Shown here piece after piece: positions 1-64,000 of a stretch of 64,000 nucleotides of DNA. The translations under genes and the position numbers were made by a program. Each line of letters starts with the position of its first letter. Position 1 is the stretch's first letter. Below the pieces are notes generated by a model. It worked only from the letters and a program-made list of their open reading frames with translations, made no database searches and had not been told where the DNA came from. The stretch covers positions 1,020,490 through 1,084,489 of the forward strand of contig JAVZEV010000001.1 in the NCBI GenBank assembly GCA_038873195.1, written 5' to 3'. The stretch is from Candidatus Bathyarchaeia archaeon. GTDB taxonomy: Archaea; Thermoproteota; Bathyarchaeia; Bathyarchaeales; Bathycorpusculaceae.

Positions 1-1052
1 ACTGACGCGCTTTTTATGTAATAGTCCATTTGCATAAACAACGGAAGCGTAACATTGAACCCATAGGAACCATCCAACGCGCTGATGTACCAATTTGGTA
101 AGGAGTATTTTATGGTAAACCTAGTTGACTTGTAACTTTCCAAAGGCAACGGAAACGCAATTCTGTAAAGGTTTATTCCTTCTCTTCCCACAAACGTAGG
201 CGTCTGCGCAAATTTTCTTCCAAACTGGTCATGTGCGCTTATAACAGAAGCATTAGCAGGCAAGATTATTTCGATGGCTGCTATCGTTTGGGGTTCTTTG
301 TTTGTTATGTAGTAGTTGTCTGCACCGTTTATTTCGCTAGCCTCGTTGATTGTAACTTCACGGGTTAAGTCGTTTACGCTGAAGACTCGTAGTTTATCAC
401 TAGTTAATGTAAAGTCTGCAGTCGCAGACATCGCAGTAAACTCTGGAAGAGGTGCAATTTCATAAGCAGATACGTTAACTGCTCCATCGTCTTTTGTGAT
501 TGTTATATTCACTAGGCTATCTGGAAAGGACATTGATACATTACAACTAGCAGCGGATTTTGTTAGACTTGGATATGCTGGAAAGTCCAAAATGTATCTT
601 GTTGAGCTTGAAGCGTTAAGGAGATCATTTGAAAGTATAAATCCCACAGAAAAAACATTTTCCACTCCACTACTTACGTCTAAAGACTGCAAAAAATCTA
701 TCTCGGCAGCATAAAAACCCATATGATTGTCTAATGGAACATCAAGCTTCACATCGCCTATGATATCGGAACCGTTATAAACCACGCAGCGAAGAACGTG
801 TGCTCCATATTTATATGGAAAACCAATGCGAAAGTTGTCGAGGGTTGTTCCGGCAGAAGCGTTGCCAACTATCCGTATAGTATCATTTAAGAGGATGTAA
901 CCGTTACGCATAACTTCTATAGAGTGATCAACATGTTCTATGTGATAATTTGCGCTATCTGCGGCTTCAACCGTTTTAATGTTAAATGATACCGAGATAA
1001 GAATTAGCATAACAACTGAAAAACCGATGCACACTAAGGCTGTTTTTTTCAC
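1..1052 (-). CDS. Secreted or membrane-anchored protein, 3' end outside window
   Basis: The reading frame is open from a GTG at 1052 to the left edge, about 350 residues with no stop, so the protein is truncated by the window. It opens with a short basic start (MKKTALV) and a hydrophobic run of about 20 residues, which looks like a Sec signal peptide or anchor, followed by an extracytoplasmic-looking beta-rich region with many NxS/NxT sequons. GGAGG at 1060-1064 lies 7 nt before the GTG and fixes the start. I do not recognise the family; a ribophorin-like or S-layer-associated domain is possible but unproven. Upstream (1080-1130) is AT-rich and could hold its promoter. Confidence 0.75.
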   Translation of the reverse strand, partial: MKKTALVCIGFSVVMLILISVSFNIKTVEAADSANYHIEHVDHSIEVMRNGYILLNDTIRIVGNASAGTTLDNFRIGFPYKYGAHVLRCVVYNGSDIIGDVKLDVPLDNHMGFYAAEIDFLQSLDVSSGVENVFSVGFILSNDLLNASSSTRYILDFPAYPSLTKSAASCNVSMSFPDSLVNITITKDDGAVNVSAYEIAPLPEFTAMSATADFTLTSDKLRVFSVNDLTREVTINEASEINGADNYYITNKEPQTIAAIEIILPANASVISAHDQFGRKFAQTPTFVGREGINLYRIAFPLPLESYKSTRFTIKYSLPNWYISALDGSYGFNVTLPLFMQMDYYIKSAS

Positions 1053-1059
1053 GTGGTTT

Positions 1060-1064
1060 CCTCC
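1060..1064 (-). promoter_or_regulatory. Ribosome-binding site GGAGG that fixes a GTG start
   Basis: A perfect GGAGG on the minus strand, 7 nt before the GTG at 1052 of the secreted-protein gene. Confidence 0.7.
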
Positions 1065-1234
1065 GCTTGGTTTCGAGATTTTTAGGCTTCCTATTTATTG
1101 ATGCGCCTATTTATTTACTTTTAGAATTACCCGCTTCAGTTACGTATGTACTTACACGTTTTTGTAAAGAAAACAATTGAAAACTCAATGAATGTCTAAA
1201 CAAAGTTTGCTGGAAAATTAAAAAACTGATGTTG

Positions 1235-1579
1235 TCAGAGTTCGCCATGTTTAAAGTAGTAATTCTCTTCTTTCTTTGAACCAAAACTTCTTACGCCACT
1301 TTCTCTAAGCTGCTTCCTAAGCTTCCTAGCATATTGCTTACTTATTTCGCCCCTCTTTTCCAAGTATGCTATTATTTCTTCCGCTTGTTTCTCGGTGTCA
1401 CATCGCCTAATAAAGTCTATTACATCAGGCATGTAATGAACAAACCTTCCAGATGACGCTTTCTCACCGGTCTGCGTGTCTGTTCGCACAGAATTTACTG
1501 AAACCTTATGGTCATCGATTTCCATTTCCTTGGCTAAGTTAGGAAACATTCTTTTGAAACGCTCTTTGTCAAATTCCAA
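1235..1579 (-). CDS. DUF2095 family conserved archaeal protein
   Basis: A 114-residue charged, soluble protein starting at TTG (MEFDKERF...), preceded by an AAGGTG ribosome-binding site. The central segment HYMPDVIDFIRRC and the Lys/Arg-rich helix around residues 75-95 match my recollection of the archaeal DUF2095 family, whose function is unknown. It is the last gene of a probable three-gene minus-strand operon behind the nucleotidyltransferase (47 nt gap) and the glycosyltransferase. It has no membrane segment and no catalytic motif that I can identify. Confidence 0.7.
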   Translation of the reverse strand: MEFDKERFKRMFPNLAKEMEIDDHKVSVNSVRTDTQTGEKASSGRFVHYMPDVIDFIRRCDTEKQAEEIIAYLEKRGEISKQYARKLRKQLRESGVRSFGSKKEENYYFKHGEL

Positions 1580-1626
1580 GTTTACACCTTAATTTATTCT
1601 ATGATGCGCCTTGTATTTAAGTCTCC

Positions 1627-2250
1627 TCAATCTAGAAAAGGAACAAACCTTTGCAAAGGGTTCTCTTTAAGTAGCTTCTCTAATTCACGCACACGAAGAC
1701 CAGCGATTTCATCGCCGTATATCTCACATCTTTCCTTAAGTTGGGCTTCTTCTGGGCTTCGAACGATGATTTCAATTTTTTCTTTTGCTGGAGATTCTAA
1801 ATGCACGTGAAATGAAGTCTTTTTTTGCCCCTTTTTTGTCACAGCCACCCATTCAATTTGTAAGATATGGAAGCCATTCCTCTTCAGAATTTCTACGATA
1901 TCATTCGGCTCGCTATGATAAACAGTTACGTCTATGTCGCTTTCATGATGGATGGTTCCACGCCAAACGCTTCCAACAAGTTTAGGACTGTATCTTTCCA
2001 GAATCCTCATAAGTTTCAAGGCTTCTGTCCGCATCCTAATCAACCGCTCTTGCCTTGCTAATCCCTCTTTTTCTTCCGCTATTTTGTCAAGCTCTAATGC
2101 CACTTCCAAGTTGGTTGGAACAAATTGAACGCCAAAAGTTTTTGCAGCTTTCAGCTTAGCTTGCTTATATTCTTTTTCAATTCCGGAATAAAGAAGAGTT
2201 GCAGCTTCTCTTGCAACCTTTTTCCTTAAGTGAAGAACACCGACGCCCAA
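1627..2250 (-). CDS. Predicted nucleotidyltransferase (MNT-like, COG2413 type)
   Basis: A 207-residue protein. Around residues 93-108 it carries GSVWRGTIHHESDIDV, the GS-x(n)-SDxD signature of the DNA polymerase beta-like nucleotidyltransferase fold, with the two metal-binding aspartates. The first 85 residues are helical and charged. Start is TTG at 2250, preceded by GGTG at 5 nt. It lies 18 nt after the glycosyltransferase stop, so co-transcription is likely. Substrate is unknown. Family members include minimal nucleotidyltransferases and antitoxin-type enzymes, but no HEPN partner is next door, so a toxin-antitoxin role is not supported. Confidence 0.72.
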   Translation of the reverse strand: MGVGVLHLRKKVAREAATLLYSGIEKEYKQAKLKAAKTFGVQFVPTNLEVALELDKIAEEKEGLARQERLIRMRTEALKLMRILERYSPKLVGSVWRGTIHHESDIDVTVYHSEPNDIVEILKRNGFHILQIEWVAVTKKGQKKTSFHVHLESPAKEKIEIIVRSPEEAQLKERCEIYGDEIAGLRVRELEKLLKENPLQRFVPFLD

Positions 2251-2268
2251 AGCGGCACCAATAAAATT

Positions 2269-3519
2269 CTAACGTTTAATTATTTTCTCGTAAGCTTCTA
2301 CCGTTTTCTCGGCGATTTTGTCCCATGTGAACTCTTCTAAAACTCTTTTTCTGCCGTTTTTTCCTAGCCATTTCCTTTTGTCTTGATTTTCTAAAGTGCT
2401 GTTTATGCCCCATGCGATGTCTGAGGGGTTGTTAGGGTCAACATGGAAACCGCATTGTTCTTCACCACAGCAGACAACTATTTCGCGCATTCCGCTAACT
2501 CCAGCGGCACCCACGACTACTGGACGTTCCATGCTCATTGCTTCAAGAGCAACTATTCCGAATGGTTCGTATAGGCTTGGGAAAACCGCCATGTCGCATG
2601 CTGCATAGTGCAGAATACGTTCTTCTTCGGAAACAAAGTTAAAGTTCAGTTTGACAGAATCTTGCAGTCTCATGGTTCTGACCAAGTTGACTAAGTAGTC
2701 CTGTAAATCGCCAACGCCTAGAATAACCAGTTTTGCTTTGGGATGTTTTTGCAGAACGTGCGGCATAGCCATTATCAGCTTGTCAACGCCTTTGACGCCT
2801 ACAAGTCTTCCGACAAAAAGAATCATTAATTCGTCATCTTTTATGCCATAAGAACCCCGTATTCTTTTGGCTTCTTCAGCGCTAATAGTTTCTGGATTGT
2901 ATTTTTGAGGGTCAACGCCATTATAGCATACTTGGATTTTGTCTTTTGGAAAGCCTAACTTCATAAGCTCCTCTTTCATTGCATACGAAACTGTCACAAT
3001 AAGGTCAGCAGCTTTAGCGCCGCGAAGCTCAATGTTGCTTACAACTTCTGAACCGTTTCCAAGTGTTCTTCCTTTTTCTGTGGAGTGAACGTGGAATGCA
3101 AATGGTAACCCAGCTTCTTTTTTAACAGTTATTCCGCTTATTGCAGAAAGCCAGTCGTGAGCTATTACAATGTCGTATTTGAAGTTCTCCTTTTTGATTA
3201 GTTCGTTGACAAGTTTTGATGCACTTAAATAATTGTAAACAAGAATTTTGGAGAAAAGCTGGATTCCTCTACCCCATTTTCTAACGTCTTCCGCAAGCAC
3301 GTCTGGAAGCGAATCGGATATGTCGATGTGTAATGGACGGTGGATTTCTATGCCTCTCCAAATCTCTCTGGTCGGCAAGCTGCCAACATCATCGTTCATT
3401 GTGAAGACTGTCACGTCATGGTCCATTAAGACAAACTTTCGCGTAATTTCAGCGGCATACGTTCCTAAACCGCCAACGATTTTTGGCGGGTATTCGTAGA
3501 CAAGCACAGCCATTTTCAT
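2269..3519 (-). CDS. Glycosyltransferase family 4, glycogen-synthase-like
   Basis: A 416-residue GT-B enzyme. The N-terminal domain starts MKMAVLVYEYPPKIVGG, with the glycine-rich loop that binds the nucleotide sugar; HDW at 121-123 and HVHSTE near 143 follow. The C-terminal domain has FVGRLVGVKGVD (R238, K243) and the E318-x7-E326 motif in YEPFGIVALE. Length and motifs fit archaeal enzymes annotated as glycogen synthase or related alpha-glucan synthases that use UDP- or ADP-glucose. It is the first gene of an operon with the nucleotidyltransferase and DUF2095. A general alpha-glycosyltransferase cannot be excluded. Confidence 0.82.
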   Translation of the reverse strand: MKMAVLVYEYPPKIVGGLGTYAAEITRKFVLMDHDVTVFTMNDDVGSLPTREIWRGIEIHRPLHIDISDSLPDVLAEDVRKWGRGIQLFSKILVYNYLSASKLVNELIKKENFKYDIVIAHDWLSAISGITVKKEAGLPFAFHVHSTEKGRTLGNGSEVVSNIELRGAKAADLIVTVSYAMKEELMKLGFPKDKIQVCYNGVDPQKYNPETISAEEAKRIRGSYGIKDDELMILFVGRLVGVKGVDKLIMAMPHVLQKHPKAKLVILGVGDLQDYLVNLVRTMRLQDSVKLNFNFVSEEERILHYAACDMAVFPSLYEPFGIVALEAMSMERPVVVGAAGVSGMREIVVCCGEEQCGFHVDPNNPSDIAWGINSTLENQDKRKWLGKNGRKRVLEEFTWDKIAEKTVEAYEKIIKR

Positions 3520-3757
3520 TTTGTGGTCCTCTTTTATCTTGATAGTAAGGTATTGCTTAATGAAGGCATTGCTTATTTACTTTCCTAGACGCACATGTTT
3601 ACTTCAAGCTTGACACATCATTAGTAACGTGATTGGTGTGGTTGAGTGTTACTTTTTTTACTGAGAATGCCTTATTCCTTTTAGTCATTAATTTTTGTTC
3701 AATTCACTAGTTTTTCTTTGTTGTCTAAAAGGTATGGATAAAGGAAAATTTGAAAAG

Positions 3758-3767
3758 TCTATAAAGC
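3758..3767 (+). promoter_or_regulatory. Probable TATA box of the winged-helix/DUF5752-like gene
   Basis: TCTATAAAGC is centred about 23 nt before the ATG at 3785, the spacing expected for a leaderless or near-leaderless archaeal transcript. The rest of the 3520-3784 gap is AT-rich and shows no gene. Confidence 0.45.
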
Positions 3768-3784
3768 ACATATTAACATATTAA

Positions 3785-4363
3785 ATGGAGTGCAACGAAA
3801 TGAGCATTTCACCCATTAAACGGTTAATTATTGAAACCATGTGGATGTTAGATAAACCTACAAAGACCAATGAGATAGCTAAAGAAACGGGGTTGGCTTT
3901 TCGTCAGGTCATGATGCACTTGATGGGACTAACGCGCATGGGATATTTGGAATCGCCAGAGAAAGGCGTTTATGTCCTCACAGAAAAGGGTAAGAAAACG
4001 CTTGGTTTCCCAGAAATAGATAACGGAAAAGCTGCAGAGATTCTCACTTACCTACCATTAGAAAAATCATTCCACTTTTACGTCGATATTGGAAAACCCC
4101 TAAACATTCACGCAGCTAGCCTTCAAGACTTCTGCGACAAAATCATGAAAGTTGACCCAGCTTCAATAGAATTTCACATCAACCGTGGAGATTTTGAAGC
4201 GTGGTTTATGGGGCTAGGCGACATTGAATTGGCACGAAAGACGTTGCTGTTAAAAGAGCATAAGTTTTTTGGGGAAGAACTACGCCAGAAGCTTTACGGA
4301 ATTGTGAAAAGTCGATGCGAAGAGTTAGCTAGGATAAGGAAAAAAGCGGCCGCAGCCAACTAA
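3785..4363 (+). CDS. Winged-helix protein with DUF5752-like C-terminal domain
   Basis: 192 residues. Residues 8-75 form a winged helix (KRLIIETMWMLDKP, then a MarR/ArsR-like recognition helix and the wing ..GVYVLTEKGKKTL). Residues 85-180 include the block SIEFHINRGDFEAWF followed by LGDIELAR, which resembles the HLxxGDFxxW...GDxxLA signature I associate with DUF5752, a domain often found near sugar-polymer genes. That fits its position head-to-head with the glycogen-synthase-like gene. A second ATG lies five codons in (3800). It may sense a metabolite and regulate the divergent operon; this is inference. Confidence 0.65.
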   Translation: MECNEMSISPIKRLIIETMWMLDKPTKTNEIAKETGLAFRQVMMHLMGLTRMGYLESPEKGVYVLTEKGKKTLGFPEIDNGKAAEILTYLPLEKSFHFYVDIGKPLNIHAASLQDFCDKIMKVDPASIEFHINRGDFEAWFMGLGDIELARKTLLLKEHKFFGEELRQKLYGIVKSRCEELARIRKKAAAAN

Positions 4364-4376
4364 TTCTTTGTAAGCT

Positions 4377-5498
4377 TTAAGCTGGTTCGAAGCGTTCTTT
4401 GAGTTTTTCTAGAGTTTGCTGTAAGGTTGTGTATTCCATTTCTTCGGGACCTAGGCGTGCTGGTTCAAATTCTCCCATGCGCCTAAGCATAGCCGCATAC
4501 TCTAAGGCTTCACGTCTCGCTAATGCAAATGCAGCGTCGTCGAATAAGTCGGCAATCATTGGTTTTCCGTTGTCGTCGCTTGCAATTTTACCGTTTGCAA
4601 TTTGAAAGCCTAATGCGACGATTCTTGGAGGACCGTCAAAAGCTGTGCATTTGGCGTCTTTCATCCCGACTGGCATTATGGGTCCCCAATGGCTTCCACG
4701 CATCCATCCTTCAACTAGGTAGCTGTGCATGAATGGTACAAGTATTTCGCCTACTGCAGGTAACCCATGTTGTGCGCGTATGACCATGACTGGGTCGTCT
4801 TTTCCGATGTATTTGCCTGCTATCTGTGAAAGTCTGGTCACGCTGCCTACCGCGCATATTAGGTTGTCTCTGGTTCGCCAAACACGTGAAATCATATAGC
4901 GCTGTACTGTTCCTATTAGGGCGATTAATTCGTACATTTCCTCTGGACATTTGAGTGTTACTTTTTTGTTTTCTATAGTGTCTAGCACTTCGAATTTGAA
5001 GCCGCCAGTCATGTTTGGGTCGATTACGAGTCCAGCAGTGTTCATTGGGTCGGCGAAAATGCGGAAAAGTGGATAGTTGAATGCTCCGCTTGAAGTTTTG
5101 TCTGCTGCTAATACTACGATTGGGTCTGAGCCTCTTTCTTCTATTTCCATTTCTGCGAAGCCTGGACCCATTCCGCGGATGTTTCCGCTGAATGCTGTTT
5201 TGAGAAGGTCTTGTCCTGCACCGTAAAGTTTTAGTTCTAATGCTTTGTTTGCGGTTTCTTGGAATGTGTCCCAAGCGAGTTTGTGGATGTCTGTGTTTGC
5301 TTCTCCGTTTTCGTGTACCATGAGTAGTTGTAGGTCGTCTCCAACGTTGAATACGTAGTAGCTGTTTATCAAGCCTTCTTCTTTTGCTTTTTTGAGGTTT
5401 TTTTCTGCGATGTTAAGGAGGGGTTTTGGGACGATGTGGTGACCAGCTAGTGAGCCTACGTCGCATTTGATTAGGGAGATTGTGGTTTTTTGTGGCAT
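4377..5498 (-). CDS. fbp: Fructose-1,6-bisphosphate aldolase/phosphatase (bifunctional)
   Basis: A 373-residue archaeal FBPA/P, which condenses triose phosphates to fructose-1,6-bisphosphate and dephosphorylates it to fructose-6-phosphate, making gluconeogenesis unidirectional. Start MPQKTTISLIKCDVGS and the metal and substrate motifs GHHIV (19-23) and NVGDDLQ (51-57) are present. Y230 and K233 in GKYIGKDDP match the catalytic tyrosine and Schiff-base lysine of characterised crenarchaeal enzymes (about Y229/K232). It is full length and convergent with the preceding winged-helix gene. Together with the glycogen-synthase-like gene it suggests sugar storage from C3 precursors. Confidence 0.95.
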   Translation of the reverse strand: MPQKTTISLIKCDVGSLAGHHIVPKPLLNIAEKNLKKAKEEGLINSYYVFNVGDDLQLLMVHENGEANTDIHKLAWDTFQETANKALELKLYGAGQDLLKTAFSGNIRGMGPGFAEMEIEERGSDPIVVLAADKTSSGAFNYPLFRIFADPMNTAGLVIDPNMTGGFKFEVLDTIENKKVTLKCPEEMYELIALIGTVQRYMISRVWRTRDNLICAVGSVTRLSQIAGKYIGKDDPVMVIRAQHGLPAVGEILVPFMHSYLVEGWMRGSHWGPIMPVGMKDAKCTAFDGPPRIVALGFQIANGKIASDDNGKPMIADLFDDAAFALARREALEYAAMLRRMGEFEPARLGPEEMEYTTLQQTLEKLKERFEPA

Positions 5499-5629
5499 GA
5501 AGCACCACTCAATCGTATGCTTCAGTTTAGAGTTAGGGGTTGTAGGTTTTAAAAGACTTCCGAAGGTGAGTTAGCAAAAGAGACATAAAACTAAAGAATT
5601 GTTTATAGTAGTGTGGTGGGAACTCTTTG

Positions 5630-6130
5630 ATGGAGAAGTTGAGGGTTGTTTCTGTTAAGATACCGGAAGAAGTTTACAAGGAGATGGTTTTGCGGGTTCC
5701 GGAAGGCGAGAGAAGCGATTTTATTCGTGATGCTATTTTGGAGAAGCTGCAGAAAACGCCTAAGCCGGACAAGCTTTTGGAGTTGGAGCAGCGAATGGAT
5801 AAGGTGGAGAAGGAGTTTTCTGAGATAAGAAGGTATCTTGCCGATTTAGAGTTGCTTACGCATGAGCGTGGAGCAGCAAATCCTCACACGTTTTGTATTG
5901 ATGAAACAGACCACAAAATAGTGGATTATCTTATTCATTATAAGGGTGCAACAACGCCTGAATTGGCGGAATATTTGAAGGCAAACAGGTGGTTTGTTTT
6001 GAATAGGCTGAAAAGAATGCAGAAAGCGTCTAAACAGCAGCTTGGAAAACCTATCATAGTGTTTTATCCAGGCGAAAAGTCAGGTAAGAAGAAAGCATGG
6101 TGGATAAATGAAGAGTTAATGGAAGCTTAA
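5630..6130 (+). CDS. Ribbon-helix-helix plus winged-helix DNA-binding protein
   Basis: 166 residues from ATG at 5630 (a TTG directly before it is in frame, but GGTGGG at 5615-5620 is better spaced for the ATG). Residues 4-40 form a ribbon-helix-helix, RVVSVKIPEEVYKEM followed by GERSDFIRDAI. Residues 45-75 are a predicted coiled coil (LLELEQRMDKVEKEF). Residues 90-165 look like a winged helix (DHKIVDYLIHYKGAT then TPELAEYLKANRWF). Carrying two DNA-binding modules suggests a dimeric transcription factor. It is monocistronic and upstream of tRNA-Arg; its target is unknown. Confidence 0.7.
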   Translation: MEKLRVVSVKIPEEVYKEMVLRVPEGERSDFIRDAILEKLQKTPKPDKLLELEQRMDKVEKEFSEIRRYLADLELLTHERGAANPHTFCIDETDHKIVDYLIHYKGATTPELAEYLKANRWFVLNRLKRMQKASKQQLGKPIIVFYPGEKSGKKKAWWINEELMEA

Positions 6131-6177
6131 TGTTTGAGTGTTGTTGTAATAGCCGTGCTTACAGGTTATAGCCCCCC

Positions 6178-6188
6178 CTTATAAATAG
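6178..6188 (+). promoter_or_regulatory. Possible TATA box after a C-run, upstream of tRNA-Arg
   Basis: CTTATAAATAG follows a run of seven C. It is a good match to an archaeal TATA box, but lies about 95 nt before the mature tRNA, so it would imply a long tRNA leader. No small gene is visible between it and the tRNA. Confidence 0.35.
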
Positions 6189-6277
6189 GTTGAATTAGAG
6201 TTTAGACTTGATATGCTTGGAGCAGTACAGTAACAATTAATTTGTGTTGCCAATACATTGTTCAGCAGAGAAGCGAA

Positions 6278-6353
6278 GGGCCCGTAGCCCAGTATGGATT
6301 AAGGCGCCGGCCTCCGGAGCCGGAGAACCGGGGTTCAAATCCCCGCGGGCCCG
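6278..6353 (+). tRNA. tRNA-Arg (anticodon CCG)
   Basis: A 76-nt cloverleaf: acceptor GGGCCCG/CGGGCCC, D-arm GCC/GGC, anticodon stem CCGGC/GCCGG around loop CTCCGGA, T-arm CGGGG/CCCCG with loop TTCAAAT, discriminator G. The anticodon CCG reads CGG. No intron is seen and CCA is not encoded. The acceptor stem is identical to that of the second tRNA-Arg at 16728-16803. Confidence 0.95.
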
Positions 6354-6360
6354 CTGAACA

Positions 6361-6380
6361 TTTATTTATGTTTGTTTTTG
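6361..6380 (+). terminator. T-rich tract downstream of tRNA-Arg
   Basis: T-runs (TTTATTTATGTTTGTTTTTG) begin 7 nt after the tRNA, the usual form of an archaeal intrinsic terminator. There is no hairpin. Confidence 0.35.
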
Positions 6381-6454
6381 GGTTTGTGACGGCAAAAACA
6401 CTAAATCTTTGCAAATAGTAATAGTTTGTTTCTTAATGTGGGGTTGCAGCTGAT

Positions 6455-7357
6455 TTGAAGATTAAGGTGGCAGCGGCTTTTTTGGCAGTTTATCTTATTT
6501 GGGGTTCGACTTACTTGGCGATTAGGTTTGTTATTGAGTCGTTGCCGCCGTTTTTCATGGCTGGGACACGGTTTTTGGTTGCGGGAGCGGTTTTGTATGT
6601 TTTTATTCGATTGCGTGGTGTGGAAGGCGAAACTAGAGGTGATTGGAGTTGTGCTTTTGTTTTGGGCGGGTTGATGTTGTTGGGTGGGCATGGTGCTGTT
6701 GTGTGGGCGGAGCAGTGGGTACCTTCTGGTTTAGCATGTTTGTTGGTTGGCACTGTGCCTTTGTGGATGGTTTTTCTGGATTGGTTGTGGAACAAGCATA
6801 AGCCAAACGTTAAGGTTGTTGGCGGAGTAGTTTTGGGTTTTGTCGGTGTTATCTTGCTTGTCGGCGGAGTAGAAAGTTTAGGCGCTAGCAGCGTTGACCT
6901 CGCCGGAGCTGGAATTATCGTTTTTGGTGCTTTCTTGTGGGCAAATGGTTCGCTGTATTCACGTTCTGCCAAACAACCAAAGTCACAGTTGTTAGCCACT
7001 GCATTGGAAATGGTTGCTGGTGGAATATTGTTACTTTTGGCAAGTTTGGTAACTGGAGAACTGAATCGCGTAAGACTGGATTTGATTTCCATACGTTCAT
7101 TGGTCAGCTGGGTTTATCTCATCGTGTTTGGCGCGCTTGTTGCATTTACTTGTTACATTTGGTTGCTGAAGGTGACTACGCCGGCGAGGGTCTCGACATA
7201 CGCCTATGTAAACCCAATTGTGGCGATGTTTCTTGGTTGGACGCTGGCAAATGAACCGATAACTGCAAGAAATGTGGCAGCCGCAACACTAATCCTCACC
7301 GCAGTAGTCATCATAACAACATATGAGACACGCAAAAAGAGCCAAGAAAACAAGTAA
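6455..7357 (+). CDS. EamA/DMT-family transporter
   Basis: About 300 residues with ten predicted membrane segments in two five-helix halves, the layout of drug/metabolite transporters of the EamA family. The first half begins VAAAFLAVYLIWGSTYLAIR and ends near GVILLVGGVE; the second half starts near residue 150 and carries the repeated signature ..YAYVNPIVAMFLGWTLANE close to the end. Start is TTG at 6455 with no strong ribosome-binding site. The substrate cannot be read from sequence; relatives export amino acids or metabolites. It is convergent with the deacetylase-like gene 26 nt downstream. Confidence 0.85.
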   Translation: MKIKVAAAFLAVYLIWGSTYLAIRFVIESLPPFFMAGTRFLVAGAVLYVFIRLRGVEGETRGDWSCAFVLGGLMLLGGHGAVVWAEQWVPSGLACLLVGTVPLWMVFLDWLWNKHKPNVKVVGGVVLGFVGVILLVGGVESLGASSVDLAGAGIIVFGAFLWANGSLYSRSAKQPKSQLLATALEMVAGGILLLLASLVTGELNRVRLDLISIRSLVSWVYLIVFGALVAFTCYIWLLKVTTPARVSTYAYVNPIVAMFLGWTLANEPITARNVAAATLILTAVVIITTYETRKKSQENK

Positions 7358-7383
7358 AAACAGCACCAAATAATCAATTGACG

Positions 7384-8232
7384 CTAAATTGAACTTTCAT
7401 AAGCCTTTAACAGCGCGTTTATATCGTTTCCCACGTTTTCTCCATTGTATCCGCCTTCTAACACAAAAAACGTGTGCTTTCCAAGCTTGGCAATCCTTTT
7501 TCCAATTTCTCTATAGCCTTTTTCTGTAAGCCCAAGGCTCGCTAAATCTCCTGCGTGAGTGTCAAACCCAGCGGAAACCGCGACCACTTCGAACCGTTCC
7601 ATGTCAACTGAACTCAGAGCCTTATCAAGCGTTGCCATGTGTACTTCGTCTCCGCAGTCAGGCGGCAACGGAAAATTTAGGCAGTTTCCTTCGTGAAAAA
7701 TGCCTGTGCCCGGATAATTTGGGTGTCTATGTAAGGAAACGTAGGTGACTTTTTCGTTGCCTAAGAAAATCTCTTGTGTGCCATTGCCATGATGCCCGTC
7801 TATGTCCAGAATAAGCGTTGGCTTGTTTAGGTGTTTTACTGCAATTGCGATGTTGTTGAAGTAGCAGAATCCTCGCGTGTAAGCGCCTAAGGCGGCACCA
7901 TTCACGCCAGCATGATGCCCAGGTGGACGCATAATTGAGAAACCGCCAACTTTAGCTGCCAATATTGCTCCGCCAGCCGCTAATCGGGCGAACTCAAAAA
8001 TATTGTCATAAGCGGGAGTGTCTCCATCAGCAACCAAACCTTTCCTAACGCCCCAAACATAATCCACATCATGCACACGAAGCAAATCATCCTCGCTGGC
8101 GGGTTCGGGCTCCAAAAATTCGTATCCAAGATTTTTCAAAATTTCTGCGGCTTTCCTAACTCTCTCTGGTCCTTCAATGTGATAATGTCCATATCCTAAA
8201 CATTTTTCGGAAAAGATGATTTTAGTTCGCAT
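7384..8232 (-). CDS. Histone-deacetylase-fold (acetoin utilisation/amidohydrolase-like) enzyme
   Basis: A 282-residue arginase/deacetylase-fold protein. It keeps the general-base dyad RPPGHHAG, zinc ligands in LDIDGHHGNGTQ and AGFDTHAGD, and the C-terminal glycine loop LEGGYN. Bacterial and archaeal relatives deacetylate acetylated lysines, polyamines or small amides. Because archaea often have Alba or histone acetylation and polyamines, either substrate class is possible. The protein is slightly shorter than class I HDACs (about 370), as is usual for prokaryotic members. Confidence 0.85.
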   Translation of the reverse strand: MRTKIIFSEKCLGYGHYHIEGPERVRKAAEILKNLGYEFLEPEPASEDDLLRVHDVDYVWGVRKGLVADGDTPAYDNIFEFARLAAGGAILAAKVGGFSIMRPPGHHAGVNGAALGAYTRGFCYFNNIAIAVKHLNKPTLILDIDGHHGNGTQEIFLGNEKVTYVSLHRHPNYPGTGIFHEGNCLNFPLPPDCGDEVHMATLDKALSSVDMERFEVVAVSAGFDTHAGDLASLGLTEKGYREIGKRIAKLGKHTFFVLEGGYNGENVGNDINALLKAYESSI

Positions 8233-8329
8233 ATTTCCACGGCTGACAAGCTAATTGATTTTCAAATTAAAATATAACCTCATCTCTTTAAATGGTGAGA
8301 AACTCTTTGGCGATTGAGGCTAACATGCG

Positions 8330-10279
8330 ATGGTTTCAGTGAACCCCTTTGCAGAGTTCCGTAGTGAATGTGAAAAAATCCTAGCAGAGGCTTTAAAGAA
8401 AGCTTTTTCTGAAACCCAAATTCCCGAGTTAACTTTTGAGAAACCACCAGTTCCAGAGTATGGACAACTTGCGTCTTCTGTATGTTTTGAGCTTGCCAAG
8501 AAAATCGGCAAAAAGCCACTTGACGTAGCTAAATTGTTAACGAAGACTATTAAAAAATCCAAATTAGGCTTAACTAAACGGGTAGAGCCCGCTGGAGCTG
8601 GATACGTAAACTTTCACGTAGATTTCGCAAAGTTTTCAGCTTTAACTGTTGAGTCAGTTTTGCAGTTTGATGCAGACTACGGTTTTGTCAAAACCGAAAA
8701 ACCACAAAAAATCATCGTGGAGCACACAAGCGCGAATCCAGCACATCCCATACACATTGGAACCGCCAGAAATCCCATGATAGGCGATTCGCTCGCTCGC
8801 ATACTAAACGCTAGAGGACACACAGTTTTTCGTCACTTTTATGTTGATGATGTTGGTCGGCAAACAGCGGTTATGGCTTATGGTTACGAGAAACTTGGCA
8901 AACCAAAACCCTCAGAGAAGCCAGACCACTTTATCGGCAAAGTCTACACAATAACAAGCTGCATAGTCGAAATCAACCGCCTAAAAAAAGAGCTAGACCG
9001 CGCCAAAACGGTTTCAGCCATGGAAGAAATTGCCAAAATCAACCGTGAACTGGACGAATGGATGGCTGTGGCTGTTGAGTTAAAAGAGAAATACTCAGAC
9101 CTTTTCGAGAAACTCCTTGAGAAAATAAGCAAGGACGAAGACCCAGAAAGCGAGATTGGAAGGCTGAACAGAGCCTACGAGATGGGAGAAGAAAAAGCAA
9201 AAAAACTCGTGAGAGAAGTTGTTGAACTCTGCATGCAAGGTTTTACTGAGACCCTCAGCCGCGCGGGAGTTATCTTTGATTCGTGGGATTGGGAAAGCGA
9301 TTACGTATGGAGCGGCAAAGTTTCCGAGGTTATTCAAAGACTAAAGACTACACCATATGTTTTCACTTTGGGCGGGGTTCTGGAATTTGATGCAGATAAA
9401 GTTGCAAGAAACTATGATTTGAAGAGTAAACTTGGATTGAGAGAAGATTATGAAATTCCGCCTCTAACGCTTGTGCGTGCAGATGGCACAACACTGTACA
9501 CGACGCGGGACATCGCCTACACGTTGTGGAAGTTTGAACAGGCAGACAAATACATTAATGTTATAGGAATGGAGCAAACCCTCGCTCAATTACAACTGAA
9601 AATTGCGTTGCACGCTATAGGCTATGGCAAGCACGCTGAAAACCTGGTGCACTTCGCTTATAATCTCGTTTCTTTGCCGGGTTACAAGATGAGCAGTCGA
9701 AGAGGACACTACATAATGTTTGACGAAGTAATGAACGAAGCAGTTGAACGCGCTTACGAAGAAGTTTCGAAGCGCTCTCCACAACTGTCTGAAAAAGAAA
9801 AAAGAGACATTGCAGATTTTGTTGGCATAGGCGCAGTCCGCTATGCCTTGGTTGAGGTTGACCCTTCCAAACCTGTCGTGTTCACGTGGGACCGCGTACT
9901 GAACTTCGAAAAAAACAGCGCACCCTACATCCAATACACACACGCAAGAGCATGCAGCATCCTACGCAAAGCCGAAAGAAAACCAGAAAAACCAGACTAC
10001 AAGCTACTGAAAGAGCCGCTTGAACACGAAATAGTCTTGGCACTTGCTAGTTTTCCAGACACTTTCATTGAAGCATCAGAATACCTCAAACCAAACATGA
10101 TTGCTGACTTCGCTAACGCTTTAGCAGACAAATTTAACACTTTCTATAATGCGTTTCCCGTGATAAAAGCTCAACCGCAAGAGCTCAGCGATGCAAGACT
10201 GGCCTTAACGGATGCTGTTAGAATCGTGTTAAGAAATGCTCTTAACCTAATTGGGATTAAGGCGCCGGAGAAAATGTAG
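8330..10279 (+). CDS. argS: Arginyl-tRNA synthetase
   Basis: A 649-residue class I synthetase that charges tRNA-Arg. The N-terminal additional domain (residues 1-115) contains PPVPEYGQLAS. The HIGH signature is HPIHIG at 139-144 and the KMSKS loop is KMSSRRG at 453-459. The C-terminal all-helical anticodon-binding domain includes NSAPYIQYTHARACSIL, typical of ArgRS. It is full length and carries an insertion of charged helices around 210-290. Two tRNA-Arg genes lie in this window, but neither is co-transcribed with it. Confidence 0.95.
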   Translation: MVSVNPFAEFRSECEKILAEALKKAFSETQIPELTFEKPPVPEYGQLASSVCFELAKKIGKKPLDVAKLLTKTIKKSKLGLTKRVEPAGAGYVNFHVDFAKFSALTVESVLQFDADYGFVKTEKPQKIIVEHTSANPAHPIHIGTARNPMIGDSLARILNARGHTVFRHFYVDDVGRQTAVMAYGYEKLGKPKPSEKPDHFIGKVYTITSCIVEINRLKKELDRAKTVSAMEEIAKINRELDEWMAVAVELKEKYSDLFEKLLEKISKDEDPESEIGRLNRAYEMGEEKAKKLVREVVELCMQGFTETLSRAGVIFDSWDWESDYVWSGKVSEVIQRLKTTPYVFTLGGVLEFDADKVARNYDLKSKLGLREDYEIPPLTLVRADGTTLYTTRDIAYTLWKFEQADKYINVIGMEQTLAQLQLKIALHAIGYGKHAENLVHFAYNLVSLPGYKMSSRRGHYIMFDEVMNEAVERAYEEVSKRSPQLSEKEKRDIADFVGIGAVRYALVEVDPSKPVVFTWDRVLNFEKNSAPYIQYTHARACSILRKAERKPEKPDYKLLKEPLEHEIVLALASFPDTFIEASEYLKPNMIADFANALADKFNTFYNAFPVIKAQPQELSDARLALTDAVRIVLRNALNLIGIKAPEKM

Positions 10280-10285
10280 CTTCGT

Positions 10286-10963
10286 TTACGGCACTCCTTG
10301 AATTATTTGCACTGCCGTACTTGTTCCTATCCTGTTTGCGCCAGCTTTTATCATGGCGATTGCGTCAGCGTACGTTCTTATTCCGCCTGCTGCTTTAACA
10401 CCCATGTCTTTGCCAACCGTCTGCCGCATCAACCTTACGTCTTCTGCCGTTGCACCTTTACCAAACAAACCAGTCGATGTCTTCACAAAATCAGCTCCAG
10501 CTTCTTTTGCAAGTTTACACGCAATTATTTTCTCGTCTCTGGAGAGAAAAGTGGTTTCTATTATGACTTTGACGATGATGCCCTTAGATAGTCGTTTAAT
10601 GTCCATAACCGCCGCAATGTCTCGCTTCACAGCCTCGTAATCGCCAGATTTCATCGCGCCCAAATTAATGACCATGTCTAATTCTTCTGCGCCGTCTTCA
10701 ACTGCTTTAACGGCTTCCAAAGCCTTTATTTCCGGCAGCGAAACGCCAACTGGAAATCCAACAGTTGAGCAGACCTTGACATTTGAGCCTTTAAGGATTG
10801 AAGCGGCAAGTTTCACGTAAAATGGATTGACAACTGCGCAGCGAAAACCATATTCAGCGGCTTCTTTGCATAACTTTTCAATTTCGCTTTTTGTAGCTGT
10901 TGCCTTCACGTTTGTGGAATCTATCATTTTGGCTAATTCGTCCTTTGAAATCTTCAAGTACAT
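10286..10963 (-). CDS. deoC: Deoxyribose-phosphate aldolase
   Basis: A 225-residue TIM barrel that cleaves 2-deoxyribose-5-phosphate to glyceraldehyde-3-phosphate and acetaldehyde. The Schiff-base lysine lies in DFVKTSTG, with the second lysine in GVKAAGGIR and the phosphate-binding GANRIGTS near the C-terminus. It is the usual length for archaeal DeoC. It is convergent with argS, 6 nt away. With the nucleoside phosphorylase at 53 kb it fits nucleoside salvage, though the two are not linked. Confidence 0.93.
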   Translation of the reverse strand: MYLKISKDELAKMIDSTNVKATATKSEIEKLCKEAAEYGFRCAVVNPFYVKLAASILKGSNVKVCSTVGFPVGVSLPEIKALEAVKAVEDGAEELDMVINLGAMKSGDYEAVKRDIAAVMDIKRLSKGIIVKVIIETTFLSRDEKIIACKLAKEAGADFVKTSTGLFGKGATAEDVRLMRQTVGKDMGVKAAGGIRTYADAIAMIKAGANRIGTSTAVQIIQGVP

Positions 10964-11081
10964 TCACGCATCCAGCGTTAGACTACAACAGAATCACATT
11001 TAACTTCTATGCTTTTCCGCAGTTTAGCATAATAAAAACTCATATACTAGTCGCTATATCATAAACGGGCGGTGCACAGTC

Positions 11082-12143
11082 ATGGTTGAAGAGTACTTTA
11101 AGAGAAAAGTTGAAGCCATAGAAGTGAAAGAAAAAAGTATTTCTCAACTTTTGGCGGAGATGAGCAGAACAGCCTATCAAGGAAGAAAGCTTGGAGAGGC
11201 TGTGGAAGTTTGGGAAGCCATGCTGAAAGAAAAGGACTTAACAATCATCATGGGCTTTTCGGGTTCAATGAGCACAGCTGGACAGTGGAAGATAATTAAT
11301 TGGCTTATGGAAAACCGCTTCATCGACGTTCTTGTCTCTACAGGCGCAAATGTCTCTGAAGACATTGTGGACGCTATGGGTTTTGGATATTGGCAGGGAA
11401 GCCACATGGTGAACGATGAGGCGCTTCTAAAAGCTGACATAAACAGGTATTATGATGTGTTTGGCAAGGAATCTGATTATAGGAAAATGGAAGAGTTGAT
11501 GACTGATTTCTTGTTAACCTTGCGAACGGACTTCACATACTCTTCTATGGAGCTTCTTTACTTGTTCGGCAAGTGGCTCAGCAAAAAAGGAATAAAAAGC
11601 ATAGCCGCAGTAGCATCAGAAAACAACGTGCCAATTTTCTGTCCTGCAATCTCCGACAGCGCTTACGGCGAAGCCTTTCTAATGGCTAAAAACATGGGAC
11701 ACCCAATCGTAATAGATTCAGTCAAAGAGTTCGACCAGTTCGTTGGCATAGGTGAAAAAACAAAGGACATTGGCGTAATCTACATAGGCGGGGGAGTACC
11801 AAAAGACTTCACACAACTAATCGCAATATCCGTCTCGCCGAAAACCATGGACAAAGGCGTGCCCGGAAGAGAAGGTTTCAAACGTAAAAGTGTCCAAGAA
11901 TATTATTATCCGCACAAATACGCAATACAAATTACAACCGACTCGCCCCAATGGGGTGGCTTGTCAGGTTGCACTTTGGAAGAAGCGGTTAGCTGGGGCA
12001 AAATCCATAGCGAAGGAAAAAGAGCCGTTTGCTACTGCGACGCAACAATAGCTTTGCCACTCATAACGCATGCGTTAAATGAAAGGGTGAAAGCTAAAAG
12101 GAAAGCTCCAGACCTTTCGTGGCTATTCAGCCAAGTAACTTAG
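11082..12143 (+). CDS. Deoxyhypusine-synthase-like protein, GGGVPKDF type
   Basis: 353 residues of the deoxyhypusine synthase fold. It has a Rossmann NAD-binding region (VSTGANVSEDI at 86-96) and the motif GGGVPK, with K241 at the position of the catalytic lysine that forms the enzyme-butylamine intermediate. The sequence after the lysine (KDF, then a YYYPHKYAIQITTDSP stretch) follows the group of bacterial and archaeal homologues that often act outside eIF5A modification, for example on polyamines. It is convergent with a second homologue, and the two genes overlap by 17 bp at their 3' ends. Exact substrate unresolved. Confidence 0.8.
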   Translation: MVEEYFKRKVEAIEVKEKSISQLLAEMSRTAYQGRKLGEAVEVWEAMLKEKDLTIIMGFSGSMSTAGQWKIINWLMENRFIDVLVSTGANVSEDIVDAMGFGYWQGSHMVNDEALLKADINRYYDVFGKESDYRKMEELMTDFLLTLRTDFTYSSMELLYLFGKWLSKKGIKSIAAVASENNVPIFCPAISDSAYGEAFLMAKNMGHPIVIDSVKEFDQFVGIGEKTKDIGVIYIGGGVPKDFTQLIAISVSPKTMDKGVPGREGFKRKSVQEYYYPHKYAIQITTDSPQWGGLSGCTLEEAVSWGKIHSEGKRAVCYCDATIALPLITHALNERVKAKRKAPDLSWLFSQVT

Positions 12144-13080
12144 GACTTTTCTTTAATCTACTTATCAGCGAACTTATCATCACGGGCAGTATAAGTGAAG
12201 CATCGCCCTCAATCATTATGCGTTTTGCTTTCGCGCTTATTTTTCCCCACGAGACTGCTTCTCGTGGTCTAGCACCGGAGAGGCTTCCATCCCATTCGTC
12301 GGCAGTGCTTATGTAAACCGCGTAGTCTAAGCCTTCTCTGAATTGGTTCCACCAAAGCGTATGATGTTTTGAGATGCCTCCGCCCACTATTAGTGCGCCG
12401 GTTTTTTTCGCGTTGTAAACGATATCGCTGAGTTCTCCAGAATCTTTTAAAAGGTTAATTTTGAAGTTGTGGTCTTGAGAGAAAAGCCACAGTTGGTAAC
12501 CCACGGCGCCGTCTGTTATGCCTGGCACGTAAACTGGTATTTTGTTTTTGGCTGCCCAATAGAGAATGGAGCCTTCGTTGCAGATTCTTTTTCCAATTTC
12601 GCGGCACAACTGACTGGATGAGAGTTCTTTTTCGCCTTCTTTCCATAAACTCTGAAGCAGCTCCTGCATTTTTTCTTCGATTATTACGCCGTAGCTTTCG
12701 TTTGGGACGAGCACGTTTCCTAAACGGTTCACGCCTTTCTTGCGAAGTTCAGCGTCATTCATTACAAATGAGCCTTTGTAATAGTTTTTCCAGCATCTGG
12801 CAATGTCGTGGTCAAGAGCCCCGCAAGTGGTGATTACAACATCGACAAGTTTTCTTTTCACGAGGTCTTTGAAAACGCCTCTTGTTCCGGTAGCTACAAG
12901 ATTGCCTGTGAACGAGAGAAACTTTACGCAGTCACGCGTCCTAATCATGCGTTCCAGAATATTCACGCTCAGAGCCAGTTTTCCTGCGGTAAAACCCCAT
13001 GCTTTCTCCATCTGTTTTACTAGAGCATCCACAGTCATTTTCTCTGAAAGCTCATAATCATCAACAATGTTCTTCGGCAT
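12127..13080 (-). CDS. dys: Deoxyhypusine synthase (GGGISKHH type)
   Basis: 317 residues. The motif GGGISKHH places K238 where the catalytic lysine of human deoxyhypusine synthase (GGGVVKHH) sits, and ADEWDGSLSGARPREAVSWGK matches the spermidine-site loop. This is the copy more likely to transfer the aminobutyl group of spermidine to the lysine of aIF5A, the first step of hypusine formation. The NAD loop reads TTCGALDHDIA, somewhat divergent from TTAGGVEED. No aIF5A gene is in the window. Overlaps the + strand homologue by 17 bp. Confidence 0.85.
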   Translation of the reverse strand: MPKNIVDDYELSEKMTVDALVKQMEKAWGFTAGKLALSVNILERMIRTRDCVKFLSFTGNLVATGTRGVFKDLVKRKLVDVVITTCGALDHDIARCWKNYYKGSFVMNDAELRKKGVNRLGNVLVPNESYGVIIEEKMQELLQSLWKEGEKELSSSQLCREIGKRICNEGSILYWAAKNKIPVYVPGITDGAVGYQLWLFSQDHNFKINLLKDSGELSDIVYNAKKTGALIVGGGISKHHTLWWNQFREGLDYAVYISTADEWDGSLSGARPREAVSWGKISAKAKRIMIEGDASLILPVMISSLISRLKKSPKLLG

Positions 13081-13183
13081 TAGACGTGTTCTCCTTCAGA
13101 TATGACAAAATGGGATGTTAGAATAAATAACTGTCGAAAATTAATGTGGCATCTCTACATCCAAAAATAATTTGAGAGTGAGG

Positions 13184-14077
13184 CTAGTCTGTCAAATATT
13201 TTATGATTTTCTCGTACACGTCCTTGTTCCGCAAGTCTTCTTGTCCCGCGTATATGCTTGGGTTGTCGTTAACTTCCACCACCAAATAGTTACCATCAAC
13301 CTCTTTAATGTCCACTCCATACAGTCCATTTCCCACAACTCTACATGCCTTCAACGCCGTCTCCTTCAATCCGACTGGCGCATTTTCTTTTTTAAGCGAC
13401 ACCGTCCTGCCCCAAACAAAGCTGGGCTTACCACGACGTTTAGCGCCATGCTTCCATCTTCCCTTCGGCACCATATACTTGCAAATGTATAAGACTTCAC
13501 CGTTTAATACACCGACTCGCCAGTCAAAAGCAGTTGGCGTAAACTTTTGCACCGCCAACACATCAGATTTTCTGAAAAATCTTTTTGCAACTTCACGGAA
13601 ACTTGTTTCACAAGCAACTTTTTCCACGTATCTTGAGAAACTCGTGTATGGCGCTTTAACCACGACTGGTCTTCCGAACGTTCTGAAGATTTCTAATATG
13701 CGTTTATGATGGAAGTCGTCTTTGTTAACTATGATTGTTGGGATGCGCGGCACATCATATTTTTCGAAGAGCGAATACAAGTGAATCTTGTTTCCGCAGA
13801 TTTGTATCGATTTGGGGTCGTCAACAACTCTTAAACCATTCTCCCAAGCAGTCTTGGAAACTATGTACGCAGTAAAAAGCGGGTCAGTTGTCGCTCTAAT
13901 AAAGACAGCGTCATACTTTGGAATTTCCAGAAGATTCTCTCGAAACATGAAATTAAAGTTGTGACCTAGTTTTTCCGCTGTAAACTTGAAATTTTCGAGC
14001 GCTTTGGCTTCTTTTGGGTCTGTAAAATTATATTTTTCGACAAAACAGGCGATGTTAGCCAACCCGATGTTCACCAT
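13184..14077 (-). CDS. RimK-like ATP-grasp ligase
   Basis: 297 residues. A pre-ATP-grasp domain covers about 1-95, and the ATP-grasp fold follows: FGRPVVVKAPYTSFSRYV (nucleotide lysine and flexible loop) near residues 133-150, AVQKFTPTAFDWRVGVLNG around 188-206, and the metal-binding VDIKEVDGNYLVVEVNDNPS near 262-281. Such enzymes join a carboxylate to an amine through an acyl-phosphate, for example glutamate onto proteins or small acids. It overlaps the upstream RLAN gene by 23 bp, so the two are translationally coupled and probably form one enzyme. Confidence 0.85.
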   Translation of the reverse strand: MVNIGLANIACFVEKYNFTDPKEAKALENFKFTAEKLGHNFNFMFRENLLEIPKYDAVFIRATTDPLFTAYIVSKTAWENGLRVVDDPKSIQICGNKIHLYSLFEKYDVPRIPTIIVNKDDFHHKRILEIFRTFGRPVVVKAPYTSFSRYVEKVACETSFREVAKRFFRKSDVLAVQKFTPTAFDWRVGVLNGEVLYICKYMVPKGRWKHGAKRRGKPSFVWGRTVSLKKENAPVGLKETALKACRVVGNGLYGVDIKEVDGNYLVVEVNDNPSIYAGQEDLRNKDVYEKIIKYLTD

Positions 14078-14747
14078 TCTTAGAAATTTGCCAAATTTCT
14101 TCGCTAATTACTTTTAAGTCCTTTGGTGAGAGTTCCTCTTTTCTTAATGGTTGAAGTCCGCATAAGTAAGCTTCCTTTTCTACACGTTGAACATGCAATT
14201 TGCAAAGTGGAATCCCGAAAACCTCGTACACCATCTCCGAAATCTCTCTTATTTTTCTATCCATTTCACATTTCCCAAAAATTGACTTAAACGATGTCAC
14301 CTCGCCTTGGAGAGGTTGCGCACAAACAGGAAACTTGTAATTCATTTCTAAACTTTTTACTGCTCTGTAAAGGGCGCTTCTATTTTTTGCAATTTTAAAG
14401 CCATCGTATGAGAACGGGTTTACTGCGAAAAGAACAGTTGGAAAGCCAACTTCAGCCATTATTTGCTTCACAGAACCAGTTACTATGTAAGGTATCGTTG
14501 GAATGCCCGCTTTTGAAGCGCGAAGCAGCAGAATTGGCGTTCTGTAAGCGTCAACCAAGTTCTCGCTTGTTGGAATCACTGGGTTACCTAAAATTTCCGC
14601 ATGCAAAGACACGTAATATCCAGTTTTCAAATAGCGATAATCATTGTTAATGTTGAGAGTAAAATCTTTAATTGACGATTCAAGAAACGTTGACGGCTTC
14701 ATTGTAGGCAAATCTGTGGTTAGGTCGATGTTTGAGACGACCAACAC
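14055..14747 (-). CDS. RLAN-like domain protein (RimK-like ATP-grasp N-terminal partner)
   Basis: 230 residues from GTG at 14747 (GGTG about 8 nt before). The segment NINNDYRYLKTGYYVSLHAE followed by NPVIPT resembles the RLAN domain, which in many bacteria is fused to the N-terminus of RimK-type ATP-grasp proteins. Here it is a separate gene overlapping the ATP-grasp gene. The C-terminal half (130-230) has no recognised domain but holds cysteines at C139, C157 and C180. The promoter probably lies at 14791-14801 (TTTAAA-type on this strand). Family call rests on motif memory. Confidence 0.6.
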   Translation of the reverse strand: MLVVSNIDLTTDLPTMKPSTFLESSIKDFTLNINNDYRYLKTGYYVSLHAEILGNPVIPTSENLVDAYRTPILLLRASKAGIPTIPYIVTGSVKQIMAEVGFPTVLFAVNPFSYDGFKIAKNRSALYRAVKSLEMNYKFPVCAQPLQGEVTSFKSIFGKCEMDRKIREISEMVYEVFGIPLCKLHVQRVEKEAYLCGLQPLRKEELSPKDLKVISEEIWQISKNGEHRVG

Positions 14748-14811
14748 GCATTAAGCACCAGACAATTGAAAAAGCGGTATTTGCTTCAGACTATTTAAAA
14801 TTAACTGTAAT

Positions 14812-14819
14812 TTTTATAT
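14812..14819 (+). promoter_or_regulatory. TATA box candidate for the GCS2-like gene
   Basis: TTTTATAT lies about 26 nt before 14842, so a transcript would begin just before the open frame that encodes the GCS2-like ligase. Back to back with it, TATTTAAAA at 14792-14800 could serve the minus-strand RLAN gene. Confidence 0.45.
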
Positions 14820-14860
14820 CATATTCCAGAAACAAGTAGGATTTAAAAAAGGGAACAGCC

Positions 14861-16054
14861 ACGTACAAAACTTTAGAAGTTCTCGGACCAGAACATGAAT
14901 TTTCCATAGTAAACGAAGAACTCAAAGCATTGCCAATCGTTGACAAAATCATAAAAGATTTCCGCGGACGCATCGTAAACTTCGTAGAACAGCCAAACTT
15001 CACTTTTGGCAAGGAACTTCAATTACACGTAATGGAAATAAAACCAAACGAGCCTTTCAAATCGCCCGTAGAATTTGAAGAAAACATGCACAAAGCAGTT
15101 CTCGCCATAGCCGATTTTTTAGAAAGAAAATACAAAGCAAGCCTTCTCGGAACCGGCATGCACCCACTACTAAAACTTAAAGACACTGGAATTTGGCCTC
15201 ATCGCCACAAGCAGATTTATCAGGCTTACAGCAAAGTTTTCAATCTCAAACAACATGGGTGGCTTAACATTCAAAGTTTTCAGTTGAACTTGCCATATTC
15301 CAGTGAGAAAGACGCAGTTTTGGTGCATAATTTGCTTGCAGAAATATGCACTTACTTGCCTGCCATCTGCGCGTCTTCGCCCCTATTTGAGGGACACTTA
15401 GGGAACTACGTTGACACGCGCTTACATTTTTATATGTTAAACCAAAAAGAAGTACCTTCCATAACTGGCGATGTAGTGCCAGAATATGTTTCCTCGTTTA
15501 GGCAGTACAAAGAAGATATTATTGGCAAATATTCCTTAGACCTTGTCAAGGCTGGCGTAAACGATTACCTTCCTTATCAAGACTGGGTTAACTCTCGCGG
15601 AGTAATTTTCCGATTTGACAGAAGAGCCGTTGAAATACGAGTAATGGACGAGCAGGAATGTGTTAAGTCAGACGTGGCTTTGAGCTGTTTTGTGAGAGCT
15701 TTGCTGAGAGGGTTATTAAAAGACGGCAAAACGGAGTTTTTGTCTCACGAAATGTTAGTGAAAGATTTCAACTCAATAATCCGAGAAGGATTAAAAGCAC
15801 ATGTTTTGCACCCTTATGGAAACACTGCCCGTCATGTTTGTAAATATTACATGGATACTGCTTGGAAAAATGCGACGGATGAAGAGAGAAAATATCTTCC
15901 ATTAATAAAAAAGAGGCTGGAATGTGGCAATCTGTCGGAAATTATCAGAGAAAGAATCTTGAGAAAAGCACAAAAGACAGATTTGCATGAGGCAATAGTA
16001 AGCGTTTACTTAACACTTATAAAGTGTCTTATAAATAATCAACCCTACTTCTAA
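14861..16054 (+). CDS. Glutamate-cysteine-ligase family 2 (GCS2/YbdK-like) amidoligase, apparent ACG start
   Basis: About 397 residues. The N-terminal motif LGPEHEFSIV is the glutamate/metal-binding strand of the GCS2 fold. It is followed by HVMEIKPNEPF, GTGMHPLL, LNIQSFQLNLP and SSPLFEGHLGNYVDTR, all in family order. The motif GPEHEF lies upstream of the first conventional start codon (TTG 14930). Between the TAG at 14837 and the motif there is no ATG, GTG or TTG; ACG at 14861-14863 is the best candidate, preceded by AAGGGA. The product would ligate an amine or amino acid to a glutamyl-type carboxylate. Probably acts with the divergent RLAN/ATP-grasp pair. Confidence 0.78.
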   Translation, partial: TYKTLEVLGPEHEFSIVNEELKALPIVDKIIKDFRGRIVNFVEQPNFTFGKELQLHVMEIKPNEPFKSPVEFEENMHKAVLAIADFLERKYKASLLGTGMHPLLKLKDTGIWPHRHKQIYQAYSKVFNLKQHGWLNIQSFQLNLPYSSEKDAVLVHNLLAEICTYLPAICASSPLFEGHLGNYVDTRLHFYMLNQKEVPSITGDVVPEYVSSFRQYKEDIIGKYSLDLVKAGVNDYLPYQDWVNSRGVIFRFDRRAVEIRVMDEQECVKSDVALSCFVRALLRGLLKDGKTEFLSHEMLVKDFNSIIREGLKAHVLHPYGNTARHVCKYYMDTAWKNATDEERKYLPLIKKRLECGNLSEIIRERILRKAQKTDLHEAIVSVYLTLIKCLINNQPYF

Positions 16055-16075
16055 AAGCAATAAGGAGAGGCTTCC

Positions 16076-16630
16076 ATGACTACTAAAGAAGAACGACAAA
16101 GCAACTTCTTCGACGTCTGCGGCTCTTGCAAAATCAGCTGTTGCCAAGATGCGTATCCTCCCATAACAGACCAGCGTAGGCGAATAATTGAAGCGTATTT
16201 GAAAGAGCAAAAGATTATGATTGAGAACCCATTTGTTCACGAGGGATACACCTTTCCAAGAGGAGATGCAGAAGGCTACTGTATATTCTATGATAAAAAA
16301 ACAAGAAAATGCCAAGTGCACCCTGTAAAACCAGAAACATGCGTCGCCGGACCAATAACCTTCGACATAAACAAAAAAACCCAAAAAATCGAATGGTACC
16401 TTAAAATGGAAAAAATATGCCCCTTAGCAGGAAAAATGCACAGAAATCAGCCAGTTCTCAAAAAACACGTTGAAACAGCAAAAAAAGAAATCTTGAAACT
16501 CGTAAACGAACTTGATGCTGAGGCACTACAAACTATACTGAAAAGAGACGAACCCGACACGTTCAAAATAGACGAAAACAACATTGAAAAGGACATCTTA
16601 AACAAATTATCCAAAAATGACGAACCCTAA
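16076..16630 (+). CDS. YkgJ-family cysteine-cluster protein
   Basis: 184 residues with a strong AAGGAGAGG ribosome-binding site. Cysteines occur as CGSCKISCCQDAYP near residues 16-29, then GYCIFYDKKTRKCQVHPVKP and CVAGP, the arrangement of the YkgJ or CxxxxxCC zinc/iron-chelating family. Relatives are thought to bind metal and often sit beside modification enzymes. It lies 21 nt after the GCS2-like gene and is probably in its operon, which links a metal-cluster protein to the amidoligase system. The C-terminal 60 residues are charged helices. Confidence 0.82.
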   Translation: MTTKEERQSNFFDVCGSCKISCCQDAYPPITDQRRRIIEAYLKEQKIMIENPFVHEGYTFPRGDAEGYCIFYDKKTRKCQVHPVKPETCVAGPITFDINKKTQKIEWYLKMEKICPLAGKMHRNQPVLKKHVETAKKEILKLVNELDAEALQTILKRDEPDTFKIDENNIEKDILNKLSKNDEP

Positions 16631-16727
16631 TGGATTAAACCCCCGTTAAGATTCTCGATATTAAACATTATCTATATTGCGAAGAAAAGCAACAGTAAAA
16701 GAAAAACTAGACAAAGGTGAAAATTAG

Positions 16728-16803
16728 CGGGCCCGCTGGGATTTGAACCCAGGATCTCCGGCTCCGCAGGCCAGTGTCCTAATCCTGCCTAGACTACGGG
16801 CCC
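16728..16803 (-). tRNA. tRNA-Arg (anticodon GCG)
   Basis: A 76-nt cloverleaf on the minus strand: acceptor GGGCCCG/CGGGCCC, anticodon stem CTGGC/GCCGG (one T-G pair) around loop CTGCGGA, T-arm CTGGG/CCCAG with TTCAAAT, discriminator G. Anticodon GCG reads CGC/CGU. No intron and no encoded CCA. Confidence 0.94.
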
Positions 16804-16842
16804 AGAACAGACTTTGTGTTTGTAGTAGAAAAGGATTTTTGG

Positions 16843-18480
16843 TTAACTCGCATTTGCGTTTGTCAGTGCTCGTTCTAGCGCGTTTATTACGTTTTGTTTT
16901 CCCATTGTCATGATGTATGGTCCGAGCCTTGGTCCTTGTGGTACGCCTATTAGGATAGTGTATAGGATTTTGAAGAATGAGGCTGGTTGTAGTCCGTGTT
17001 TTTTGGCTGTGTCGAATATGGCGTTTTGTATTTTTTCTGCTTCGTCTTCGGTTTTTAATATTTCAAGCAGTTCTGCTGTGGCAGTTTTTTCTTCGGTGGT
17101 TAGGCTTACTTCTGTTTCTTTTATTTCTTCAAAATCTTTTGTCCAATTGAACGCGTAGTCAATCCGCCTTTTTAATTCATCGTCAAGTGTTTGGTTTTTC
17201 TGCAAGTAACCGTAGCTTCGAAGTGTCTCAGTGATAAACTCTTCTTCGCGACCTTTCGGCGCCATTTTAGCTAGAAAAGTCAGAATGTTATAGGGAACGT
17301 GGGTGCTTGGCTTATGTGGTGGCTTCATTGCCCAGCAATACTCGTAGAGTCCTCGAAGTTTTGCAAGTTCTCGTTTATCTTTCACTGTTTTCTTTCCGAA
17401 ATACAAATCTTCTAAGTAATCCAGCTCGTTCATGTAAGAAGGAATGTCAGTTACGTCTAAAGTGCGCGAGCCAACAAACCTTTTCAGCATAAGTAGCATA
17501 AGCGATTGAGGCGAGCCATACTTAAACCATGTCTGTGGAGTAAACACTACCCCAGCTGATTTTGAGAGCCTTTTGCCGCTCTTGTCCAGGAACAACTCGT
17601 ATTTTGCGTGGGACGGTGGTTCCCAGCAGAATATGTCTCGGCATATGCGGTCGTTCACCCGCACGGAATCCGCAACTTCCTTACCGAAAGCCTCAAACCG
17701 TATGTCTAAAGCTTTCCATCTTACTGCAAATTCGCCCTTCCAGCTTAATTTGCCGTCGCCTTTCCTATAGTCCACCTCGCCTTTATGTCCGCACCCTTCA
17801 AGCCATCGTCCTTTAACTTCCATTCCCTCGCATGAGTAGAGAATTTTGCCTTCTTTCGGCAAGAAATCGTAGGTTTTGGTTGTGTATATGCGTCCGCAGT
17901 TTTCGCAGACTGCGAAATAGGGTAAAACTTCTAGAAACTTTTCTTGCCCGACTTCTTCTTTGACTATTTCTCCGATTTTCTTTGCGTTGGTGAGCACGGT
18001 TTTGATTTCTTCGTTAAACAATCCTTTTCGGTAGACTTCCGTGCCAGACATGAACGTGTATTCTATTCCGCATTTGTCAAGTGCTTCCAGAAGCAGTAAG
18101 GTCATGTGCTCGCCATAACTTGCGTGACAACCGAAAATGTCAGGAATATCTGTTACTGGACGTCCTAAGTGCTCTTCTAGCGATTTTGGCATTCCAGCTG
18201 GAACTTTTCTTAGTCCGTCTTTATCATCTGCAAAAGCGATAAGTTCAGATTTGAAGCCTTGCTCTCTGAGCGCTAAAGTCACGGCGAAAGACCGCGCTGC
18301 ATCGCTTAGATTGCCGATGTGTGGAAAGCCAGAAGCTGCTATGCCCATTTCGGTTCGAATTGGGTCTAAGCTTCTGCCTAGTTTCTGTTCTCTTTCGATT
18401 ATTTTCGCTGCCATTTTGTCGTACCATGTTCCTCGACCGATTATTTTCTGGCTCATTCGCAGTCTAGCCTCTATTAGCAT
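16843..18480 (-). CDS. lysS: Lysyl-tRNA synthetase, class I
   Basis: 545 residues of the class I LysRS found mainly in archaea. ASGFPHIGN at 49-57 is the HIGH motif and KRLSKSAG at 303-310 is the KMSKS loop. A zinc-binding cysteine set (CENCG near 192-196, C217, C230) sits in the middle, and a helical C-terminal anticodon-binding cage follows. An internal Met at residue 9 (MSQKIIGRG) may be the true start, since family proteins usually begin shortly before the WYDK-type segment. It follows tRNA-Arg on the same strand. Confidence 0.95.
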   Translation of the reverse strand: MLIEARLRMSQKIIGRGTWYDKMAAKIIEREQKLGRSLDPIRTEMGIAASGFPHIGNLSDAARSFAVTLALREQGFKSELIAFADDKDGLRKVPAGMPKSLEEHLGRPVTDIPDIFGCHASYGEHMTLLLLEALDKCGIEYTFMSGTEVYRKGLFNEEIKTVLTNAKKIGEIVKEEVGQEKFLEVLPYFAVCENCGRIYTTKTYDFLPKEGKILYSCEGMEVKGRWLEGCGHKGEVDYRKGDGKLSWKGEFAVRWKALDIRFEAFGKEVADSVRVNDRICRDIFCWEPPSHAKYELFLDKSGKRLSKSAGVVFTPQTWFKYGSPQSLMLLMLKRFVGSRTLDVTDIPSYMNELDYLEDLYFGKKTVKDKRELAKLRGLYEYCWAMKPPHKPSTHVPYNILTFLAKMAPKGREEEFITETLRSYGYLQKNQTLDDELKRRIDYAFNWTKDFEEIKETEVSLTTEEKTATAELLEILKTEDEAEKIQNAIFDTAKKHGLQPASFFKILYTILIGVPQGPRLGPYIMTMGKQNVINALERALTNANAS

Positions 18481-18544
18481 TAGTTGGACGTAGATAAAAA
18501 ATGTTTATCAACAGTGTCTTCTTATTGTCGGTTTAGCAGCTTTT

Positions 18545-19297
18545 TCATAGTATTCCGAATTTGGCTGGTGGGATGTCGCCTTTTATGACTGTTCCAGTTG
18601 CGCCGTCAACGTATAACTGGTAAGTTTTGCCTTCGTAATCGTATTTTATGAACCATATGGGGGCGTGTAAGTAAACTGTTTGGTTTATTTTAATTTCGTT
18701 TCTCATTTCAATCACTCTATCCACGTCTTGCATCGCTAGATGCCGGTGATGTTCCTCAATTTCTTGTTTAGCCCGTTCAACTGCTTCGTCCTTGTCGATT
18801 TCGCTGTTAAGAGTTTTAGCAAAATCCTCAATTCGTCTGAAATCGTATGGAACTTTGCCATCTAAAGGCACATCATATTCTCTAGTTGGGAATTCGGTCG
18901 CTTTTCTTGCAAGAACAAGCCAGTCATATTCTTTCGCTATTCGACCTTCCTTAACGACCGGAGGAGCGATTCGCTCAAATATTCCCTTATAAATAGTCTC
19001 CACTTTCGCAGTCACAACCCAAAACGGCACATACACAAGGGTTTTTTCCGTAAGTTTTGATTTTCGGGCAAGGTCTGGCGGTTTCAAAAAACCGCTGCGC
19101 ATCCAGTTTCTTATTGCTTCTTCGATTTGCGTCTGGTCGTACTCGTTCAGCAACATTGAGTGTTCGAAAATGAAGGCTTTTCCCGTTTGTATAACGACAG
19201 TATAACCGCAGTATCTGCATGTTGCTATGATTTCGCCTGGCTTGAAAGAGATTGGCGCCCCGCAATGCGAACAACTAATCGTTTCGACGATTGACAT
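18545..19297 (-). CDS. Zinc-ribbon protein of unknown function
   Basis: 250 residues. An N-terminal zinc ribbon, CSHCGAPISFKPGE then CRYCGY, is followed by a soluble alpha/beta region with LVYVPFWVVTAKVE around 90-103 and, at the C-terminus, a PepSY-like strand pattern (APIWFIKYDYEGKTYQLYVDG). Cys and His positions suggest a single zinc. It lies 7 nt downstream of the FAD-dependent oxidoreductase gene and is probably co-transcribed with it. I do not recognise a named family. Confidence 0.7.
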   Translation of the reverse strand: MSIVETISCSHCGAPISFKPGEIIATCRYCGYTVVIQTGKAFIFEHSMLLNEYDQTQIEEAIRNWMRSGFLKPPDLARKSKLTEKTLVYVPFWVVTAKVETIYKGIFERIAPPVVKEGRIAKEYDWLVLARKATEFPTREYDVPLDGKVPYDFRRIEDFAKTLNSEIDKDEAVERAKQEIEEHHRHLAMQDVDRVIEMRNEIKINQTVYLHAPIWFIKYDYEGKTYQLYVDGATGTVIKGDIPPAKFGIL

Positions 19298-19304
19298 TCA
19301 ATTT

Positions 19305-20687
19305 TCACGTTTTCTGCTTTTCTCTCTTTATAATTTCTCTGGCTACGATGATGCCAGATGCTGAGGCTTGAACTAGTCCGCGTGTGACGCCCGCGCCGTC
19401 TCCAATGGTAAATAGATTGTTTATTTTTGTTTCTAAGCAGTTGCTCAACTGAAGTTTTGAGGAGTAAAATTTCACTTCAACACCGTACAAGAGAGTGTCT
19501 CTGGAATAGATGCCTGGAATCAGATTATCCAAGGCTTGAAGCATTTCTCTGATGTCTGCGAGGTAACGGTATGGCAAAACGAAACTGAGGTCGCCTGGCG
19601 TGGCATTTTTTAGTGTGGGAATGATGACGCTTCGTGAGATTCTTTCGGCTGTTGACCTTCTTCCTGCTTCTAAATCGCCTAGTCGTTGGATTATTACACT
19701 GCCGCTGAGAAGGTTCGAGAGTCTGGCAAGATATTTTCCGTAGGCTATTGGTTCTTTGAACGGTTCAGTGAATGACGTGCTTACGAGGATGGCGAAGTTT
19801 GTGTTTTCTGTCTTTCGTTCCGCGTAGCTTTGTCCGTTAACTGTTAAAACTCCGTTGTAAGATTCTGTTATGACTTCTCCATAAGGCGCAACACAGAAAG
19901 TGCGAACTTGATCATCGAAGGATTTGGAGTAATAAACAAGTTTTGGCTCGTAAAGGGCGTTTGTTAATTCCTCCATAACAGAGGCTAAAACTTCCACTCT
20001 TATTCCAACGTCAACCGGATTGTTCAATGTTTTCAAGCCTAATGCTTGTGCTTCTGCTTGAAGCCATTCTGCCCCGCTTCTGCCTGGCGCAACGATAACG
20101 TATTTTCCAAAGAATTTTTCGCCGTTTACTGTTTCGACGCCTTCCACTGTGCCGTTCTTCACCATGAGTCCTTTGACGTCTTTTCGTGGTTTGAAATCAA
20201 CTTTGTTGTTTAATTCTTGACGCATTTTTCGAAGGGTTTGTGCGCATCTTTCTGTGCCCATGTGCCGGATTTTTTGGCGAATAAGCTTCAAGCCGGCTAA
20301 TGATGCTTTTCGTTCGATTTCTTCCATCTTTTCGACATCTGCTCCGTAAACGTGCTCGGTTGCGCCGAATTTCAAGTATAAACTGTCTACGTGGTTGACG
20401 AGTTCTTCGAGTTCTTTTGAAGACACGTATTCGTTGAGCCATCCGCCTACTTCTGTGGACAAGGTTAGTTTGCCATCACTGAATGCTCCGGCGCCTCCCC
20501 ATCCGGATAAAACTAGGCATGGTTCACAGTGGACGCATTCGAATCCGCGGCTTGCGGGGCATTTACGTTGGTTTATGTCTGGTCCTCTGTCCAGCATTAG
20601 AATGTTATGTTTGGTTTTTTCTGTAAGTTCAAGAGCAGCGAATATTCCAGCGGGTCCTGCGCCGACGATTATTACGTCATATTTCAA
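19305..20687 (-). CDS. FAD-dependent oxidoreductase (COG2509-like)
   Basis: 460 residues from TTG at 20687, supported by GGAG at 20698-20701; the longer frame to 20726 lacks a ribosome-binding site. YDVIIVGAGPAGIFAALEL is the FAD Rossmann motif, followed by GFECVHCEPCLVLSGWGGAGAFSDGKL with a cysteine cluster, then GRSGAEWL and the C-terminal FAD motif TIGDGAGVTRGLVQASASG. This matches a widespread uncharacterised family of FAD-dependent dehydrogenases (about 450-480 residues). The reaction is unknown; an electron-transfer role with the adjacent zinc-ribbon protein is possible. Confidence 0.82.
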   Translation of the reverse strand: MKYDVIIVGAGPAGIFAALELTEKTKHNILMLDRGPDINQRKCPASRGFECVHCEPCLVLSGWGGAGAFSDGKLTLSTEVGGWLNEYVSSKELEELVNHVDSLYLKFGATEHVYGADVEKMEEIERKASLAGLKLIRQKIRHMGTERCAQTLRKMRQELNNKVDFKPRKDVKGLMVKNGTVEGVETVNGEKFFGKYVIVAPGRSGAEWLQAEAQALGLKTLNNPVDVGIRVEVLASVMEELTNALYEPKLVYYSKSFDDQVRTFCVAPYGEVITESYNGVLTVNGQSYAERKTENTNFAILVSTSFTEPFKEPIAYGKYLARLSNLLSGSVIIQRLGDLEAGRRSTAERISRSVIIPTLKNATPGDLSFVLPYRYLADIREMLQALDNLIPGIYSRDTLLYGVEVKFYSSKLQLSNCLETKINNLFTIGDGAGVTRGLVQASASGIIVAREIIKREKQKT

Positions 20688-20798
20688 ATGGACTGGTCTC
20701 CTAAAGCCCAAAACAAGATGTAACAACTAGCATATATTTTTACCGAGAAGATAAACCATTAAAAACTATGTGCAGTTATGAAGCCTAAGTCACTAGCA

Positions 20799-21134
20799 TC
20801 ATTTATGAGGAACAAGACAGAGAAACTTAAGCGGTTTTTTACCAGTATTTTTGAATTGGTGTTTTTCATTTGGAGGAACAAAAATGAAGTCGCCGGGTTT
20901 AAACTTCTTCTCTCCAGCTCCGCCTACAACATGCCCTTCTCCCTCGAGAATAAACACTTCATGTTCCCATGGGTGGCTGTGAAGCGGGCTGTACCCGTTG
21001 GGCTCCATTTCGAAAAGTCTCATGGCAAAATTTGGAGCACCCATTTCTTTTGTGATAAGCCATCTTACCTTAAGCTTTGAAGCGCCTTCATCTGCTTCTT
21101 TGGCTTCAACATTCTGATAATTAGAAATTTTCAT
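20799..21134 (-). CDS. Cupin-domain protein
   Basis: A 111-residue single cupin. Motif 1 is HSHPWEHEVFILEGEG (two histidines, glutamate) and motif 2 is PGDFIFVPPNEKHQF, giving the usual three-His/one-Glu metal site. Single-domain cupins include dioxygenases, isomerases and sensors; this one lacks features that decide among them. The hydrophobic N-terminal strand (VRWLITKEMGAPNFAMRLFEM) is typical. It follows the UPF0147 gene on the same strand at 19 nt. Confidence 0.85.
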   Translation of the reverse strand: MKISNYQNVEAKEADEGASKLKVRWLITKEMGAPNFAMRLFEMEPNGYSPLHSHPWEHEVFILEGEGHVVGGAGEKKFKPGDFIFVPPNEKHQFKNTGKKPLKFLCLVPHK

Positions 21135-21153
21135 TTACTTCACCTTTTAGTTA

Positions 21154-21441
21154 TTAATCTTTTATGGCTTCTAAGATGCTCATTACGTTCCACAATTTAA
21201 CCCGCGTGTAAGGTGGCATGTTCGGGTCTTGCAGAATCTCATCTAAAATTGATATGGCATTTGAAGCTTTAACGGCGGGCGTGTACTCTGTTGTTTGCAA
21301 AGCGTTTATGGAATCTTTAGCTGCTCTTCTAATATTTCTCGGAGTCGTATTATCTTCGGAAACCTCACCCAACACAACCATCGCCTGTTTTATCCGCTCC
21401 TCATACTCTTCAAGCTTCTTTTTCCTAACCACACTCGCCAC
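21154..21441 (-). CDS. UPF0147 family protein
   Basis: 95 residues, almost all helical (KLEEYEERIKQAMVVLGE, then DNTTPRNIRRAAKDSINAL and LDEILQDPNMPPYTR). These segments match the archaeal UPF0147 family, a small conserved protein of unknown role. It is divergent from the UPF0148-type gene, with 66 bp between them. Confidence 0.85.
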   Translation of the reverse strand: MASVVRKKKLEEYEERIKQAMVVLGEVSEDNTTPRNIRRAAKDSINALQTTEYTPAVKASNAISILDEILQDPNMPPYTRVKLWNVMSILEAIKD

Positions 21442-21507
21442 CCCATAATACTACGCGATAACCAAATTATATAGGCTTTATACTAATCTACTTTGAGGTT
21501 TTAAAAC

Positions 21508-21873
21508 TTGCCGACAGAAAAACGGGAAGAGCAAGATGTTAAACGAATGGCAGACCTGCTCCGACAAGGCGCAACCCTCACAGAATTAGCTTGCCCCGCT
21601 TGTGCTTCTCCACTCTTCAGACTAAAAAGCGGCGACCTTTGGTGTGCAAAATGCGAAAAGAAAGTTATAATTGTAAAAGAAGGAGAAGAACCAACAAAGG
21701 CAACAAGCCCCATGGTTCTCGACACACTTGAAGCAACAGTCATGGCTAAAGTGCAAGAATTACAAAACAGAATTCAACAAGAAACAGATGTGGGAGAACT
21801 CGAAAAACTAGGTAAAGTATTATCTGAATTACTGGAAAACCTTGAAAAAATAAGAAAAATCAAAAGAACCTAG
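21508..21873 (+). CDS. UPF0148 / autoantigen-p27-like zinc-ribbon protein
   Basis: 121 residues from TTG at 21508. A zinc ribbon (CPACASPLFRLKSGDLWC followed by AKC) sits at about 29-49, framed by charged helices. The C-terminal helix (VGELEKLGKVLSELLENLEK) is a likely coiled coil. The layout matches archaeal UPF0148 proteins related to the human Sjogren/scleroderma autoantigen 1. Function is unknown. The hypothetical gene 12 nt downstream is probably in the same operon. Confidence 0.82.
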   Translation: MPTEKREEQDVKRMADLLRQGATLTELACPACASPLFRLKSGDLWCAKCEKKVIIVKEGEEPTKATSPMVLDTLEATVMAKVQELQNRIQQETDVGELEKLGKVLSELLENLEKIRKIKRT

Positions 21874-21885
21874 GCGGCCACTTGA

Positions 21886-22386
21886 ATGCTTGGACTCTAC
21901 GAAAACTTCCCAAAAAACATCCACAAAACAGCCCACTTCACTATTTTAGTGTCAAGTAAACGATTTCAGCAAACATTAATTCGCACGCTTCACGAGATAA
22001 ATGGCGAAACCTTCAACTTAGAGGAAATCGCCGACCCCTCAGTACCTCAATGCAAAGTAGTTTTTGACTGGGGAATAGCTGAAGCAAACAACTTCAATTA
22101 TTTAGACGAGGAAGAAACAAGCAAAGTGCTGAATTCCGTGTGGAAAAAGCCATGCCGAATAATGGACTTCTTTTGTGCCATACGATATTACAAAATACAA
22201 AATGAAAAGAAAACCCCATTAAAATTTGACTACTACATGCTTCGCTTTATATCAAACAAGAATTTGCTGGAAATACAAGTTTTCCATGAAAGAGGACTGC
22301 GATACACAACACCAGAAGACATAATCAACCTTATCATAAACAAAATTAACCAAGCTTCTCCACGAAAAATGCTTAAACCATCTTAG
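21886..22386 (+). CDS. Hypothetical protein
   Basis: 166 residues of mixed alpha/beta character without membrane segments, signal peptide or recognisable catalytic motif. Notable features are VVFDWGIAEANNFNYLDEEE in the middle, a conserved-looking MDFFCAIRYYKI segment and a C-terminal helix after YTTPEDIINLIINKI. It starts 12 nt after the zinc-ribbon gene and ends 4 nt before the convergent thymidylate kinase stop. Codon use is like its neighbours. I do not recognise the family. Confidence 0.65.
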   Translation: MLGLYENFPKNIHKTAHFTILVSSKRFQQTLIRTLHEINGETFNLEEIADPSVPQCKVVFDWGIAEANNFNYLDEEETSKVLNSVWKKPCRIMDFFCAIRYYKIQNEKKTPLKFDYYMLRFISNKNLLEIQVFHERGLRYTTPEDIINLIINKINQASPRKMLKPS

Positions 22387-22390
22387 TTGT

Positions 22391-22993
22391 TTAGACTTTC
22401 TCACGCAAAAACTTCTTAACAACTTTTAAAATGGCGTCTGCAACTTCCTTCTTAGACTTGTTACCGTCTATTCTGATAAGCTCACCTTTTTCAACAAACT
22501 GCATGTAAACCTCACGCACTTTCAACTGCGTTTCCAAATTCTCCATCACCGACTTTTTAGACTTCAACCGTTTAATCACAGTGTGAGGGTCAACATCAAT
22601 GAATATTGCTAGGTTCGGGCGTATTGCATGTTTGTTTATCATTTCAATCCATTTTAAGTCGAGTCCTGCAGCGCCTTGATAAGCCATGGAAGAATAAACA
22701 TAACGGTCAGAAACCACGATGCTTCCTTCATCCAAAGCGGCAAGTATCACGTCTTTTACATGTTCAAAACGGTCAGCGGCAAAAAGCAAAGCTTCAACTA
22801 CAACAGGCATTCGCTTGCCGCCATGTAGACAGTATCTTCTTATAAAATTTCCAATCTTGCCACGAGTCGGTTCAGCCGTGTAAACCGCATCATACCCAAG
22901 TTTTCTAAGCCTTCGAACAAGAAGTTTAGTTTGCGTTGTCTTTCCGCACCCGTCTAATCCTTCAACGCAAATAAAGATGCCTTTCCCTTTCAT
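22391..22993 (-). CDS. tmk: Thymidylate kinase
   Basis: 200 residues; phosphorylates dTMP to dTDP. P-loop FICVEGLDGCGKTTQ at 6-20, the DR-x-Y motif SDRYVYSSMAYQG near 94-106, and the TAEPTRGKIG dTMP-binding segment are all present. LID-region residues KRLKSKKS lie near 140. Length and motifs are typical of archaeal Tmk. It is divergent from the HD-domain phosphohydrolase gene. Confidence 0.95.
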   Translation of the reverse strand: MKGKGIFICVEGLDGCGKTTQTKLLVRRLRKLGYDAVYTAEPTRGKIGNFIRRYCLHGGKRMPVVVEALLFAADRFEHVKDVILAALDEGSIVVSDRYVYSSMAYQGAAGLDLKWIEMINKHAIRPNLAIFIDVDPHTVIKRLKSKKSVMENLETQLKVREVYMQFVEKGELIRIDGNKSKKEVADAILKVVKKFLREKV

Positions 22994-23078
22994 GTTTCAA
23001 TCCCAAGCGTTTTAGACGTTAGGCATTATAAGAGTGAAGATGCATTAATAATTATTTAAAACATTGGAGAAAACGCCG

Positions 23079-24359
23079 ATGCCCAAAAACTATTGGGGCG
23101 AAATAAAAGACCCAGTCCACGGATATGTATACATAACCGAGGCAGAAAAAGAAATCGTAGATTCATATCCAGTTCAAAGACTACACAGACTCCGCCAATT
23201 AGCCGGCGCAGAATACGTTTATCCCGGAGCAAACCACACACGCTTCGAACATTCCGTCGGCGTCATGTTCCTTGCAGGAAAAACCGTGGAAAGCCCCAAC
23301 CTATCACAAAAAATAAGCGAAGACGAGGCAGAAATGGTTAAAATCGCAGCACTGCTTCACGACGTCGGACACGGGCCGTTTTCTCATGTTTTTGAGCATC
23401 TACTGGATAAAGAACTCGGAAAGACGCATGAAGACATGACGAAATGGATAATAACAAACAGTGAATTAAAAGACAAAATCACAAAAATCGGATACAAACC
23501 CGAAGAAATAGGAAAACTAGCAATAGGCACTTTGCACAAGCCCAAAAAGACATTCTTAAACCAAATAATCAGCAGCGCAGTCGACGTTGACAAGCTAGAT
23601 TTTGTCGTAAGAGACACACATCACACAGGCGCAGAATACGGCTACGTAGACGTTTTCCGATTAATCCACGCATTAGACGTTTTAGGCGAAAACCTAGCAG
23701 TAGACGCTGGCGCGCTTTCAGCCCTTGAATCACTAATAATCGCCCGCATAGAATCCTTCAAAAGCATATACTTCCACCGCGTCGGAAGAGCCGCACAACT
23801 CATGCTTGCCATGGCAATGGAAAAAGCAAACGGAGAACTCAGGTTGACAAGTTTCAAAACTGCCGACGAGTATCTTGCCATGGACGACTATACAGTGTGG
23901 ACAATGCTAAAAAACTGCAAAAAATCAAATGCAATAATAACGAATCTGGAAAGGAGAAAGATGCTTAAATGCGCTTATGAAAGAACTTTCTACGAAAAAG
24001 ACGCCATGATTTCAAACATTTTCAGCCAAGAAGCATACAGAAAACAAATACAAGCTGAAATCGCACAAAAAGCAAAAGTTGAAGTTGAAACTGTCATAAT
24101 AGACGTGCCCACCGTGCCATCAGTCCCATACCACCATTCAGTCCTCATGGAACCAATGGAAATCCCAGTATTTTATAGAACAAAAGAAGGCAAAATGGTT
24201 CCTCAACGTTTGAGCGAAATCTCAAAAATCTTCGAAGTTCTAAAAGGATTCATGAACATACTGCGCGTTTACACGCTTGAAGAAAACCGCGAAGAAGTCG
24301 GCAATGCAGCGTCAGAAATTTTAGGCAAAATTCCAACAACTGCGAAAATATCCTACTAA
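23079..24359 (+). CDS. HD-domain phosphohydrolase (dNTPase-like)
   Basis: 426 residues from ATG at 23079, chosen because GGAG at 23066-23069 is correctly spaced; an in-frame TTG at 23064 is less likely. The start KNYWGEIKDPVHGYVYIT, then NHTRFEHSVGVMFLAG and LLHDVGHGPFSHVFEH give the H...HD...D metal site of the SAMHD1/dGTPase-like HD family (also annotated COG1078). Activity is probably hydrolysis of deoxynucleoside triphosphates or another phosphoester. It sits opposite thymidylate kinase, which is consistent with dNTP homeostasis. Confidence 0.9.
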   Translation: MPKNYWGEIKDPVHGYVYITEAEKEIVDSYPVQRLHRLRQLAGAEYVYPGANHTRFEHSVGVMFLAGKTVESPNLSQKISEDEAEMVKIAALLHDVGHGPFSHVFEHLLDKELGKTHEDMTKWIITNSELKDKITKIGYKPEEIGKLAIGTLHKPKKTFLNQIISSAVDVDKLDFVVRDTHHTGAEYGYVDVFRLIHALDVLGENLAVDAGALSALESLIIARIESFKSIYFHRVGRAAQLMLAMAMEKANGELRLTSFKTADEYLAMDDYTVWTMLKNCKKSNAIITNLERRKMLKCAYERTFYEKDAMISNIFSQEAYRKQIQAEIAQKAKVEVETVIIDVPTVPSVPYHHSVLMEPMEIPVFYRTKEGKMVPQRLSEISKIFEVLKGFMNILRVYTLEENREEVGNAASEILGKIPTTAKISY

Positions 24360-24360
24360 A

Positions 24361-24798
24361 GTGGACAATATGCAATCAGTAACATTAAAAGGGCGTGGAA
24401 TCGTCGAAGGACAATGCAAAGCGGAAGCGTTAGTGTCAAGGAAACCCATAAGCTTCTTAGGCGGAGTTGATCCAGCAGACGGAAAAATAATCGAGAAAAA
24501 CCACGATTTATGCGGAGAATGTGTAAAAGGCAAGGTTTTGTGTTTTCCTCACGGGCACGGCTCAACTGTAGGCAGTTACGTGTTGTATTCTTTGGCAAAG
24601 AAAAATTTGGCACCAAAAGCAATAATCAACCAAACGGCAGACCCAGTCGTAGTCGTCGGCGCCATAATAGCAGACATTCCTATGATTGACCAAATAGACA
24701 TTAAGCAAATTGAGACAGGCGACTTAGTGGAAGTTGACACTTGCAAAGGCATAGTGAAAATTTTGAAAAGAAAGGAGACTCAAAAGGCTTGTATTTGA
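24361..24798 (+). CDS. Phosphomevalonate dehydratase small subunit (AcnX swivel domain, DUF126)
   Basis: 145 residues of the aconitase-X swivelling domain: LKGRGIVEGQCKAEALVS, then GGVDPADGKI and FPHGHGSTVGSYVLY with the conserved serine region, and the C-terminal DLVEVDTCKGIVKIL. In archaea the AcnX pair dehydrates mevalonate-5-phosphate to trans-anhydromevalonate-5-phosphate, the branch specific to the archaeal mevalonate pathway described in Aeropyrum. GTG at 24361 or ATG at 24370 may be the start. It overlaps the large-subunit gene by 10 bp. Confidence 0.9.
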   Translation: MDNMQSVTLKGRGIVEGQCKAEALVSRKPISFLGGVDPADGKIIEKNHDLCGECVKGKVLCFPHGHGSTVGSYVLYSLAKKNLAPKAIINQTADPVVVVGAIIADIPMIDQIDIKQIETGDLVEVDTCKGIVKILKRKETQKACI

Positions 24799-25961
24799 CA
24801 AAGGAAGAGGAGCGCATCTACAACGGTGAATTTGGCTGGGCAAACCAAATCTGCATGAAGATACTCGTGCGTTTGGGTGAACTCTTTAATGCAACAAAAC
24901 TTATCCCGATAAACTCCGCGCATGTTTCTGGAGTTTCATACAAAACGCTCGGCGACGCCCCCGCAGATTTTTTAGAAGCAATAGCAAACGCAAACGTAAA
25001 AACAAGCGTAAAGGCAACATTAAACCCTCACAGCATCGACAAGGAATATTTATGTAAGAAACTGCCATCCGACATATGTAAAAAACAAAGACAAATTTTA
25101 GAATATTTCAATAAGATGGGTTTCAAAAATTCTCTCACATGCACGCCATATTACTTGGAAAAGCCAAGACGCGGCTCACATCTTGCATGGGCTGAATCGT
25201 CCGCTGTGGTCTACGCCAATTCGGTTATTGGAGCGTGGACAAACCGGGAAGGAGGACCAAGCGCTCTTGCCGCGGCGATTATTGGAAAAACACCAGACTA
25301 TGGGGTTCACAGGGCTGAAAATCGTCAACCTCAAGTTTTGGTGAACATAGAAAGCCCGTTGCGGAATGAAGTGGAATTTGGCGCTTTAGGGATATTTCTT
25401 GGCAAAATTTTGGAAGACAAAATTCCAGTAATTCAAGGGTTGCAAGGCGCTTCACAGGACGAATTGAAACAGTTAGGCGCTTCTCTTGCATCAACAGGAA
25501 TGGTTAACATGTTCTACCATAACAAAAAAAGAGTAAACGCCAGCGAACTTGAAAAAGTAAACGTGAAGACTGACGACATAAAGCGAACCATGGAAGAGCT
25601 AACAACCGCTACTACAGAGAAGCCAGACTTAGTTTTCATTGGATGCCCTCACTGTTCACCATCAGAAATCAGACAAATCGCAGATTGTATAGGCACAAGG
25701 AAAGTTAAGGCTGAAACAGAATTGTGGATTTGCACATCACGCTTCATAAAAGAAAAAACACGAAAATATATAGAAAAAATAGAGCAAAGCGGCGCCCACG
25801 TAATAACTGACACGTGCACTGTTGTCACATGGACTGACAAACTTGGAATTAAAACTATAATGACAAACTCAGCTAAAACAGCTCATTACGCACCAACATT
25901 AAACAAGGCAGACACTATACTTGCATCACTAAGAGCCTGTTTAAAGACAGCTCTCATGTGA
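24789..25961 (+). CDS. Phosphomevalonate dehydratase large subunit (AcnX catalytic domain)
   Basis: 390 residues from TTG at 24789 (MYLTKEEERIYNGEFG), preceded by GGAG at 24774-24777. Three cysteines likely to ligate the 4Fe-4S cluster are visible: LTCTPYYLEKPRRGSH, FIGCPHCSPSEI and TDTCTVVTW. The AESSAVVYANSVIGAWTNREGG segment is characteristic of AcnX. Together with the small subunit it forms phosphomevalonate dehydratase. A cis-3-hydroxyproline dehydratase role, known for bacterial AcnX, is less likely in this archaeal two-gene form. The gene continues the HD-phosphohydrolase/AcnX run on the same strand. Confidence 0.9.
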   Translation: MYLTKEEERIYNGEFGWANQICMKILVRLGELFNATKLIPINSAHVSGVSYKTLGDAPADFLEAIANANVKTSVKATLNPHSIDKEYLCKKLPSDICKKQRQILEYFNKMGFKNSLTCTPYYLEKPRRGSHLAWAESSAVVYANSVIGAWTNREGGPSALAAAIIGKTPDYGVHRAENRQPQVLVNIESPLRNEVEFGALGIFLGKILEDKIPVIQGLQGASQDELKQLGASLASTGMVNMFYHNKKRVNASELEKVNVKTDDIKRTMEELTTATTEKPDLVFIGCPHCSPSEIRQIADCIGTRKVKAETELWICTSRFIKEKTRKYIEKIEQSGAHVITDTCTVVTWTDKLGIKTIMTNSAKTAHYAPTLNKADTILASLRACLKTALM

Positions 25962-26044
25962 TAGAGACTTACGTAATTAAGACATTTCTCGACTCAATCA
26001 ATAATATAATACCACGTAAGTAAATAACATCAGTTGGTGATGAA

Positions 26045-27559
26045 ATGAAACTTCCAGAAAATTTTCTCTGGGGCGTAGCCAACAGCGGGTTTCAATTCGA
26101 GATGGGCGATCCAAACGGAAGAAACATTGACCCCAACACAGACTGGTACATTTGGGTGCATGACCCTTCCAACATAAAGAAAGGCATCGTCAGCGGGGAC
26201 CTACCAGAAAATGGCATAAACTACTGGGACCTTTACGAGCAAGACCATGCTCTTGCCAAAAAACTCGGTTTAAACGCTTACAGGATAGGAATTGAATGGA
26301 GCAGAATCTTTCCAAATAACACGTTTGCCGTCGAGGTTGGAGTGGAAAGGGCGTCTGATGGGAGAATTGCTAAAATAGACATTGATGAGCCAGTTCTTGA
26401 AAAACTTGAGAAAATAGCTAACAAAGAAGCGGTGAACCACTACAGAGTTGTAATAGAGGACTTGCGAGCAAAGGACTTTAAAGTGTTCGTTTGCCTAAAC
26501 CATTTCACTTTGCCTTTATGGATTCATGATCCAATAACTGTTCACAGAACACGGATGCGTATGGGTCCTAAAGGGTGGGTTGATGAAAACACCATAGTCG
26601 AGTTTACAAAATATGCGGCGTATACAGCTTGGAAGTTGGGCGACATAGTTGATAATTGGGCAACTTTTAACGAACCCGCCGTAGTACCTGAAACAGGCTA
26701 CATGATACCTCAATCCGGGTTTCCCCCAGCATTAAACGACTTCAAAACTTCAAGAAAAGCAGCGCGTCACCTAGTCATCGCCCATGCCCGTTCATACGAT
26801 GCTATAAAAAGGTTTGACACACATAAGGCTGATGAAGACAGCGACAGCGCCGCTAATGTTGGGTTAATACACAATGTGATTCCAACGAAACCCCTCTCGT
26901 TGGAAAGAGAACATGATGTAAAAGCCGCAGAGTTCATGGATAACATGCATAATCAGTTTTTCATACAAGCCGTTTGTTATGGCTGGTTGGATGAAAACCT
27001 TGACGGATTAAAAGAGAAGGGAGAAGTGAAAAGTTATCTTGAACACCGCCTTGATTGGATAGGCGTGAACTACTACAGTAGATTTGTGACAAAAGGAAAG
27101 AAATCCATTCTGGCAAAACTTTTCGCGGGAATCCCTGCAATTCCAGAGATTGTTCCAAACTATGGCTTCGCTTGCCAACCCAATACCAAATCAGCAGATG
27201 GCTGGCCAACTTCAGATTTAGGATGGGAGATATACCCGACAGGAATGCTGGAGGCGCTAAACAAAATGAAAATCTATGGAAAACCACTCTACGTGACAGA
27301 AAACGGCATCGCAGACGAAAAAGACACGCTTAGACCAAATTTCATAACTGAGCACCTAAAAGTCTTAGAAAAAGCCATAAAAGAAAAGAAAATTGACGTA
27401 CGCGGATACTTCCATTGGGCTTTAACTGATAATTACGAATGGGCTAAGGGCTTCGGTCAGAAATTTGGGCTATACGCGGTTAACTTAGAAACGAAAGAGA
27501 GAATAAGCAGAAAAAGCGCTGACATCTACAAAAGGGTAATAAAAGACGAACAAGTGTAA
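26045..27559 (+). CDS. Glycoside hydrolase family 1 beta-glycosidase
   Basis: 504 residues, close to Sulfolobus-type beta-glycosidases (about 490). FLWGVANSGFQFEMG is the family opening, NWATFNEP holds the acid/base glutamate and YVTENGIAD the nucleophile glutamate. GYFHWALTDNYEWAKGF is the C-terminal aglycone-binding strand. No signal peptide, so the enzyme is cytoplasmic and would cleave beta-glucosides or galactosides after import. Its start ATG 26045 follows GGTGATGAA. It stands alone between the AcnX operon and tRNA-Glu. Confidence 0.93.
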   Translation: MKLPENFLWGVANSGFQFEMGDPNGRNIDPNTDWYIWVHDPSNIKKGIVSGDLPENGINYWDLYEQDHALAKKLGLNAYRIGIEWSRIFPNNTFAVEVGVERASDGRIAKIDIDEPVLEKLEKIANKEAVNHYRVVIEDLRAKDFKVFVCLNHFTLPLWIHDPITVHRTRMRMGPKGWVDENTIVEFTKYAAYTAWKLGDIVDNWATFNEPAVVPETGYMIPQSGFPPALNDFKTSRKAARHLVIAHARSYDAIKRFDTHKADEDSDSAANVGLIHNVIPTKPLSLEREHDVKAAEFMDNMHNQFFIQAVCYGWLDENLDGLKEKGEVKSYLEHRLDWIGVNYYSRFVTKGKKSILAKLFAGIPAIPEIVPNYGFACQPNTKSADGWPTSDLGWEIYPTGMLEALNKMKIYGKPLYVTENGIADEKDTLRPNFITEHLKVLEKAIKEKKIDVRGYFHWALTDNYEWAKGFGQKFGLYAVNLETKERISRKSADIYKRVIKDEQV

Positions 27560-27692
27560 AGCGCGCGTTATAATCGAAATTTTATAGGCACCAGCCTAAA
27601 CAATCATAATAACTATTGAATACAATAATGCAATAAAAGGTAAGATTTATTCGAACGAATAGATATCTTGCATATTGCTTCAGCAAAAGAAA

Positions 27693-27770
27693 GCTCCGGT
27701 AGTATAGTCCGGTCAAGTATTCCGGCCTTTCGAGCCGGAGACGCGGGTCCGAATCCCGCCCGGAGCACCA
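27693..27770 (+). tRNA. tRNA-Glu (anticodon TTC), CCA encoded
   Basis: Acceptor GCTCCGG/CCGGAGC, anticodon stem CCGGC/GCCGG around loop CTTTCGA (anticodon TTC), T-arm GCGGG/CCCGC with loop TCCGAAT, discriminator A. The CCA end is encoded at 27768-27770. No intron. Confidence 0.95.
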
Positions 27771-27869
27771 AAACATAAGCTAACGCAAGAAAACAAGCGG
27801 CTAATGCATTATATTTGAATATGTTCCAAGAATTTTTACAAGGAGAATAGGAAACTCGCGAAGGATTCT

Positions 27870-27883
27870 CTTTTCGCGAAAAG
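27870..27883. promoter_or_regulatory. Perfect 14-bp palindrome upstream of the half-MFS gene
   Basis: CTTTTCGCGAAAAG is its own reverse complement. The core TCGCGAA also occurs 15 nt upstream (27855-27861). A TATA-like CTTTATAAA follows at 27895-27903. This looks like an operator just upstream of a promoter for the membrane protein at 27996. Confidence 0.45.
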
Positions 27884-27995
27884 TTTATTTAACCCTTTAT
27901 AAACGGAAAATTTTGCTTTGTGCGGAGGCAAGCCGACCCAAAGATGTCTAGAATAAACCGTGCTGATGCTTTACCTCAAGTTGGAGGTCGCATAT

Positions 27996-28553
27996 ATGGT
28001 AAAATCCGCAGTCCTATTCCTAATAATGTTGAGTACTCTAAGCGCTTTGGGAGTTGGCTTGCTGGGTCCAATTTATCCAATCTATGTTGTTAATCATTTT
28101 TCCGCATCATTTATCGATGTAGGACTATTATACGCAGTTTTCTGCTCTATTGCGGCTGCTTTCAAAGCGCTAGGTGGAAAACTCGCTGATACTTATGGGG
28201 AGGAGAAGGTCTTCTTAGCTGGTGTTGCAACGGGCGCAACATGTTCTCTATGCTATATGCTCGCTTCAAATTTAATGCATCTCTACTTGATTGAATTTTT
28301 CTTTGGAATATCCTATGCACTCCAGCGTCCATCCTTCCTCGTCTTAATGACAAATATCAGCGAAAAAGGCAGACGCGGCTTGTTCTTCGGTTTATCTGAG
28401 TCCATTTTTGACATTGCTGAAGCTACCGCCGCTGTGTTATCAGCAATTATAGTGAGTAGTGTTGGATTCGAACCTCTTTTTTTCGCATGCTCAGCTTGCC
28501 AAGCGACAGCTGGTATATTCGTGTTAAAATCAAGAGCAACACTGAATCTCTAA
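27996..28553 (+). pseudogene. MFS transporter N-terminal half only (truncated)
   Basis: 185 residues from ATG 27996, well set by GGAGGT at 27983-27988. Six membrane segments and the inter-helix 2-3 motif GGKLADTYGEE match the first half of a 12-helix major facilitator, with the usual helix 4-5 region LIEFFFGISYALQRP. The reading frame stops after helix 6 (ACQATAGIFVLKSRATLNL), and no second half is found in any frame downstream. Either a remnant of a decayed transporter or, less likely, a natural six-helix protein that dimerises. The intact ribosome-binding site suggests that truncation is recent. Confidence 0.6.
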
Positions 28554-28984
28554 TAGATGCAATATTGTTTTTGCAGACCCCCGAGTAATGCGCCCATATC
28601 TTTTCCCATGTTTTCTCCTAAGCAACTGCCCAGAACAAAGAATGCTGGTTTGTTCAACACAAACAATTTCTTTCCCTATTTCTAGATAAGCATCCTCTGT
28701 TAAACTAAGAGATACCAAATCATCTTATCTTTCCCAATGACTTAACCGACAAATAAGAATGGAAAGTTGAATAAAAAAAGAGTTCAGGCTGCCAAGAAGA
28801 CTTGCCAGTTTGGAGAAGACAAATAAAAAGCAACTTCGCAAGCGTAAGAGATTGCTGGTAAAAACGTTCACACTTGCAGAAATCTCTACGACCCCACAGA
28901 GCTCATAAAAAGATTACAAAAAAGGCGTAAGTGTCAAGTTTTTCCTAGATTATCTGCAACAAAATATGCAGCATTATACAAGTG
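28554..28984. other. Gene-poor stretch with a possible degenerate antitoxin remnant
   Basis: No intact gene is convincing here. On the minus strand (28719 down to 28558) the pieces VSLSLTEDAYLEIG and RRKHGK, then DMGALLGGL in a frame one base away, resemble a broken VapB-type antitoxin of the SxSEEAYxxL kind. The match is weak and a single-base frameshift is required. The rest of the stretch is A-rich without signals I can name. Confidence 0.25.
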
Positions 28985-29176
28985 CTAGCTACCCAATTTC
29001 CTGTACAATTTTAATGTTACAAGCGCGAAAAAGCCGACAAACACTAGAAACACTCCAGCCCAACCAGCTATTGCATGATAATAATTGCTACCATACAAAA
29101 ACAAAGCAACCCCTAAAACCATCAAACACAAACAAACGACACTTGTCTGCAATACCCAAATCACTCCATAAGCCAA
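28985..29176 (-). CDS. Small two-helix membrane protein
   Basis: 63 residues from TTG 29176: a first hydrophobic helix around residues 8-28 (VLQTSVVCLCLMVLGVALFLY), a short loop GSNYYHAIAG, a second helix WAGVFLVFVGFFALVTL, and a basic tail KLYRKLGS. The amphipathic order and positive tail look like a genuine membrane protein with its C-terminus in the cytoplasm. There is an in-frame TAG just upstream, so the start cannot be much earlier. No strong ribosome-binding site; function unknown. Confidence 0.5.
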   Translation of the reverse strand: MAYGVIWVLQTSVVCLCLMVLGVALFLYGSNYYHAIAGWAGVFLVFVGFFALVTLKLYRKLGS

Positions 29177-29380
29177 TACTAGCTTCTAACCTTTCAACCT
29201 ATTTAATTTACTCTTCACAATTCACAACTGCTTTATGAAAGTGCAAGAACCAACCAAGATTCTAACGCTATAACCGACAAATACTTAAAAAATAATGTTG
29301 ACCGGCACGCTTTAGAGATTCAATTTTCCGACAGTCTTATATAGAAGAGATATAGATTAAATTATCTGGTGACAAACATA

Positions 29381-30838
29381 ATGTCGGAAACTAGCCTGAA
29401 AAAGCCCGAAACACGGGAAGAATTCATCAAAATGTTGACGGAAGCTGCCAAGAAAGAAGCGAAAACTCGTAGTCTTCTCAGAGGAAAACCGACAAAGCCT
29501 ACAATTTCTGGAACAGCACAATTTCTAAATATTCATAGGGACACGTTATACACGTGGCTTAAAGAGTTTAATGTCGATTTCGATGAAGTTACTGAAGGCA
29601 TATCCGCAGATTTATTGTCGGAAGCTGTCGAAGCACCCCAGAAACACACCTACTTAATCGGCGAAGCGCTCATTGGAGAAGGCAACGAAGTTTCACACAT
29701 TGACCTTCTAATAGGCGACAAAGACGGACCTGTCGGAGAAGCGTTTGCCGCAGGACTTTCCAACCTTTCAGCTGGGCACACACCACTTTTGGCGGTTATA
29801 AGACCGAATCTTCCACCAAAACCGCATACTTTACTTGTGCCAAAAGTTACTGTGAAAAATCTTGAAGATGCAGGCAAGATTTTCGGTCCCGCGCAAGCAG
29901 CAGTGGCGAAGGCCGTGGCCGACGCGGTTGAAGAGGGCATTATTCCTAAAGATAAGGTGGACGACTGGGTTATAGTGTGCAGTGTTTTTGTACATCCACA
30001 GGCAAGTGACTACCGCAAAATATACCACTATAACTATGGCGCAACAAAGCTGGCTTTGAAAAGGGCTCTATCAAAGTATCCAACATTAGAGAAAGTTTTC
30101 TACGATAAAGACAGAGCAAAACACCCAATCATGGGATTCAGAGTGCCACGCCTTTGGAGACCCCCCTACGTGCAAATCTCACTGGACATACCAGAATTTG
30201 AAAAGACAAAGAAAATCATATCAGAAATTCCGAGAAGCGACAGAATAATACTTGAGGCTGGAACACCATTAATAAAAAGATACGGAACAAAAGTGATAAG
30301 CGACCTAAGAGAAATCGCCAGAGACATATTCTTCATTGCGGACTTGAAAACTTTAGATGTTGGGAAAGTTGAGGTTGACTTGGCTTACGAAGAAACGGCA
30401 GACGCAGTTATTGCAGCAGGATTGGCGCCAGCCGAAACCCTTGACGCTTTCATTCACGAAGCAAAAAGACTTGGAATATATGCAATGGCAGACATGTTGA
30501 ACGTGGAAGACCCTATCAAAAAACTCAAGACGCTGAAGCAGTTCCCAGACGTAATTATCTTGCATAGAGGAATAGACGAAGAAACTGGAAGAACACTCGG
30601 CTTAGAGCTTATTCAAGAAATGCGGCAAACCTTCAGCGACAAAAAATTCTTAATTGCCGTCGCTGGCGGGATAGTGCCGGAAACAGCTAAGGAAGCATTA
30701 GAGAAAGGTGCAGACATAATTGTTGTTGGAAGATACGTAACGCAGTCAAAAGACATTGAACGTGCTGTCAGAGACTTCCTCGAGTTAACACCGGCAATGC
30801 GCGAAGACGTAGACCTGTTCAGAGTTCACGTAGAATAA
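29381..30838 (+). CDS. fae-hps: HTH-Fae-Hps fusion: formaldehyde-activating enzyme / 3-hexulose-6-phosphate synthase
   Basis: 485 residues from ATG 29381, set by GGTGA at 29368-29372 (an in-frame GTG at 29369 is inside that site). Residues 38-66 form a helix-turn-helix (KPTISGTAQFLNIHRDTLYT, then WLKEF). Residues 91-255 are Fae, which condenses formaldehyde with tetrahydromethanopterin; catalytic H106 is in EVSHIDLLIG. Residues 263-485 are Hps, making hexulose-6-phosphate or, in reverse, formaldehyde during ribulose phosphate supply; ADLKTLD, AVAGGI and VVGRYVT mark its phosphate site. Archaeal Fae-Hps is normally about 390 residues, so the N-terminal 90-residue extension is unusual. TATA-like CTTATATAG lies near 29336. 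Confidence 0.93.
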   Translation: MSETSLKKPETREEFIKMLTEAAKKEAKTRSLLRGKPTKPTISGTAQFLNIHRDTLYTWLKEFNVDFDEVTEGISADLLSEAVEAPQKHTYLIGEALIGEGNEVSHIDLLIGDKDGPVGEAFAAGLSNLSAGHTPLLAVIRPNLPPKPHTLLVPKVTVKNLEDAGKIFGPAQAAVAKAVADAVEEGIIPKDKVDDWVIVCSVFVHPQASDYRKIYHYNYGATKLALKRALSKYPTLEKVFYDKDRAKHPIMGFRVPRLWRPPYVQISLDIPEFEKTKKIISEIPRSDRIILEAGTPLIKRYGTKVISDLREIARDIFFIADLKTLDVGKVEVDLAYEETADAVIAAGLAPAETLDAFIHEAKRLGIYAMADMLNVEDPIKKLKTLKQFPDVIILHRGIDEETGRTLGLELIQEMRQTFSDKKFLIAVAGGIVPETAKEALEKGADIIVVGRYVTQSKDIERAVRDFLELTPAMREDVDLFRVHVE

Positions 30839-30867
30839 CCATAATTCTCCCTTTTTCTATTTGCCTA

Positions 30868-32061
30868 TCAAGCGAAGATTTTGAAGGCAATAGAAGCAAA
30901 CAAGAAAATTAGACTGGTGGCAAGAAAAACGCAAGCAAATCCAAACGTTTCAGCAAGAAAAGGTCCGATAAACGAGCCGCTTGCTCCGCCTAAACCTATG
31001 AGAACATTGAACAAACCAGTTTTCCCTTGAGGCATAAGCTCCATGGACAATGAAAGAGTGAACACCAAGAAGAGGGCATAAGCAAAGCCCATTAAAACAA
31101 GTATGAGTGTTGCCAAAGGCAAAGTGTATGCAGGCATCCAAACAAGAGAAAACAGTGAAAAGGCAAGTATGCTTCTGAACATTACAATTTTGCTTACTGC
31201 AGACTTTTCTGCGCCTGTATTTAATCTGCTACCTGCAAGAAAATAGCCTGTAACGCTCGCAGCAGAATTTAGCGCGTAAATCACAAAAACTACGCCAGCG
31301 GAAAAAGCTAAATCACGAGAAAAGAACACTGGTAAAGGCGTAAAAAGCATGCTTGTAGCTAGCGAAAACAGGACAAGCCCAGCAAAAAACGCGTACTGAT
31401 TTTCTCTTTTTAATCTTCCGTTTAGAGGCAAACCGTCTAAGATTTTTGTTGCAACCATCACGCCTTTATGAGCGAAGCCTACAGCTTTTTCTATATTAAC
31501 TAGGCTTCTTTCAAAGATTAAAAGAGGGTCTGTTACAAGCAGTAAAGAAATAATAAACGCAACTAAGTTTAAGCCGCTACAAAGCAACAATGTAAATGCT
31601 GGAGCAACGCCGTAAGTTGACGTTAAAAACCCTAAAAGTAATCCAATGAGCCACCCAGTTTCTGTAAAGCCCTCATACAAGGCAAACGATTTTTCCCATT
31701 CTTCTCGCGTGTAGAATTCTGCTATCAACACATTTTTGGGAGTTTCATGTGCCACGTGAAAAATGGACATAACCGCGCAAAGCATTATCAAAAATCCTAT
31801 GGTGGTTGTCAAGGTGAAAAAGAAAAGAATAATAGTTGATGACAAAAATGAGATTAGAATATAACGTTTGTAATGTCTTGTTTTATCGCACAAGTACCCC
31901 CAAAAGAAGGAAGCAGGAATTGTCAAAACCAAGGCTGTTGCGCTCATTATTCCAAATTGTACAAGTGACCCCCCAATGGAGACAATATACAATGGAAGAA
32001 AAATAGAAAGCAGCCCAAACGCCATTTCGTGAAAGAAGAACCCTAGTCGCCACATAGCCAC
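30868..32061 (-). CDS. Major facilitator superfamily transporter
   Basis: 397 residues with twelve predicted membrane segments in two halves joined by a cytoplasmic loop near residues 185-210. The loop 2-3 motif is FFWGYLCDKTRHYKR. Acidic residues in the early helices are few. Substrate cannot be predicted, and drug or sugar export is possible. It is convergent with the Fae-Hps gene and divergent from the S6e cluster. This protein is full length, unlike the half-size MFS gene at 28 kb, and the two do not look like recent duplicates. Confidence 0.85.
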   Translation of the reverse strand: MAMWRLGFFFHEMAFGLLSIFLPLYIVSIGGSLVQFGIMSATALVLTIPASFFWGYLCDKTRHYKRYILISFLSSTIILFFFTLTTTIGFLIMLCAVMSIFHVAHETPKNVLIAEFYTREEWEKSFALYEGFTETGWLIGLLLGFLTSTYGVAPAFTLLLCSGLNLVAFIISLLLVTDPLLIFERSLVNIEKAVGFAHKGVMVATKILDGLPLNGRLKRENQYAFFAGLVLFSLATSMLFTPLPVFFSRDLAFSAGVVFVIYALNSAASVTGYFLAGSRLNTGAEKSAVSKIVMFRSILAFSLFSLVWMPAYTLPLATLILVLMGFAYALFLVFTLSLSMELMPQGKTGLFNVLIGLGGASGSFIGPFLAETFGFACVFLATSLIFLFASIAFKIFA

Positions 32062-32186
32062 AAAACGATTTCAAAGGCGCATTAAAACTTTTACTTGCCG
32101 TCTCTGAAAAATCAAGCTATAATTTCATAAATCCTTAATAGAGAGATGTTTAAATTTCATAACACTAGCTTGGAGAGTCCATTGTA

Positions 32187-32633
32187 ATGGCTAAATTCAA
32201 AGTAATCATATCAGACCCGGAAACTGGAACCTCAAAAGTGGTCGAACTTGAAGAAGCACGAGCTGTCCAGCTCATTGGAAGGAAAATAGGCGACGTAATT
32301 GATGGGTCAGTAGTAGGCTTACCGGGACATAAATTGCAGATAACGGGAGGTTCAGACAAAGACGGATTTCCAATGAGAGCAAACGTTCACGGTGGCGTAC
32401 GCAGACGAGTGGTGTTAAGCGGCGGGGTAGGTTTTAATCCTCAAGATGAAGGACAACGAAGACGGAAAACTGTCCGCGGGAACATAATCACAGATGAAAT
32501 TGTGCAGGTTAACGCGAAAATTGTGGAGAAACCAAAACAGGCAAAAGAGGGAAAGAAGACAAAAGAAAAGAAGGAAAAAGAAGACACAGAAAAGGAAGTC
32601 GAAACCGAGACCCAAACAGCTGCAGATGCTTAA
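32187..32633 (+). CDS. rps6e: 30S ribosomal protein S6e
   Basis: 148 residues. FKVIISDPETGTSKVVELEE at the start and KLQITGGSDKDGFPMR, then GGVRRRVVLSGGVGF are diagnostic for S6e. The last 40 residues are a Lys/Glu-rich extension beyond the conserved fold. It is the first gene of a co-directional cluster with aIF2-gamma, PIN, RpoE1, Spt4, dephospho-CoA kinase, S24e and S27ae, an order widespread in archaea. A TATA-like GTTTAAAT lies about 40 nt upstream, and GGAG precedes the start. Confidence 0.97.
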   Translation: MAKFKVIISDPETGTSKVVELEEARAVQLIGRKIGDVIDGSVVGLPGHKLQITGGSDKDGFPMRANVHGGVRRRVVLSGGVGFNPQDEGQRRRKTVRGNIITDEIVQVNAKIVEKPKQAKEGKKTKEKKEKEDTEKEVETETQTAADA

Positions 32634-32693
32634 ATGAAGACTTAATGTTTATTAACTCGCTTAGTTTTAATCCTTCAATAATTCGTAAACGTT

Positions 32694-33959
32694 ATGGGAA
32701 ATGAAGAAATGAGCAGCGAAAAACGCGCACCATTACCAAAACAACCAGAAGTAAACATCGGCACTATAGGACATGTTGACCACGGAAAAACAACCTTAGT
32801 ACAAGCGTTAACTGGCGTTTGGGCGTCAAGACACAGCGAAGAATTGAAAAGAGGCATAACAATAAAATTAGGCTACGCAGACATGCCAGTCTACAAATGC
32901 CCAAAATGTGAAGAACCAAAAAACTATTCTACACAACCAGTCTGCCCAAACTGTGGCTCAAAAACAACATTTGCCAGAGCAATAAGCTTTGTAGACGCTC
33001 CAGGTCATGAAGCTCTAATGGCAACTATGCTTTCTGGAGCGGCAATAATGGACGGGGCTATACTGGTTATCGCAGCTGATGAACCTTGTCCCCAACCACA
33101 AACAAGGGAACATTTGGCTGCAGCTGAAATTATTGGCATTAAGAACATTATTATTGTTCAAAACAAGGTTGACATTGTTGACGAAAAAAGAGCAAGAGAC
33201 AGCTATATAGAAATTAAGAATTTTGTGAAGGGAACAGTTGCTGAAAACGCGCCAATAATTCCTGTTTCAGCACAACGCATGGTAAACATTGATGTCCTTA
33301 TTCAAGCGATTGAAGAGTTTATACCAACACCGCCAAGAGACGAAACAAAACCGCCGCTGATGTACATTGTCCGTTCATTTGACGTAAACAAGCCAGGCAC
33401 TCCACTAGAGAAACTTGAAGGAGGAGTAATTGGAGGCACAATAATTCAAGGCAAGTTTGTGGTTGGAGAAGAAGTAGAAATTCGCCCGGGAATAAACATT
33501 GAAGAAGGAAAAAGCGCTTATCACCCGTTAGTAAGCGAAATTGTAAGTTTACATGCAGGCGGAAAAAACGTGAAAGAAGCCCATTGCGGAGGATTAGTTG
33601 GCGTAGGCACCCTTTTAGACCCTTCATTTTCAAAAGCTGACGGATTAACAGGCAACATGGTTGGAAGAAAAGATGCCCTCCCACCAACACAGTCAGATTT
33701 AACCTTAGAAACGCATATTCTTGAACGAGCAGTTGGAACAAAGGAACTTGCAAAAATCGAAAATATAAACATCGGCGAAACACTACTTCTACATGTGGGT
33801 GCCGCAATAACCGTTGGAAAAGTCACCTCAATAAAGAAAAACGCAACTACGATTAAGCTTGCAAGACCAGTCTGTGCACAAACAGGCTCACGCGTTGCAT
33901 TAAGCAGAAAAATGACGGGTAGATGGAGACTCATAGGATACGGAGTTCTACGCTCCTAA
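32694..33959 (+). CDS. eif2g: Translation initiation factor aIF2 gamma subunit
   Basis: 421-residue GTPase that, with alpha and beta subunits, delivers Met-tRNAi to the ribosome. G1 GHVDHGKTTL, the switch and zinc knuckle CPKCEEPKNY...CPNCG, G3 VDAPGHEALM and G4 VQNKVD are in order, followed by two beta-barrel domains. The zinc knuckle distinguishes it from EF-Tu and SelB. Start ATG 32694; a second ATG five codons on is possible. Full length. Confidence 0.97.
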   Translation: MGNEEMSSEKRAPLPKQPEVNIGTIGHVDHGKTTLVQALTGVWASRHSEELKRGITIKLGYADMPVYKCPKCEEPKNYSTQPVCPNCGSKTTFARAISFVDAPGHEALMATMLSGAAIMDGAILVIAADEPCPQPQTREHLAAAEIIGIKNIIIVQNKVDIVDEKRARDSYIEIKNFVKGTVAENAPIIPVSAQRMVNIDVLIQAIEEFIPTPPRDETKPPLMYIVRSFDVNKPGTPLEKLEGGVIGGTIIQGKFVVGEEVEIRPGINIEEGKSAYHPLVSEIVSLHAGGKNVKEAHCGGLVGVGTLLDPSFSKADGLTGNMVGRKDALPPTQSDLTLETHILERAVGTKELAKIENINIGETLLLHVGAAITVGKVTSIKKNATTIKLARPVCAQTGSRVALSRKMTGRWRLIGYGVLRS

Positions 33960-33982
33960 AAGCTGCGGAATGAAATAATAAT

Positions 33983-34405
33983 ATGAAGACAGAACCCGCG
34001 CATAAAAGGGAACCGTTAAAAATAATCTTGGATTCAAACGCCTTTTTTGTTCCACTTCAATTTAAAATCGACATATTTGAAGAACTGAAAACACTGTTAA
34101 AAGTTAGATTTCAACCAGTTTTGCTTTCTCCCATTCTTCACGAACTTGAAAAAATCGTAAGAGAAGGGTCGCCGAAAATGAGAAAGCAAGCTTCTTTCGC
34201 TTTAAAGTTGGCTGAAGAATGCACATTAGTTAATGTAGAGCGAGAACATGGTTCTCTTGATGACGTTATATTTGAAATCGCCCAAGAATGGAAAAGCCCA
34301 GTTTTCACAAATGACAGACAGCTCAGAAAGAGGCTAAGAAATATAAATGTGCCAGTTATTTATGTGAGGCAAAAGTCACGTCTAGAGATTGACGGGAGGA
34401 TATAA
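33983..34405 (+). CDS. PIN-domain protein, Fcf1/Utp24-like rRNA-processing nuclease
   Basis: 140 residues of the PIN fold: ILDSNAFFVP (first metal aspartate), ELEKIVREGSPK in the middle with a conserved glutamate, and VFTNDRQLRKRLRN with the terminal aspartate. The position between aIF2-gamma and RpoE1 is the standard place of the archaeal Fcf1-like PIN protein, likely involved in small-subunit rRNA processing. It is not a VapC toxin, since no antitoxin gene is adjacent and the surrounding operon is housekeeping. Its stop is 4 nt before the rpoE1 start. Confidence 0.85.
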   Translation: MKTEPAHKREPLKIILDSNAFFVPLQFKIDIFEELKTLLKVRFQPVLLSPILHELEKIVREGSPKMRKQASFALKLAEECTLVNVEREHGSLDDVIFEIAQEWKSPVFTNDRQLRKRLRNINVPVIYVRQKSRLEIDGRI

Positions 34406-34409
34406 CCAG

Positions 34410-35015
34410 TTGTTTAAACTTGTAACCCTTGAAGATACCATTCGCATACCACCAGAAACCTTCGGCAACCCATTAGAAACTGTGGGGCATCAGCAAGTTA
34501 AGGCAAAATATGAAGGCGTTGTTAGCGAAGAACTAGGCTATGTAGTAGCTGTAACCGACGTAAAAGTAAGCCCCACCGGAAAAATAATCCCCGGAGACGG
34601 CGCAACTTACCACAAAGTAACCTTTTCACTGTTAACATTCTACCCGAAAATTCAAGAAGTAGTGGAAGGAGAAATAGTGGAAGTGGCTGATTTCGGAGCC
34701 TTCGTACGCATAGGACCAGTAGACGCGTTACTCCACGTTTCACAACTCATGGATGACTTCATTTCATACGACGAAAAACAAGGCGTCCTATTAGGCAAAG
34801 AATCAAAAAGAAAACTCATGAGCGGAGACCAAGTTCGTGTCCGAATAACCGCAGTCTCGTTGGGCAGGGCAGGAAGTTCTGGAAAAATAGGTGTAACATC
34901 TAGACAGCCATTTCTTGGCAAATTAGAATGGATTGAACAAGAAACGCGCAAAATAAAGGAAACGCTCGAGAAGGCGCCTACAGAAAAAGAGGAAACTGCT
35001 AAAAATAGAGAGTGA
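34410..35015 (+). CDS. rpoE1: RNA polymerase subunit E-prime (Rpo7)
   Basis: 201 residues from TTG 34410 (MFKLVTLEDTIRIPPETFG), fixed by GGGAGG at 34394-34399. The N-terminal RNP-like tip domain is followed by an S1 domain starting near GEIVEVADFGAFVRIGPVDALLH, the stalk subunit Rpo7 that binds nascent RNA with Rpo4. The C-terminal 25 residues are a charged extension. Rpo4 is not in this window. Confidence 0.95.
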   Translation: MFKLVTLEDTIRIPPETFGNPLETVGHQQVKAKYEGVVSEELGYVVAVTDVKVSPTGKIIPGDGATYHKVTFSLLTFYPKIQEVVEGEIVEVADFGAFVRIGPVDALLHVSQLMDDFISYDEKQGVLLGKESKRKLMSGDQVRVRITAVSLGRAGSSGKIGVTSRQPFLGKLEWIEQETRKIKETLEKAPTEKEETAKNRE

Positions 35016-35019
35016 TCAG

Positions 35020-35205
35020 ATGAGCGAAAAGGCTTGCCCAACATGCAGAATCATAACTAAAGAAAACGTTTGCCCAAAATGCAAATCATCTTCTCTAAGC
35101 GATGATTTCGGCGGATTAGTAATAGTTTTTGACCCAGAAGGCTCAGCAATTGCAAAAACCATGGACATTAAAGAGAAAGGACGTTATGCACTAAAGGTTA
35201 GATAA
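35020..35205 (+). CDS. spt4: Transcription elongation factor Spt4 (RNAP subunit E'')
   Basis: 61 residues. A zinc ribbon CPTCRIITKENVCPKCK at 6-22 is followed by the Spt5-binding strand (FGGLVIVFDPEGSAIAKTM). Partner of Spt5/NusG in elongation. It is 4 nt after rpoE1 and overlaps the next gene by one base, TAATG. Confidence 0.95.
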   Translation: MSEKACPTCRIITKENVCPKCKSSSLSDDFGGLVIVFDPEGSAIAKTMDIKEKGRYALKVR

Positions 35206-35741
35206 TGATGTCTATTAAGTACAGTCTTACGCCAGAATTGCGCATAAGACTCAAGAAACCTCTTGGCACTCTAATTCGAGGTTCGTTTGCTGAAACCATG
35301 AAGAAATTCAAAGAGATGGTGGACAAGGAAAAACCAGCATGTATAATATCTGTTGGGGACACTGTATCTAGAAATCTTGTAGAAAACTGCATACTCCCTC
35401 AACTTTCCATTGTAGATAACAGAGTCATGAGAAGAACCGCGCAACCTCTTCCACCAACAGAACACAAAACTGTTAATGTCAAAAATCCGCCTGGAACAAT
35501 AACCGAAGAAGCATTCATGGCAATCCAAGACGCTTTAAAGACAGCTTGGAAAACCAAAATAATTGTGGATGGAGAAGAAGACTTGCTGACACTAATTGCC
35601 ATTTTATACGCCCCAGAAAACGCCTTTGTCGTATATGGTCAACCTTATGAAGGAATCGTGGCGGTCAAAGCAACATCAGACAAAAAAGCAGAAATCGCTA
35701 ACATTCTGAAAACAATGGAAAATATTCGGAAAACTAAATAA
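35205..35741 (+). CDS. GTP-dependent dephospho-CoA kinase
   Basis: 178 residues of the former DUF359 family, shown in Thermococcus to phosphorylate dephospho-CoA with GTP, the last step of archaeal CoA synthesis. PLGTLIRGSFAETMKKF, SVGDTVSRNLVE and NPPGTITEEAFMAIQDAL are recognisable family segments, together with the C-terminal DGEEDLLTLIAI and YGQPYEGIVAV. It sits in its usual archaeal place between Spt4 and S24e. It starts at ATGATG overlapping the Spt4 stop. Confidence 0.9.
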   Translation: MMSIKYSLTPELRIRLKKPLGTLIRGSFAETMKKFKEMVDKEKPACIISVGDTVSRNLVENCILPQLSIVDNRVMRRTAQPLPPTEHKTVNVKNPPGTITEEAFMAIQDALKTAWKTKIIVDGEEDLLTLIAILYAPENAFVVYGQPYEGIVAVKATSDKKAEIANILKTMENIRKTK

Positions 35742-35781
35742 GAAGGTACGGTATCAATCACTCCGCGCGTGAGTGAAAGTC

Positions 35782-36093
35782 ATGGAAATCAAAATAGTTT
35801 CAGAGAAGCAGAACCCGGTGCTGAAGCGAAGAGAGGTTTGCTTTCACGTAGAGCACAACCAAACAGGCAGTACACCTCCACGGCTAGAGGTCAGAAAGGC
35901 CGTTGCCTCTGCCCTAAAAAAAGATGCAGATTTAGTTTTCATTAAAAAATTAGAAACAAAAACAGGAACACATTTCGCCGTTGGCGTTGCAAACGTTTAT
36001 GATTCAATTGAGCAAGCAAGGCTTATTGAACCCGAATACATTATTAAACGAAATATACCGCCAGAAAAACCTAAAGAAGAGGAAAAGGGATAA
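35782..36093 (+). CDS. rps24e: 30S ribosomal protein S24e
   Basis: 103 residues from ATG 35782 (MEIKIVSEKQNPVLKRREV), preferred over the GTG three codons earlier. FHVEHNQTGSTPPRLEVRK and the C-terminal VANVYDSIEQARLIEPEYI are diagnostic of S24e. Confidence 0.95.
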   Translation: MEIKIVSEKQNPVLKRREVCFHVEHNQTGSTPPRLEVRKAVASALKKDADLVFIKKLETKTGTHFAVGVANVYDSIEQARLIEPEYIIKRNIPPEKPKEEEKG

Positions 36094-36095
36094 AC

Positions 36096-36332
36096 ATGTC
36101 TAAAACTCCAGAAGAAGTTCCAAAAGAAAAAGAAGAAAAAAAGGAAAAACCAGCAAAAAAGAAAAAAGAAGAAAAGGGCGCATTCGCCTTCTATAAAATA
36201 GAAAGCAACAAAATCTCGAGGCTACGCCCAGTTTGTGAACGTTGTGGACCTGGATATTTCATGGCTGACCACGGAAACAGATACACTTGCGGGCACTGCG
36301 GTTTTACACGATACAAGATTACTGAAAAATAA
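36096..36332 (+). CDS. rps27ae: 30S ribosomal protein S27ae
   Basis: 78 residues. The last 45 carry the zinc finger CERCGPGYFMADHGNRYTC followed by GHCG. The first 28 are a Lys/Glu-rich extension that most archaeal S27ae lack (about 50 residues usual). It is the last gene of the S6e cluster. Confidence 0.93.
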   Translation: MSKTPEEVPKEKEEKKEKPAKKKKEEKGAFAFYKIESNKISRLRPVCERCGPGYFMADHGNRYTCGHCGFTRYKITEK

Positions 36333-36377
36333 ACAACTTTAAATCACGCTTTGGCGTGATACTCCTTGATGAGTTAA

Positions 36378-36803
36378 ATGATAAGGGTCAATGTTTCCGT
36401 CTCTAATGTCTCTGCCGACCGCTTCTGGGACATTAGGAAGCCTATTCCGCCAATTCAGATAAACACAAACCTCAATCTCGTGGGAATGGAGAAGAAATCG
36501 GATGATTCAATAGAGGTTCCCTTTGTTTTAACAATAAATTACAACCCTTCAATAGCGCAAATAAACCTTAAAGGGAAGGCTTACGTAGCCGGCGAGAAAA
36601 ATGAGGTTGAAAAGATTTACAAGGAATATGAGGAGAAGAAGCCGCCACCACCAGTTATAGTGCAGTCAATTTCAAACGTCGCCTTTGTAGAATCTATATT
36701 AATATCCAGAACTTTGAATATTCCGCCGCCAATTCCGCTGCCGCAAATACCACAAGCTAAGCCGCCGGGCAAAAAACCTTCAGATATGGACTATAGTGCT
36801 TAA
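36378..36803 (+). CDS. Hypothetical protein with proline-rich tail
   Basis: 141 residues. Residues 1-90 are beta-rich (MIRVNVSVSNVSADRFWDI; NYNPSIAQINLKGKAYVAG), and residues 92-95 are a run of prolines (KKPPPPVIV). The C-terminal third has ISRTLNIPPPIPLPQIP and ends with a Lys/Pro tail. The strand pattern vaguely recalls SecB-like or small chaperone folds, but I cannot assign it. It lies between the + cluster ending in S27ae and the convergent S19 gene, 15 bp away, where the S10-type cluster is broken. Confidence 0.65.
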   Translation: MIRVNVSVSNVSADRFWDIRKPIPPIQINTNLNLVGMEKKSDDSIEVPFVLTINYNPSIAQINLKGKAYVAGEKNEVEKIYKEYEEKKPPPPVIVQSISNVAFVESILISRTLNIPPPIPLPQIPQAKPPGKKPSDMDYSA

Positions 36804-36818
36804 AAATCTTCTAATAGG

Positions 36819-37223
36819 TTACTTTAGCGGAACATACATTGACGAACGAGAAGCGCCTATACCTGGAGTCCCATGTTTTACTGGCTTATTTGTGATAGCA
36901 AATTCGCCTAAGTAATGCCCAATCATTTCAGGCTTAATCTCAACCGGAACGAATTCTTTACCATTGTGCACATGAATTGTAACACCAACCATCTCTGGAA
37001 GAACAACCATGTCCCGCACATGCGTTTTTACCGTAGCATTGCCTCCTTTCCTAAGCGCTTCCTTAGCTTTTCTTATGTTCTCAAGCAGAATCCTTTGTTC
37101 AACTCTGAGACCACGATGGAGACTTCTCCTTTGTCTTGATGGAAGCAAGTTGATGAATTCGTCCATTGACATACTTTGCAGTTGGTTAAGCGTATATCCA
37201 CGGTATGTAAATTCTCTTGGCAT
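36819..37223 (-). CDS. rps19: 30S ribosomal protein S19
   Basis: 134 residues. [19 protein letters not shown] near the start is archaeal S19, and the C-terminal [17 protein letters not shown] and [19 protein letters not shown] are the universal S19 core. It ends the L3-L4-L23-L2-S19 run; no L22 gene follows. Confidence 0.96.
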
Positions 37224-37272
37224 TTTTCCTCAACTCATTGGTAATTCCAAACGCTATAAACTTTCTGCTATA

Positions 37273-38013
37273 TTATTCAGCTAACTTCTTCTTTTTCTGT
37301 CCAGCACCTCTAGCAGCGATTAATCCAACCTTCTGTCCGGGCGGTGCCCCATGCGAAGTAGTAGTGACTTTCCGTGCACTCCGCTTGCTGCTACCATACG
37401 GATGCACAGCAGCAACCATTGCTCTTCCCCTAGTTCTCGGATACTTATGTCCTTTAGCTCTCATTAAGTGGAATTTTGGACCAGACTTCAAAAACGGCTT
37501 TTCTGTTCTGCCAGCACCGGAAACTACGCCAATTGTCGCCCTGCAATAGTCGCTCACATACTTTGTTTTTCCAGAAGGAAGCCTAATTATTGTTCCTTGA
37601 GGAGTGTGTGTTGCAACTATAGCATATGCTCCAGAAGACCTAGCGAGTTTGCCACCGTCTCCTGGACGCAGTTCTACATTGCACACCATTGTACCTTCTG
37701 GAATTTTCCCCACAGGAAGAATGTTTCCAACCTCAACCGGAGCCGTTCCGCCCAGTTGAATTTGTTGCCCTTCATAAACTCCTTCAGGGACAATAGTGTA
37801 ACATTTTTCTCCGTTTTCAAATCTGGTTAAGGCGAGTGGAGCTCCTCTGCCTGGGTCGTGGGTCAACATTTCAACAACGCCTTTCAATGATTTTTCAAAA
37901 TATTCCTTTAGAATCGTCAAAGGATACCGCGCGGGAGCTAGCCTTTTGTGGGTGGATGCCCTAAAGGTTGGGCCACCACGTCCTCGTCTTTGAACACGAA
38001 TTCTTTTTCCCAT
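37273..38013 (-). CDS. rpl2: 50S ribosomal protein L2
   Basis: 246 residues. RVQRRGRGGPTFRAST opens the archaeal form, and VAAVHPYGSSKRSARK with TTSHGAPPGQKVGLIAARG forms the peptidyl-transferase-proximal C-terminal part. The histidine in HPYGSS is the conserved one near the active centre. Confidence 0.97.
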   Translation of the reverse strand: MGKRIRVQRRGRGGPTFRASTHKRLAPARYPLTILKEYFEKSLKGVVEMLTHDPGRGAPLALTRFENGEKCYTIVPEGVYEGQQIQLGGTAPVEVGNILPVGKIPEGTMVCNVELRPGDGGKLARSSGAYAIVATHTPQGTIIRLPSGKTKYVSDYCRATIGVVSGAGRTEKPFLKSGPKFHLMRAKGHKYPRTRGRAMVAAVHPYGSSKRSARKVTTTSHGAPPGQKVGLIAARGAGQKKKKLAE

Positions 38014-38033
38014 TAATCATTCCTCAACATAGC

Positions 38034-38294
38034 TTACAATATTCCAAGTTTAATCGCGACATCTGCCGCTTTGTAGTCGGGGTGAAGCTTCACGAAAGCC
38101 TTTTTTTCTCCTTGCGGCGTTATTAAAAGGTTAACTTTTTCAACTTTAACCTCGTAAAGCTCCTCTACTGCCTTTTTTACGTCACTTTTACTTGCCTTCA
38201 GATTAACGGCAAAAACCAATTTGTTTTCCTTTTCAACCATTAGACTTGCGGCTTCAGTCATTAACGGGTAAAGTATAACATCATAAGGGTCCAT
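38034..38294 (-). CDS. rpl23: 50S ribosomal protein L23
   Basis: 86 residues. YDVILYPLMTEAASLMVE and NLKASKSDVKKAVEELYEV are typical L23 segments, the exit-tunnel rim protein. The start ATG shares a base with the L4 stop. Confidence 0.96.
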   Translation of the reverse strand: MDPYDVILYPLMTEAASLMVEKENKLVFAVNLKASKSDVKKAVEELYEVKVEKVNLLITPQGEKKAFVKLHPDYKAADVAIKLGIL

Positions 38295-39088
38295 TATGTT
38301 TCCGTTCCTCCTCCACCATAGAGCTTGTTAAGCTCTTCAATCGCGCTGCTTGTCCATATTGTTAATCTCCCAAGATGCGTTCCGGGTGCAAGAATTTCTG
38401 CGTTCAAGTTTCTAACGGTAACCACATCTAAACCCGGTATGTTACTCGCGGCGTCGATTATTCCCTTGTTCTCCGTAACAACTATCAAGGGGCCCACTGC
38501 TTGCTTGATTCTTCTCCCTCTACTCTTGCCTCTTCCGGCACGAACCTTTCTGCTCTCCCTTACTCGATAGATGTCTGAAAGCACACCTAACCGTGTAAGT
38601 GCCTCCTCAACTTCTTTGGTTTTCTTTAACTCTGCCAAATCGTCAGTAACTATTAACGGAATTTCTGGAACATCCTCAATAGAGTGCCCACGAGAGGCTA
38701 CTACAGTCTTAGATGCTGTCGCGGCTATTGCAGACATCAAAGCAAGGCGCTTTTCCTTCTTAGGAATCTGTTTAACGATTTTCTTCTCTGGAGTTGGCGG
38801 ATGCGCCACTCTGCCACCTACGGTTCCCGGAGCAAAAGCGGCTCTTCCTGCTGGACCCTTTGTTCTAGGTATTCTAGCAATGCCTAAGCCAACGCCTCTG
38901 GATTCTGCTGAGGTTCGTTTTCCAGCCATTGGGTCTCTGCCTTTTGGTTGGAATCGGCTTGATTGAATGGCTAAAACTGCCCTTTTTATAACGTCTGGTC
39001 GCAATGGCGTTTCAAAAACTGACGGAAGTTTAATTTTTCCAACTGGCTTGCCTTCGAGATTGAAGATTTTGGCGGCTTTCTTGACCAT
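38294..39088 (-). CDS. rpl4: 50S ribosomal protein L4 (L1e)
   Basis: 264 residues. VFETPLRPDVIKRAVLAIQ, then the extended loop AGRAAFAPGTVGGRVAHPP and RAGRGKSRGRRIKQAVGPL identify the archaeal L4/L1e. The loop reaches the exit tunnel. Located 14 nt after L3. Confidence 0.97.
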   Translation of the reverse strand: MVKKAAKIFNLEGKPVGKIKLPSVFETPLRPDVIKRAVLAIQSSRFQPKGRDPMAGKRTSAESRGVGLGIARIPRTKGPAGRAAFAPGTVGGRVAHPPTPEKKIVKQIPKKEKRLALMSAIAATASKTVVASRGHSIEDVPEIPLIVTDDLAELKKTKEVEEALTRLGVLSDIYRVRESRKVRAGRGKSRGRRIKQAVGPLIVVTENKGIIDAASNIPGLDVVTVRNLNAEILAPGTHLGRLTIWTSSAIEELNKLYGGGGTET

Positions 39089-39102
39089 TTTGCGTTCACC
39101 AG

Positions 39103-40116
39103 TTACTTGCCTTGGGGAGATTCAAGAGATACGGATATAATTTGAGGTGATTCTTCAGCAACTTGTTTTGGTGGACGTGCTGGATATCGTAAGCGTATCG
39201 GGCGTTTTTCGGTGCCGGGCAGGCTCCCTTCCAGCAAAATGTATGGACCGTGGACTACGCCGTATCTTAGAAAACCTCCTTTTGGCGTTACTTCTTTTCC
39301 ATCTGTGCCTATTTTTAATATGCGCTTGTTGTATTCTGTTCTTTGGTGGAAACCCATCTGTCCTGCTCTGGGGATGCTGTACATTACGTGGTGGGGGTTC
39401 CATGGGCCTAGGGTTGCTATGCCTCGTTTTGTTTTTCTTCCTTTATGTTGGAGTATTGTTACTCCCCAACGTTTTACTGGTCCTTGGAAGCCTTTTCCAG
39501 TGGATACGGCTACGATGTCTATGTATTGGCCTTCCTTGAATATTTCTGTGGGCAATACTGTTTTTCCGAGTAAGCTTTTTGCATATTCAAATTGTTGCTT
39601 GATTGTGCCTCCACCTATTTCGATTTCGGCTATGTCTGGTTTTTTCTTGGGAACGCTCGCTTGTTTTGGCTGAGTTGAAGCAATAATGCGAATCCTTGCT
39701 ATCTTATCCATGTTTTCTTCAATTTTTTTGAGGCATTCTTCAGTGTTGAAGTTTTCTGGTAGAGTGAACACTCTTTCAAGTTCGTCTGGTGGGTCTTTCA
39801 TCCAAGCTTCAGAAAAAGGTTGTAGACCGTACTGGTTTTTGGTGTAGGCGCGTATAGCGCATACGAGTATGGGAGGTGTTTCTATGACTGTTGCTGAGCG
39901 CATTACTTCTTTTCCAAAATTTGGCGAACGTTTTCTGTCTTCTATCGTGAATACGTGGGTCATTCCAGCTTTATAACCAATAAAACCTAGAAGCCTCGGA
40001 GTTTCTGCTTCGATTTTTGGCCAGAAGCGAATTCTAGCCAGTAAGCGTTTAGCACGTTTCCTAGGTAAGTAAGCAAGTGAACCATGTCTTGGCGCATGCG
40101 TTTTTCTATGTCCCAT
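39103..40116 (-). CDS. rpl3: 50S ribosomal protein L3
   Basis: 337 residues. MGHRKTHAPRHGSLAYLPRK and TKRGIATLGPWNPHHV, then AGQMGFHQRTEYNKRIL give archaeal L3. First gene of the minus-strand ribosomal run. TATA-like AGTTATAAAC at 40156-40165 lies about 40 nt upstream. Confidence 0.97.
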   Translation of the reverse strand: MGHRKTHAPRHGSLAYLPRKRAKRLLARIRFWPKIEAETPRLLGFIGYKAGMTHVFTIEDRKRSPNFGKEVMRSATVIETPPILVCAIRAYTKNQYGLQPFSEAWMKDPPDELERVFTLPENFNTEECLKKIEENMDKIARIRIIASTQPKQASVPKKKPDIAEIEIGGGTIKQQFEYAKSLLGKTVLPTEIFKEGQYIDIVAVSTGKGFQGPVKRWGVTILQHKGRKTKRGIATLGPWNPHHVMYSIPRAGQMGFHQRTEYNKRILKIGTDGKEVTPKGGFLRYGVVHGPYILLEGSLPGTEKRPIRLRYPARPPKQVAEESPQIISVSLESPQGK

Positions 40117-40155
40117 TGTTTTTCCGCTTCGCGTCTTTTAGGAATGAAAACAATG

Positions 40156-40165
40156 AGTTATAAAC
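40156..40165 (-). promoter_or_regulatory. Probable TATA box of the L3-S19 operon
   Basis: GTTTATAACT on the minus strand, placed to give a transcript start near 40134 and an 18-nt leader for L3. A second AT-rich box near 40266-40277 could serve the divergent pyrE-like gene. Confidence 0.5.
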
Positions 40166-40312
40166 GTTACCGTTAATGTTTAGGTGTAACCAATAATTTG
40201 TGTATTTATTAACATGTGTTTTGTTGGAAACCAGCCTAATGCAAGTTGTCTTCAATGTATCGGTAAGTGTTAAATTTGGAAAAGCGTAATCTTTGCGAAG
40301 GAGACTCGAAAC

Positions 40313-40936
40313 ATGAACGATAATACGTTAAAGGTTGCGGAGAGCCTTTTCAACGCTGGATGTTTGAAGTTTGGTAGTTTCAGGATTAAGTCAGGTGCGT
40401 TAAGCCCCTATTATATAGACCTTGCATGTTTATTGTCTTCTCCAGAAGCATTGTGTAATATTGCGGATGTTGCGGCTTGCGAAATAAAGAATCTCATGGC
40501 GGTTGATAGAATAGACAAGTTGGCATCTATTGAGCTGAAGGGCGCGTTAATTCTGCCCAGCATAGCATGTAAAGTAAACTTGCCATGCGTTGTCGTGCGA
40601 AAAGAAGAAAAAGCCTATGGAGTGACTGGTAGAATTGCCGGTGCAGAGGTCGCTAAAGGCGACAGAATACTATTTTTCGATGATGTCGTTTCGGAAGGAT
40701 TATCAAAGATTGAGGGAATAAAACCTCTTGAAGAACTGGGAGCGAAAGTTAAACATGTCATGGTTGTTGTTGACCGAGAACAATGCGGAAAAGAAAACCT
40801 CGAAAAATTAGGGTATAAAGTACATGTTCTCTCCAAGGTTTCGGATTTAACCCGCAGCCTTTTCGAATTGAAAATGATTTCGAAAGAGCAAGCAGACGCT
40901 GTATGGAATTATATTAGGGGAAAACAGCAGTTATAG
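40313..40936 (+). CDS. pyrE: Orotate phosphoribosyltransferase-like protein
   Basis: 207 residues, start set by AAGGAG. FNAGCLKFGSFRIKSGALSPYYIDL is the typical archaeal PyrE opening, and the PRPP loop is DRILFFDDVVSEGLSKIEG. The family makes orotidine-5-phosphate in pyrimidine synthesis. The PRPP loop has VVSEGLS rather than the usual VxTTGGS, so a regulatory or salvage role is possible. Other pyrimidine genes are not adjacent. Confidence 0.82.
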   Translation: MNDNTLKVAESLFNAGCLKFGSFRIKSGALSPYYIDLACLLSSPEALCNIADVAACEIKNLMAVDRIDKLASIELKGALILPSIACKVNLPCVVVRKEEKAYGVTGRIAGAEVAKGDRILFFDDVVSEGLSKIEGIKPLEELGAKVKHVMVVVDREQCGKENLEKLGYKVHVLSKVSDLTRSLFELKMISKEQADAVWNYIRGKQQL

Positions 40937-40956
40937 AAAAAGGAGAAGATTATTGT

Positions 40957-41319
40957 CTATTTTGCTTTGGGGTCGCGTTGGAAGAGTCCGAAAATATTTC
41001 CTTCAGTATCTTTACAGTACGCCGAATAACCTACTCCGGGGATTGGTGCTTTCTTTGTAACCTCTTTTCCGCCAGCATTTATGACCTTCTTTAAGAAATC
41101 GTCAACAGAAGGAACTTCAACAAAAATGAATGTTGTTCCCTTTTTGAAACGTTCCATTATTGCACCATCGATACCCGGCTCTTTTTCATTTCCGGTCGTG
41201 GCAAGCCAGTAATCGACCGGCCCCCATTTTTCGATTTTCCATCCGAAAACCTTTTCATAGAACTTTGCCGCTCTTTTTGGGTCGTCTGCGTTAATCTCGA
41301 AGTGAATTACTCTGGGCAC
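40957..41319 (-). CDS. VOC family (glyoxalase/bleomycin-resistance-like) protein
   Basis: 120 residues with two paired beta-alpha-beta-beta-beta units: VIHFEINADDPKRAAKFYEKVFGWKI first and FVEVPSVDDFLKKVINAGG second, ending ..YCKDTEGNIFGLFQRD. The first His and terminal Glu-type residues of the metal site are visible (HFE, EGN). Substrate unknown. Small VOC proteins commonly bind metabolites or carry out simple isomerisations. Confidence 0.85.
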   Translation of the reverse strand: MPRVIHFEINADDPKRAAKFYEKVFGWKIEKWGPVDYWLATTGNEKEPGIDGAIMERFKKGTTFIFVEVPSVDDFLKKVINAGGKEVTKKAPIPGVGYSAYCKDTEGNIFGLFQRDPKAK

Positions 41320-41371
41320 TTTTTATTCGCCTTTTTGCAAGTTACACTTTAGCGTCGTATTTAGCGCTTTC

Positions 41372-42193
41372 TCACTGTATTTGTTGGCATTTTGGACAAA
41401 CATAAGAGGACGTGCTGCCATTTTTGATTTTCTCTATTGACGTTTTACATAAAGGACACGGTTTTCCAGCTTTGTAGCCTACGAGAAATTCGTCAATGGT
41501 GAATTTGCCGCTTTTTCCATAGAAGTCTTTTTCGTAAGCTAATCCACCTAATTTAATGCTGTGATTTAGTATGCTGGTGATAGCTTTGTAAAGGTTTTCA
41601 ATTTCTTTTTCTGACAACGTTGGAATTTTTCTGTTTGGATGTACTCTGGCTTTGAAAAGGATGTCTTGAGCGTAAACATTTCCTATGCCTGCAATGTTTT
41701 TCTGGTCAAGTAAGAACTCCTTTATTCTTCCTTTCTTGTTTGCTAATAGCTCCTTGAACTTTTCTACCGTGAACAATTTGTCTGTTGGCGATATCCCAAG
41801 CCTAAAGGTAAGCTCATGCCTACACAATTCTTTTTCATGCAACAAGTGAATGTAGCCAAACCACCAGAAATGAATTGTAAATCCGCTTTCATTGGAAAAT
41901 GCCATTTTAAAGTGATATTTTTCTGGAAGCGTCTGATTTTGAGTGAAATGAAGAAGCTCAGCTCCCATCCCAAGATTTACGAGCAAATAGTAGGCTGAGG
42001 CTAGTTTTATGAAAATCCATTTTCCTCTACTAAAAACCTCCTTTACAGCTTTTCCCTTGATTATCTTCTCAAATTCAGCGACTGGAATGTTTAGGTTTTT
42101 AGGTTGTTTTATTTCAACACTCGCGATATCTTTTCCTACGATTTCCTTATTCATCTGTCCAGCAATGACGGTTATTTCGGGAAGTTCCGGCAT
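41372..42193 (-). CDS. mutM: Formamidopyrimidine-DNA glycosylase/endonuclease VIII family
   Basis: 273 residues from ATG 42193, which gives the invariant MPELPEI start with catalytic Pro2 and Glu3; the longer frame to 42211 would bury it. LLDQKNIAGIGNVYAQDILFK is the H2TH region and CPLCKTSIEKIKNG, then CPKC the C-terminal zinc finger. It excises oxidised bases and cleaves the abasic site. Among archaea this family is patchy, so horizontal acquisition is possible. Confidence 0.92.
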   Translation of the reverse strand: MPELPEITVIAGQMNKEIVGKDIASVEIKQPKNLNIPVAEFEKIIKGKAVKEVFSRGKWIFIKLASAYYLLVNLGMGAELLHFTQNQTLPEKYHFKMAFSNESGFTIHFWWFGYIHLLHEKELCRHELTFRLGISPTDKLFTVEKFKELLANKKGRIKEFLLDQKNIAGIGNVYAQDILFKARVHPNRKIPTLSEKEIENLYKAITSILNHSIKLGGLAYEKDFYGKSGKFTIDEFLVGYKAGKPCPLCKTSIEKIKNGSTSSYVCPKCQQIQ

Positions 42194-42294
42194 AAGTTTC
42201 ACAAACCACAAATCGCCTTAAAGAAATAGACTGAGACTATTAAAGGTGTGCCTAAGAAGAAGCACCCTTATTCTGTAACGCTAAAGCTGTATGA

Positions 42295-42846
42295 TTATGA
42301 AAAACGTTCAAAGAGTGTTTTTAATATTTTTTGGGCGCATTCTTCCGGATTATGCTTTGTGGTGTCTAAGGTTATTTCTGGGTTTAAGGGTGGTTCGTAT
42401 GGTTGTCCTATCCCGGGCACAGTTGGTGCTTTGCCTTTTAAAGCTTTAGCGTAGATTTGTTTTGGTGCTTGGTAGGTTTTTCCTCTGTTTGCCTCACGTT
42501 TCATACACACTTCCAACGGACACTCGAGATAGGCTTCTATGAATTTTGGAATTTGTTTTCTCGCATTTTCGCGATAACGTCTCGAATTGCCAGTTGCATC
42601 AATCACAACGTTTACGCCATTCTGTGTTAACAGCTTAGCGATGTAAACAAGCGTAGCGTAGACTATGTCACGTTCTTCAACTGAATAAGTTGGCTTAGGA
42701 GTTAGAATCCTTCGCAAAGCGTCAGAAGACAACAATTCCGCGTGGATGCCATGCTGATTCAGAAGTTTCAACAAAGTTTCAGAGACGACAGACTTACCGC
42801 TGCCTGGAAGCCCTGTAATCCAGACACACCAACCATTTTGGGGCAT
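42295..42846 (-). CDS. cysC: Adenylylsulfate-kinase-like P-loop kinase
   Basis: 183 residues from ATG 42846, which has GGAG at 7 nt; an ATG at 42867 overlaps the preceding stop as ATGA but has no ribosome-binding site. P-loop VWITGLPGSGKS, then VVIDATGNSRRYRENARKQ and FIEAYLECPLEVCMKR follow the APS kinase order, which phosphorylates adenylyl sulfate. No sulfate adenylyltransferase is adjacent, so another nucleotide or sugar substrate is possible. Likely operon with DUF123 and the 36-residue gene. Confidence 0.82.
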   Translation of the reverse strand: MPQNGWCVWITGLPGSGKSVVSETLLKLLNQHGIHAELLSSDALRRILTPKPTYSVEERDIVYATLVYIAKLLTQNGVNVVIDATGNSRRYRENARKQIPKFIEAYLECPLEVCMKREANRGKTYQAPKQIYAKALKGKAPTVPGIGQPYEPPLNPEITLDTTKHNPEECAQKILKTLFERFS

Positions 42847-42863
42847 AATACTCGCTCCGCGAG

Positions 42864-43265
42864 TCATACTTTCATTGAGTGCATACGTTCTTTTAAAGAC
42901 TGATAATCGTTTAGCCGAAACAGATGGCTTTTGCAGTTGCAGTCAGAAGAACCAAAACCAATTATTGCAGTTCCTTTTCTACTTATTTCTTTAGCCAACT
43001 TGCATTCGTAGGATTTTCCAGTCACTTTATAGAATACTTGTAAAATCTTCACATTTTCATTCTCAAGCAAGTAATCAATGTGCCAAAATTTCCGCTTAAC
43101 CTTCTTGAGATGCCGTTCCACACGTTTTTCCAAATTGTTTTGAGCAGAACCTACATACACATAGACGCCCTTCTCGAAAGATACGTTACCCAACGCACCA
43201 ACGCGAATTTGGATGGGTTTAGCGATTGAAACGATTAAAAGGTAGACGCCCTTCACGCGACTCAT
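42864..43265 (-). CDS. DUF123, GIY-YIG-like nuclease-family protein
   Basis: 133 residues. KGVYLLIVSIAKP, FEKGVYVYVGSAQNNLEKRVERHL and KFWHIDYLL match DUF123, a GIY-YIG-type domain in archaea and bacteria, sometimes fused to endonuclease III. GFGSSDCNCKSHLFR is its C-terminal signature. Possible DNA repair or RNA nuclease role. Starts 5 nt after the short upstream gene. Confidence 0.85.
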   Translation of the reverse strand: MSRVKGVYLLIVSIAKPIQIRVGALGNVSFEKGVYVYVGSAQNNLEKRVERHLKKVKRKFWHIDYLLENENVKILQVFYKVTGKSYECKLAKEISRKGTAIIGFGSSDCNCKSHLFRLNDYQSLKERMHSMKV

Positions 43266-43270
43266 CCATG

Positions 43271-43381
43271 TTAGGAGTTACGCCTTTGGTACCATTTCAA
43301 AATCTCTTCTACCGCCTTATCAGAATAGCCCATTTCTTTGAGTGCTCGCTTTAAATTGTTAATAGAGTTAACCGTGTCCAA
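43271..43381 (-). CDS. 36-residue small protein
   Basis: TTG start at 43381 preceded by GGTGA at good spacing; the codon before the TTG is an in-frame TAG, so this is the only start. The peptide reads MDTVNSINNLKRALKEMGYS then DKAVEEILKWYQRRNS, amphipathic helices with a UBA-like MGYS turn. The stop is 5 nt before DUF123. Coding structure and ribosome-binding site support a real gene; function unknown. Confidence 0.6.
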   Translation of the reverse strand: MDTVNSINNLKRALKEMGYSDKAVEEILKWYQRRNS

Positions 43382-43474
43382 CTACAGTCACCACAGACGA
43401 ACAGATTTAGTTGAGAAACTATTTATTCTTTAACCCCAACGTTAGCCATGCAAACCCAGTAGCAGTGGTATAAG

Positions 43475-44563
43475 CTATTTGAAGTAGGATTCGACAGTTT
43501 CAAATTCAAACTCCTTAGCCTTCAACACACGAGTGGCAAAACGAAAAATCTTCTTGCGCACATCCACAGGCAAATTCGGATACCACACAGGCGAAGCCAA
43601 CACGAGACTTCGCCAAGCGTAAAACGGTTGAACAACACTTAAAATCTCCTCATCACCCGTCCTATCTAAGTAGTTTCGCCAGAAAAGCAAGAATAACCTC
43701 TCAAAAGGTCCTTCAATCTCTCCAGAACTTTGTAAAGCATAAAAGAGATAATTAATTGTCATAGCGCTTACGTCATCTGCGGGTTCGCCCCATTCGCCTC
43801 TACTGCGGTCTAATACTACGAAATCTAATCCTTGTTTGAACATGACATTCCATGGGTGAAAATCTCCATGCACTTGAGAAAGTCTATGCGTCTTGTGTTT
43901 AAGCCGCCAACGCCATTCCAAACAAGCCTTCTCGAATTCAACAAAAAATCTCTCATCCACATAGCCTAAACCGCTTGGGTAGCTGTCGGTTAACCCGAAA
44001 ATGCCTTCGCCATGCCCAAGCAAGTCGCGAATGCGCCTTACATAAAGCCCAGAAGCATCCTTCTTTACTGCATGAATTTCAGCGAGATACTCAGACAGCG
44101 CCACACACCGTTCTTCATCCAAATCTCTCATAAAACCCGATTTCTTAATGCTGTCTAAATCATGATGGTAAAGCACACCATCGCCTACAAATTCAGTTAA
44201 CAAGAAAAACTCGCTGCAATCACCAACCGACTTTAACGTCTCTCCATCAGCTGTGAACGCGCCCACATCAACGGAACGCACATGCCTAGGCAGTTTGTTA
44301 AAGGTAGAATGTTGCCAAAGCAGAACAGCGGCCCTGTCAGAAAAGTGGTCATGCCCAAAGCCTTCGGGGCGCATTGTCTCCAAAACAACGCGTTTGGTCT
44401 CTTTATCAATGTTAAACTCTATAAACCATGGTACACCGTATCCAAAACCTTTCAACTCAGTAATTCCCACCCCTCCGAGAGGAGCAACGCTGATAATCTT
44501 TACAGGTTTTTTATAAACACTTGAAAGATACTCTTCCAGCCGCTCAACCTTTAGCTCTGGCAT
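43475..44563 (-). CDS. Aminoglycoside-phosphotransferase-like kinase
   Basis: 362 residues. The APH/choline-kinase-like core is shown by QVHGDFHPWNVMF (catalytic Asp and Asn) and VLDRSRGEWGEPADDV, where DRS replaces the usual DF/DW metal motif. The N-terminal lobe has PLGGVGITELKGFGYG as the glycine-rich loop. Substrate unknown; this superfamily phosphorylates antibiotics, sugars, choline or homoserine. The gene stands alone, divergent from the SAH deaminase. Confidence 0.82.
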   Translation of the reverse strand: MPELKVERLEEYLSSVYKKPVKIISVAPLGGVGITELKGFGYGVPWFIEFNIDKETKRVVLETMRPEGFGHDHFSDRAAVLLWQHSTFNKLPRHVRSVDVGAFTADGETLKSVGDCSEFFLLTEFVGDGVLYHHDLDSIKKSGFMRDLDEERCVALSEYLAEIHAVKKDASGLYVRRIRDLLGHGEGIFGLTDSYPSGLGYVDERFFVEFEKACLEWRWRLKHKTHRLSQVHGDFHPWNVMFKQGLDFVVLDRSRGEWGEPADDVSAMTINYLFYALQSSGEIEGPFERLFLLFWRNYLDRTGDEEILSVVQPFYAWRSLVLASPVWYPNLPVDVRKKIFRFATRVLKAKEFEFETVESYFK

Positions 44564-44644
44564 GAAACCACCAAAACGAAAGGTGTCGGTTATAAGTTAA
44601 AAATATAGCGATGCAAGCAAGAATAAACAAAGAAGTGCTCATTC

Positions 44645-46000
44645 ATGAACATTCTCATACAAAACGGAACAATACTCACAATGAAAAACCGAAAAATAAT
44701 CCGCGAAGGCGCAATCGTAATAGAAGAACAAACCATAGCAGACATCGGAAAAACACATGAACTAAAGAGAAAATACGGAAGAAGCTACGAAAAAATAGAT
44801 GCAAAAGGCAAAGTTGTCATACCAGGACTTGTAAACACGCATCAGCACGCCGCCATGAGTTTACTACGAGGATACGCAGACGATTTACCGCTTCAAGAAT
44901 GGCTTGAAAAGTGGATATGGCCCATAGAAAAACACATGACACCACACGACATTTACGTGAGCGCCTTGTTAACAGCGATTGAATCAATAATGGGTGGAAC
45001 AACCACCGTCAACACAATGTATCACTACACGCCAGAAGAAAACGAAGCAAAAGCGTTTGCTGATGCTGGTTTACGTGGCGTAGTAGGACACGTATGCTTT
45101 TCATGGAGAAAAAAGGAAGACAAAAAAGCATTAGAAGATTTGGCAAAGAATTGGCATAACACGGCAAATTGTACAATACGCGCTAGCGTTGACCCACATG
45201 CGCCGTACACTGTAGACCCAGAATACATGAAAGAACTAAAAACGATAAAGGAGACCCTAAACGAAAGGTATGGTTCACGAGATGCGCCGATAATTTGGCA
45301 TATTCACGTCGCCGAAACAGAAGACGAAAAAGAAAAAGTTCGCAGAACCTTCAACGTCGACGTAAAAAATGGAATCATGGAGTATTTGGACTTATTGGAA
45401 GTTTTAGATGAACAAGTCGTTGCCGCACATTGCGTGGCATTAACAGACGGTGACATGAAAGTGATGAGAAGCAAAAATGTAAAAGCTTCCCATAACCCCA
45501 TCTCAAATCTTAAACTCGCCTCAGGCATAAGTCCGGTTCCAAAAATGCTCGAGAAAAACATAACAGTTTCACTCGGCACCGACAGCCCTTGCTCAAACAA
45601 CTCTGCAGACATGTTTGAAGTTATGAAAACAACTGCTTTATTGCATAAAGGAGCCAACAAAAATCCAACCGTAATGCCTGCTGAAAAAGTTCTCGAGATG
45701 GCAACAATAGAAGGAGCAAAAGCTCTTTCTTGGGAAACGGAAATAGGCTCAATAGAAATCGGAAAAAAGGCAGATTTGGCAATAGTCAACATGAACAAAC
45801 CGCATCTTTATCCAATATACAACGAAGCAAGTCATCTGGTCTATGCTGCAAAAGCCTCAGACGTAGAAACAGTAATCATAAACGGCAAGATAGTAATGGA
45901 AGACAGAAAATTGCTAACATTCAACGTTGAAAAAGTGATAGAAGAAGTAGAAAAAGCCAAAAGCAAACTTCTTGAAAGATTAAACGCCAACGTTAAATAG
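44645..46000 (+). CDS. S-adenosylhomocysteine (5'-deoxyadenosine/MTA) deaminase
   Basis: 451-residue amidohydrolase of the MtaD/SsnA type. NTHQHAAMSLLRGYADDLPL carries the HxH metal pair and substrate loop, HIHVAETEDEKE the next His and Glu, VVAAHCVALTD the fourth His, and LGTDSPCSNNSADMFE the metal aspartate. It deaminates SAH, MTA or 5'-deoxyadenosine. Followed 38 nt later by the AhcY-like gene, so SAH is the likely substrate and the product S-inosylhomocysteine would go to the neighbour. Confidence 0.9.
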   Translation: MNILIQNGTILTMKNRKIIREGAIVIEEQTIADIGKTHELKRKYGRSYEKIDAKGKVVIPGLVNTHQHAAMSLLRGYADDLPLQEWLEKWIWPIEKHMTPHDIYVSALLTAIESIMGGTTTVNTMYHYTPEENEAKAFADAGLRGVVGHVCFSWRKKEDKKALEDLAKNWHNTANCTIRASVDPHAPYTVDPEYMKELKTIKETLNERYGSRDAPIIWHIHVAETEDEKEKVRRTFNVDVKNGIMEYLDLLEVLDEQVVAAHCVALTDGDMKVMRSKNVKASHNPISNLKLASGISPVPKMLEKNITVSLGTDSPCSNNSADMFEVMKTTALLHKGANKNPTVMPAEKVLEMATIEGAKALSWETEIGSIEIGKKADLAIVNMNKPHLYPIYNEASHLVYAAKASDVETVIINGKIVMEDRKLLTFNVEKVIEEVEKAKSKLLERLNANVK

Positions 46001-46038
46001 GTAATTTTTGAATGAGCATTGGAGAAGGGAAAAACCGA

Positions 46039-47295
46039 ATGGAAAAATTCAAAGTGAAAGACTCAACTCTAGCTTCAAAAGGACACCTACAAATAGAATG
46101 GGCTTCAAAACACATGCCGGTTCTAAACCGAATAAAAAGAAAGTTCAGCAAAGAGAAACCCTTCAGAGACTTAACCTTAGGCGCATGCTTACATGTGACA
46201 AAAGAAACAGCTGTTCTCGTTGATGCTTTTCTCGCTGGTGGAGCAAAAGTTGCGTTGTGTGGTTCCAATCCTCTTTCTACACAAGATGATGTAGCTGCAG
46301 CCCTTGCAGAAAAAGGTATTAATGTTTTTGCATGGAGAGGACAGACAACCGAGGAATATTACTGGTGTGTTGAAAAGGTAATAGATCAGCAACCCATGAT
46401 AACACTTGATGACGGAGCAGACCTTGTTGGCACAGTTCACAGCAAAAGAACAGAAGCATTACCGAACATCAAAGGCGGAACAGAAGAGACAACGACTGGC
46501 GTTCTAAGACTCCGAGCTATGGAGAAAACTGGCGCATTGAAATATCCAATTATAGCCGTTAATGACGCTTATACTAAATACTTATTCGACAACCGCTATG
46601 GAACAGGACAAAGCACAATAGATGGCATCCTACGAGCAACAAACATCCTTTTAGCAGGCAAAAACTTCGTGATTTGTGGTTACGGATGGTGCTCAAGAGG
46701 AATCGCCATGAGAGCCCAAGGAATGGGAGCCAACGTCATAGTCACAGAAGTAAACCCGCTCAGAGCACTTGAAGCCGCAATGAATGGACTACGTGTAATG
46801 CCAATAACAGAAGCCGCCGCCATCGGCGACATATTCATAACAGCCACAGGCGACATAAACGTCATAAGAAAAGAGCATATGCAAAAAATGAAAGACGGCG
46901 CAATACTCGCCAACAGCGGACACTTCAATGTGGAAATAAGCATAAAAGACTTGGAAGGGCTATCCGCATCAAAAAGGAACATCAGGCCAAACCTAGAAGA
47001 GTACACACTCAAAGACGGAAGAAGACTATATCTTCTAGCAGAAGGAAGACTCGTGAATTTAGCAGCAGCAGAAGGACACCCCTCAGAAGTCATGGACATG
47101 TCGTTTGCAAATCAAGCTTTGTGTGTGGAACACTTAGTTAAAAGTGAAAAGATGCCGCCAAAAGTTTACCTGGTTCCAAAAGAAATAGACGAAACCGTGG
47201 CGAAACTGAAACTTGACGCAATGAAAATAAGAATAGATGAACTAACAAGCGAACAGAAAGAATATTTGGCAACATGGGAAATGGGAACGATATAG
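46039..47295 (+). CDS. ahcY: Adenosylhomocysteinase family, possibly S-inosylhomocysteine hydrolase
   Basis: 418 residues from ATG 46039 ([20 protein letters not shown]), set by AAGGGA at 46025-46030. [16 protein letters not shown] and [11 protein letters not shown] are SAH hydrolase signatures, and [20 protein letters not shown] is the NAD motif. It hydrolyses SAH or, as shown for Methanocaldococcus, S-inosylhomocysteine after deamination. Adjacency to the SAH deaminase makes the latter plausible. Length near 420 is normal for archaeal and bacterial short forms. Confidence 0.92.
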
Positions 47296-47369
47296 CAACA
47301 CACTGAAAACAATGGTAAACTTTAAAAGGTGTAAGAAGGTAAACATGGCTTACATATGGTGATGTAAAT

Positions 47370-47747
47370 ATGGTTAGTAAAGACCAATCAATAGGCGGAA
47401 TAATATTCATAGTCTGCTTTGTGATTGCGATTTTCTATATTCTGACATTATTCTTCCCACAATGGCTTTCAGTCTTTGGAGTATCAACAGCGGAGGCAAA
47501 TTTGACTGCAATACGCTTCTGGGTTGTCGCAGTGCCCGTTTTCATAGCCTTCATTGCCATAATGGCCATAGGCGCATGGATAGGATGGACCATGGCGACG
47601 ACACCGCCACCAAAACCCATCGAAGAGATAACCAGCGAAATGGAAGAGAAAAAAGAAGAAAAGCCATTGGAGCCGCCACCACCTCCACCACCACCATCAG
47701 CGGAAGAAGAGAAAAAGCCAGAGAGGAAGAAGAAAAGCGAAAAGTAA
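47370..47747 (+). CDS. Two-helix membrane protein with Pro/Glu/Lys-rich cytoplasmic tail
   Basis: 125 residues. Hydrophobic helices around 10-28 (GIIFIVCFVIAIFYILTLFF) and 49-71 (VVAVPVFIAFIAIMAIGAWIG) flank a short loop. The rest is a tail of KPIEEITSEMEEKKEE, a run of eight prolines, and Lys/Glu repeats. The tail suggests a flexible anchor for other proteins. It follows the AhcY gene but its gap (74 nt) allows its own promoter. No family recognised. Confidence 0.7.
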   Translation: MVSKDQSIGGIIFIVCFVIAIFYILTLFFPQWLSVFGVSTAEANLTAIRFWVVAVPVFIAFIAIMAIGAWIGWTMATTPPPKPIEEITSEMEEKKEEKPLEPPPPPPPPSAEEEKKPERKKKSEK

Positions 47748-47836
47748 CAATAACCCTCAAAACTTGTTAGTTAAGAACGCGACTTCTACATCTATCTTAT
47801 TTTATTTAGAAGAATATCAACTCACTAAAAGGTATT

Positions 47837-48208
47837 TTACAGCCCAAACATCTTAAACACAAAATGAAAAGCAACATAAACGGCTGCCGCAACACCAAAT
47901 ACAACAACTATGACTTTAGGAGAAATCGAAATAAAAGGAGTTTCCTCACCTTTTGGTTGTATCTCGTATTCTTTAATTTCATGCGTCTCAGCGTCAACTC
48001 TCACGAGCGCAGTAAGTTTTTTCATCTCCACTTCAACAGTGTAGATTCCTTCTTCTAAAGAAACCCTTTTAGGTTTTAAACCGCCCTTGTGACCGATTCG
48101 TTTAAGGAAACCCGTGGCGATGCTCGTCACTGTTTCAGCGTTCAACGTCTTTGATTGAGGAATAGCCGATGTAACTGCACCCGTTCGTCTCTGCAAAGTT
48201 GCTGCCAA
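47837..48208 (-). CDS. C-terminally anchored small protein, PepSY-like
   Basis: 123 residues from TTG 48208 with GGGGA upstream. The middle (residues 40-95) is a beta-rich KKLTALVRVDAETHEIKEYEIQ region reminiscent of PepSY-type strands, and the C-terminus is a single membrane helix (VIVVVFGVAAAVYVAFHFVF). It would face the cytoplasm with a tail anchor. Unknown function. Part of a cluster of small membrane proteins at 47.3-48.7 kb. Confidence 0.6.
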   Translation of the reverse strand: MAATLQRRTGAVTSAIPQSKTLNAETVTSIATGFLKRIGHKGGLKPKRVSLEEGIYTVEVEMKKLTALVRVDAETHEIKEYEIQPKGEETPFISISPKVIVVVFGVAAAVYVAFHFVFKMFGL

Positions 48209-48286
48209 TTAATACTGTCCCCTACACATTTTGTAAAAATAAACACGACTGTTTAAAAGAACATGTGTGTATCATTGATAACCAAC

Positions 48287-48670
48287 TTAACCTGTCACGT
48301 TTTTGAGCATGCACTGCACTATCTTTTCACATGTCATGCATTCTTCAGGAATTTTTTCTTTTGATGAACGCTGACTAAGATATCCAAAATGGTGTTCGCA
48401 GCCTGGTTTTTTTATTGGTTTTTCGGGAGTAAAGGGCACTGTGGGTTTTTCAATTTCCAATTTTTTAGCTTTCGGTTCTTGTTTCTCTTCAGGGATTAAT
48501 GGGGTTTCTTCTACTATTATTTCCGTCAAGCAATAGGGGCATGCATCGTAAACTTCAACCTTTTTTGAGCCTAAATTTTCAGCTTTTATCGGATTAGTAA
48601 AAGTTTTTCCGCAAGAAGGGTTTGGGCATGTAATGCTCTGATTTTCTGTGGTTGATTCTTTCCTTTTCGT
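48287..48670 (-). CDS. Zinc-ribbon protein with apparent ACG start
   Basis: 127 residues if translation begins at ACG 48668-48670. The N-terminal zinc ribbon is CPNPSCGKTFTNP then CPYC, the middle is Pro/Lys/Glu rich, and the C-terminus has GCEHHFGYLSQRS, then CMTCEKIVQCM with four more Cys/His ligands. GGAGG lies at 48680-48684, 9 nt before the ACG. An in-frame TAA directly precedes the ribosome-binding site. The next conventional start (TTG at 48529) would remove the first zinc ribbon and has no such site. Confidence 0.7.
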   Translation of the reverse strand, partial: TKRKESTTENQSITCPNPSCGKTFTNPIKAENLGSKKVEVYDACPYCLTEIIVEETPLIPEEKQEPKAKKLEIEKPTVPFTPEKPIKKPGCEHHFGYLSQRSSKEKIPEECMTCEKIVQCMLKNVTG

Positions 48671-48679
48671 AGTTAACAG

Positions 48680-48684
48680 CCTCC
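48680..48684 (-). promoter_or_regulatory. Ribosome-binding site GGAGG in front of an ACG codon
   Basis: A perfect GGAGG with only CTG, TTA, ACT and ACG between it and the coding zinc ribbon. It argues that ribosomes initiate here although no ATG, GTG or TTG is available. Confidence 0.6.
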
Positions 48685-48772
48685 TTTACATTAAATCGGA
48701 TTCCGAGTTTATAGTATTAGCGAATCCAAAATAAGTATCCTAACTAACTACCTAGCAATTGAACAGTGCAAG

Positions 48773-49987
48773 TCAAGGGGAAGCCAATTTTTTTAGGTCG
48801 TCTTCTCCACCAGCATAACCAGAGGCGATTAAAACGTCGCCCACTTCAATTTTCGATTCTGGTCTTGGTCTTATGCACTTGTCTCCTCTTCTGATTGCCA
48901 AAACCCACATGCCAGTCTCTTTTGGAATTTTAGCATCCCTTAAAGTCTTATTTGCTAAAGGAGAGTTTTCGGTGACACTAACAAAAGTAACAGTTTCTTC
49001 GGCTTCTTCTATGGTCATTTTAAGAATGGGATGTGGTTCGATGCCTCTCAAAACAACCTCAGCAATCTCTGCTGCGGCGTCTGCTATTTTTTCAGTTACA
49101 ACGCCCAACCTTATCAGTCCAAGGAACCCTTTAGCCTCTTCTTTTTTGAAAGAGTTAGATAAAACAAGCAGTTCAAATTCCGTATGTAGTTTGTCGACGC
49201 ATTCCTCGAGCCTTTGAACTTCATCTGCTAACTCTCTACTATTCAACAGTAATGAAGAGTAGGCTAAATCCATCATTAATTCGGAAGTGTCTTTTAATTC
49301 AACAAAGCGGTTAACAATTTCCTCGAATTGTTTTTGACGTCGCTCCGCCATTACTGTTTCTCTTGCATCTATCGTTTTTCCTTCGGTGAGTTCTTTAAAC
49401 TCTTTAACGCCAAGAGGGGCGCCACGGACTATGAGGACGTCATCATCTTGAATGCGCTCAGTTTCTTTTGGGTTTATTATCCAGTCTTTATTTCGACGAA
49501 TTGCAATTATGTCTACCCCCATTCTTGCCGCTAATTCCAGTTCGCCTATACTCTTTCCAATAAGCACCGACTCCTTAACTACCTTAGCTCGTGTTAAACG
49601 TTCTTCAACCCGTTCAAAAATTTCACCTACAATGGGGTGCACACCAATATTTTGTGTAACTATCGCGGCAATATCAGCAGCGGCGTCTGAAATTTTGTCT
49701 GCTGCTGCAGCTACGGTGGAAACGCCAACCAAAGCTTCTGCGTCTTTAGAGTCTCTCGCAGCTATCATAACAGTCATATCCAAAAGGTAAGCAAGTGTGT
49801 CAACACGTCCTTCAAGCTCTAGTACGTCCTCCGCAAGTTCTTTATCATTAAATAACGCAGCAGAATAAGCCAAATCAATCATCAATTCAGAAAGGTTCTT
49901 CATTTCTAAAAGCAAGTCTCTTACGGGTATGGGTTTGTATTCGATTTTTTCGAAGTGAGGCATACTTTTGAGGTCGCTCCAAGGCAA
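48773..49987 (-). CDS. Duplicated PhoU/TrkA-C regulator, partner of MgtE-like transporter
   Basis: 404 residues made of two tandem units, each a helical PhoU-like segment (residues about 25-110 and 230-320) followed by an RCK_C/TrkA-C fold (about 135-205 and 330-400). The repeats share NLSELMIDLAYSAALFN / DTSELMMDLAYSSLLLN. It is the pattern of archaeal proteins linked with ion channels and MgtE-type transporters. The gene starts 26 nt after the MgtE-like gene, so it is likely the regulatory subunit that senses a ligand or ion. Confidence 0.85.
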   Translation of the reverse strand: MPWSDLKSMPHFEKIEYKPIPVRDLLLEMKNLSELMIDLAYSAALFNDKELAEDVLELEGRVDTLAYLLDMTVMIAARDSKDAEALVGVSTVAAAADKISDAAADIAAIVTQNIGVHPIVGEIFERVEERLTRAKVVKESVLIGKSIGELELAARMGVDIIAIRRNKDWIINPKETERIQDDDVLIVRGAPLGVKEFKELTEGKTIDARETVMAERRQKQFEEIVNRFVELKDTSELMMDLAYSSLLLNSRELADEVQRLEECVDKLHTEFELLVLSNSFKKEEAKGFLGLIRLGVVTEKIADAAAEIAEVVLRGIEPHPILKMTIEEAEETVTFVSVTENSPLANKTLRDAKIPKETGMWVLAIRRGDKCIRPRPESKIEVGDVLIASGYAGGEDDLKKLASP

Positions 49988-50013
49988 AGTATAAGGTAAG
50001 GAATATTTTAACC

Positions 50014-51231
50014 CTACCCTCCTAAAAGAAAGCCGGCCAGAAATAAGGCAACAAGCAAAGCGATAGATGTCATACTATCAGCAAATGAGCTTTCAATAGG
50101 AATAACGAAATTGTCGGGGTCTAGACCTTTTTGAAAAGTCAAGATTGAAATTGCATATGACACAAGAATTATTGCTACGACTGCAATCACATTCGCTACC
50201 AACAAGACCAAAATTAAACCAAAAAATGCAAACAGTGAAAATATGCCGTTTAGTGACAAAGACAAGATACCAAGAAGAACAAAATATAGCATTGAAGCCA
50301 ACCAAGCACTGAAAATCTGCGTACTATGCTGCTTTATGGAAGACATAGATGATTTAAGCATACCCAAAGCAAGCTTTGTCGTAGCTGTTGAGCCAACAAC
50401 AGACCCTACGTCTCCTACTAGGTCTATCAGCGCAGGATAAACCGTGTAAATTTCTTTTCTGCCCTCAACAATGTTACTTATTCTCTTTAGAACAGTCCCT
50501 GTGACGTTGACGATTATTGCAACAAATAACATTGTAAACAAAGACTCTTTAACAGTCTTTATGAACTCCTTGTTGTGGATGTTTCGAGGTATAATATAAA
50601 CCATCAGAACAACAGGAATTAAAGCAATAAAAAGTAGAGCATAGACGCCGAACTCGCCAGAAAGAAAGAACAGGGTCAGCACGAAAACATAGAATATTGT
50701 TATGATTATGTCAGCAGTGGTTGACATTATAGGGTATACGACAACATCTGGGTCTATGCCTTTTTTAAAAGTGACGAACGCAACCATCATAGTAATTAAA
50801 GTAATTGCCAATCCTAGAGTCATAGTAGCTGTGACCACCACTAAGATTGCGGGAAAATCTGCAAGTGAAATACTCCAGAAGAGAAGACCAAAAATTAAGG
50901 AGAATATGCTCATTACGATGCTAGTGGCAAATGTTATAACTATAAGAGCTGCATAAAACCGGTAAAAACTCTCAGTGTTCTTGAAAAAGCGTGGGTAAAT
51001 TGTACCGATATGTAACGCTGTGCTTAAACGTCCGCTAAGCAAACCTCCAATGACACCTTTTGCGCTTACAATAACTGGGTATATTGCAATAGCCCAAGGA
51101 GAAAGCTGGAAAACGCCAAGTTGGAGGGCGACCAAGAAGCCGGCGAGTAACCCGCCGACATCAAAGGAGAAGGCAATTTGGGTTTCTTTAAACGTCTTAA
51201 GGAAAGTCTTTGAGTTTACAGAGTGATTCAT
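50014..51231 (-). CDS. MgtE/SLC41-type divalent cation transporter
   Basis: About 405 residues from ATG 51231 (GGAGG at 51242-51246; a GTG at 51237 is an alternative). The membrane domain appears twice (about 5-190 and 220-400): IYPVIVSAKGVIGGLLSGRL in the first and VYPALIDLVGDVGSVVGSTA in the second, replacing the bacterial PPLxxxxGNxGxQ motif. It ends with FVIPIESSFADSMTSIALL. The layout resembles SLC41 proteins that move Mg2+ or similar ions. It has no cytoplasmic CBS domains; the PhoU/TrkA-C neighbour may do that job. Confidence 0.85.
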   Translation of the reverse strand: MNHSVNSKTFLKTFKETQIAFSFDVGGLLAGFLVALQLGVFQLSPWAIAIYPVIVSAKGVIGGLLSGRLSTALHIGTIYPRFFKNTESFYRFYAALIVITFATSIVMSIFSLIFGLLFWSISLADFPAILVVVTATMTLGLAITLITMMVAFVTFKKGIDPDVVVYPIMSTTADIIITIFYVFVLTLFFLSGEFGVYALLFIALIPVVLMVYIIPRNIHNKEFIKTVKESLFTMLFVAIIVNVTGTVLKRISNIVEGRKEIYTVYPALIDLVGDVGSVVGSTATTKLALGMLKSSMSSIKQHSTQIFSAWLASMLYFVLLGILSLSLNGIFSLFAFFGLILVLLVANVIAVVAIILVSYAISILTFQKGLDPDNFVIPIESSFADSMTSIALLVALFLAGFLLGG

Positions 51232-51285
51232 CGGCACGATGCCTCCTTTTGGAAGATACCACACAGAAAGAGATTTGGAATTAGT

Positions 51286-51420
51286 CTAAAAGTGAAAACT
51301 TGTTGGGTGGGCTTTCTTGCCGTATGCGTTGCCTGTGGAAAATCCTTGTAAACGCAGTTTGGACTGTTGGCTAGCTTCACCTTGTTCACCTTCTCCCGAA
51401 CTTCCTACGTCTTCGCTCAT
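51286..51420 (-). CDS. Possible 44-residue leader gene before MgtE
   Basis: ATG 51420 with GGAG at 51430-51433. The peptide begins MSEDVGSSGEGEQGEASQQS and ends NAYGKKAHPTSFHF; it is polar, with no known domain. It ends 54 nt before the MgtE-like start. The ribosome-binding site supports it, but composition is uninformative and it may be spurious. A role as a leader peptide is speculation. Confidence 0.35.
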   Translation of the reverse strand: MSEDVGSSGEGEQGEASQQSKLRLQGFSTGNAYGKKAHPTSFHF

Positions 51421-51609
51421 CCATAGGCACTCCTTCAACACGGCTTTTTCAAGCGAACCCTCAATTTTCACCCAAATAGTCGCTCCTAAACCCTAACGAT
51501 TGGTACAGCATCCCTTAAATAAGTTTCCAAAAACTTAACAAAAATCATTACTAAAAATTCATAACTGTTTTAATTACCAGAATTCTAACCTTTTCCAAGT
51601 CTAATATTG

Positions 51610-51804
51610 GTGAAGCCTTTGTACGTGGTATGGATTAAAATTGATGAGACTTTACCGTGGATTGAATTAAAAGGAGAATATCCAACAAAGAAAGCGGCAA
51701 AAAAGGCGGTAGAAGAATTTCTACACAATGTTAACGTAAAATTTGTGCAGATACCAGAGAACAGACGGAATATCAAGGCAATAGTAACAACGAAGGTAGC
51801 ATAG
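51610..51804 (+). CDS. Small conserved-looking protein
   Basis: 64 residues from GTG 51610 (TTG 51607 just before it is also in frame). The sequence KPLYVVWIKIDETLPWIELK, then EYPTKKAAKKAVEEFLHNVN reads as a beta-beta-alpha unit with charged helix, a composition seen in real small archaeal proteins rather than in shadow frames. No family recognised. It lies in a gap between the MgtE operon and the convergent decarboxylase-like gene. No clear ribosome-binding site, so the transcript may be leaderless. Confidence 0.5.
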   Translation: MKPLYVVWIKIDETLPWIELKGEYPTKKAAKKAVEEFLHNVNVKFVQIPENRRNIKAIVTTKVA

Positions 51805-51859
51805 CATAAAAGAGCTTGGAAAAACAGAGCTCTAACATGTTTTGGGGCAAACAGCTACA

Positions 51860-52825
51860 TCAAAAAAGGTGTTCTTTGCTAAGAAATGGTTTGCCACCGA
51901 CTTTGCTGATTATAATCTTAGAAAAGCCTATTTCGCGAAGTCGATTAGCTATGTCTTCCATATGGTCGGCACAAGTGTTAATAAATACTGAGGGGCCGGT
52001 GTCTATTGAAAACCATGCGGGCATGCCTTCGCATCGCATTTTCTGTACTTCTTTTATTATTCGGATAGTTTCCGGTTCCCAAAGAATCATGTGGGCTTCT
52101 CCGGTCATGGTGCTAGCGTGCAGATTTAGGCTGTCTTCTTCGGCAAGCTGTCCTATTGTAGCAATGTCGCCAACTTCTATAGCGTGTTTCATTGTTTTAA
52201 CGATTTTTGCCACATGTCTTAATCTAGCTTTGAATAATGGGGAGCTAAGGACTTCACTGTGTGCTTCATCCGTTTTAATTGTAGAAAATATTGGCATAAT
52301 AACCATGCCCAAATCAACGGTTTCTGGCTCTACAATCGGCTCAGCATACGATTTGCCATTCTTGTTTGCGTACCATATTGCGAAGCTTCCGGCAAGACTT
52401 CGTGTGGCGGAACCCGCGCCAAGCCTGACCAGTTCAGAAAGTGAAACATAATCAATCTCAAAGTCTAAGGCGGCGCAAGCGGCAGTTCCAAGAGCAGCAA
52501 AAGCAGAAGCAGAAAAACCCAAACCTTTTCCGCCGGTTATGCTGTTTTGGGATGCAACATTGAAGCTTCCCGAATACTTGGTAAGGTTTCTTAGTTTGTT
52601 TAGAACGGCTTCGACTCTTTCAAAATCTTTGCCCACAGCCTCTGTTCCATTTATTATCACAGAGTCTTTCTTTGATGAGTTGAGTGTTTCAACTGTAGTC
52701 GTAGTGTGTAGGGCTTCGATGCAGACAGATATGCTATCGTGAAAGGGAATTCTCAGCTTTTTATCTTTTAACCCATGATACTTAATTAAGCCTTGAATAG
52801 GATGCGCAACAGCAGTTGCTTTCAT
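51860..52825 (-). CDS. mvaD: Diphosphomevalonate-decarboxylase-like GHMP enzyme
   Basis: 321 residues of the GHMP fold. KYHG at 15-18 corresponds to the KYWGK start of the family, GKGLGFSASAFA at 99-110 is the ATP loop, and GAGSATRSLAGSF at 136-148 the family segment GSGSACRS. D275 in WFSIDTGPSVF is the catalytic aspartate that is changed in mevalonate-3-kinases, so a decarboxylase reaction is favoured. Substrate could be diphospho-, phospho- or bisphosphomevalonate. Coexists with both AcnX subunits at 24 kb. Confidence 0.85.
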   Translation of the reverse strand: MKATAVAHPIQGLIKYHGLKDKKLRIPFHDSISVCIEALHTTTTVETLNSSKKDSVIINGTEAVGKDFERVEAVLNKLRNLTKYSGSFNVASQNSITGGKGLGFSASAFAALGTAACAALDFEIDYVSLSELVRLGAGSATRSLAGSFAIWYANKNGKSYAEPIVEPETVDLGMVIMPIFSTIKTDEAHSEVLSSPLFKARLRHVAKIVKTMKHAIEVGDIATIGQLAEEDSLNLHASTMTGEAHMILWEPETIRIIKEVQKMRCEGMPAWFSIDTGPSVFINTCADHMEDIANRLREIGFSKIIISKVGGKPFLSKEHLF

Positions 52826-52860
52826 GACCTAAACTTTGCACAATTAATAGTTTAACATTG

Positions 52861-52995
52861 TGGCGCCGGGGAAGGGATTCGAACCCCTGCGAGCCCGAAG
52901 GCCCACTGGCTTGCTTGTGTTTTTTTCTCCTAGCCCCCTTATATATAGGCTGGTTGATCTCGAGGCCAGCGCGTTAACCGCTCCGCCACCCCGGC
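52861..52995 (-). tRNA. tRNA-Ser (anticodon CGA) with intron, CCA encoded
   Basis: Class II tRNA. Acceptor GCCGGGG/CCCCGGC, anticodon stem CTGGC/GCCAG, anticodon CGA, long variable arm GGGCC-TTCG-GGCTC, T-loop TTCGAAT, discriminator G at 52864 and CCA at 52861-52863. An intron of about 47 nt (52912-52958) interrupts the loop after position 37, the canonical site, and can fold through AGCC/GGCT as part of the bulge-helix-bulge. Confidence 0.93.
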
Positions 52996-53035
52996 TCAAT
53001 AGATGAAGCGTGTTTGTCTTCTAAAAGAGTTTTTA

Positions 53036-53842
53036 TTATTTTGAGAGAAGCGATGGGAAAAACCATTGTTTTTTGTGTTTATGTTTTGTTTTGTCCCATT
53101 CATTAAGTATTTTTACTGCTTCGTTTGCGATTTTTATTGCGGTTTCTTCGCCTGCTTGTGGTTTGAATTCGCTGGTGCATCTGTTGGCGTAAACAGCGCA
53201 CACTGAACCTGCTCGTAATCCATAAAGGCTTGCAAGAGTGTATAATGTGGCGGTTTCCATTTCGAAATTTAACACTCCAGCCTTTTGTAATGCAGGCAGT
53301 AGACTATCATTTTTTGCTGTTTTTGTTGGGCGGTTTTGTCCAGCGTAGAAGTCTGCTGTTGTTGCCGTAATGCCTACATGATAGTTGCTTATGCCCAAGC
53401 ATTCAACCGCTTCAATCAAAGCCAGTAAGACTTCGTAGTTTGCAACAGCGGGATATTCAGGTATAATGTAATAGTTGCTTGTGCAGTCAAGACGCACGGC
53501 AGCAGAGGAGATAATCACATCGCCACATTCAATGTGCTTTTGTATTGCGCCCGTGCTGCCCACACGAATAAACGTCTCCACGCCTACACGGGAAGTCTCA
53601 TTAACAAGTATGCTCATGCAAGCAGGGCCAATACCGCTGGACATGGCAGAAATTGGAACTCCCTTGTATTTTCCTGTGAAACTTCGAAACTCACGATGAC
53701 AAGAAACTTCACGGGCGAAATCCCAAAAGCTTGCAATTTTCGGAACGCGGTCAGGGTCGCCGGGTACAAGCAAATATTTGGCTAAGTCGCCTTTTTTGCA
53801 TGCAATATGATATTGTTCAGCACCGGAAGGCGTAGGATGCAA
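53036..53842 (-). CDS. udp: Uridine/purine nucleoside phosphorylase family
   Basis: 268 residues. YLLVPGDPDRVPKIA, MSSGIGPACMSILV, RVGSTGAIQ and LNFEMETATLYTLAS are hallmarks of the NP-I family, and the last motif favours uridine phosphorylase. Splits nucleosides to base and ribose-1-phosphate. Start TTG 53842, preceded by GGTGA at good spacing. Near an SAH-to-inosine route it could also act on inosine, but linkage is weak. Confidence 0.88.
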   Translation of the reverse strand: MHPTPSGAEQYHIACKKGDLAKYLLVPGDPDRVPKIASFWDFAREVSCHREFRSFTGKYKGVPISAMSSGIGPACMSILVNETSRVGVETFIRVGSTGAIQKHIECGDVIISSAAVRLDCTSNYYIIPEYPAVANYEVLLALIEAVECLGISNYHVGITATTADFYAGQNRPTKTAKNDSLLPALQKAGVLNFEMETATLYTLASLYGLRAGSVCAVYANRCTSEFKPQAGEETAIKIANEAVKILNEWDKTKHKHKKQWFFPSLLSK

Positions 53843-53910
53843 TAGACATCACCAAAACTAAGATTAAGCATGCAGCATTTAATAGTAACGTAATTTGAGG
53901 AAACCGCCAA

Positions 53911-54189
53911 TTGTCAAATGAGCAGAGAAGAACAAAGTACGATATTTACGCAAATATTATCGAAATAATAGCAAGGAAGGGACTGTGTTCCTTAACGAGA
54001 ATCTCTTACGGCGCCAACATGCCCGTTGACAGAACAAAGAAAATCTTGAATTTTCTGGTCTCTCACGGTTTCGTCCGCGAAGTAATAGTAAACGACTCAA
54101 AGAAATACAGAGCAACGAAATGGGGCCTGGAATATTTGGAAACATTCAAGAGAATGCGAAAGTTCTTCGCGGCTTTAGAGGAACAGTAA
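53911..54189 (+). CDS. Winged-helix DNA-binding protein
   Basis: 92 residues from TTG 53911. TKYDIYANIIEIIARKGLCS, then TRISYGANMPVDRTKKILNF and a wing ending YRATKWGLEYLETFKRM match short archaeal winged-helix regulators of the HTH_45 kind. Head-to-tail with the next two + strand genes, it may regulate the bactofilin-like gene. Confidence 0.78.
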   Translation: MSNEQRRTKYDIYANIIEIIARKGLCSLTRISYGANMPVDRTKKILNFLVSHGFVREVIVNDSKKYRATKWGLEYLETFKRMRKFFAALEEQ

Positions 54190-54288
54190 CAAATTGTAAC
54201 TACTAAATGTGTTCTCATTAAGTGCGTCGCCTTTTAAGGGCTGAAGAAAGTTATCTGGTTTTAGTTAAAAAGTGAGGTGAATGAAAAA

Positions 54289-54516
54289 ATGGCACGTCAT
54301 ATAAAGAATGGAGTAGGTTTGAAGGGTGAGTCACAGAAGAAGGCTACTATAGGAACAAAACTGTTTGGGCACATTAACAACGTCAATATCAAGTTAACCA
54401 AGCCAAATTCTGCTTTGTTAATTAGAACTGAAACATGTGAAAACTGCAAGGTAAAGGTAGAAATGGAAAGAGCAAAAGCGGCATACTGTAAACTGAAGGG
54501 AACAGCAACAAATTGA
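54289..54516 (+). CDS. Small hypothetical protein with CxxC
   Basis: 75 residues from ATG 54289; GGTGA at 54276-54280 lies 8 nt before it. Basic N-terminus (ARHIKNGVGLKGESQKKA), a beta-rich middle, and TETCENCKVKVEMERAKAAY with one CxxC. It precedes the bactofilin-like gene by 71 nt. No family recognised. Confidence 0.55.
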   Translation: MARHIKNGVGLKGESQKKATIGTKLFGHINNVNIKLTKPNSALLIRTETCENCKVKVEMERAKAAYCKLKGTATN

Positions 54517-54587
54517 GGCAAAAACTAGTCACCACATGTGAGTCCCCTTTTTAAACACTAAAAAAAAGATTGAGGTGATGATTTAAA

Positions 54588-55808
54588 ATGAATGAAAAAA
54601 AGACTATCCCATCAAAAAGTACTGTAACTTTAGATATAGTAAATGGTGACCTAAGAGTTGGCAGAAACTCAATCATAAAAGGAACAGGAACACCTCCGAA
54701 AGTGAACATCCTCGGCAACATTTACTGCGAAGGAAACAACACTTTCGAATGCGACTTGTCAGCGGAGAATCTAGAAGCAGAAGACGACGTGACTGTTTAT
54801 GGAAACTTGGAGATAAAAAATTCAATTGAAATCGAAGATGGACGACTAGAGGTTAATGGAAAAATGACCGCGAAACATGTGGACATTGACAGGACATTAC
54901 ATGTCAGCAAAGACCTAGTCGCAGAAAAGATAGATGCGGGAGGAAGCATAAACGTGGAAGGTGCACTGAAGGCAGAAGATATAGATGTAGGCGGAAGCCT
55001 CAGAGCTAAAGGAGAAGTCGAAGCAGTCGACATCGACGTTGGGGGAAGCCTCCTCATTGAATCAAAAAGTAACATCAAAACACTTGAGGTAGGAGGAACC
55101 GCCAAAGTAAAAGGAGGCAAAATCGGCGAAATAAATGTCGGTGGAAGCTTTGAGTCAGATGACCAATTGGAATTTGAAGACATAGATGTCGGCGGAATTG
55201 TCAGCCTCTCCAACAAAAATAAAGGACGCAAAATAGATGTGGGAGGTTCGTTAGAAGTCAAAGGTGACCTAACTTTTGAAGACATAGATGTCGGCGGAAA
55301 AGTAAAGATAACGGGTGCAGGCGAAGGTATAGAAGTTGATGTTGGTGGCAGATTGGAAGTTGGCAAATCTTTGAAGCTTTCTGGCGAATTGGAAGTAGGA
55401 GGCATAGTTGAAATAGGCGAGGAGATTTCTGCAGAAGATATTGAAGTAGGCGGTGCATTAAACGCCAAAAAAGTTATGGCAGAAAATCATGTGGAAGTTG
55501 GTGGTTCAATAAGAACGGTGGAAGGCGTGATAGCACGTTTTGTGGAGATAGGTCATAGAGGCAAGGTTCATGGGCCAATAAGAGCAGAACGAGTGGTTGT
55601 TAACAAAAACGCTAACGCGGAAGATGTCTTCGGAAAGCAAATTTTAATGAGGAAAGGAGCGTACGCAAGGAATGTTTACGGCGAAAATGTTGTTATCGAA
55701 TCTCATTGCCGCATAGACGGTGAAATTCACTACTCTAGCGAATTAAGAATAGAAGAAGATGTTTCGTTAAGTAAGGCTCCACAAAAAGTAGAAAAACTTC
55801 CGTTCTAA
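54588..55808 (+). CDS. Bactofilin-like protein with twelve 17-residue repeats
   Basis: 406 residues, preceded by GAGGTGATG. From residue 115 to about 318 there are twelve tandem units of 16-18 residues opening with a variant of IDVGGSL (for example IDVGGSLRAKGEVEAVD), the period expected for one turn of a beta-helix. N-terminal (1-110) and C-terminal (320-390) parts continue the same strand-turn character without the strict repeat. Bactofilins and related polymer-forming proteins assemble into cytoskeletal filaments; archaeal versions are little studied. No signal peptide, so it is cytoplasmic. Strongly acidic. Confidence 0.8.
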   Translation: MNEKKTIPSKSTVTLDIVNGDLRVGRNSIIKGTGTPPKVNILGNIYCEGNNTFECDLSAENLEAEDDVTVYGNLEIKNSIEIEDGRLEVNGKMTAKHVDIDRTLHVSKDLVAEKIDAGGSINVEGALKAEDIDVGGSLRAKGEVEAVDIDVGGSLLIESKSNIKTLEVGGTAKVKGGKIGEINVGGSFESDDQLEFEDIDVGGIVSLSNKNKGRKIDVGGSLEVKGDLTFEDIDVGGKVKITGAGEGIEVDVGGRLEVGKSLKLSGELEVGGIVEIGEEISAEDIEVGGALNAKKVMAENHVEVGGSIRTVEGVIARFVEIGHRGKVHGPIRAERVVVNKNANAEDVFGKQILMRKGAYARNVYGENVVIESHCRIDGEIHYSSELRIEEDVSLSKAPQKVEKLPF

Positions 55809-55820
55809 AACAGTTGGACT

Positions 55821-56813
55821 TTACCTTTTAGGCATGACCAAATCCGCTATGTCGACGCTATGTTCATAGATTTGCCTTAAAAACGAAGCAGCCGCCAGAA
55901 TCTGCGGCACAACATCGAGCGACTGGGCCCTAGCGACCTTCTCAATGCTAGCAAATGTTTTGTCAATTTTTTCCCGCATATTCCGTACATTTTCCGCCAA
56001 GGCAATGTCACCCACAAAAAATGCAGTCAATGCGTTTTCGTGAGCCTCAAAACATAGTAAGTGAAAGTCTACAAACAGTTTCTTTAAATCTTCAGCAAGC
56101 TTCGTCTCTTTTAACTCAACAGTTTTCATTGCCACGCGTACGCACTCATCTCCGATGGCTTCTACAAGGCTTGCTGCTAACCGGTAATCCAAACATTCAA
56201 TTGGGCTAACGCCTAACTTGTCGCTTAAACTTGGATTCTGAATTATCGTGCGCAAGATACGTACCAGAAGAAAATAAAGTCGGTTACTTTCGTCATCACG
56301 TGCAATGACGCTTTTTGCCAGCTGAACATCTCCATCAGTAAAAGAGGTAACAACATCCCGATGCATGCTTGAAACAATCGCATAGCCACGGCGAAGAATC
56401 TTTTCAGGTGGAAACCCCGAAGGCTCAAGCAAACATTGCAAAACAATTTTTGCGTAGTCCTCTTCAATAATTTCCAACCCAACCAAACGGCTGACAGTTT
56501 TTTTGACAGCATCTCGTACCTCAAAGCTAATACGTTCCTTTGACTCAACACGGATAATGTCAAATCCAAGTAAATATTTACCAATAATCTCACGCCCCAA
56601 GTATGGCCCGGGCTTCAAGTTGGCAGTGAGGGGGGAAGGTTCCACATTGTACTTAGTGTCTATCAAGAGTTTGCCATCGGCAGTTTCGCTAATAGCTACG
56701 ACAGACCCTTTTTTCAAACCATACTGTTCCGCCCAAGCGCGGGGTAAACACACGAAAAAGGTTCCTGTTGGAGTGCGTTGGACTTTACGTAATTCGCTCA
56801 TACGTATCGCCAT
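55821..56813 (-). CDS. phoU: AbrB-PhoU phosphate-signalling regulator
   Basis: 330 residues from ATG 56813 (a second ATG at 56801). Residues 5-50 are a SpoVT-AbrB DNA-binding motif (RKVQRTPTGTFFVCLPRAWA, then GLKKGSVVAI). The rest is two PhoU-like three-helix units with the metal-site type E/D residues (HENALTAFFVGD, EHSVDIADLV). Archaeal PhoU fused to AbrB is a known form that acts in phosphate control. Convergent with the bactofilin-like gene, 12 bp apart. Confidence 0.85.
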   Translation of the reverse strand: MAIRMSELRKVQRTPTGTFFVCLPRAWAEQYGLKKGSVVAISETADGKLLIDTKYNVEPSPLTANLKPGPYLGREIIGKYLLGFDIIRVESKERISFEVRDAVKKTVSRLVGLEIIEEDYAKIVLQCLLEPSGFPPEKILRRGYAIVSSMHRDVVTSFTDGDVQLAKSVIARDDESNRLYFLLVRILRTIIQNPSLSDKLGVSPIECLDYRLAASLVEAIGDECVRVAMKTVELKETKLAEDLKKLFVDFHLLCFEAHENALTAFFVGDIALAENVRNMREKIDKTFASIEKVARAQSLDVVPQILAAASFLRQIYEHSVDIADLVMPKR

Positions 56814-56868
56814 ATCCTTAAAGTTAGTATTCGTGCTTCGAATATTAACATATCTAAACAAAATGCCA

Positions 56869-56878
56869 ATTTATAAAT
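56869..56878. promoter_or_regulatory. Symmetric TATA box shared by divergent genes
   Basis: ATTTATAAAT is its own reverse complement. Centred 26 nt before 56899 it fits leaderless initiation at TTG 56898 on the + strand, and on the - strand it gives a 34-nt leader for the AbrB-PhoU gene. Confidence 0.5.
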
Positions 56879-56897
56879 CTAAGCATGTGTGTTGAAA

Positions 56898-57485
56898 TTG
56901 AAGAAAGAATGTATAATTGGTATAGATTTGGCTGGAACCTCAAATAACCCTTCAGGATGGGCACTTTGGAAAAATAAGAAGGTTAAGGCATGTTTGTTAT
57001 ACGATGATCAAGAAATTTTGTGGAATATTACCAAAAATAATCCAACTCTCATCGCAATAGATGCTCCATTTTGTTTTCCTCAGAAAGGATTATTGAGAAA
57101 AGCGGACAGAGAAATGATAAGAAAAGGATACCGCGTTTTTCCGCCTGTTCTGGCAGCAATGAGAATGCTTACATCTCGCGCGATTAAATTGAACAAGTTA
57201 ATAGGGGAAAAAGGATATAACGTAATAGAAGTGCATCCTACTTCAACGCGTAAGGCTTTGGGGATGCAGCTAAAAGATTGGGGAGAAATCCAAGCAACCT
57301 TCAAAAGCATGGAGTTAGAAGGCGACATAAAAGCACGTGTGTTAACACCACATGAACTCGACGCCATTACAGCAGCCCTTACAGCCTATCTCTACATACA
57401 TAACCAAACAGAAGCCATAGGAGATGACGCTGAAGGCTACATAATAGTGCCAAAAAAGCAAGATTGGAGAACTATGCGCATATGA
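56898..57485 (+). CDS. DUF429 family RNase-H-like protein
   Basis: 195 residues from TTG 56898, which matches the promoter spacing (GTG 56889 is also in frame). CIIGIDLAGTSNNPSGWA and IAIDAPFCFPQKG, then HPTSTRKALG and HELDAITAALTAYLY match DUF429, a predicted nuclease of the RNase H fold with acidic residues at D-A and D-A positions. The end overlaps the next start as ATGA, so it is translated together with the PolD small subunit. Confidence 0.82.
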   Translation: MKKECIIGIDLAGTSNNPSGWALWKNKKVKACLLYDDQEILWNITKNNPTLIAIDAPFCFPQKGLLRKADREMIRKGYRVFPPVLAAMRMLTSRAIKLNKLIGEKGYNVIEVHPTSTRKALGMQLKDWGEIQATFKSMELEGDIKARVLTPHELDAITAALTAYLYIHNQTEAIGDDAEGYIIVPKKQDWRTMRI

Positions 57486-59038
57486 GCGGAATAGAAAAAC
57501 TGCAAAAAGCCATTGAGCTGACAATTTCGGCAGGATACCAGCTAAACAAGGAAGCCTTCGAATTTTTAAGCACGTTAGCAGCGACGGAAGATCCAACAGA
57601 AATCATAAGCAAGTTGCTGCAGAAAATAGAGACTCAAAAGGAAAAACCATTGTTTATTGAAAGAAGTTTTTTGGAAGAAGTAGTCAAAAAGCCAGAACCT
57701 ACAAAAGAAATTGTAATTCAGCCACTGGAAGAAACGCCGCAAGAACTAAAAGAGCCTCAAATGACTGAAGGAAAGAGGCCTTTCCATGCCTACGCTGAGG
57801 AAGTTGACGCACAAATAAAGGTTATCGAGGACCCTACAGGCAAGCTGAGCTCAGGTGGAACAATAGAGGATTATCTTGGGTATTTTCGCGACAGATTCGA
57901 ACGAATAGGAAAACTACTGAGACAAAGGGTGGACGTTAAAAGTGCAGCATCCGTGATTGACGCTTTGAAGGCGCCTCCAAATGCTAAACTCAAAGTAATA
58001 GGCATTATAACAGAAAAGAGGGAATCCAAACAGAAAATGCTCTTGGCAATTGAGGATTTACATGCGAACGCTATGGTGCTGGTGCCTCAGAATGCGCCAG
58101 AAGAGTTACAACAAAAAGCACGTCTACTCATGCTTGACCAAGTAGTTTGTTTAAGTGTTGCAAAGACCAGAAGCAACCTCTTAATTGCTGAAGATATCAT
58201 TTTACCGGATATCGCCCAAAAACCTCAACGCAAAGCTCCAGTTCCAGTTTATGCCGTTTTAACTTCAGACATGCATGTGGGCAGCACAAAATTTCAAAGA
58301 GAAGCGTTCAATCGTTTCATATTGTGGCTTAACGGCAAATATGGAAATGACGCTATGAGGGAAATGGCAAGCCATGTAAAATATGTTTTAATTGCGGGGG
58401 ACATTGTAGACGGGATAGGCGTGTATCCTAACCAAGTGAAAGAGTTAGCAGTACGCGATGTGTATGAACAGTATAAACTTGCTGCAAACTATATTGAGCA
58501 GATACCAGACTACATAGAAGTAATAATTATACCCGGAAACCATGATGCCCCAAGAAAAGCCCTACCCCAACCAGCAATTGCAAACACTTACTTAAAAACA
58601 TTAGAAGAGTCACGAAATGTGCATTCGCTTGGAAACCCTTGCTTCCTAAGTCTGCACAACGTAGAATTATTGGTATATCACGGACGCAGTTTAGATGACA
58701 TTACCTCCACAGTTCCCGGAATGGATTTTAACCACCCGGAAAAAGCCATGAAACTGTTACTACAAAGTCGTCACTTAGCACCAACATATGGTGGGAAAAC
58801 TCCACTTTCTCCGGAAAACAGAGATTTTCTCGTTATAGAGCGTGCCCCAGACATTTTCCATGCAGGCCACGTACATGTTTTAGGGCATACAAATTATCGA
58901 GGAGTCTTGATTGTAAATTCGGGCGGATGGCAAGAACAGACAAGTTACATGCGCCGACTCGGACTAGTTCCTACTCCTGGAAAAGTTCCTGTAGTGAACC
59001 TTCAAACGCTGGAAGTTACGGTTATTCCGTTTAGTTAG
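57482..59038 (+). CDS. polB: DNA polymerase D small subunit (DP1)
   Basis: 518 residues from ATG 57482 (ATGA overlap with DUF429). After a 220-residue N-terminal part with an OB fold (KLKVIGIITEKRESKQKML) comes a calcineurin-like phosphoesterase with SDMHVGSTKF, IAGDIVDGIG, IIIPGNHDAP, HGRSLDD and HAGHVHVLGH, i.e. the intact metal site of archaeal DP1, the 3'-5' proofreading exonuclease of PolD. DP2 is not in the window. Placed 510 bp from Orc1/Cdc6, near the presumed origin. Confidence 0.95.
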   Translation: MSGIEKLQKAIELTISAGYQLNKEAFEFLSTLAATEDPTEIISKLLQKIETQKEKPLFIERSFLEEVVKKPEPTKEIVIQPLEETPQELKEPQMTEGKRPFHAYAEEVDAQIKVIEDPTGKLSSGGTIEDYLGYFRDRFERIGKLLRQRVDVKSAASVIDALKAPPNAKLKVIGIITEKRESKQKMLLAIEDLHANAMVLVPQNAPEELQQKARLLMLDQVVCLSVAKTRSNLLIAEDIILPDIAQKPQRKAPVPVYAVLTSDMHVGSTKFQREAFNRFILWLNGKYGNDAMREMASHVKYVLIAGDIVDGIGVYPNQVKELAVRDVYEQYKLAANYIEQIPDYIEVIIIPGNHDAPRKALPQPAIANTYLKTLEESRNVHSLGNPCFLSLHNVELLVYHGRSLDDITSTVPGMDFNHPEKAMKLLLQSRHLAPTYGGKTPLSPENRDFLVIERAPDIFHAGHVHVLGHTNYRGVLIVNSGGWQEQTSYMRRLGLVPTPGKVPVVNLQTLEVTVIPFS

Positions 59039-59592
59039 GATAGCCCCCGTGCAATTAGCCGTGCAATGCGAAGTGGTTCCGGAACACGACCACAAACACA
59101 TAATGCCCGAACGAGTTTACATGCCCAGCCAAGGCTTTCGCCTATTGCTGTAACGTAAATTGGTTGTCTACCAAGAGAGGTAATAATCTCAAGAAACGGT
59201 CCCAACTTCGCAAAAACATCCCAACGCGTCTCCCAGTCTTCAAAATGACGCCGGAGAGCTCGTTTCACCGCCCTATTGTCAGGTTTTGTTCGCGTTACCA
59301 CAATGACCGGTTTTTTAAACTGTTCATGAATCTTCGCTGGGTCGACAATGTTGAAACCAGCAAAAGAAATTCCAGCAAGGAAAACAACATTAAACGTCCA
59401 CCCGTGCAAAAGTTTTTTGAGCTTTTCTGTTGCGTCTAAGCCGTCAACAAGTATATCTGCTGTTCTTACATCTTCAAGGGTATGCCCCTTAAGCAGCACT
59501 GTAGCAAGCACTGTTTTCCGTGTTGTTCCCTTTTGAAAACTCCCATCCTCAACTCCTACTACTGGCATGTTTTGAAAGGCATTTTGCTTCAT
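59035..59592 (-). CDS. DUF99 family (endonuclease V-like) protein
   Basis: About 185 residues. MKQNAFQNMPVVGVEDGSFQ opens it; GLDATEKLKKLLHGWTFNVV and FLAGISFAGFNIVDPAKIHE are DUF99 signatures, a family with an endonuclease-V-like RNase H fold. Start at 59592 or 59568 is uncertain; both overlap the Orc1/Cdc6 3' end (20 or 44 bp). Overlaps the DP1 stop by 4 bp. Possible DNA/RNA repair nuclease. Confidence 0.82.
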   Translation of the reverse strand: MKQNAFQNMPVVGVEDGSFQKGTTRKTVLATVLLKGHTLEDVRTADILVDGLDATEKLKKLLHGWTFNVVFLAGISFAGFNIVDPAKIHEQFKKPVIVVTRTKPDNRAVKRALRRHFEDWETRWDVFAKLGPFLEIITSLGRQPIYVTAIGESLGWACKLVRALCVCGRVPEPLRIARLIARGLS

Positions 59593-60799
59593 ACTCAACC
59601 AATCGTCCAAGTCTACCGTCATTGGCAAAAACATCTCTAATACTACTGCGGGCTATCTCCAATCTAATCTTTTTTGTGCGTCCATACCTTCCCATGCTCA
59701 CGACCTTCGTATTTAATAAGCCCATAGAATCCAGTTCGCTCACTAACGTACCTAAACGCCGTTGCGTCAGTGGCGCAAGCCCTAATTCCCCGCAGAGTTC
59801 ACTGTAAACATCATATATTTCACCAGTTATCGCGCGTTGAGCGTCAACCTTAGTTAAATGGTAAACACTCAAAAGCACCAATTTAGAATGTAAAGTTAAA
59901 TTCTTAAGAGTTTCAACCACGCGGTTATGTTCAATGCTTTTTTCTGCTTCCCTGACATGCTCCTCAACAACTACCTTTGCACCTTGCCTTTCCGCAATTT
60001 CTCCTGCAACTCGCAACAAATCCAACGCGCGCCTCGCATCACCATGTTCTGCAGCAGCCAAAGCAGCACAAAGGCTTAATGCAGCATCAGACAGGACATT
60101 GTCAAAAAACGCTAACTTTGAACGTTCAAACAGAACATTCCGCAGTTCACTTGCATCGTATGGTTTAAAAACAATTTCTTCTTCACTTAACGAGCTTAAA
60201 ACACGAGGATCAAGATACTCCTTCAACCGAAGATCATTAGATATGCCAACAATTGACACTTTACTGTTAGCCAACGTTTCGTTTATTCGTGTTAACTCGT
60301 AAAGAACAGCGTCTCCATGCGCCTTTATTAGAGTGTCAACTTCATCCAGAACTATAATTAGCATTATTCTCGAGGCATCCAAACCGTTTTTAAATCTATC
60401 AAAGACTTCTCCAACAGAGAGACCAGTAAAAGGAACAGTGACGCCCACACTTTGGCATAATGTTGCAAAAACACGATACTCAGAACCCGCCATTCTACAA
60501 TTGAGGTAACAAAACTTTGCGGGGGCATGGAATTCCTTAGCTTTAACTTCAAGGTGGCTGAGCACATATTTTGTTACAGCTGTTTTTCCTGTTCCCGTTT
60601 TTCCATAGATTAAAACATTGGAACTTCTTGCTCCTTTAAGAACTGGAGCCACGGTTTCTCCAAGCCGTCGGATCTGTTCTTCTCGGTGAGGTAGCCTGTT
60701 TGGTAGATAGTCGTGGCGTAGCACTTCCCTGTCCTTAAAGATTTTTGCGTTAGTAACAAACTTTTGAAACACACTTTCAAGTATGCCCTCTTCGTCCAT
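59549..60799 (-). CDS. cdc6: Orc1/Cdc6 replication initiator
   Basis: 416-residue AAA+ protein: NRLPHREEQIRRLGETVAPV, Walker A GKTGTGKT at 66-73, Walker B LIIVLDEVD ending at 155, Sensor-1 SIVGISNDL, the arginine-rich Sensor-2 GDARRALDLLR, and a C-terminal winged helix. It binds ORB elements and loads MCM. The upstream region has ORB-like sites and an AT-rich tract. No second Orc1/Cdc6 lies in the window. Confidence 0.96.
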   Translation of the reverse strand: MDEEGILESVFQKFVTNAKIFKDREVLRHDYLPNRLPHREEQIRRLGETVAPVLKGARSSNVLIYGKTGTGKTAVTKYVLSHLEVKAKEFHAPAKFCYLNCRMAGSEYRVFATLCQSVGVTVPFTGLSVGEVFDRFKNGLDASRIMLIIVLDEVDTLIKAHGDAVLYELTRINETLANSKVSIVGISNDLRLKEYLDPRVLSSLSEEEIVFKPYDASELRNVLFERSKLAFFDNVLSDAALSLCAALAAAEHGDARRALDLLRVAGEIAERQGAKVVVEEHVREAEKSIEHNRVVETLKNLTLHSKLVLLSVYHLTKVDAQRAITGEIYDVYSELCGELGLAPLTQRRLGTLVSELDSMGLLNTKVVSMGRYGRTKKIRLEIARSSIRDVFANDGRLGRLVEYEAKCLSKHASSRS

Positions 60800-60828
60800 T
60801 TCTTCCCCTCACATATTTTCAAAGGTAA

Positions 60829-60852
60829 AGCCCCATTTTCCAGTGGAGAACA
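60829..60852 (-). repeat. ORB-like element 1
   Basis: On the minus strand the core is GTTCTCCACTGGAAAATGGG followed by GC: the ORB dyad TTCCACTGGAA-type plus a G-run. It lies 30-53 bp upstream of the Orc1/Cdc6 start. Confidence 0.6.
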
Positions 60853-60938
60853 TAAGCTCTACCATACAAAAAACTAAATTTAAACTTTAACATTCTAAAA
60901 AGGAAAAAGTACAAGAATAAAACTATGCAGTTTATACA

Positions 60939-60964
60939 GTCACCCCAAAGTTTCCAGTGGAAAT
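60939..60964 (-). repeat. ORB-like element 2
   Basis: On the minus strand ATTTCCACTGGAAACTTTGG followed by GGTGAC. This is the best match to the archaeal origin recognition box (TTCCACTGGAAAC dyad then G-run). The G-string points left, away from the AT-rich core. Confidence 0.75.
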
Positions 60965-61033
60965 CTGATTTATTTGTAACAAGTAATGATGATTTCTTTA
61001 AAGGAGAAATATACTCTGAGAGGTAAAGACGAT

Positions 61034-61100
61034 AAAACAAATTATAATTATTACTATTAAACATTTTAAATTATTACTTAAAATTTTTATTTTAAATCAA
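61034..61100. other. AT-rich core, likely duplex-unwinding element
   Basis: About 67 bp that are almost entirely A and T (for example TTATAATTATTACTATTAAA), between ORB 2 and the inverted ORB 3. This is the expected place for initial melting at an archaeal origin. Confidence 0.65.
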
Positions 61101-61124
61101 GTTTTCCTAACTCAACCATAAAAA

Positions 61125-61150
61125 CGTTCCAAAGGAAACAGAGGGGTGAC
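61125..61150 (+). repeat. ORB-like element 3
   Basis: CGTTCCAAAGGAAACAGAGG then GGTGAC on the + strand; a dyad core with CAAAG in the centre and the same GGGGTGAC tail as ORB 2. Inverted relative to ORB 2, so its G-string points right. Confidence 0.7.
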
Positions 61151-61250
61151 TGAGAAACATTACCTTTGATTGATGAACTTTTCAAGCAACCCGAAGGCAT
61201 CTTTACTCTTTTGCAATTTACACTGCTAGCTTGCCTTTTCCTTCACAATT

Positions 61251-61543
61251 TTGTGAAAACATTGTGAAATTAACTTAATAGTGCAGTTTTTCCAACCTCT
61301 CTTCTTGAAATATTTAATTTTTTATGTTTCTTTTCTGTGAATAAGCCACCCCTATCCTTCCATTGGAAAACAACACTTTCCCTTTACTTTTTGCTGTTTT
61401 CGTTGTTTTAAGACTGTGTGAAACTTGTAAAGTTAAAAGAGATGGAAGTGTTCGTTTTTTTCTCTTTTTACCCTTTTTAGATGGTGCTTTTCTTTCTTTG
61501 TTTAACCATAACACCTATAACTTGTGAATTGCAAAACTGTGAA
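61251..61543 (+). repeat. Six dispersed TGTGAA repeats
   Basis: TGTGAA on the + strand at 61252, 61263, 61336, 61417, 61523 and 61538; the first two are 11 bp apart, one helical turn. A reverse copy TTCACA sits at 61242-61247. They lie between the ORB region and the winged-helix gene, possibly protein-binding sites. Confidence 0.4.
61346..61374 (-). repeat. ORB-like element 4
   Basis: On the minus strand GTTGTTTTCCAATGGAAGGA, then TAGGGGTGG. The core TTCCAATGGAA is a diverged dyad, with a G-run at the expected distance. Weaker than ORBs 2 and 3. Confidence 0.5.
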
Positions 61544-61557
61544 CACCACATGTGGTG
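61544..61557. promoter_or_regulatory. Perfect palindrome CACCACATGTGGTG, likely operator
   Basis: A 14-bp perfect inverted repeat 11 bp before the ATG of the winged-helix gene. A TATA-like CTATAACT at about 61515-61522 would put the transcript start at or near it. A partial copy (CACCACATGTG) occurs at 54530-54540 before the bactofilin-like gene. Confidence 0.5.
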
Positions 61558-61568
61558 CATGCCAACCT

Positions 61569-62006
61569 ATGCCAGCAAGAAAAATACGCGTTGAAGTGTT
61601 CGATAGTGAAGGCAATAAGTATGCTGTAGCCTTCGAGGGGCAAATAACCAGAGAGAAGGCTCTACGGCTTTTAGATATGGTGGAACTTTTAGGCGGGATG
61701 CCAACTGAACCAACCAATCCTAGCAGTAATCCCGCCGGCGTTGGCAACGGGTTCACTAAATACGAAAAAGTCCGTACGTTAATTCACAAGCACTTTCCTA
61801 TTGTGTGGTTCTCCTCAAAAGACGTTCAAACTGTTTACGAACAAGAATTTAAAGAGCCTATATGCCTTAGCACTGTGGCAACTTATCTCACAAGATTAAC
61901 AACCAAAGGAATACTCACGAAAACAGGAGCAGCCAACAGTTTAAAATATAAACTGACATTCAACGTTCCTCAAGCCACACTTAAACAACAGATACCGAAA
62001 CCCTGA
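61569..62006 (+). CDS. Winged-helix regulator beside the origin
   Basis: 145 residues from ATG 61569; the open frame extends to GTG 61524, but that part covers the palindrome. Residues 1-35 form a beta-alpha unit (KIRVEVFDSEGNKYAVAFEG) and residues 65-135 a winged helix (FTKYEKVRTLIHKHFPIVWF, then STVATYLTRLTTKGILTKTG). It could repress itself through the palindrome and also control NurA-HerA downstream (57 nt gap). Confidence 0.7.
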   Translation: MPARKIRVEVFDSEGNKYAVAFEGQITREKALRLLDMVELLGGMPTEPTNPSSNPAGVGNGFTKYEKVRTLIHKHFPIVWFSSKDVQTVYEQEFKEPICLSTVATYLTRLTTKGILTKTGAANSLKYKLTFNVPQATLKQQIPKP

Positions 62007-62063
62007 ATATTTTTCTACAAAAAGATAATTAACAAATACAAACAACTATTTTAGTGAAAAATT

Positions 62064-63119
62064 TTGCGATTTAAGCAACACTTTGGGGAAAGGTCGCAAG
62101 TGAACGGCGTAATAAGATTAGATTTGGATGAAATGGAAAAGAAACTCAGGTTTTACCTTGACAAAGGGAGAGTTACTGGTGTGACTGAGATGAGAGAGGA
62201 ACCAGTAATATCCGCCAAACCGGACGTATCCTTAATAAAACCCTTAAAGAAAATGAACAGTTTTCCTGGAAGATTTATTGCAGTTGATTGCTCTACAAGA
62301 ACTCTTAAGAGAGCAAATAACTGGGGAATCTACCTCATGCGAGTTGCATATGCCTCAGTGAAAGAACGGAATGTCGATTGGGGTTACCGCGAACGATTAT
62401 GTACCGTGATTGGCGATGCACATACTCGTAGTAACTTCCTCACAGACGTAAGGATCGAGTTAGAAAGTCAAATGGGGCTTGATCTTCTTCAAGGCAAAAC
62501 CAACTTTTCATACTACGAGCATGAGGATCCTCGTAGTAATTACCTTTTGCTTGATGGCGGCGGCTATTTTGGTGGGGAACGGAAGTTTCGTGTGGCTTTG
62601 TATGAGAAATGCGAAAAGGAAGGGATTATCCTTCTGGCTGTTAGCAAAAATTCTCCTTCGCTTCACGATGAAAAAGGTAGAGATCTTATAGCTACTATAA
62701 GCATTCTTTCCCCCTATGATATGTGGGTGTTTCATCCGGTGAGAGAAGCGGATAAGGATCAGAGTTTGTATGGCGATATATCGCTTGTTAAGTTGTGCAA
62801 AGAGAGTCCACGCGTTTTTCGTTGTGATATCATGGAGTACCTGACTGAAGGTGATGTATGTGAATTGCTTGCGCCTCTAACTGTTGTGGCTGAAGATCCT
62901 CGCTGTTTAGGATATCCTGTTCCTCTTTTGCTGGCTCATGAATTTTCGAAACCTTCTGATGCAATGCTCTTAGCTTACCATGATCAAGTAGAAAGCGTCC
63001 TTGCTGAAGCGGGATTATTGGAGACATTGCGTAGAGAAGAATTTTCTTGCCGGTTTGCAGACGAACTTCACGGGATAAAACACGCGTTTGAGTGGGAGTG
63101 GTGGGATGGACAAGTCTGA
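62064..63119 (+). CDS. nurA: NurA 5'-3' nuclease
   Basis: 351 residues from TTG 62064. FIAVDCSTRTLKRANNWG (acidic residue D75) and YLLLDGGGYFGGERKFR are the metal-binding parts of the NurA fold, an RNase-H-like nuclease that resects DNA ends with HerA. The central region around 90-150 (YRERLCTVIGDAHTRSNF) may bind HerA. No other gene lies between it and HerA, and it overlaps HerA by 14 bp. Length and motifs are normal. Confidence 0.85.
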   Translation: MRFKQHFGERSQVNGVIRLDLDEMEKKLRFYLDKGRVTGVTEMREEPVISAKPDVSLIKPLKKMNSFPGRFIAVDCSTRTLKRANNWGIYLMRVAYASVKERNVDWGYRERLCTVIGDAHTRSNFLTDVRIELESQMGLDLLQGKTNFSYYEHEDPRSNYLLLDGGGYFGGERKFRVALYEKCEKEGIILLAVSKNSPSLHDEKGRDLIATISILSPYDMWVFHPVREADKDQSLYGDISLVKLCKESPRVFRCDIMEYLTEGDVCELLAPLTVVAEDPRCLGYPVPLLLAHEFSKPSDAMLLAYHDQVESVLAEAGLLETLRREEFSCRFADELHGIKHAFEWEWWDGQV

Positions 63120-64000
63120 CCCTATAGGGTTCATATGTGGAACAAAAGGAGACGCAGTCTCTTTTTTCCTCAATAAAGGAGTAACTCTTTCTTTTGGACA
63201 AATAGTTCGCATACACTCAGGCGAGAGAAGTTTCTATGCAAGAATTGTTAACGCTGAAAGCAGCTCAACGCTTGACACTATCGAACAATTACGTGAGGCA
63301 GAAGGCAAAGAATCCTTTGGACCCTACTCTGCCTACCGCTGTGTCGCCGCTATTCTCTTTTTAGAGAAAACAACTGGCAAGGTGCGCTCTCCAACGTTCA
63401 ATCCAAACTATAGAGACAAAGTATACACAGCAAGCGAAGAAGATTGCGCTGTCCTGAAACTTTCTGGAGAGTTAGAGTTAGGGCAGCTTCGTTCAGGCGT
63501 GCAATCTCTTGGCTCCGTAGGCATAAACATCGAGGCTATACCCCTAATGATGGGCATGTTCGGAATGACAGGCTCTGGAAAAACAAACACTGAACTTATT
63601 TTAAACGCGCAAATAATTGACAACAGCCCCAGAACAGTGGCCTTAATCTTTGACTTTGCCGGACAGCTTCTCGAAGGAAAAGGCATCAAACCCCAAAAGG
63701 GATTAAAAGATCATCCACTTTTTCACAGCAAGGTTCAGTATTATTCTTCACGCGATGGAAAAATGACTGTCGGTTTGCACACAATCAGTCCAGAAAAGCT
63801 TCTCACGCTTTTTCCTGACATAGGACTTCCTCAAATTAGGCTTGCAAGAAAGCTTTACAAAAAGCTCGGAAAACGCTGGATTGAAGAAACAAGAGAAGTT
63901 TATGGCGCTGAAGGACATGCCGGAGTGGGACGCGTTGCAGATTACAAAATGAAGCATGTAATTGATGCTCTAATGCTTAAGCTGTCTTCTCTTTCCCCTG
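63106..64000 (+). CDS. herA: HerA-type hexameric ATPase, C-terminus beyond window
   Basis: An open frame from ATG 63106 to the right edge, about 298 residues so far, starting inside the end of NurA. The N-terminal HAS-barrel (SDPIGFICGTKGDAVSFFLN) is followed by MMGMFGMTGSGKTNTE with a P-loop at 153-160 and a Walker-B type VALIFDFAGQLLEG near 180. HerA hexamers translocate DNA and drive NurA resection. The remaining AAA core and the arginine finger are outside the window. Confidence 0.88.
   Translation, partial: MDKSDPIGFICGTKGDAVSFFLNKGVTLSFGQIVRIHSGERSFYARIVNAESSSTLDTIEQLREAEGKESFGPYSAYRCVAAILFLEKTTGKVRSPTFNPNYRDKVYTASEEDCAVLKLSGELELGQLRSGVQSLGSVGINIEAIPLMMGMFGMTGSGKTNTELILNAQIIDNSPRTVALIFDFAGQLLEGKGIKPQKGLKDHPLFHSKVQYYSSRDGKMTVGLHTISPEKLLTLFPDIGLPQIRLARKLYKKLGKRWIEETREVYGAEGHAGVGRVADYKMKHVIDALMLKLSSLSP

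Follow-up and report, generated by a model that had tools for sequence, protein, structure and literature searches.

What do four neighbouring genes make when they combine two kinds of amide-forming enzyme with a cysteine-rich protein, and where does translation of one of these enzymes begin? Both questions arise from a locus in the window analysed here, a 64,000-nt stretch of the genome of a Candidatus Bathyarchaeia archaeon (positions 1,020,490-1,084,489 of a 1.46-Mb contig). On the minus strand, overlapping genes encode a RimK-like ATP-grasp ligase (13184..14077; 297 aa when read from the ATG at 14077) and an RLAN protein (14055..14747; 230 aa, GTG start). Divergent from these, on the plus strand, lie genes for a GCS2 (YbdK/GCL-type) carboxylate-amine ligase (14861..16054; 397 aa) and a YkgJ/CxxCxxCC protein (16076..16630; 184 aa). 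The first-pass annotation had described the four genes with these positions and strands, and had assigned them to these families; all four assignments stand, with Pfam matches that exceed the curated cut-offs (ATP-grasp, PF08443, E 7.8e-08; RLAN, PF14401, E 2.8e-17; GCS2, PF04107, E 1.2e-32; CxxCxxCC, PF03692, E 6.9e-10). It was also right that two amide-forming enzyme types are present, namely a RimK-type ATP-grasp and a GCS2 ligase. Its 113-bp gap between RLAN and GCS2 (14748-14860) is exact on one condition, that the ACG codon at 14861 is the GCS2 start. The conserved ACG start, the most unusual feature of the locus, was absent from that annotation.

Our survey indicates that the four genes are a real, conserved amide-bond-making module. 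The earlier proposal depended on these families occurring together in related genomes, and they do so repeatedly: among the 163 genomes of the class, 41 carry RLAN, 42 carry GCS2 and 39 carry both. In the 41 loci examined, the gene next after RLAN is always the ATP-grasp gene, and most loci keep the arrangement of the window, with RLAN and ATP-grasp on one strand and GCS2 and YkgJ on the opposite strand. The two halves lie apart in genomes G058, G013, G033, G018, G130 and G127, which retain all four genes and in which GCS2 and YkgJ are still adjacent. Since the same cassette turns up in different genera, chance is a very poor explanation for the grouping. GCS2 occurs without RLAN in three genomes (G085, G157, G158). 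All named relatives of the window RLAN come from Candidatus Bathyarchaeota genomes, and RLAN is nearly absent from the remaining genomes of the phylum. Outside the class, the full module is seen in one genome (G262); since this genome is alone among 35 relatives in this respect, transfer or mis-binning is likely. Neighbouring deoxyhypusine synthase genes were considered as members of the module and set aside as flanking synteny, as they are missing beside it in several genera and in locus L100.

The start codon of GCS2 is conserved beyond synonymous expectation, and its invariance across relatives strongly suggests that translation begins at the ACG (14861..14863, plus strand). In the window, no ATG, GTG or TTG lies between an in-frame stop codon (14837-14839) and the conserved GPEHEF motif; the first canonical start codon, a TTG, is reached only 23 codons into the coding sequence. 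At exactly eight codons 5′ of GPEHEF, ACG is seen in 37 of 37 readable genomes, and in one more with a later frameshift (G026), spanning 19 genera. There are 49 four-fold degenerate columns with a conserved amino acid in these GCS2 genes, and only the ACG column has an invariant codon. At the other columns the commonest codon accounts for 26-76%, and ACG makes up 99 of the 483 Thr codons in the same genes. A Shine-Dalgarno-like AAGGG (14849..14853, plus strand) stands 7 nt 5′ of the ACG in the window, and 32 of 37 loci have GAGG or AGGG at a distance of 7-9 nt 5′ of the codon. The nucleotides separating GAGG from ACG vary, and coding conservation begins exactly at the ACG. One relative (L087) has an in-frame stop just one codon upstream; between stop and ACG, no canonical start codon occurs in 25 genomes. 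Counting against the ACG start, an in-frame ATG, GTG or TTG lies somewhere 5′ of it in 12 of 37 genomes. Two genomes (g3) keep the module and have an ATG two codons upstream, with no ACG in the ACG column. The genomes lacking RLAN are likewise exceptions; in one of these (G085, locus L101), an ATG occupies precisely the ACG column. GCS2 of locus L100 retains ACG and GAGG despite different downstream residues. When the ACG is mapped as a label on the GCS2 tree, three changes are required.

How singular is this start? Of the 25 gene families in the neighbourhood, GCS2 alone has an invariant ACG close to its start. A helicase family (c20) does have two ACG columns; they are deep inside the protein, whose start is a conserved TTG. 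An ACG at the start column of CofE (cluster c8) is judged to encode an internal residue, because CofE of locus L109 extends upstream. A scan of ~460 kb for Shine-Dalgarno-linked ACG starts elsewhere found none; strong Shine-Dalgarno sequences are rare among the genes of this genome, which makes the scan a weak test. Our literature search on ACG starts in archaea returned nothing relevant. Further upstream of GCS2, about 45 nt 5′ of the ACG, is a putative TATA-like stretch, TTTTATAT (14812..14819, plus strand). Many relatives have a similar AT-rich stretch at an equal distance from the ACG.

It could be argued that the ACG is no start at all but belongs to a DNA or RNA element under constraint, or else that it undergoes C-to-U editing to AUG in the mRNA before it is translated. 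The codon is indeed invariant at the nucleotide level, and such editing converts ACG to AUG in chloroplast psbL, rpl2 and ndhD (PMC9845219). However, the flanking nucleotides vary while the ACG, the GAGG spacing and conservation of the downstream frame persist, and a search with Rfam found no element overlapping the GCS2 start. In the editing variant, moreover, the ACG codon would still be the start. We consider this alternative improbable. Still harder to credit is the idea that decay of the GCS2 genes, or assembly error, explains the missing start. Frameshifts do occur in single genomes (GCS2 of L032, ATP-grasp of L036), but in 37 genomes the GCS2 frame is intact, with identities of 52-88%; active-site residues are invariant, and synonymous positions change freely. 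Initiation at the ACG remains our preferred reading.

In the ATP-grasp ligase, the catalytic-type residues K136, R182, D251, E263 and N265 (A5 numbering) are invariant among archaeal and bacterial homologues. The best PDB sequence match is ArgX (3vpb), and the protein misses the NCBIfam cut-offs for rimK_fam (71 bits versus 143), MptN (62 versus 350), LysX (61 versus 276) and CofF. The start conserved in its relatives is a TTG, at 14062 in the window, versus the ATG at 14077 of the window frame. Across the loci, ATP-grasp starts are mostly GTG or TTG, with ATG in three loci; in L100 this gene, too, has an ACG start, which follows GGAGG. For RLAN, all 41 loci have GTG or TTG as the start. TTG-only starts are also seen on other genes in these loci, which makes those of RLAN and ATP-grasp less unusual.

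The first-pass annotation had treated RLAN as a part in its own right. While the family call holds, this view is incomplete: archaeal RLAN, though ~70 residues longer, matches the N-terminal domain of the RLAN-RimK fusions of bacteria, and looks like a degenerate ATP-grasp. Comparison of the RLAN profile with that of its ATP-grasp partner gives a match over the stretch that leads up to the ATP-binding lobe (hhalign E 8.4e-06). With more sequences, the N-terminal halves of the two proteins match at E 8.3e-07, versus E 0.0068 or worse for control pairs; the C-terminal halves give no significant profile match. When the AlphaFold model of RLAN, a low-confidence model (mean pLDDT 52) in which residues 141-227 are better than the mean, was searched with Foldseek, the best PDB matches were RimK, LysX, MdnC and PsnB (best E 4.6e-05). 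A PDB sequence search with the RLAN profile yielded no usable match. In the alignment to the ATP-grasp partner, the ATP-binding lysine is replaced by phenylalanine in RLAN. We infer with moderate confidence that RLAN is probably a catalytically dead relative of the ATP-grasp enzymes, and that it forms a complex with its ATP-grasp partner.

As for YkgJ, eight cysteines (C15, C18, C22, C23, C69, C79, C89 and C115) are invariant among 13 homologues. A PDB sequence search with the YkgJ profile gave no usable match. FliB, a protein with a CX4CX3CC motif, binds a [4Fe-4S] cluster (PMC8598068). By analogy, YkgJ probably carries a metal centre, presumably Fe-S. FliB resembles YkgJ in having a PF03692-like cysteine motif and eight conserved cysteines; on the other hand, FliB is a flagellin lysine methyltransferase, and there is no sign of SAM or flagellin at the window YkgJ.

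How might these parts work together? We propose that the locus is a four-gene biosynthetic module, in which GCS2 and a heteromer of active and pseudo ATP-grasp proteins make a low-abundance glutamyl-type compound (probability about 0.62). GCS2 would phosphorylate a glutamate-type carboxyl and join it to an amine substrate, forming the first amide bond; the ATP-grasp ligase, in complex with RLAN, would add a further amino acid through a second amide bond; and the metal centre of YkgJ may modify, sense or use the product. The substrates, the product and the role of YkgJ we only infer. The conserved ACG start may hold GCS2 synthesis low or regulated. A group of codons including ACG supported initiation at 0.1-1.5% of the ATG level in one E. 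coli reporter study (PMC6925171). The weak starts of these genes, above all the ACG, suggest that the product is needed in small amounts or is under translational control. Of the candidate products, we rate a glutamyl-type small molecule most likely, ahead of a bulk thiol or a ribosomal peptide. No recurrent small ORF that could encode a precursor peptide, as in a graspetide (RiPP) cluster, was found beside the module among the clustered ORFs (at least 70 aa), and our literature search on RLAN/GCS2 function found nothing relevant.

Alternatively, the module might modify a distant protein, for instance a ribosomal or translation protein, with the RimK-like ligase adding glutamate or another amino acid and GCS2 preparing the unit to be added. 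The RimK-family matches of the ATP-grasp ligase are in line with this, as are the action of RimK relatives on ribosomal protein S6 and the lack of a visible precursor peptide gene beside the module. Yet the ligase falls short of the TIGR00768 and RimK equivalog cut-offs, and GCS2 enzymes of known function act, to our knowledge, on free amino acids. We therefore see protein modification as unlikely, if the strongest competitor. Less likely again is a glutathione-like bulk thiol, made by the logic of GshA and GshB, in which GCS2 would produce gamma-glutamyl-cysteine and the ATP-grasp ligase would extend it. The same pairing of a GCL-family enzyme with an ATP-grasp is involved, and GCS2 is weakly similar to plant glutamate-cysteine ligase. 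Against this, GCS2 scores 12-28 bits with the glutamate-cysteine ligase equivalog models, far below their cut-offs of 332-463; the weak start codons of the enzymes fit a low-level product; and we know of no role for RLAN or YkgJ in glutathione synthesis. A low-abundance glutamyl-type compound is the product we favour.

If correct, these proposals would have several consequences. Should the ACG be the true start, gene callers limited to ATG, GTG and TTG cut the catalytic GPEHEF N-terminus from GCS2 in many of these genomes, and an archaeal non-AUG start kept over long evolution would point to selection for weak or regulated initiation. Should RLAN be a dead ATP-grasp, the RLAN domain in bacterial 'RimK family proteins', hitherto unexplained, would be accounted for, and archaea, with the two proteins split, would offer a tractable heteromeric ligase. 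Four genes would also suffice for a direct test of what this pathway makes in a lineage of archaea that is abundant but uncultured.

Several known systems invite comparison. YbdK and plant-type glutamate-cysteine ligase belong to the same Pfam family as the window GCS2, which has a profile match to YbdK (1r8g); the window protein differs in its partner genes and in missing the equivalog cut-offs, that of YbdK (NCBIfam) included. LysX/ArgX, RimK, MptN and CofF share the ATP-grasp fold and catalytic residues with the window ligase, which differs in falling outside their equivalog cut-offs and in having an obligate RLAN partner. With regard to the start codon, E. coli infC (IF3) has a conserved AUU start, kept for regulation (cited in PMC9845219). 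Both are cases of one gene with a conserved non-AUG start; however, GCS2 has ACG rather than AUU, is archaeal and encodes a metabolic enzyme whose regulation through the start is putative. It is conceivable, albeit a long shot, that the GCS2 ACG acts as an archaeal sensor of translation-initiation stringency, and that the module, with its RLAN pseudo-ATP-grasp heteromer, modifies a component of translation or makes its cofactor, giving feedback like that of the infC AUU.

The closest counterparts to the module are bacterial RLAN-RimK/GCS2 operons, which we take to be what Iyer et al. (2009) described. There, too, RLAN, a RimK-type ATP-grasp and GCS2 are encoded together. A Legionella adelaidensis plasmid (NZ_LR134436) carries a fused RLAN-RimK, GCS2 and N-formylglutamate amidohydrolase together, and in Azospirillum (NZ_CP032340) a GNAT-C39 peptidase adjoins the fused RLAN-RimK. 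The window GCS2 is 32.5% identical to that of Legionella over its full length, and between the window ATP-grasp and the second half of the bacterial fused proteins identity is 35-36%, with ligand residues intact. The archaeal loci differ in three ways. All of them encode RLAN and ATP-grasp in two genes that overlap, whereas a fusion is typical, though not essential, in bacteria (L112, L113); GCS2 has its ACG start; and YkgJ replaces the bacterial N-formylglutamate amidohydrolase and GNAT-C39 peptidase, neither of which is present among the window genes or the recurrent neighbours examined. Such neighbours are typical of the bacterial systems but not indispensable to them. Given the shared homology to the fused proteins and the GCS2 neighbour, we group the module with this known bacterial kind; it is therefore a variant in which the RLAN-RimK protein is split and YkgJ stands in place of the hydrolases.

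In many relatives, the module formed by the RLAN, RimK-like ATP-grasp, GCS2 and YkgJ genes is flanked by a pair of deoxyhypusine synthase genes. The window likewise carries two differing genes of this family (PF01916), at 11082-12143 on the plus strand and 12127-13080 on the minus strand, which are convergent and overlap by 17 bp. Neighbors of another kind are seen within one genus, where the genes that come after GCS2-YkgJ lie on the other strand and encode an SCP2-domain protein and CofE, the F420-0:gamma-glutamyl ligase (loci L081, L083, L085-L087, L089 and L090).

Genome G107 lacks RLAN and GCS2. At 4613-9834 of its locus L109, the genes after YkgJ encode a PLP enzyme, a member of the DUF1611 family, a protein of 448 aa with no Pfam match, and a GNAT protein. 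The 448-aa protein is present in 15 of the 163 genomes surveyed, none of which encodes RLAN. It is possible that this represents a replacement pathway.

Elsewhere, module genes are broken: the ATP-grasp gene of L036 (8334-9209) lies in two frames, and GCS2 of L032 (2304-3476) is frameshifted at GPEH, within its conserved motif. Both reflect assembly error or decay.

Apart from the module, Rfam gives a tRNA match of 132 nt at 52864-52995 of the window (minus strand), probably an intron-containing tRNA gene; ARAGORN does not list a tRNA at this position.

Finally, a phage-like IMG/VR contig (L135, 5719-6879) encodes a fused protein, in which the RLAN-like N-terminal part is very short and is joined to an ATP-grasp, with 34% identity to the window ligase; and a Pseudomonas aeruginosa plasmid (L136, 4731-6320) encodes an RLAN-RimK-like ligase with no adjoining GCS2.
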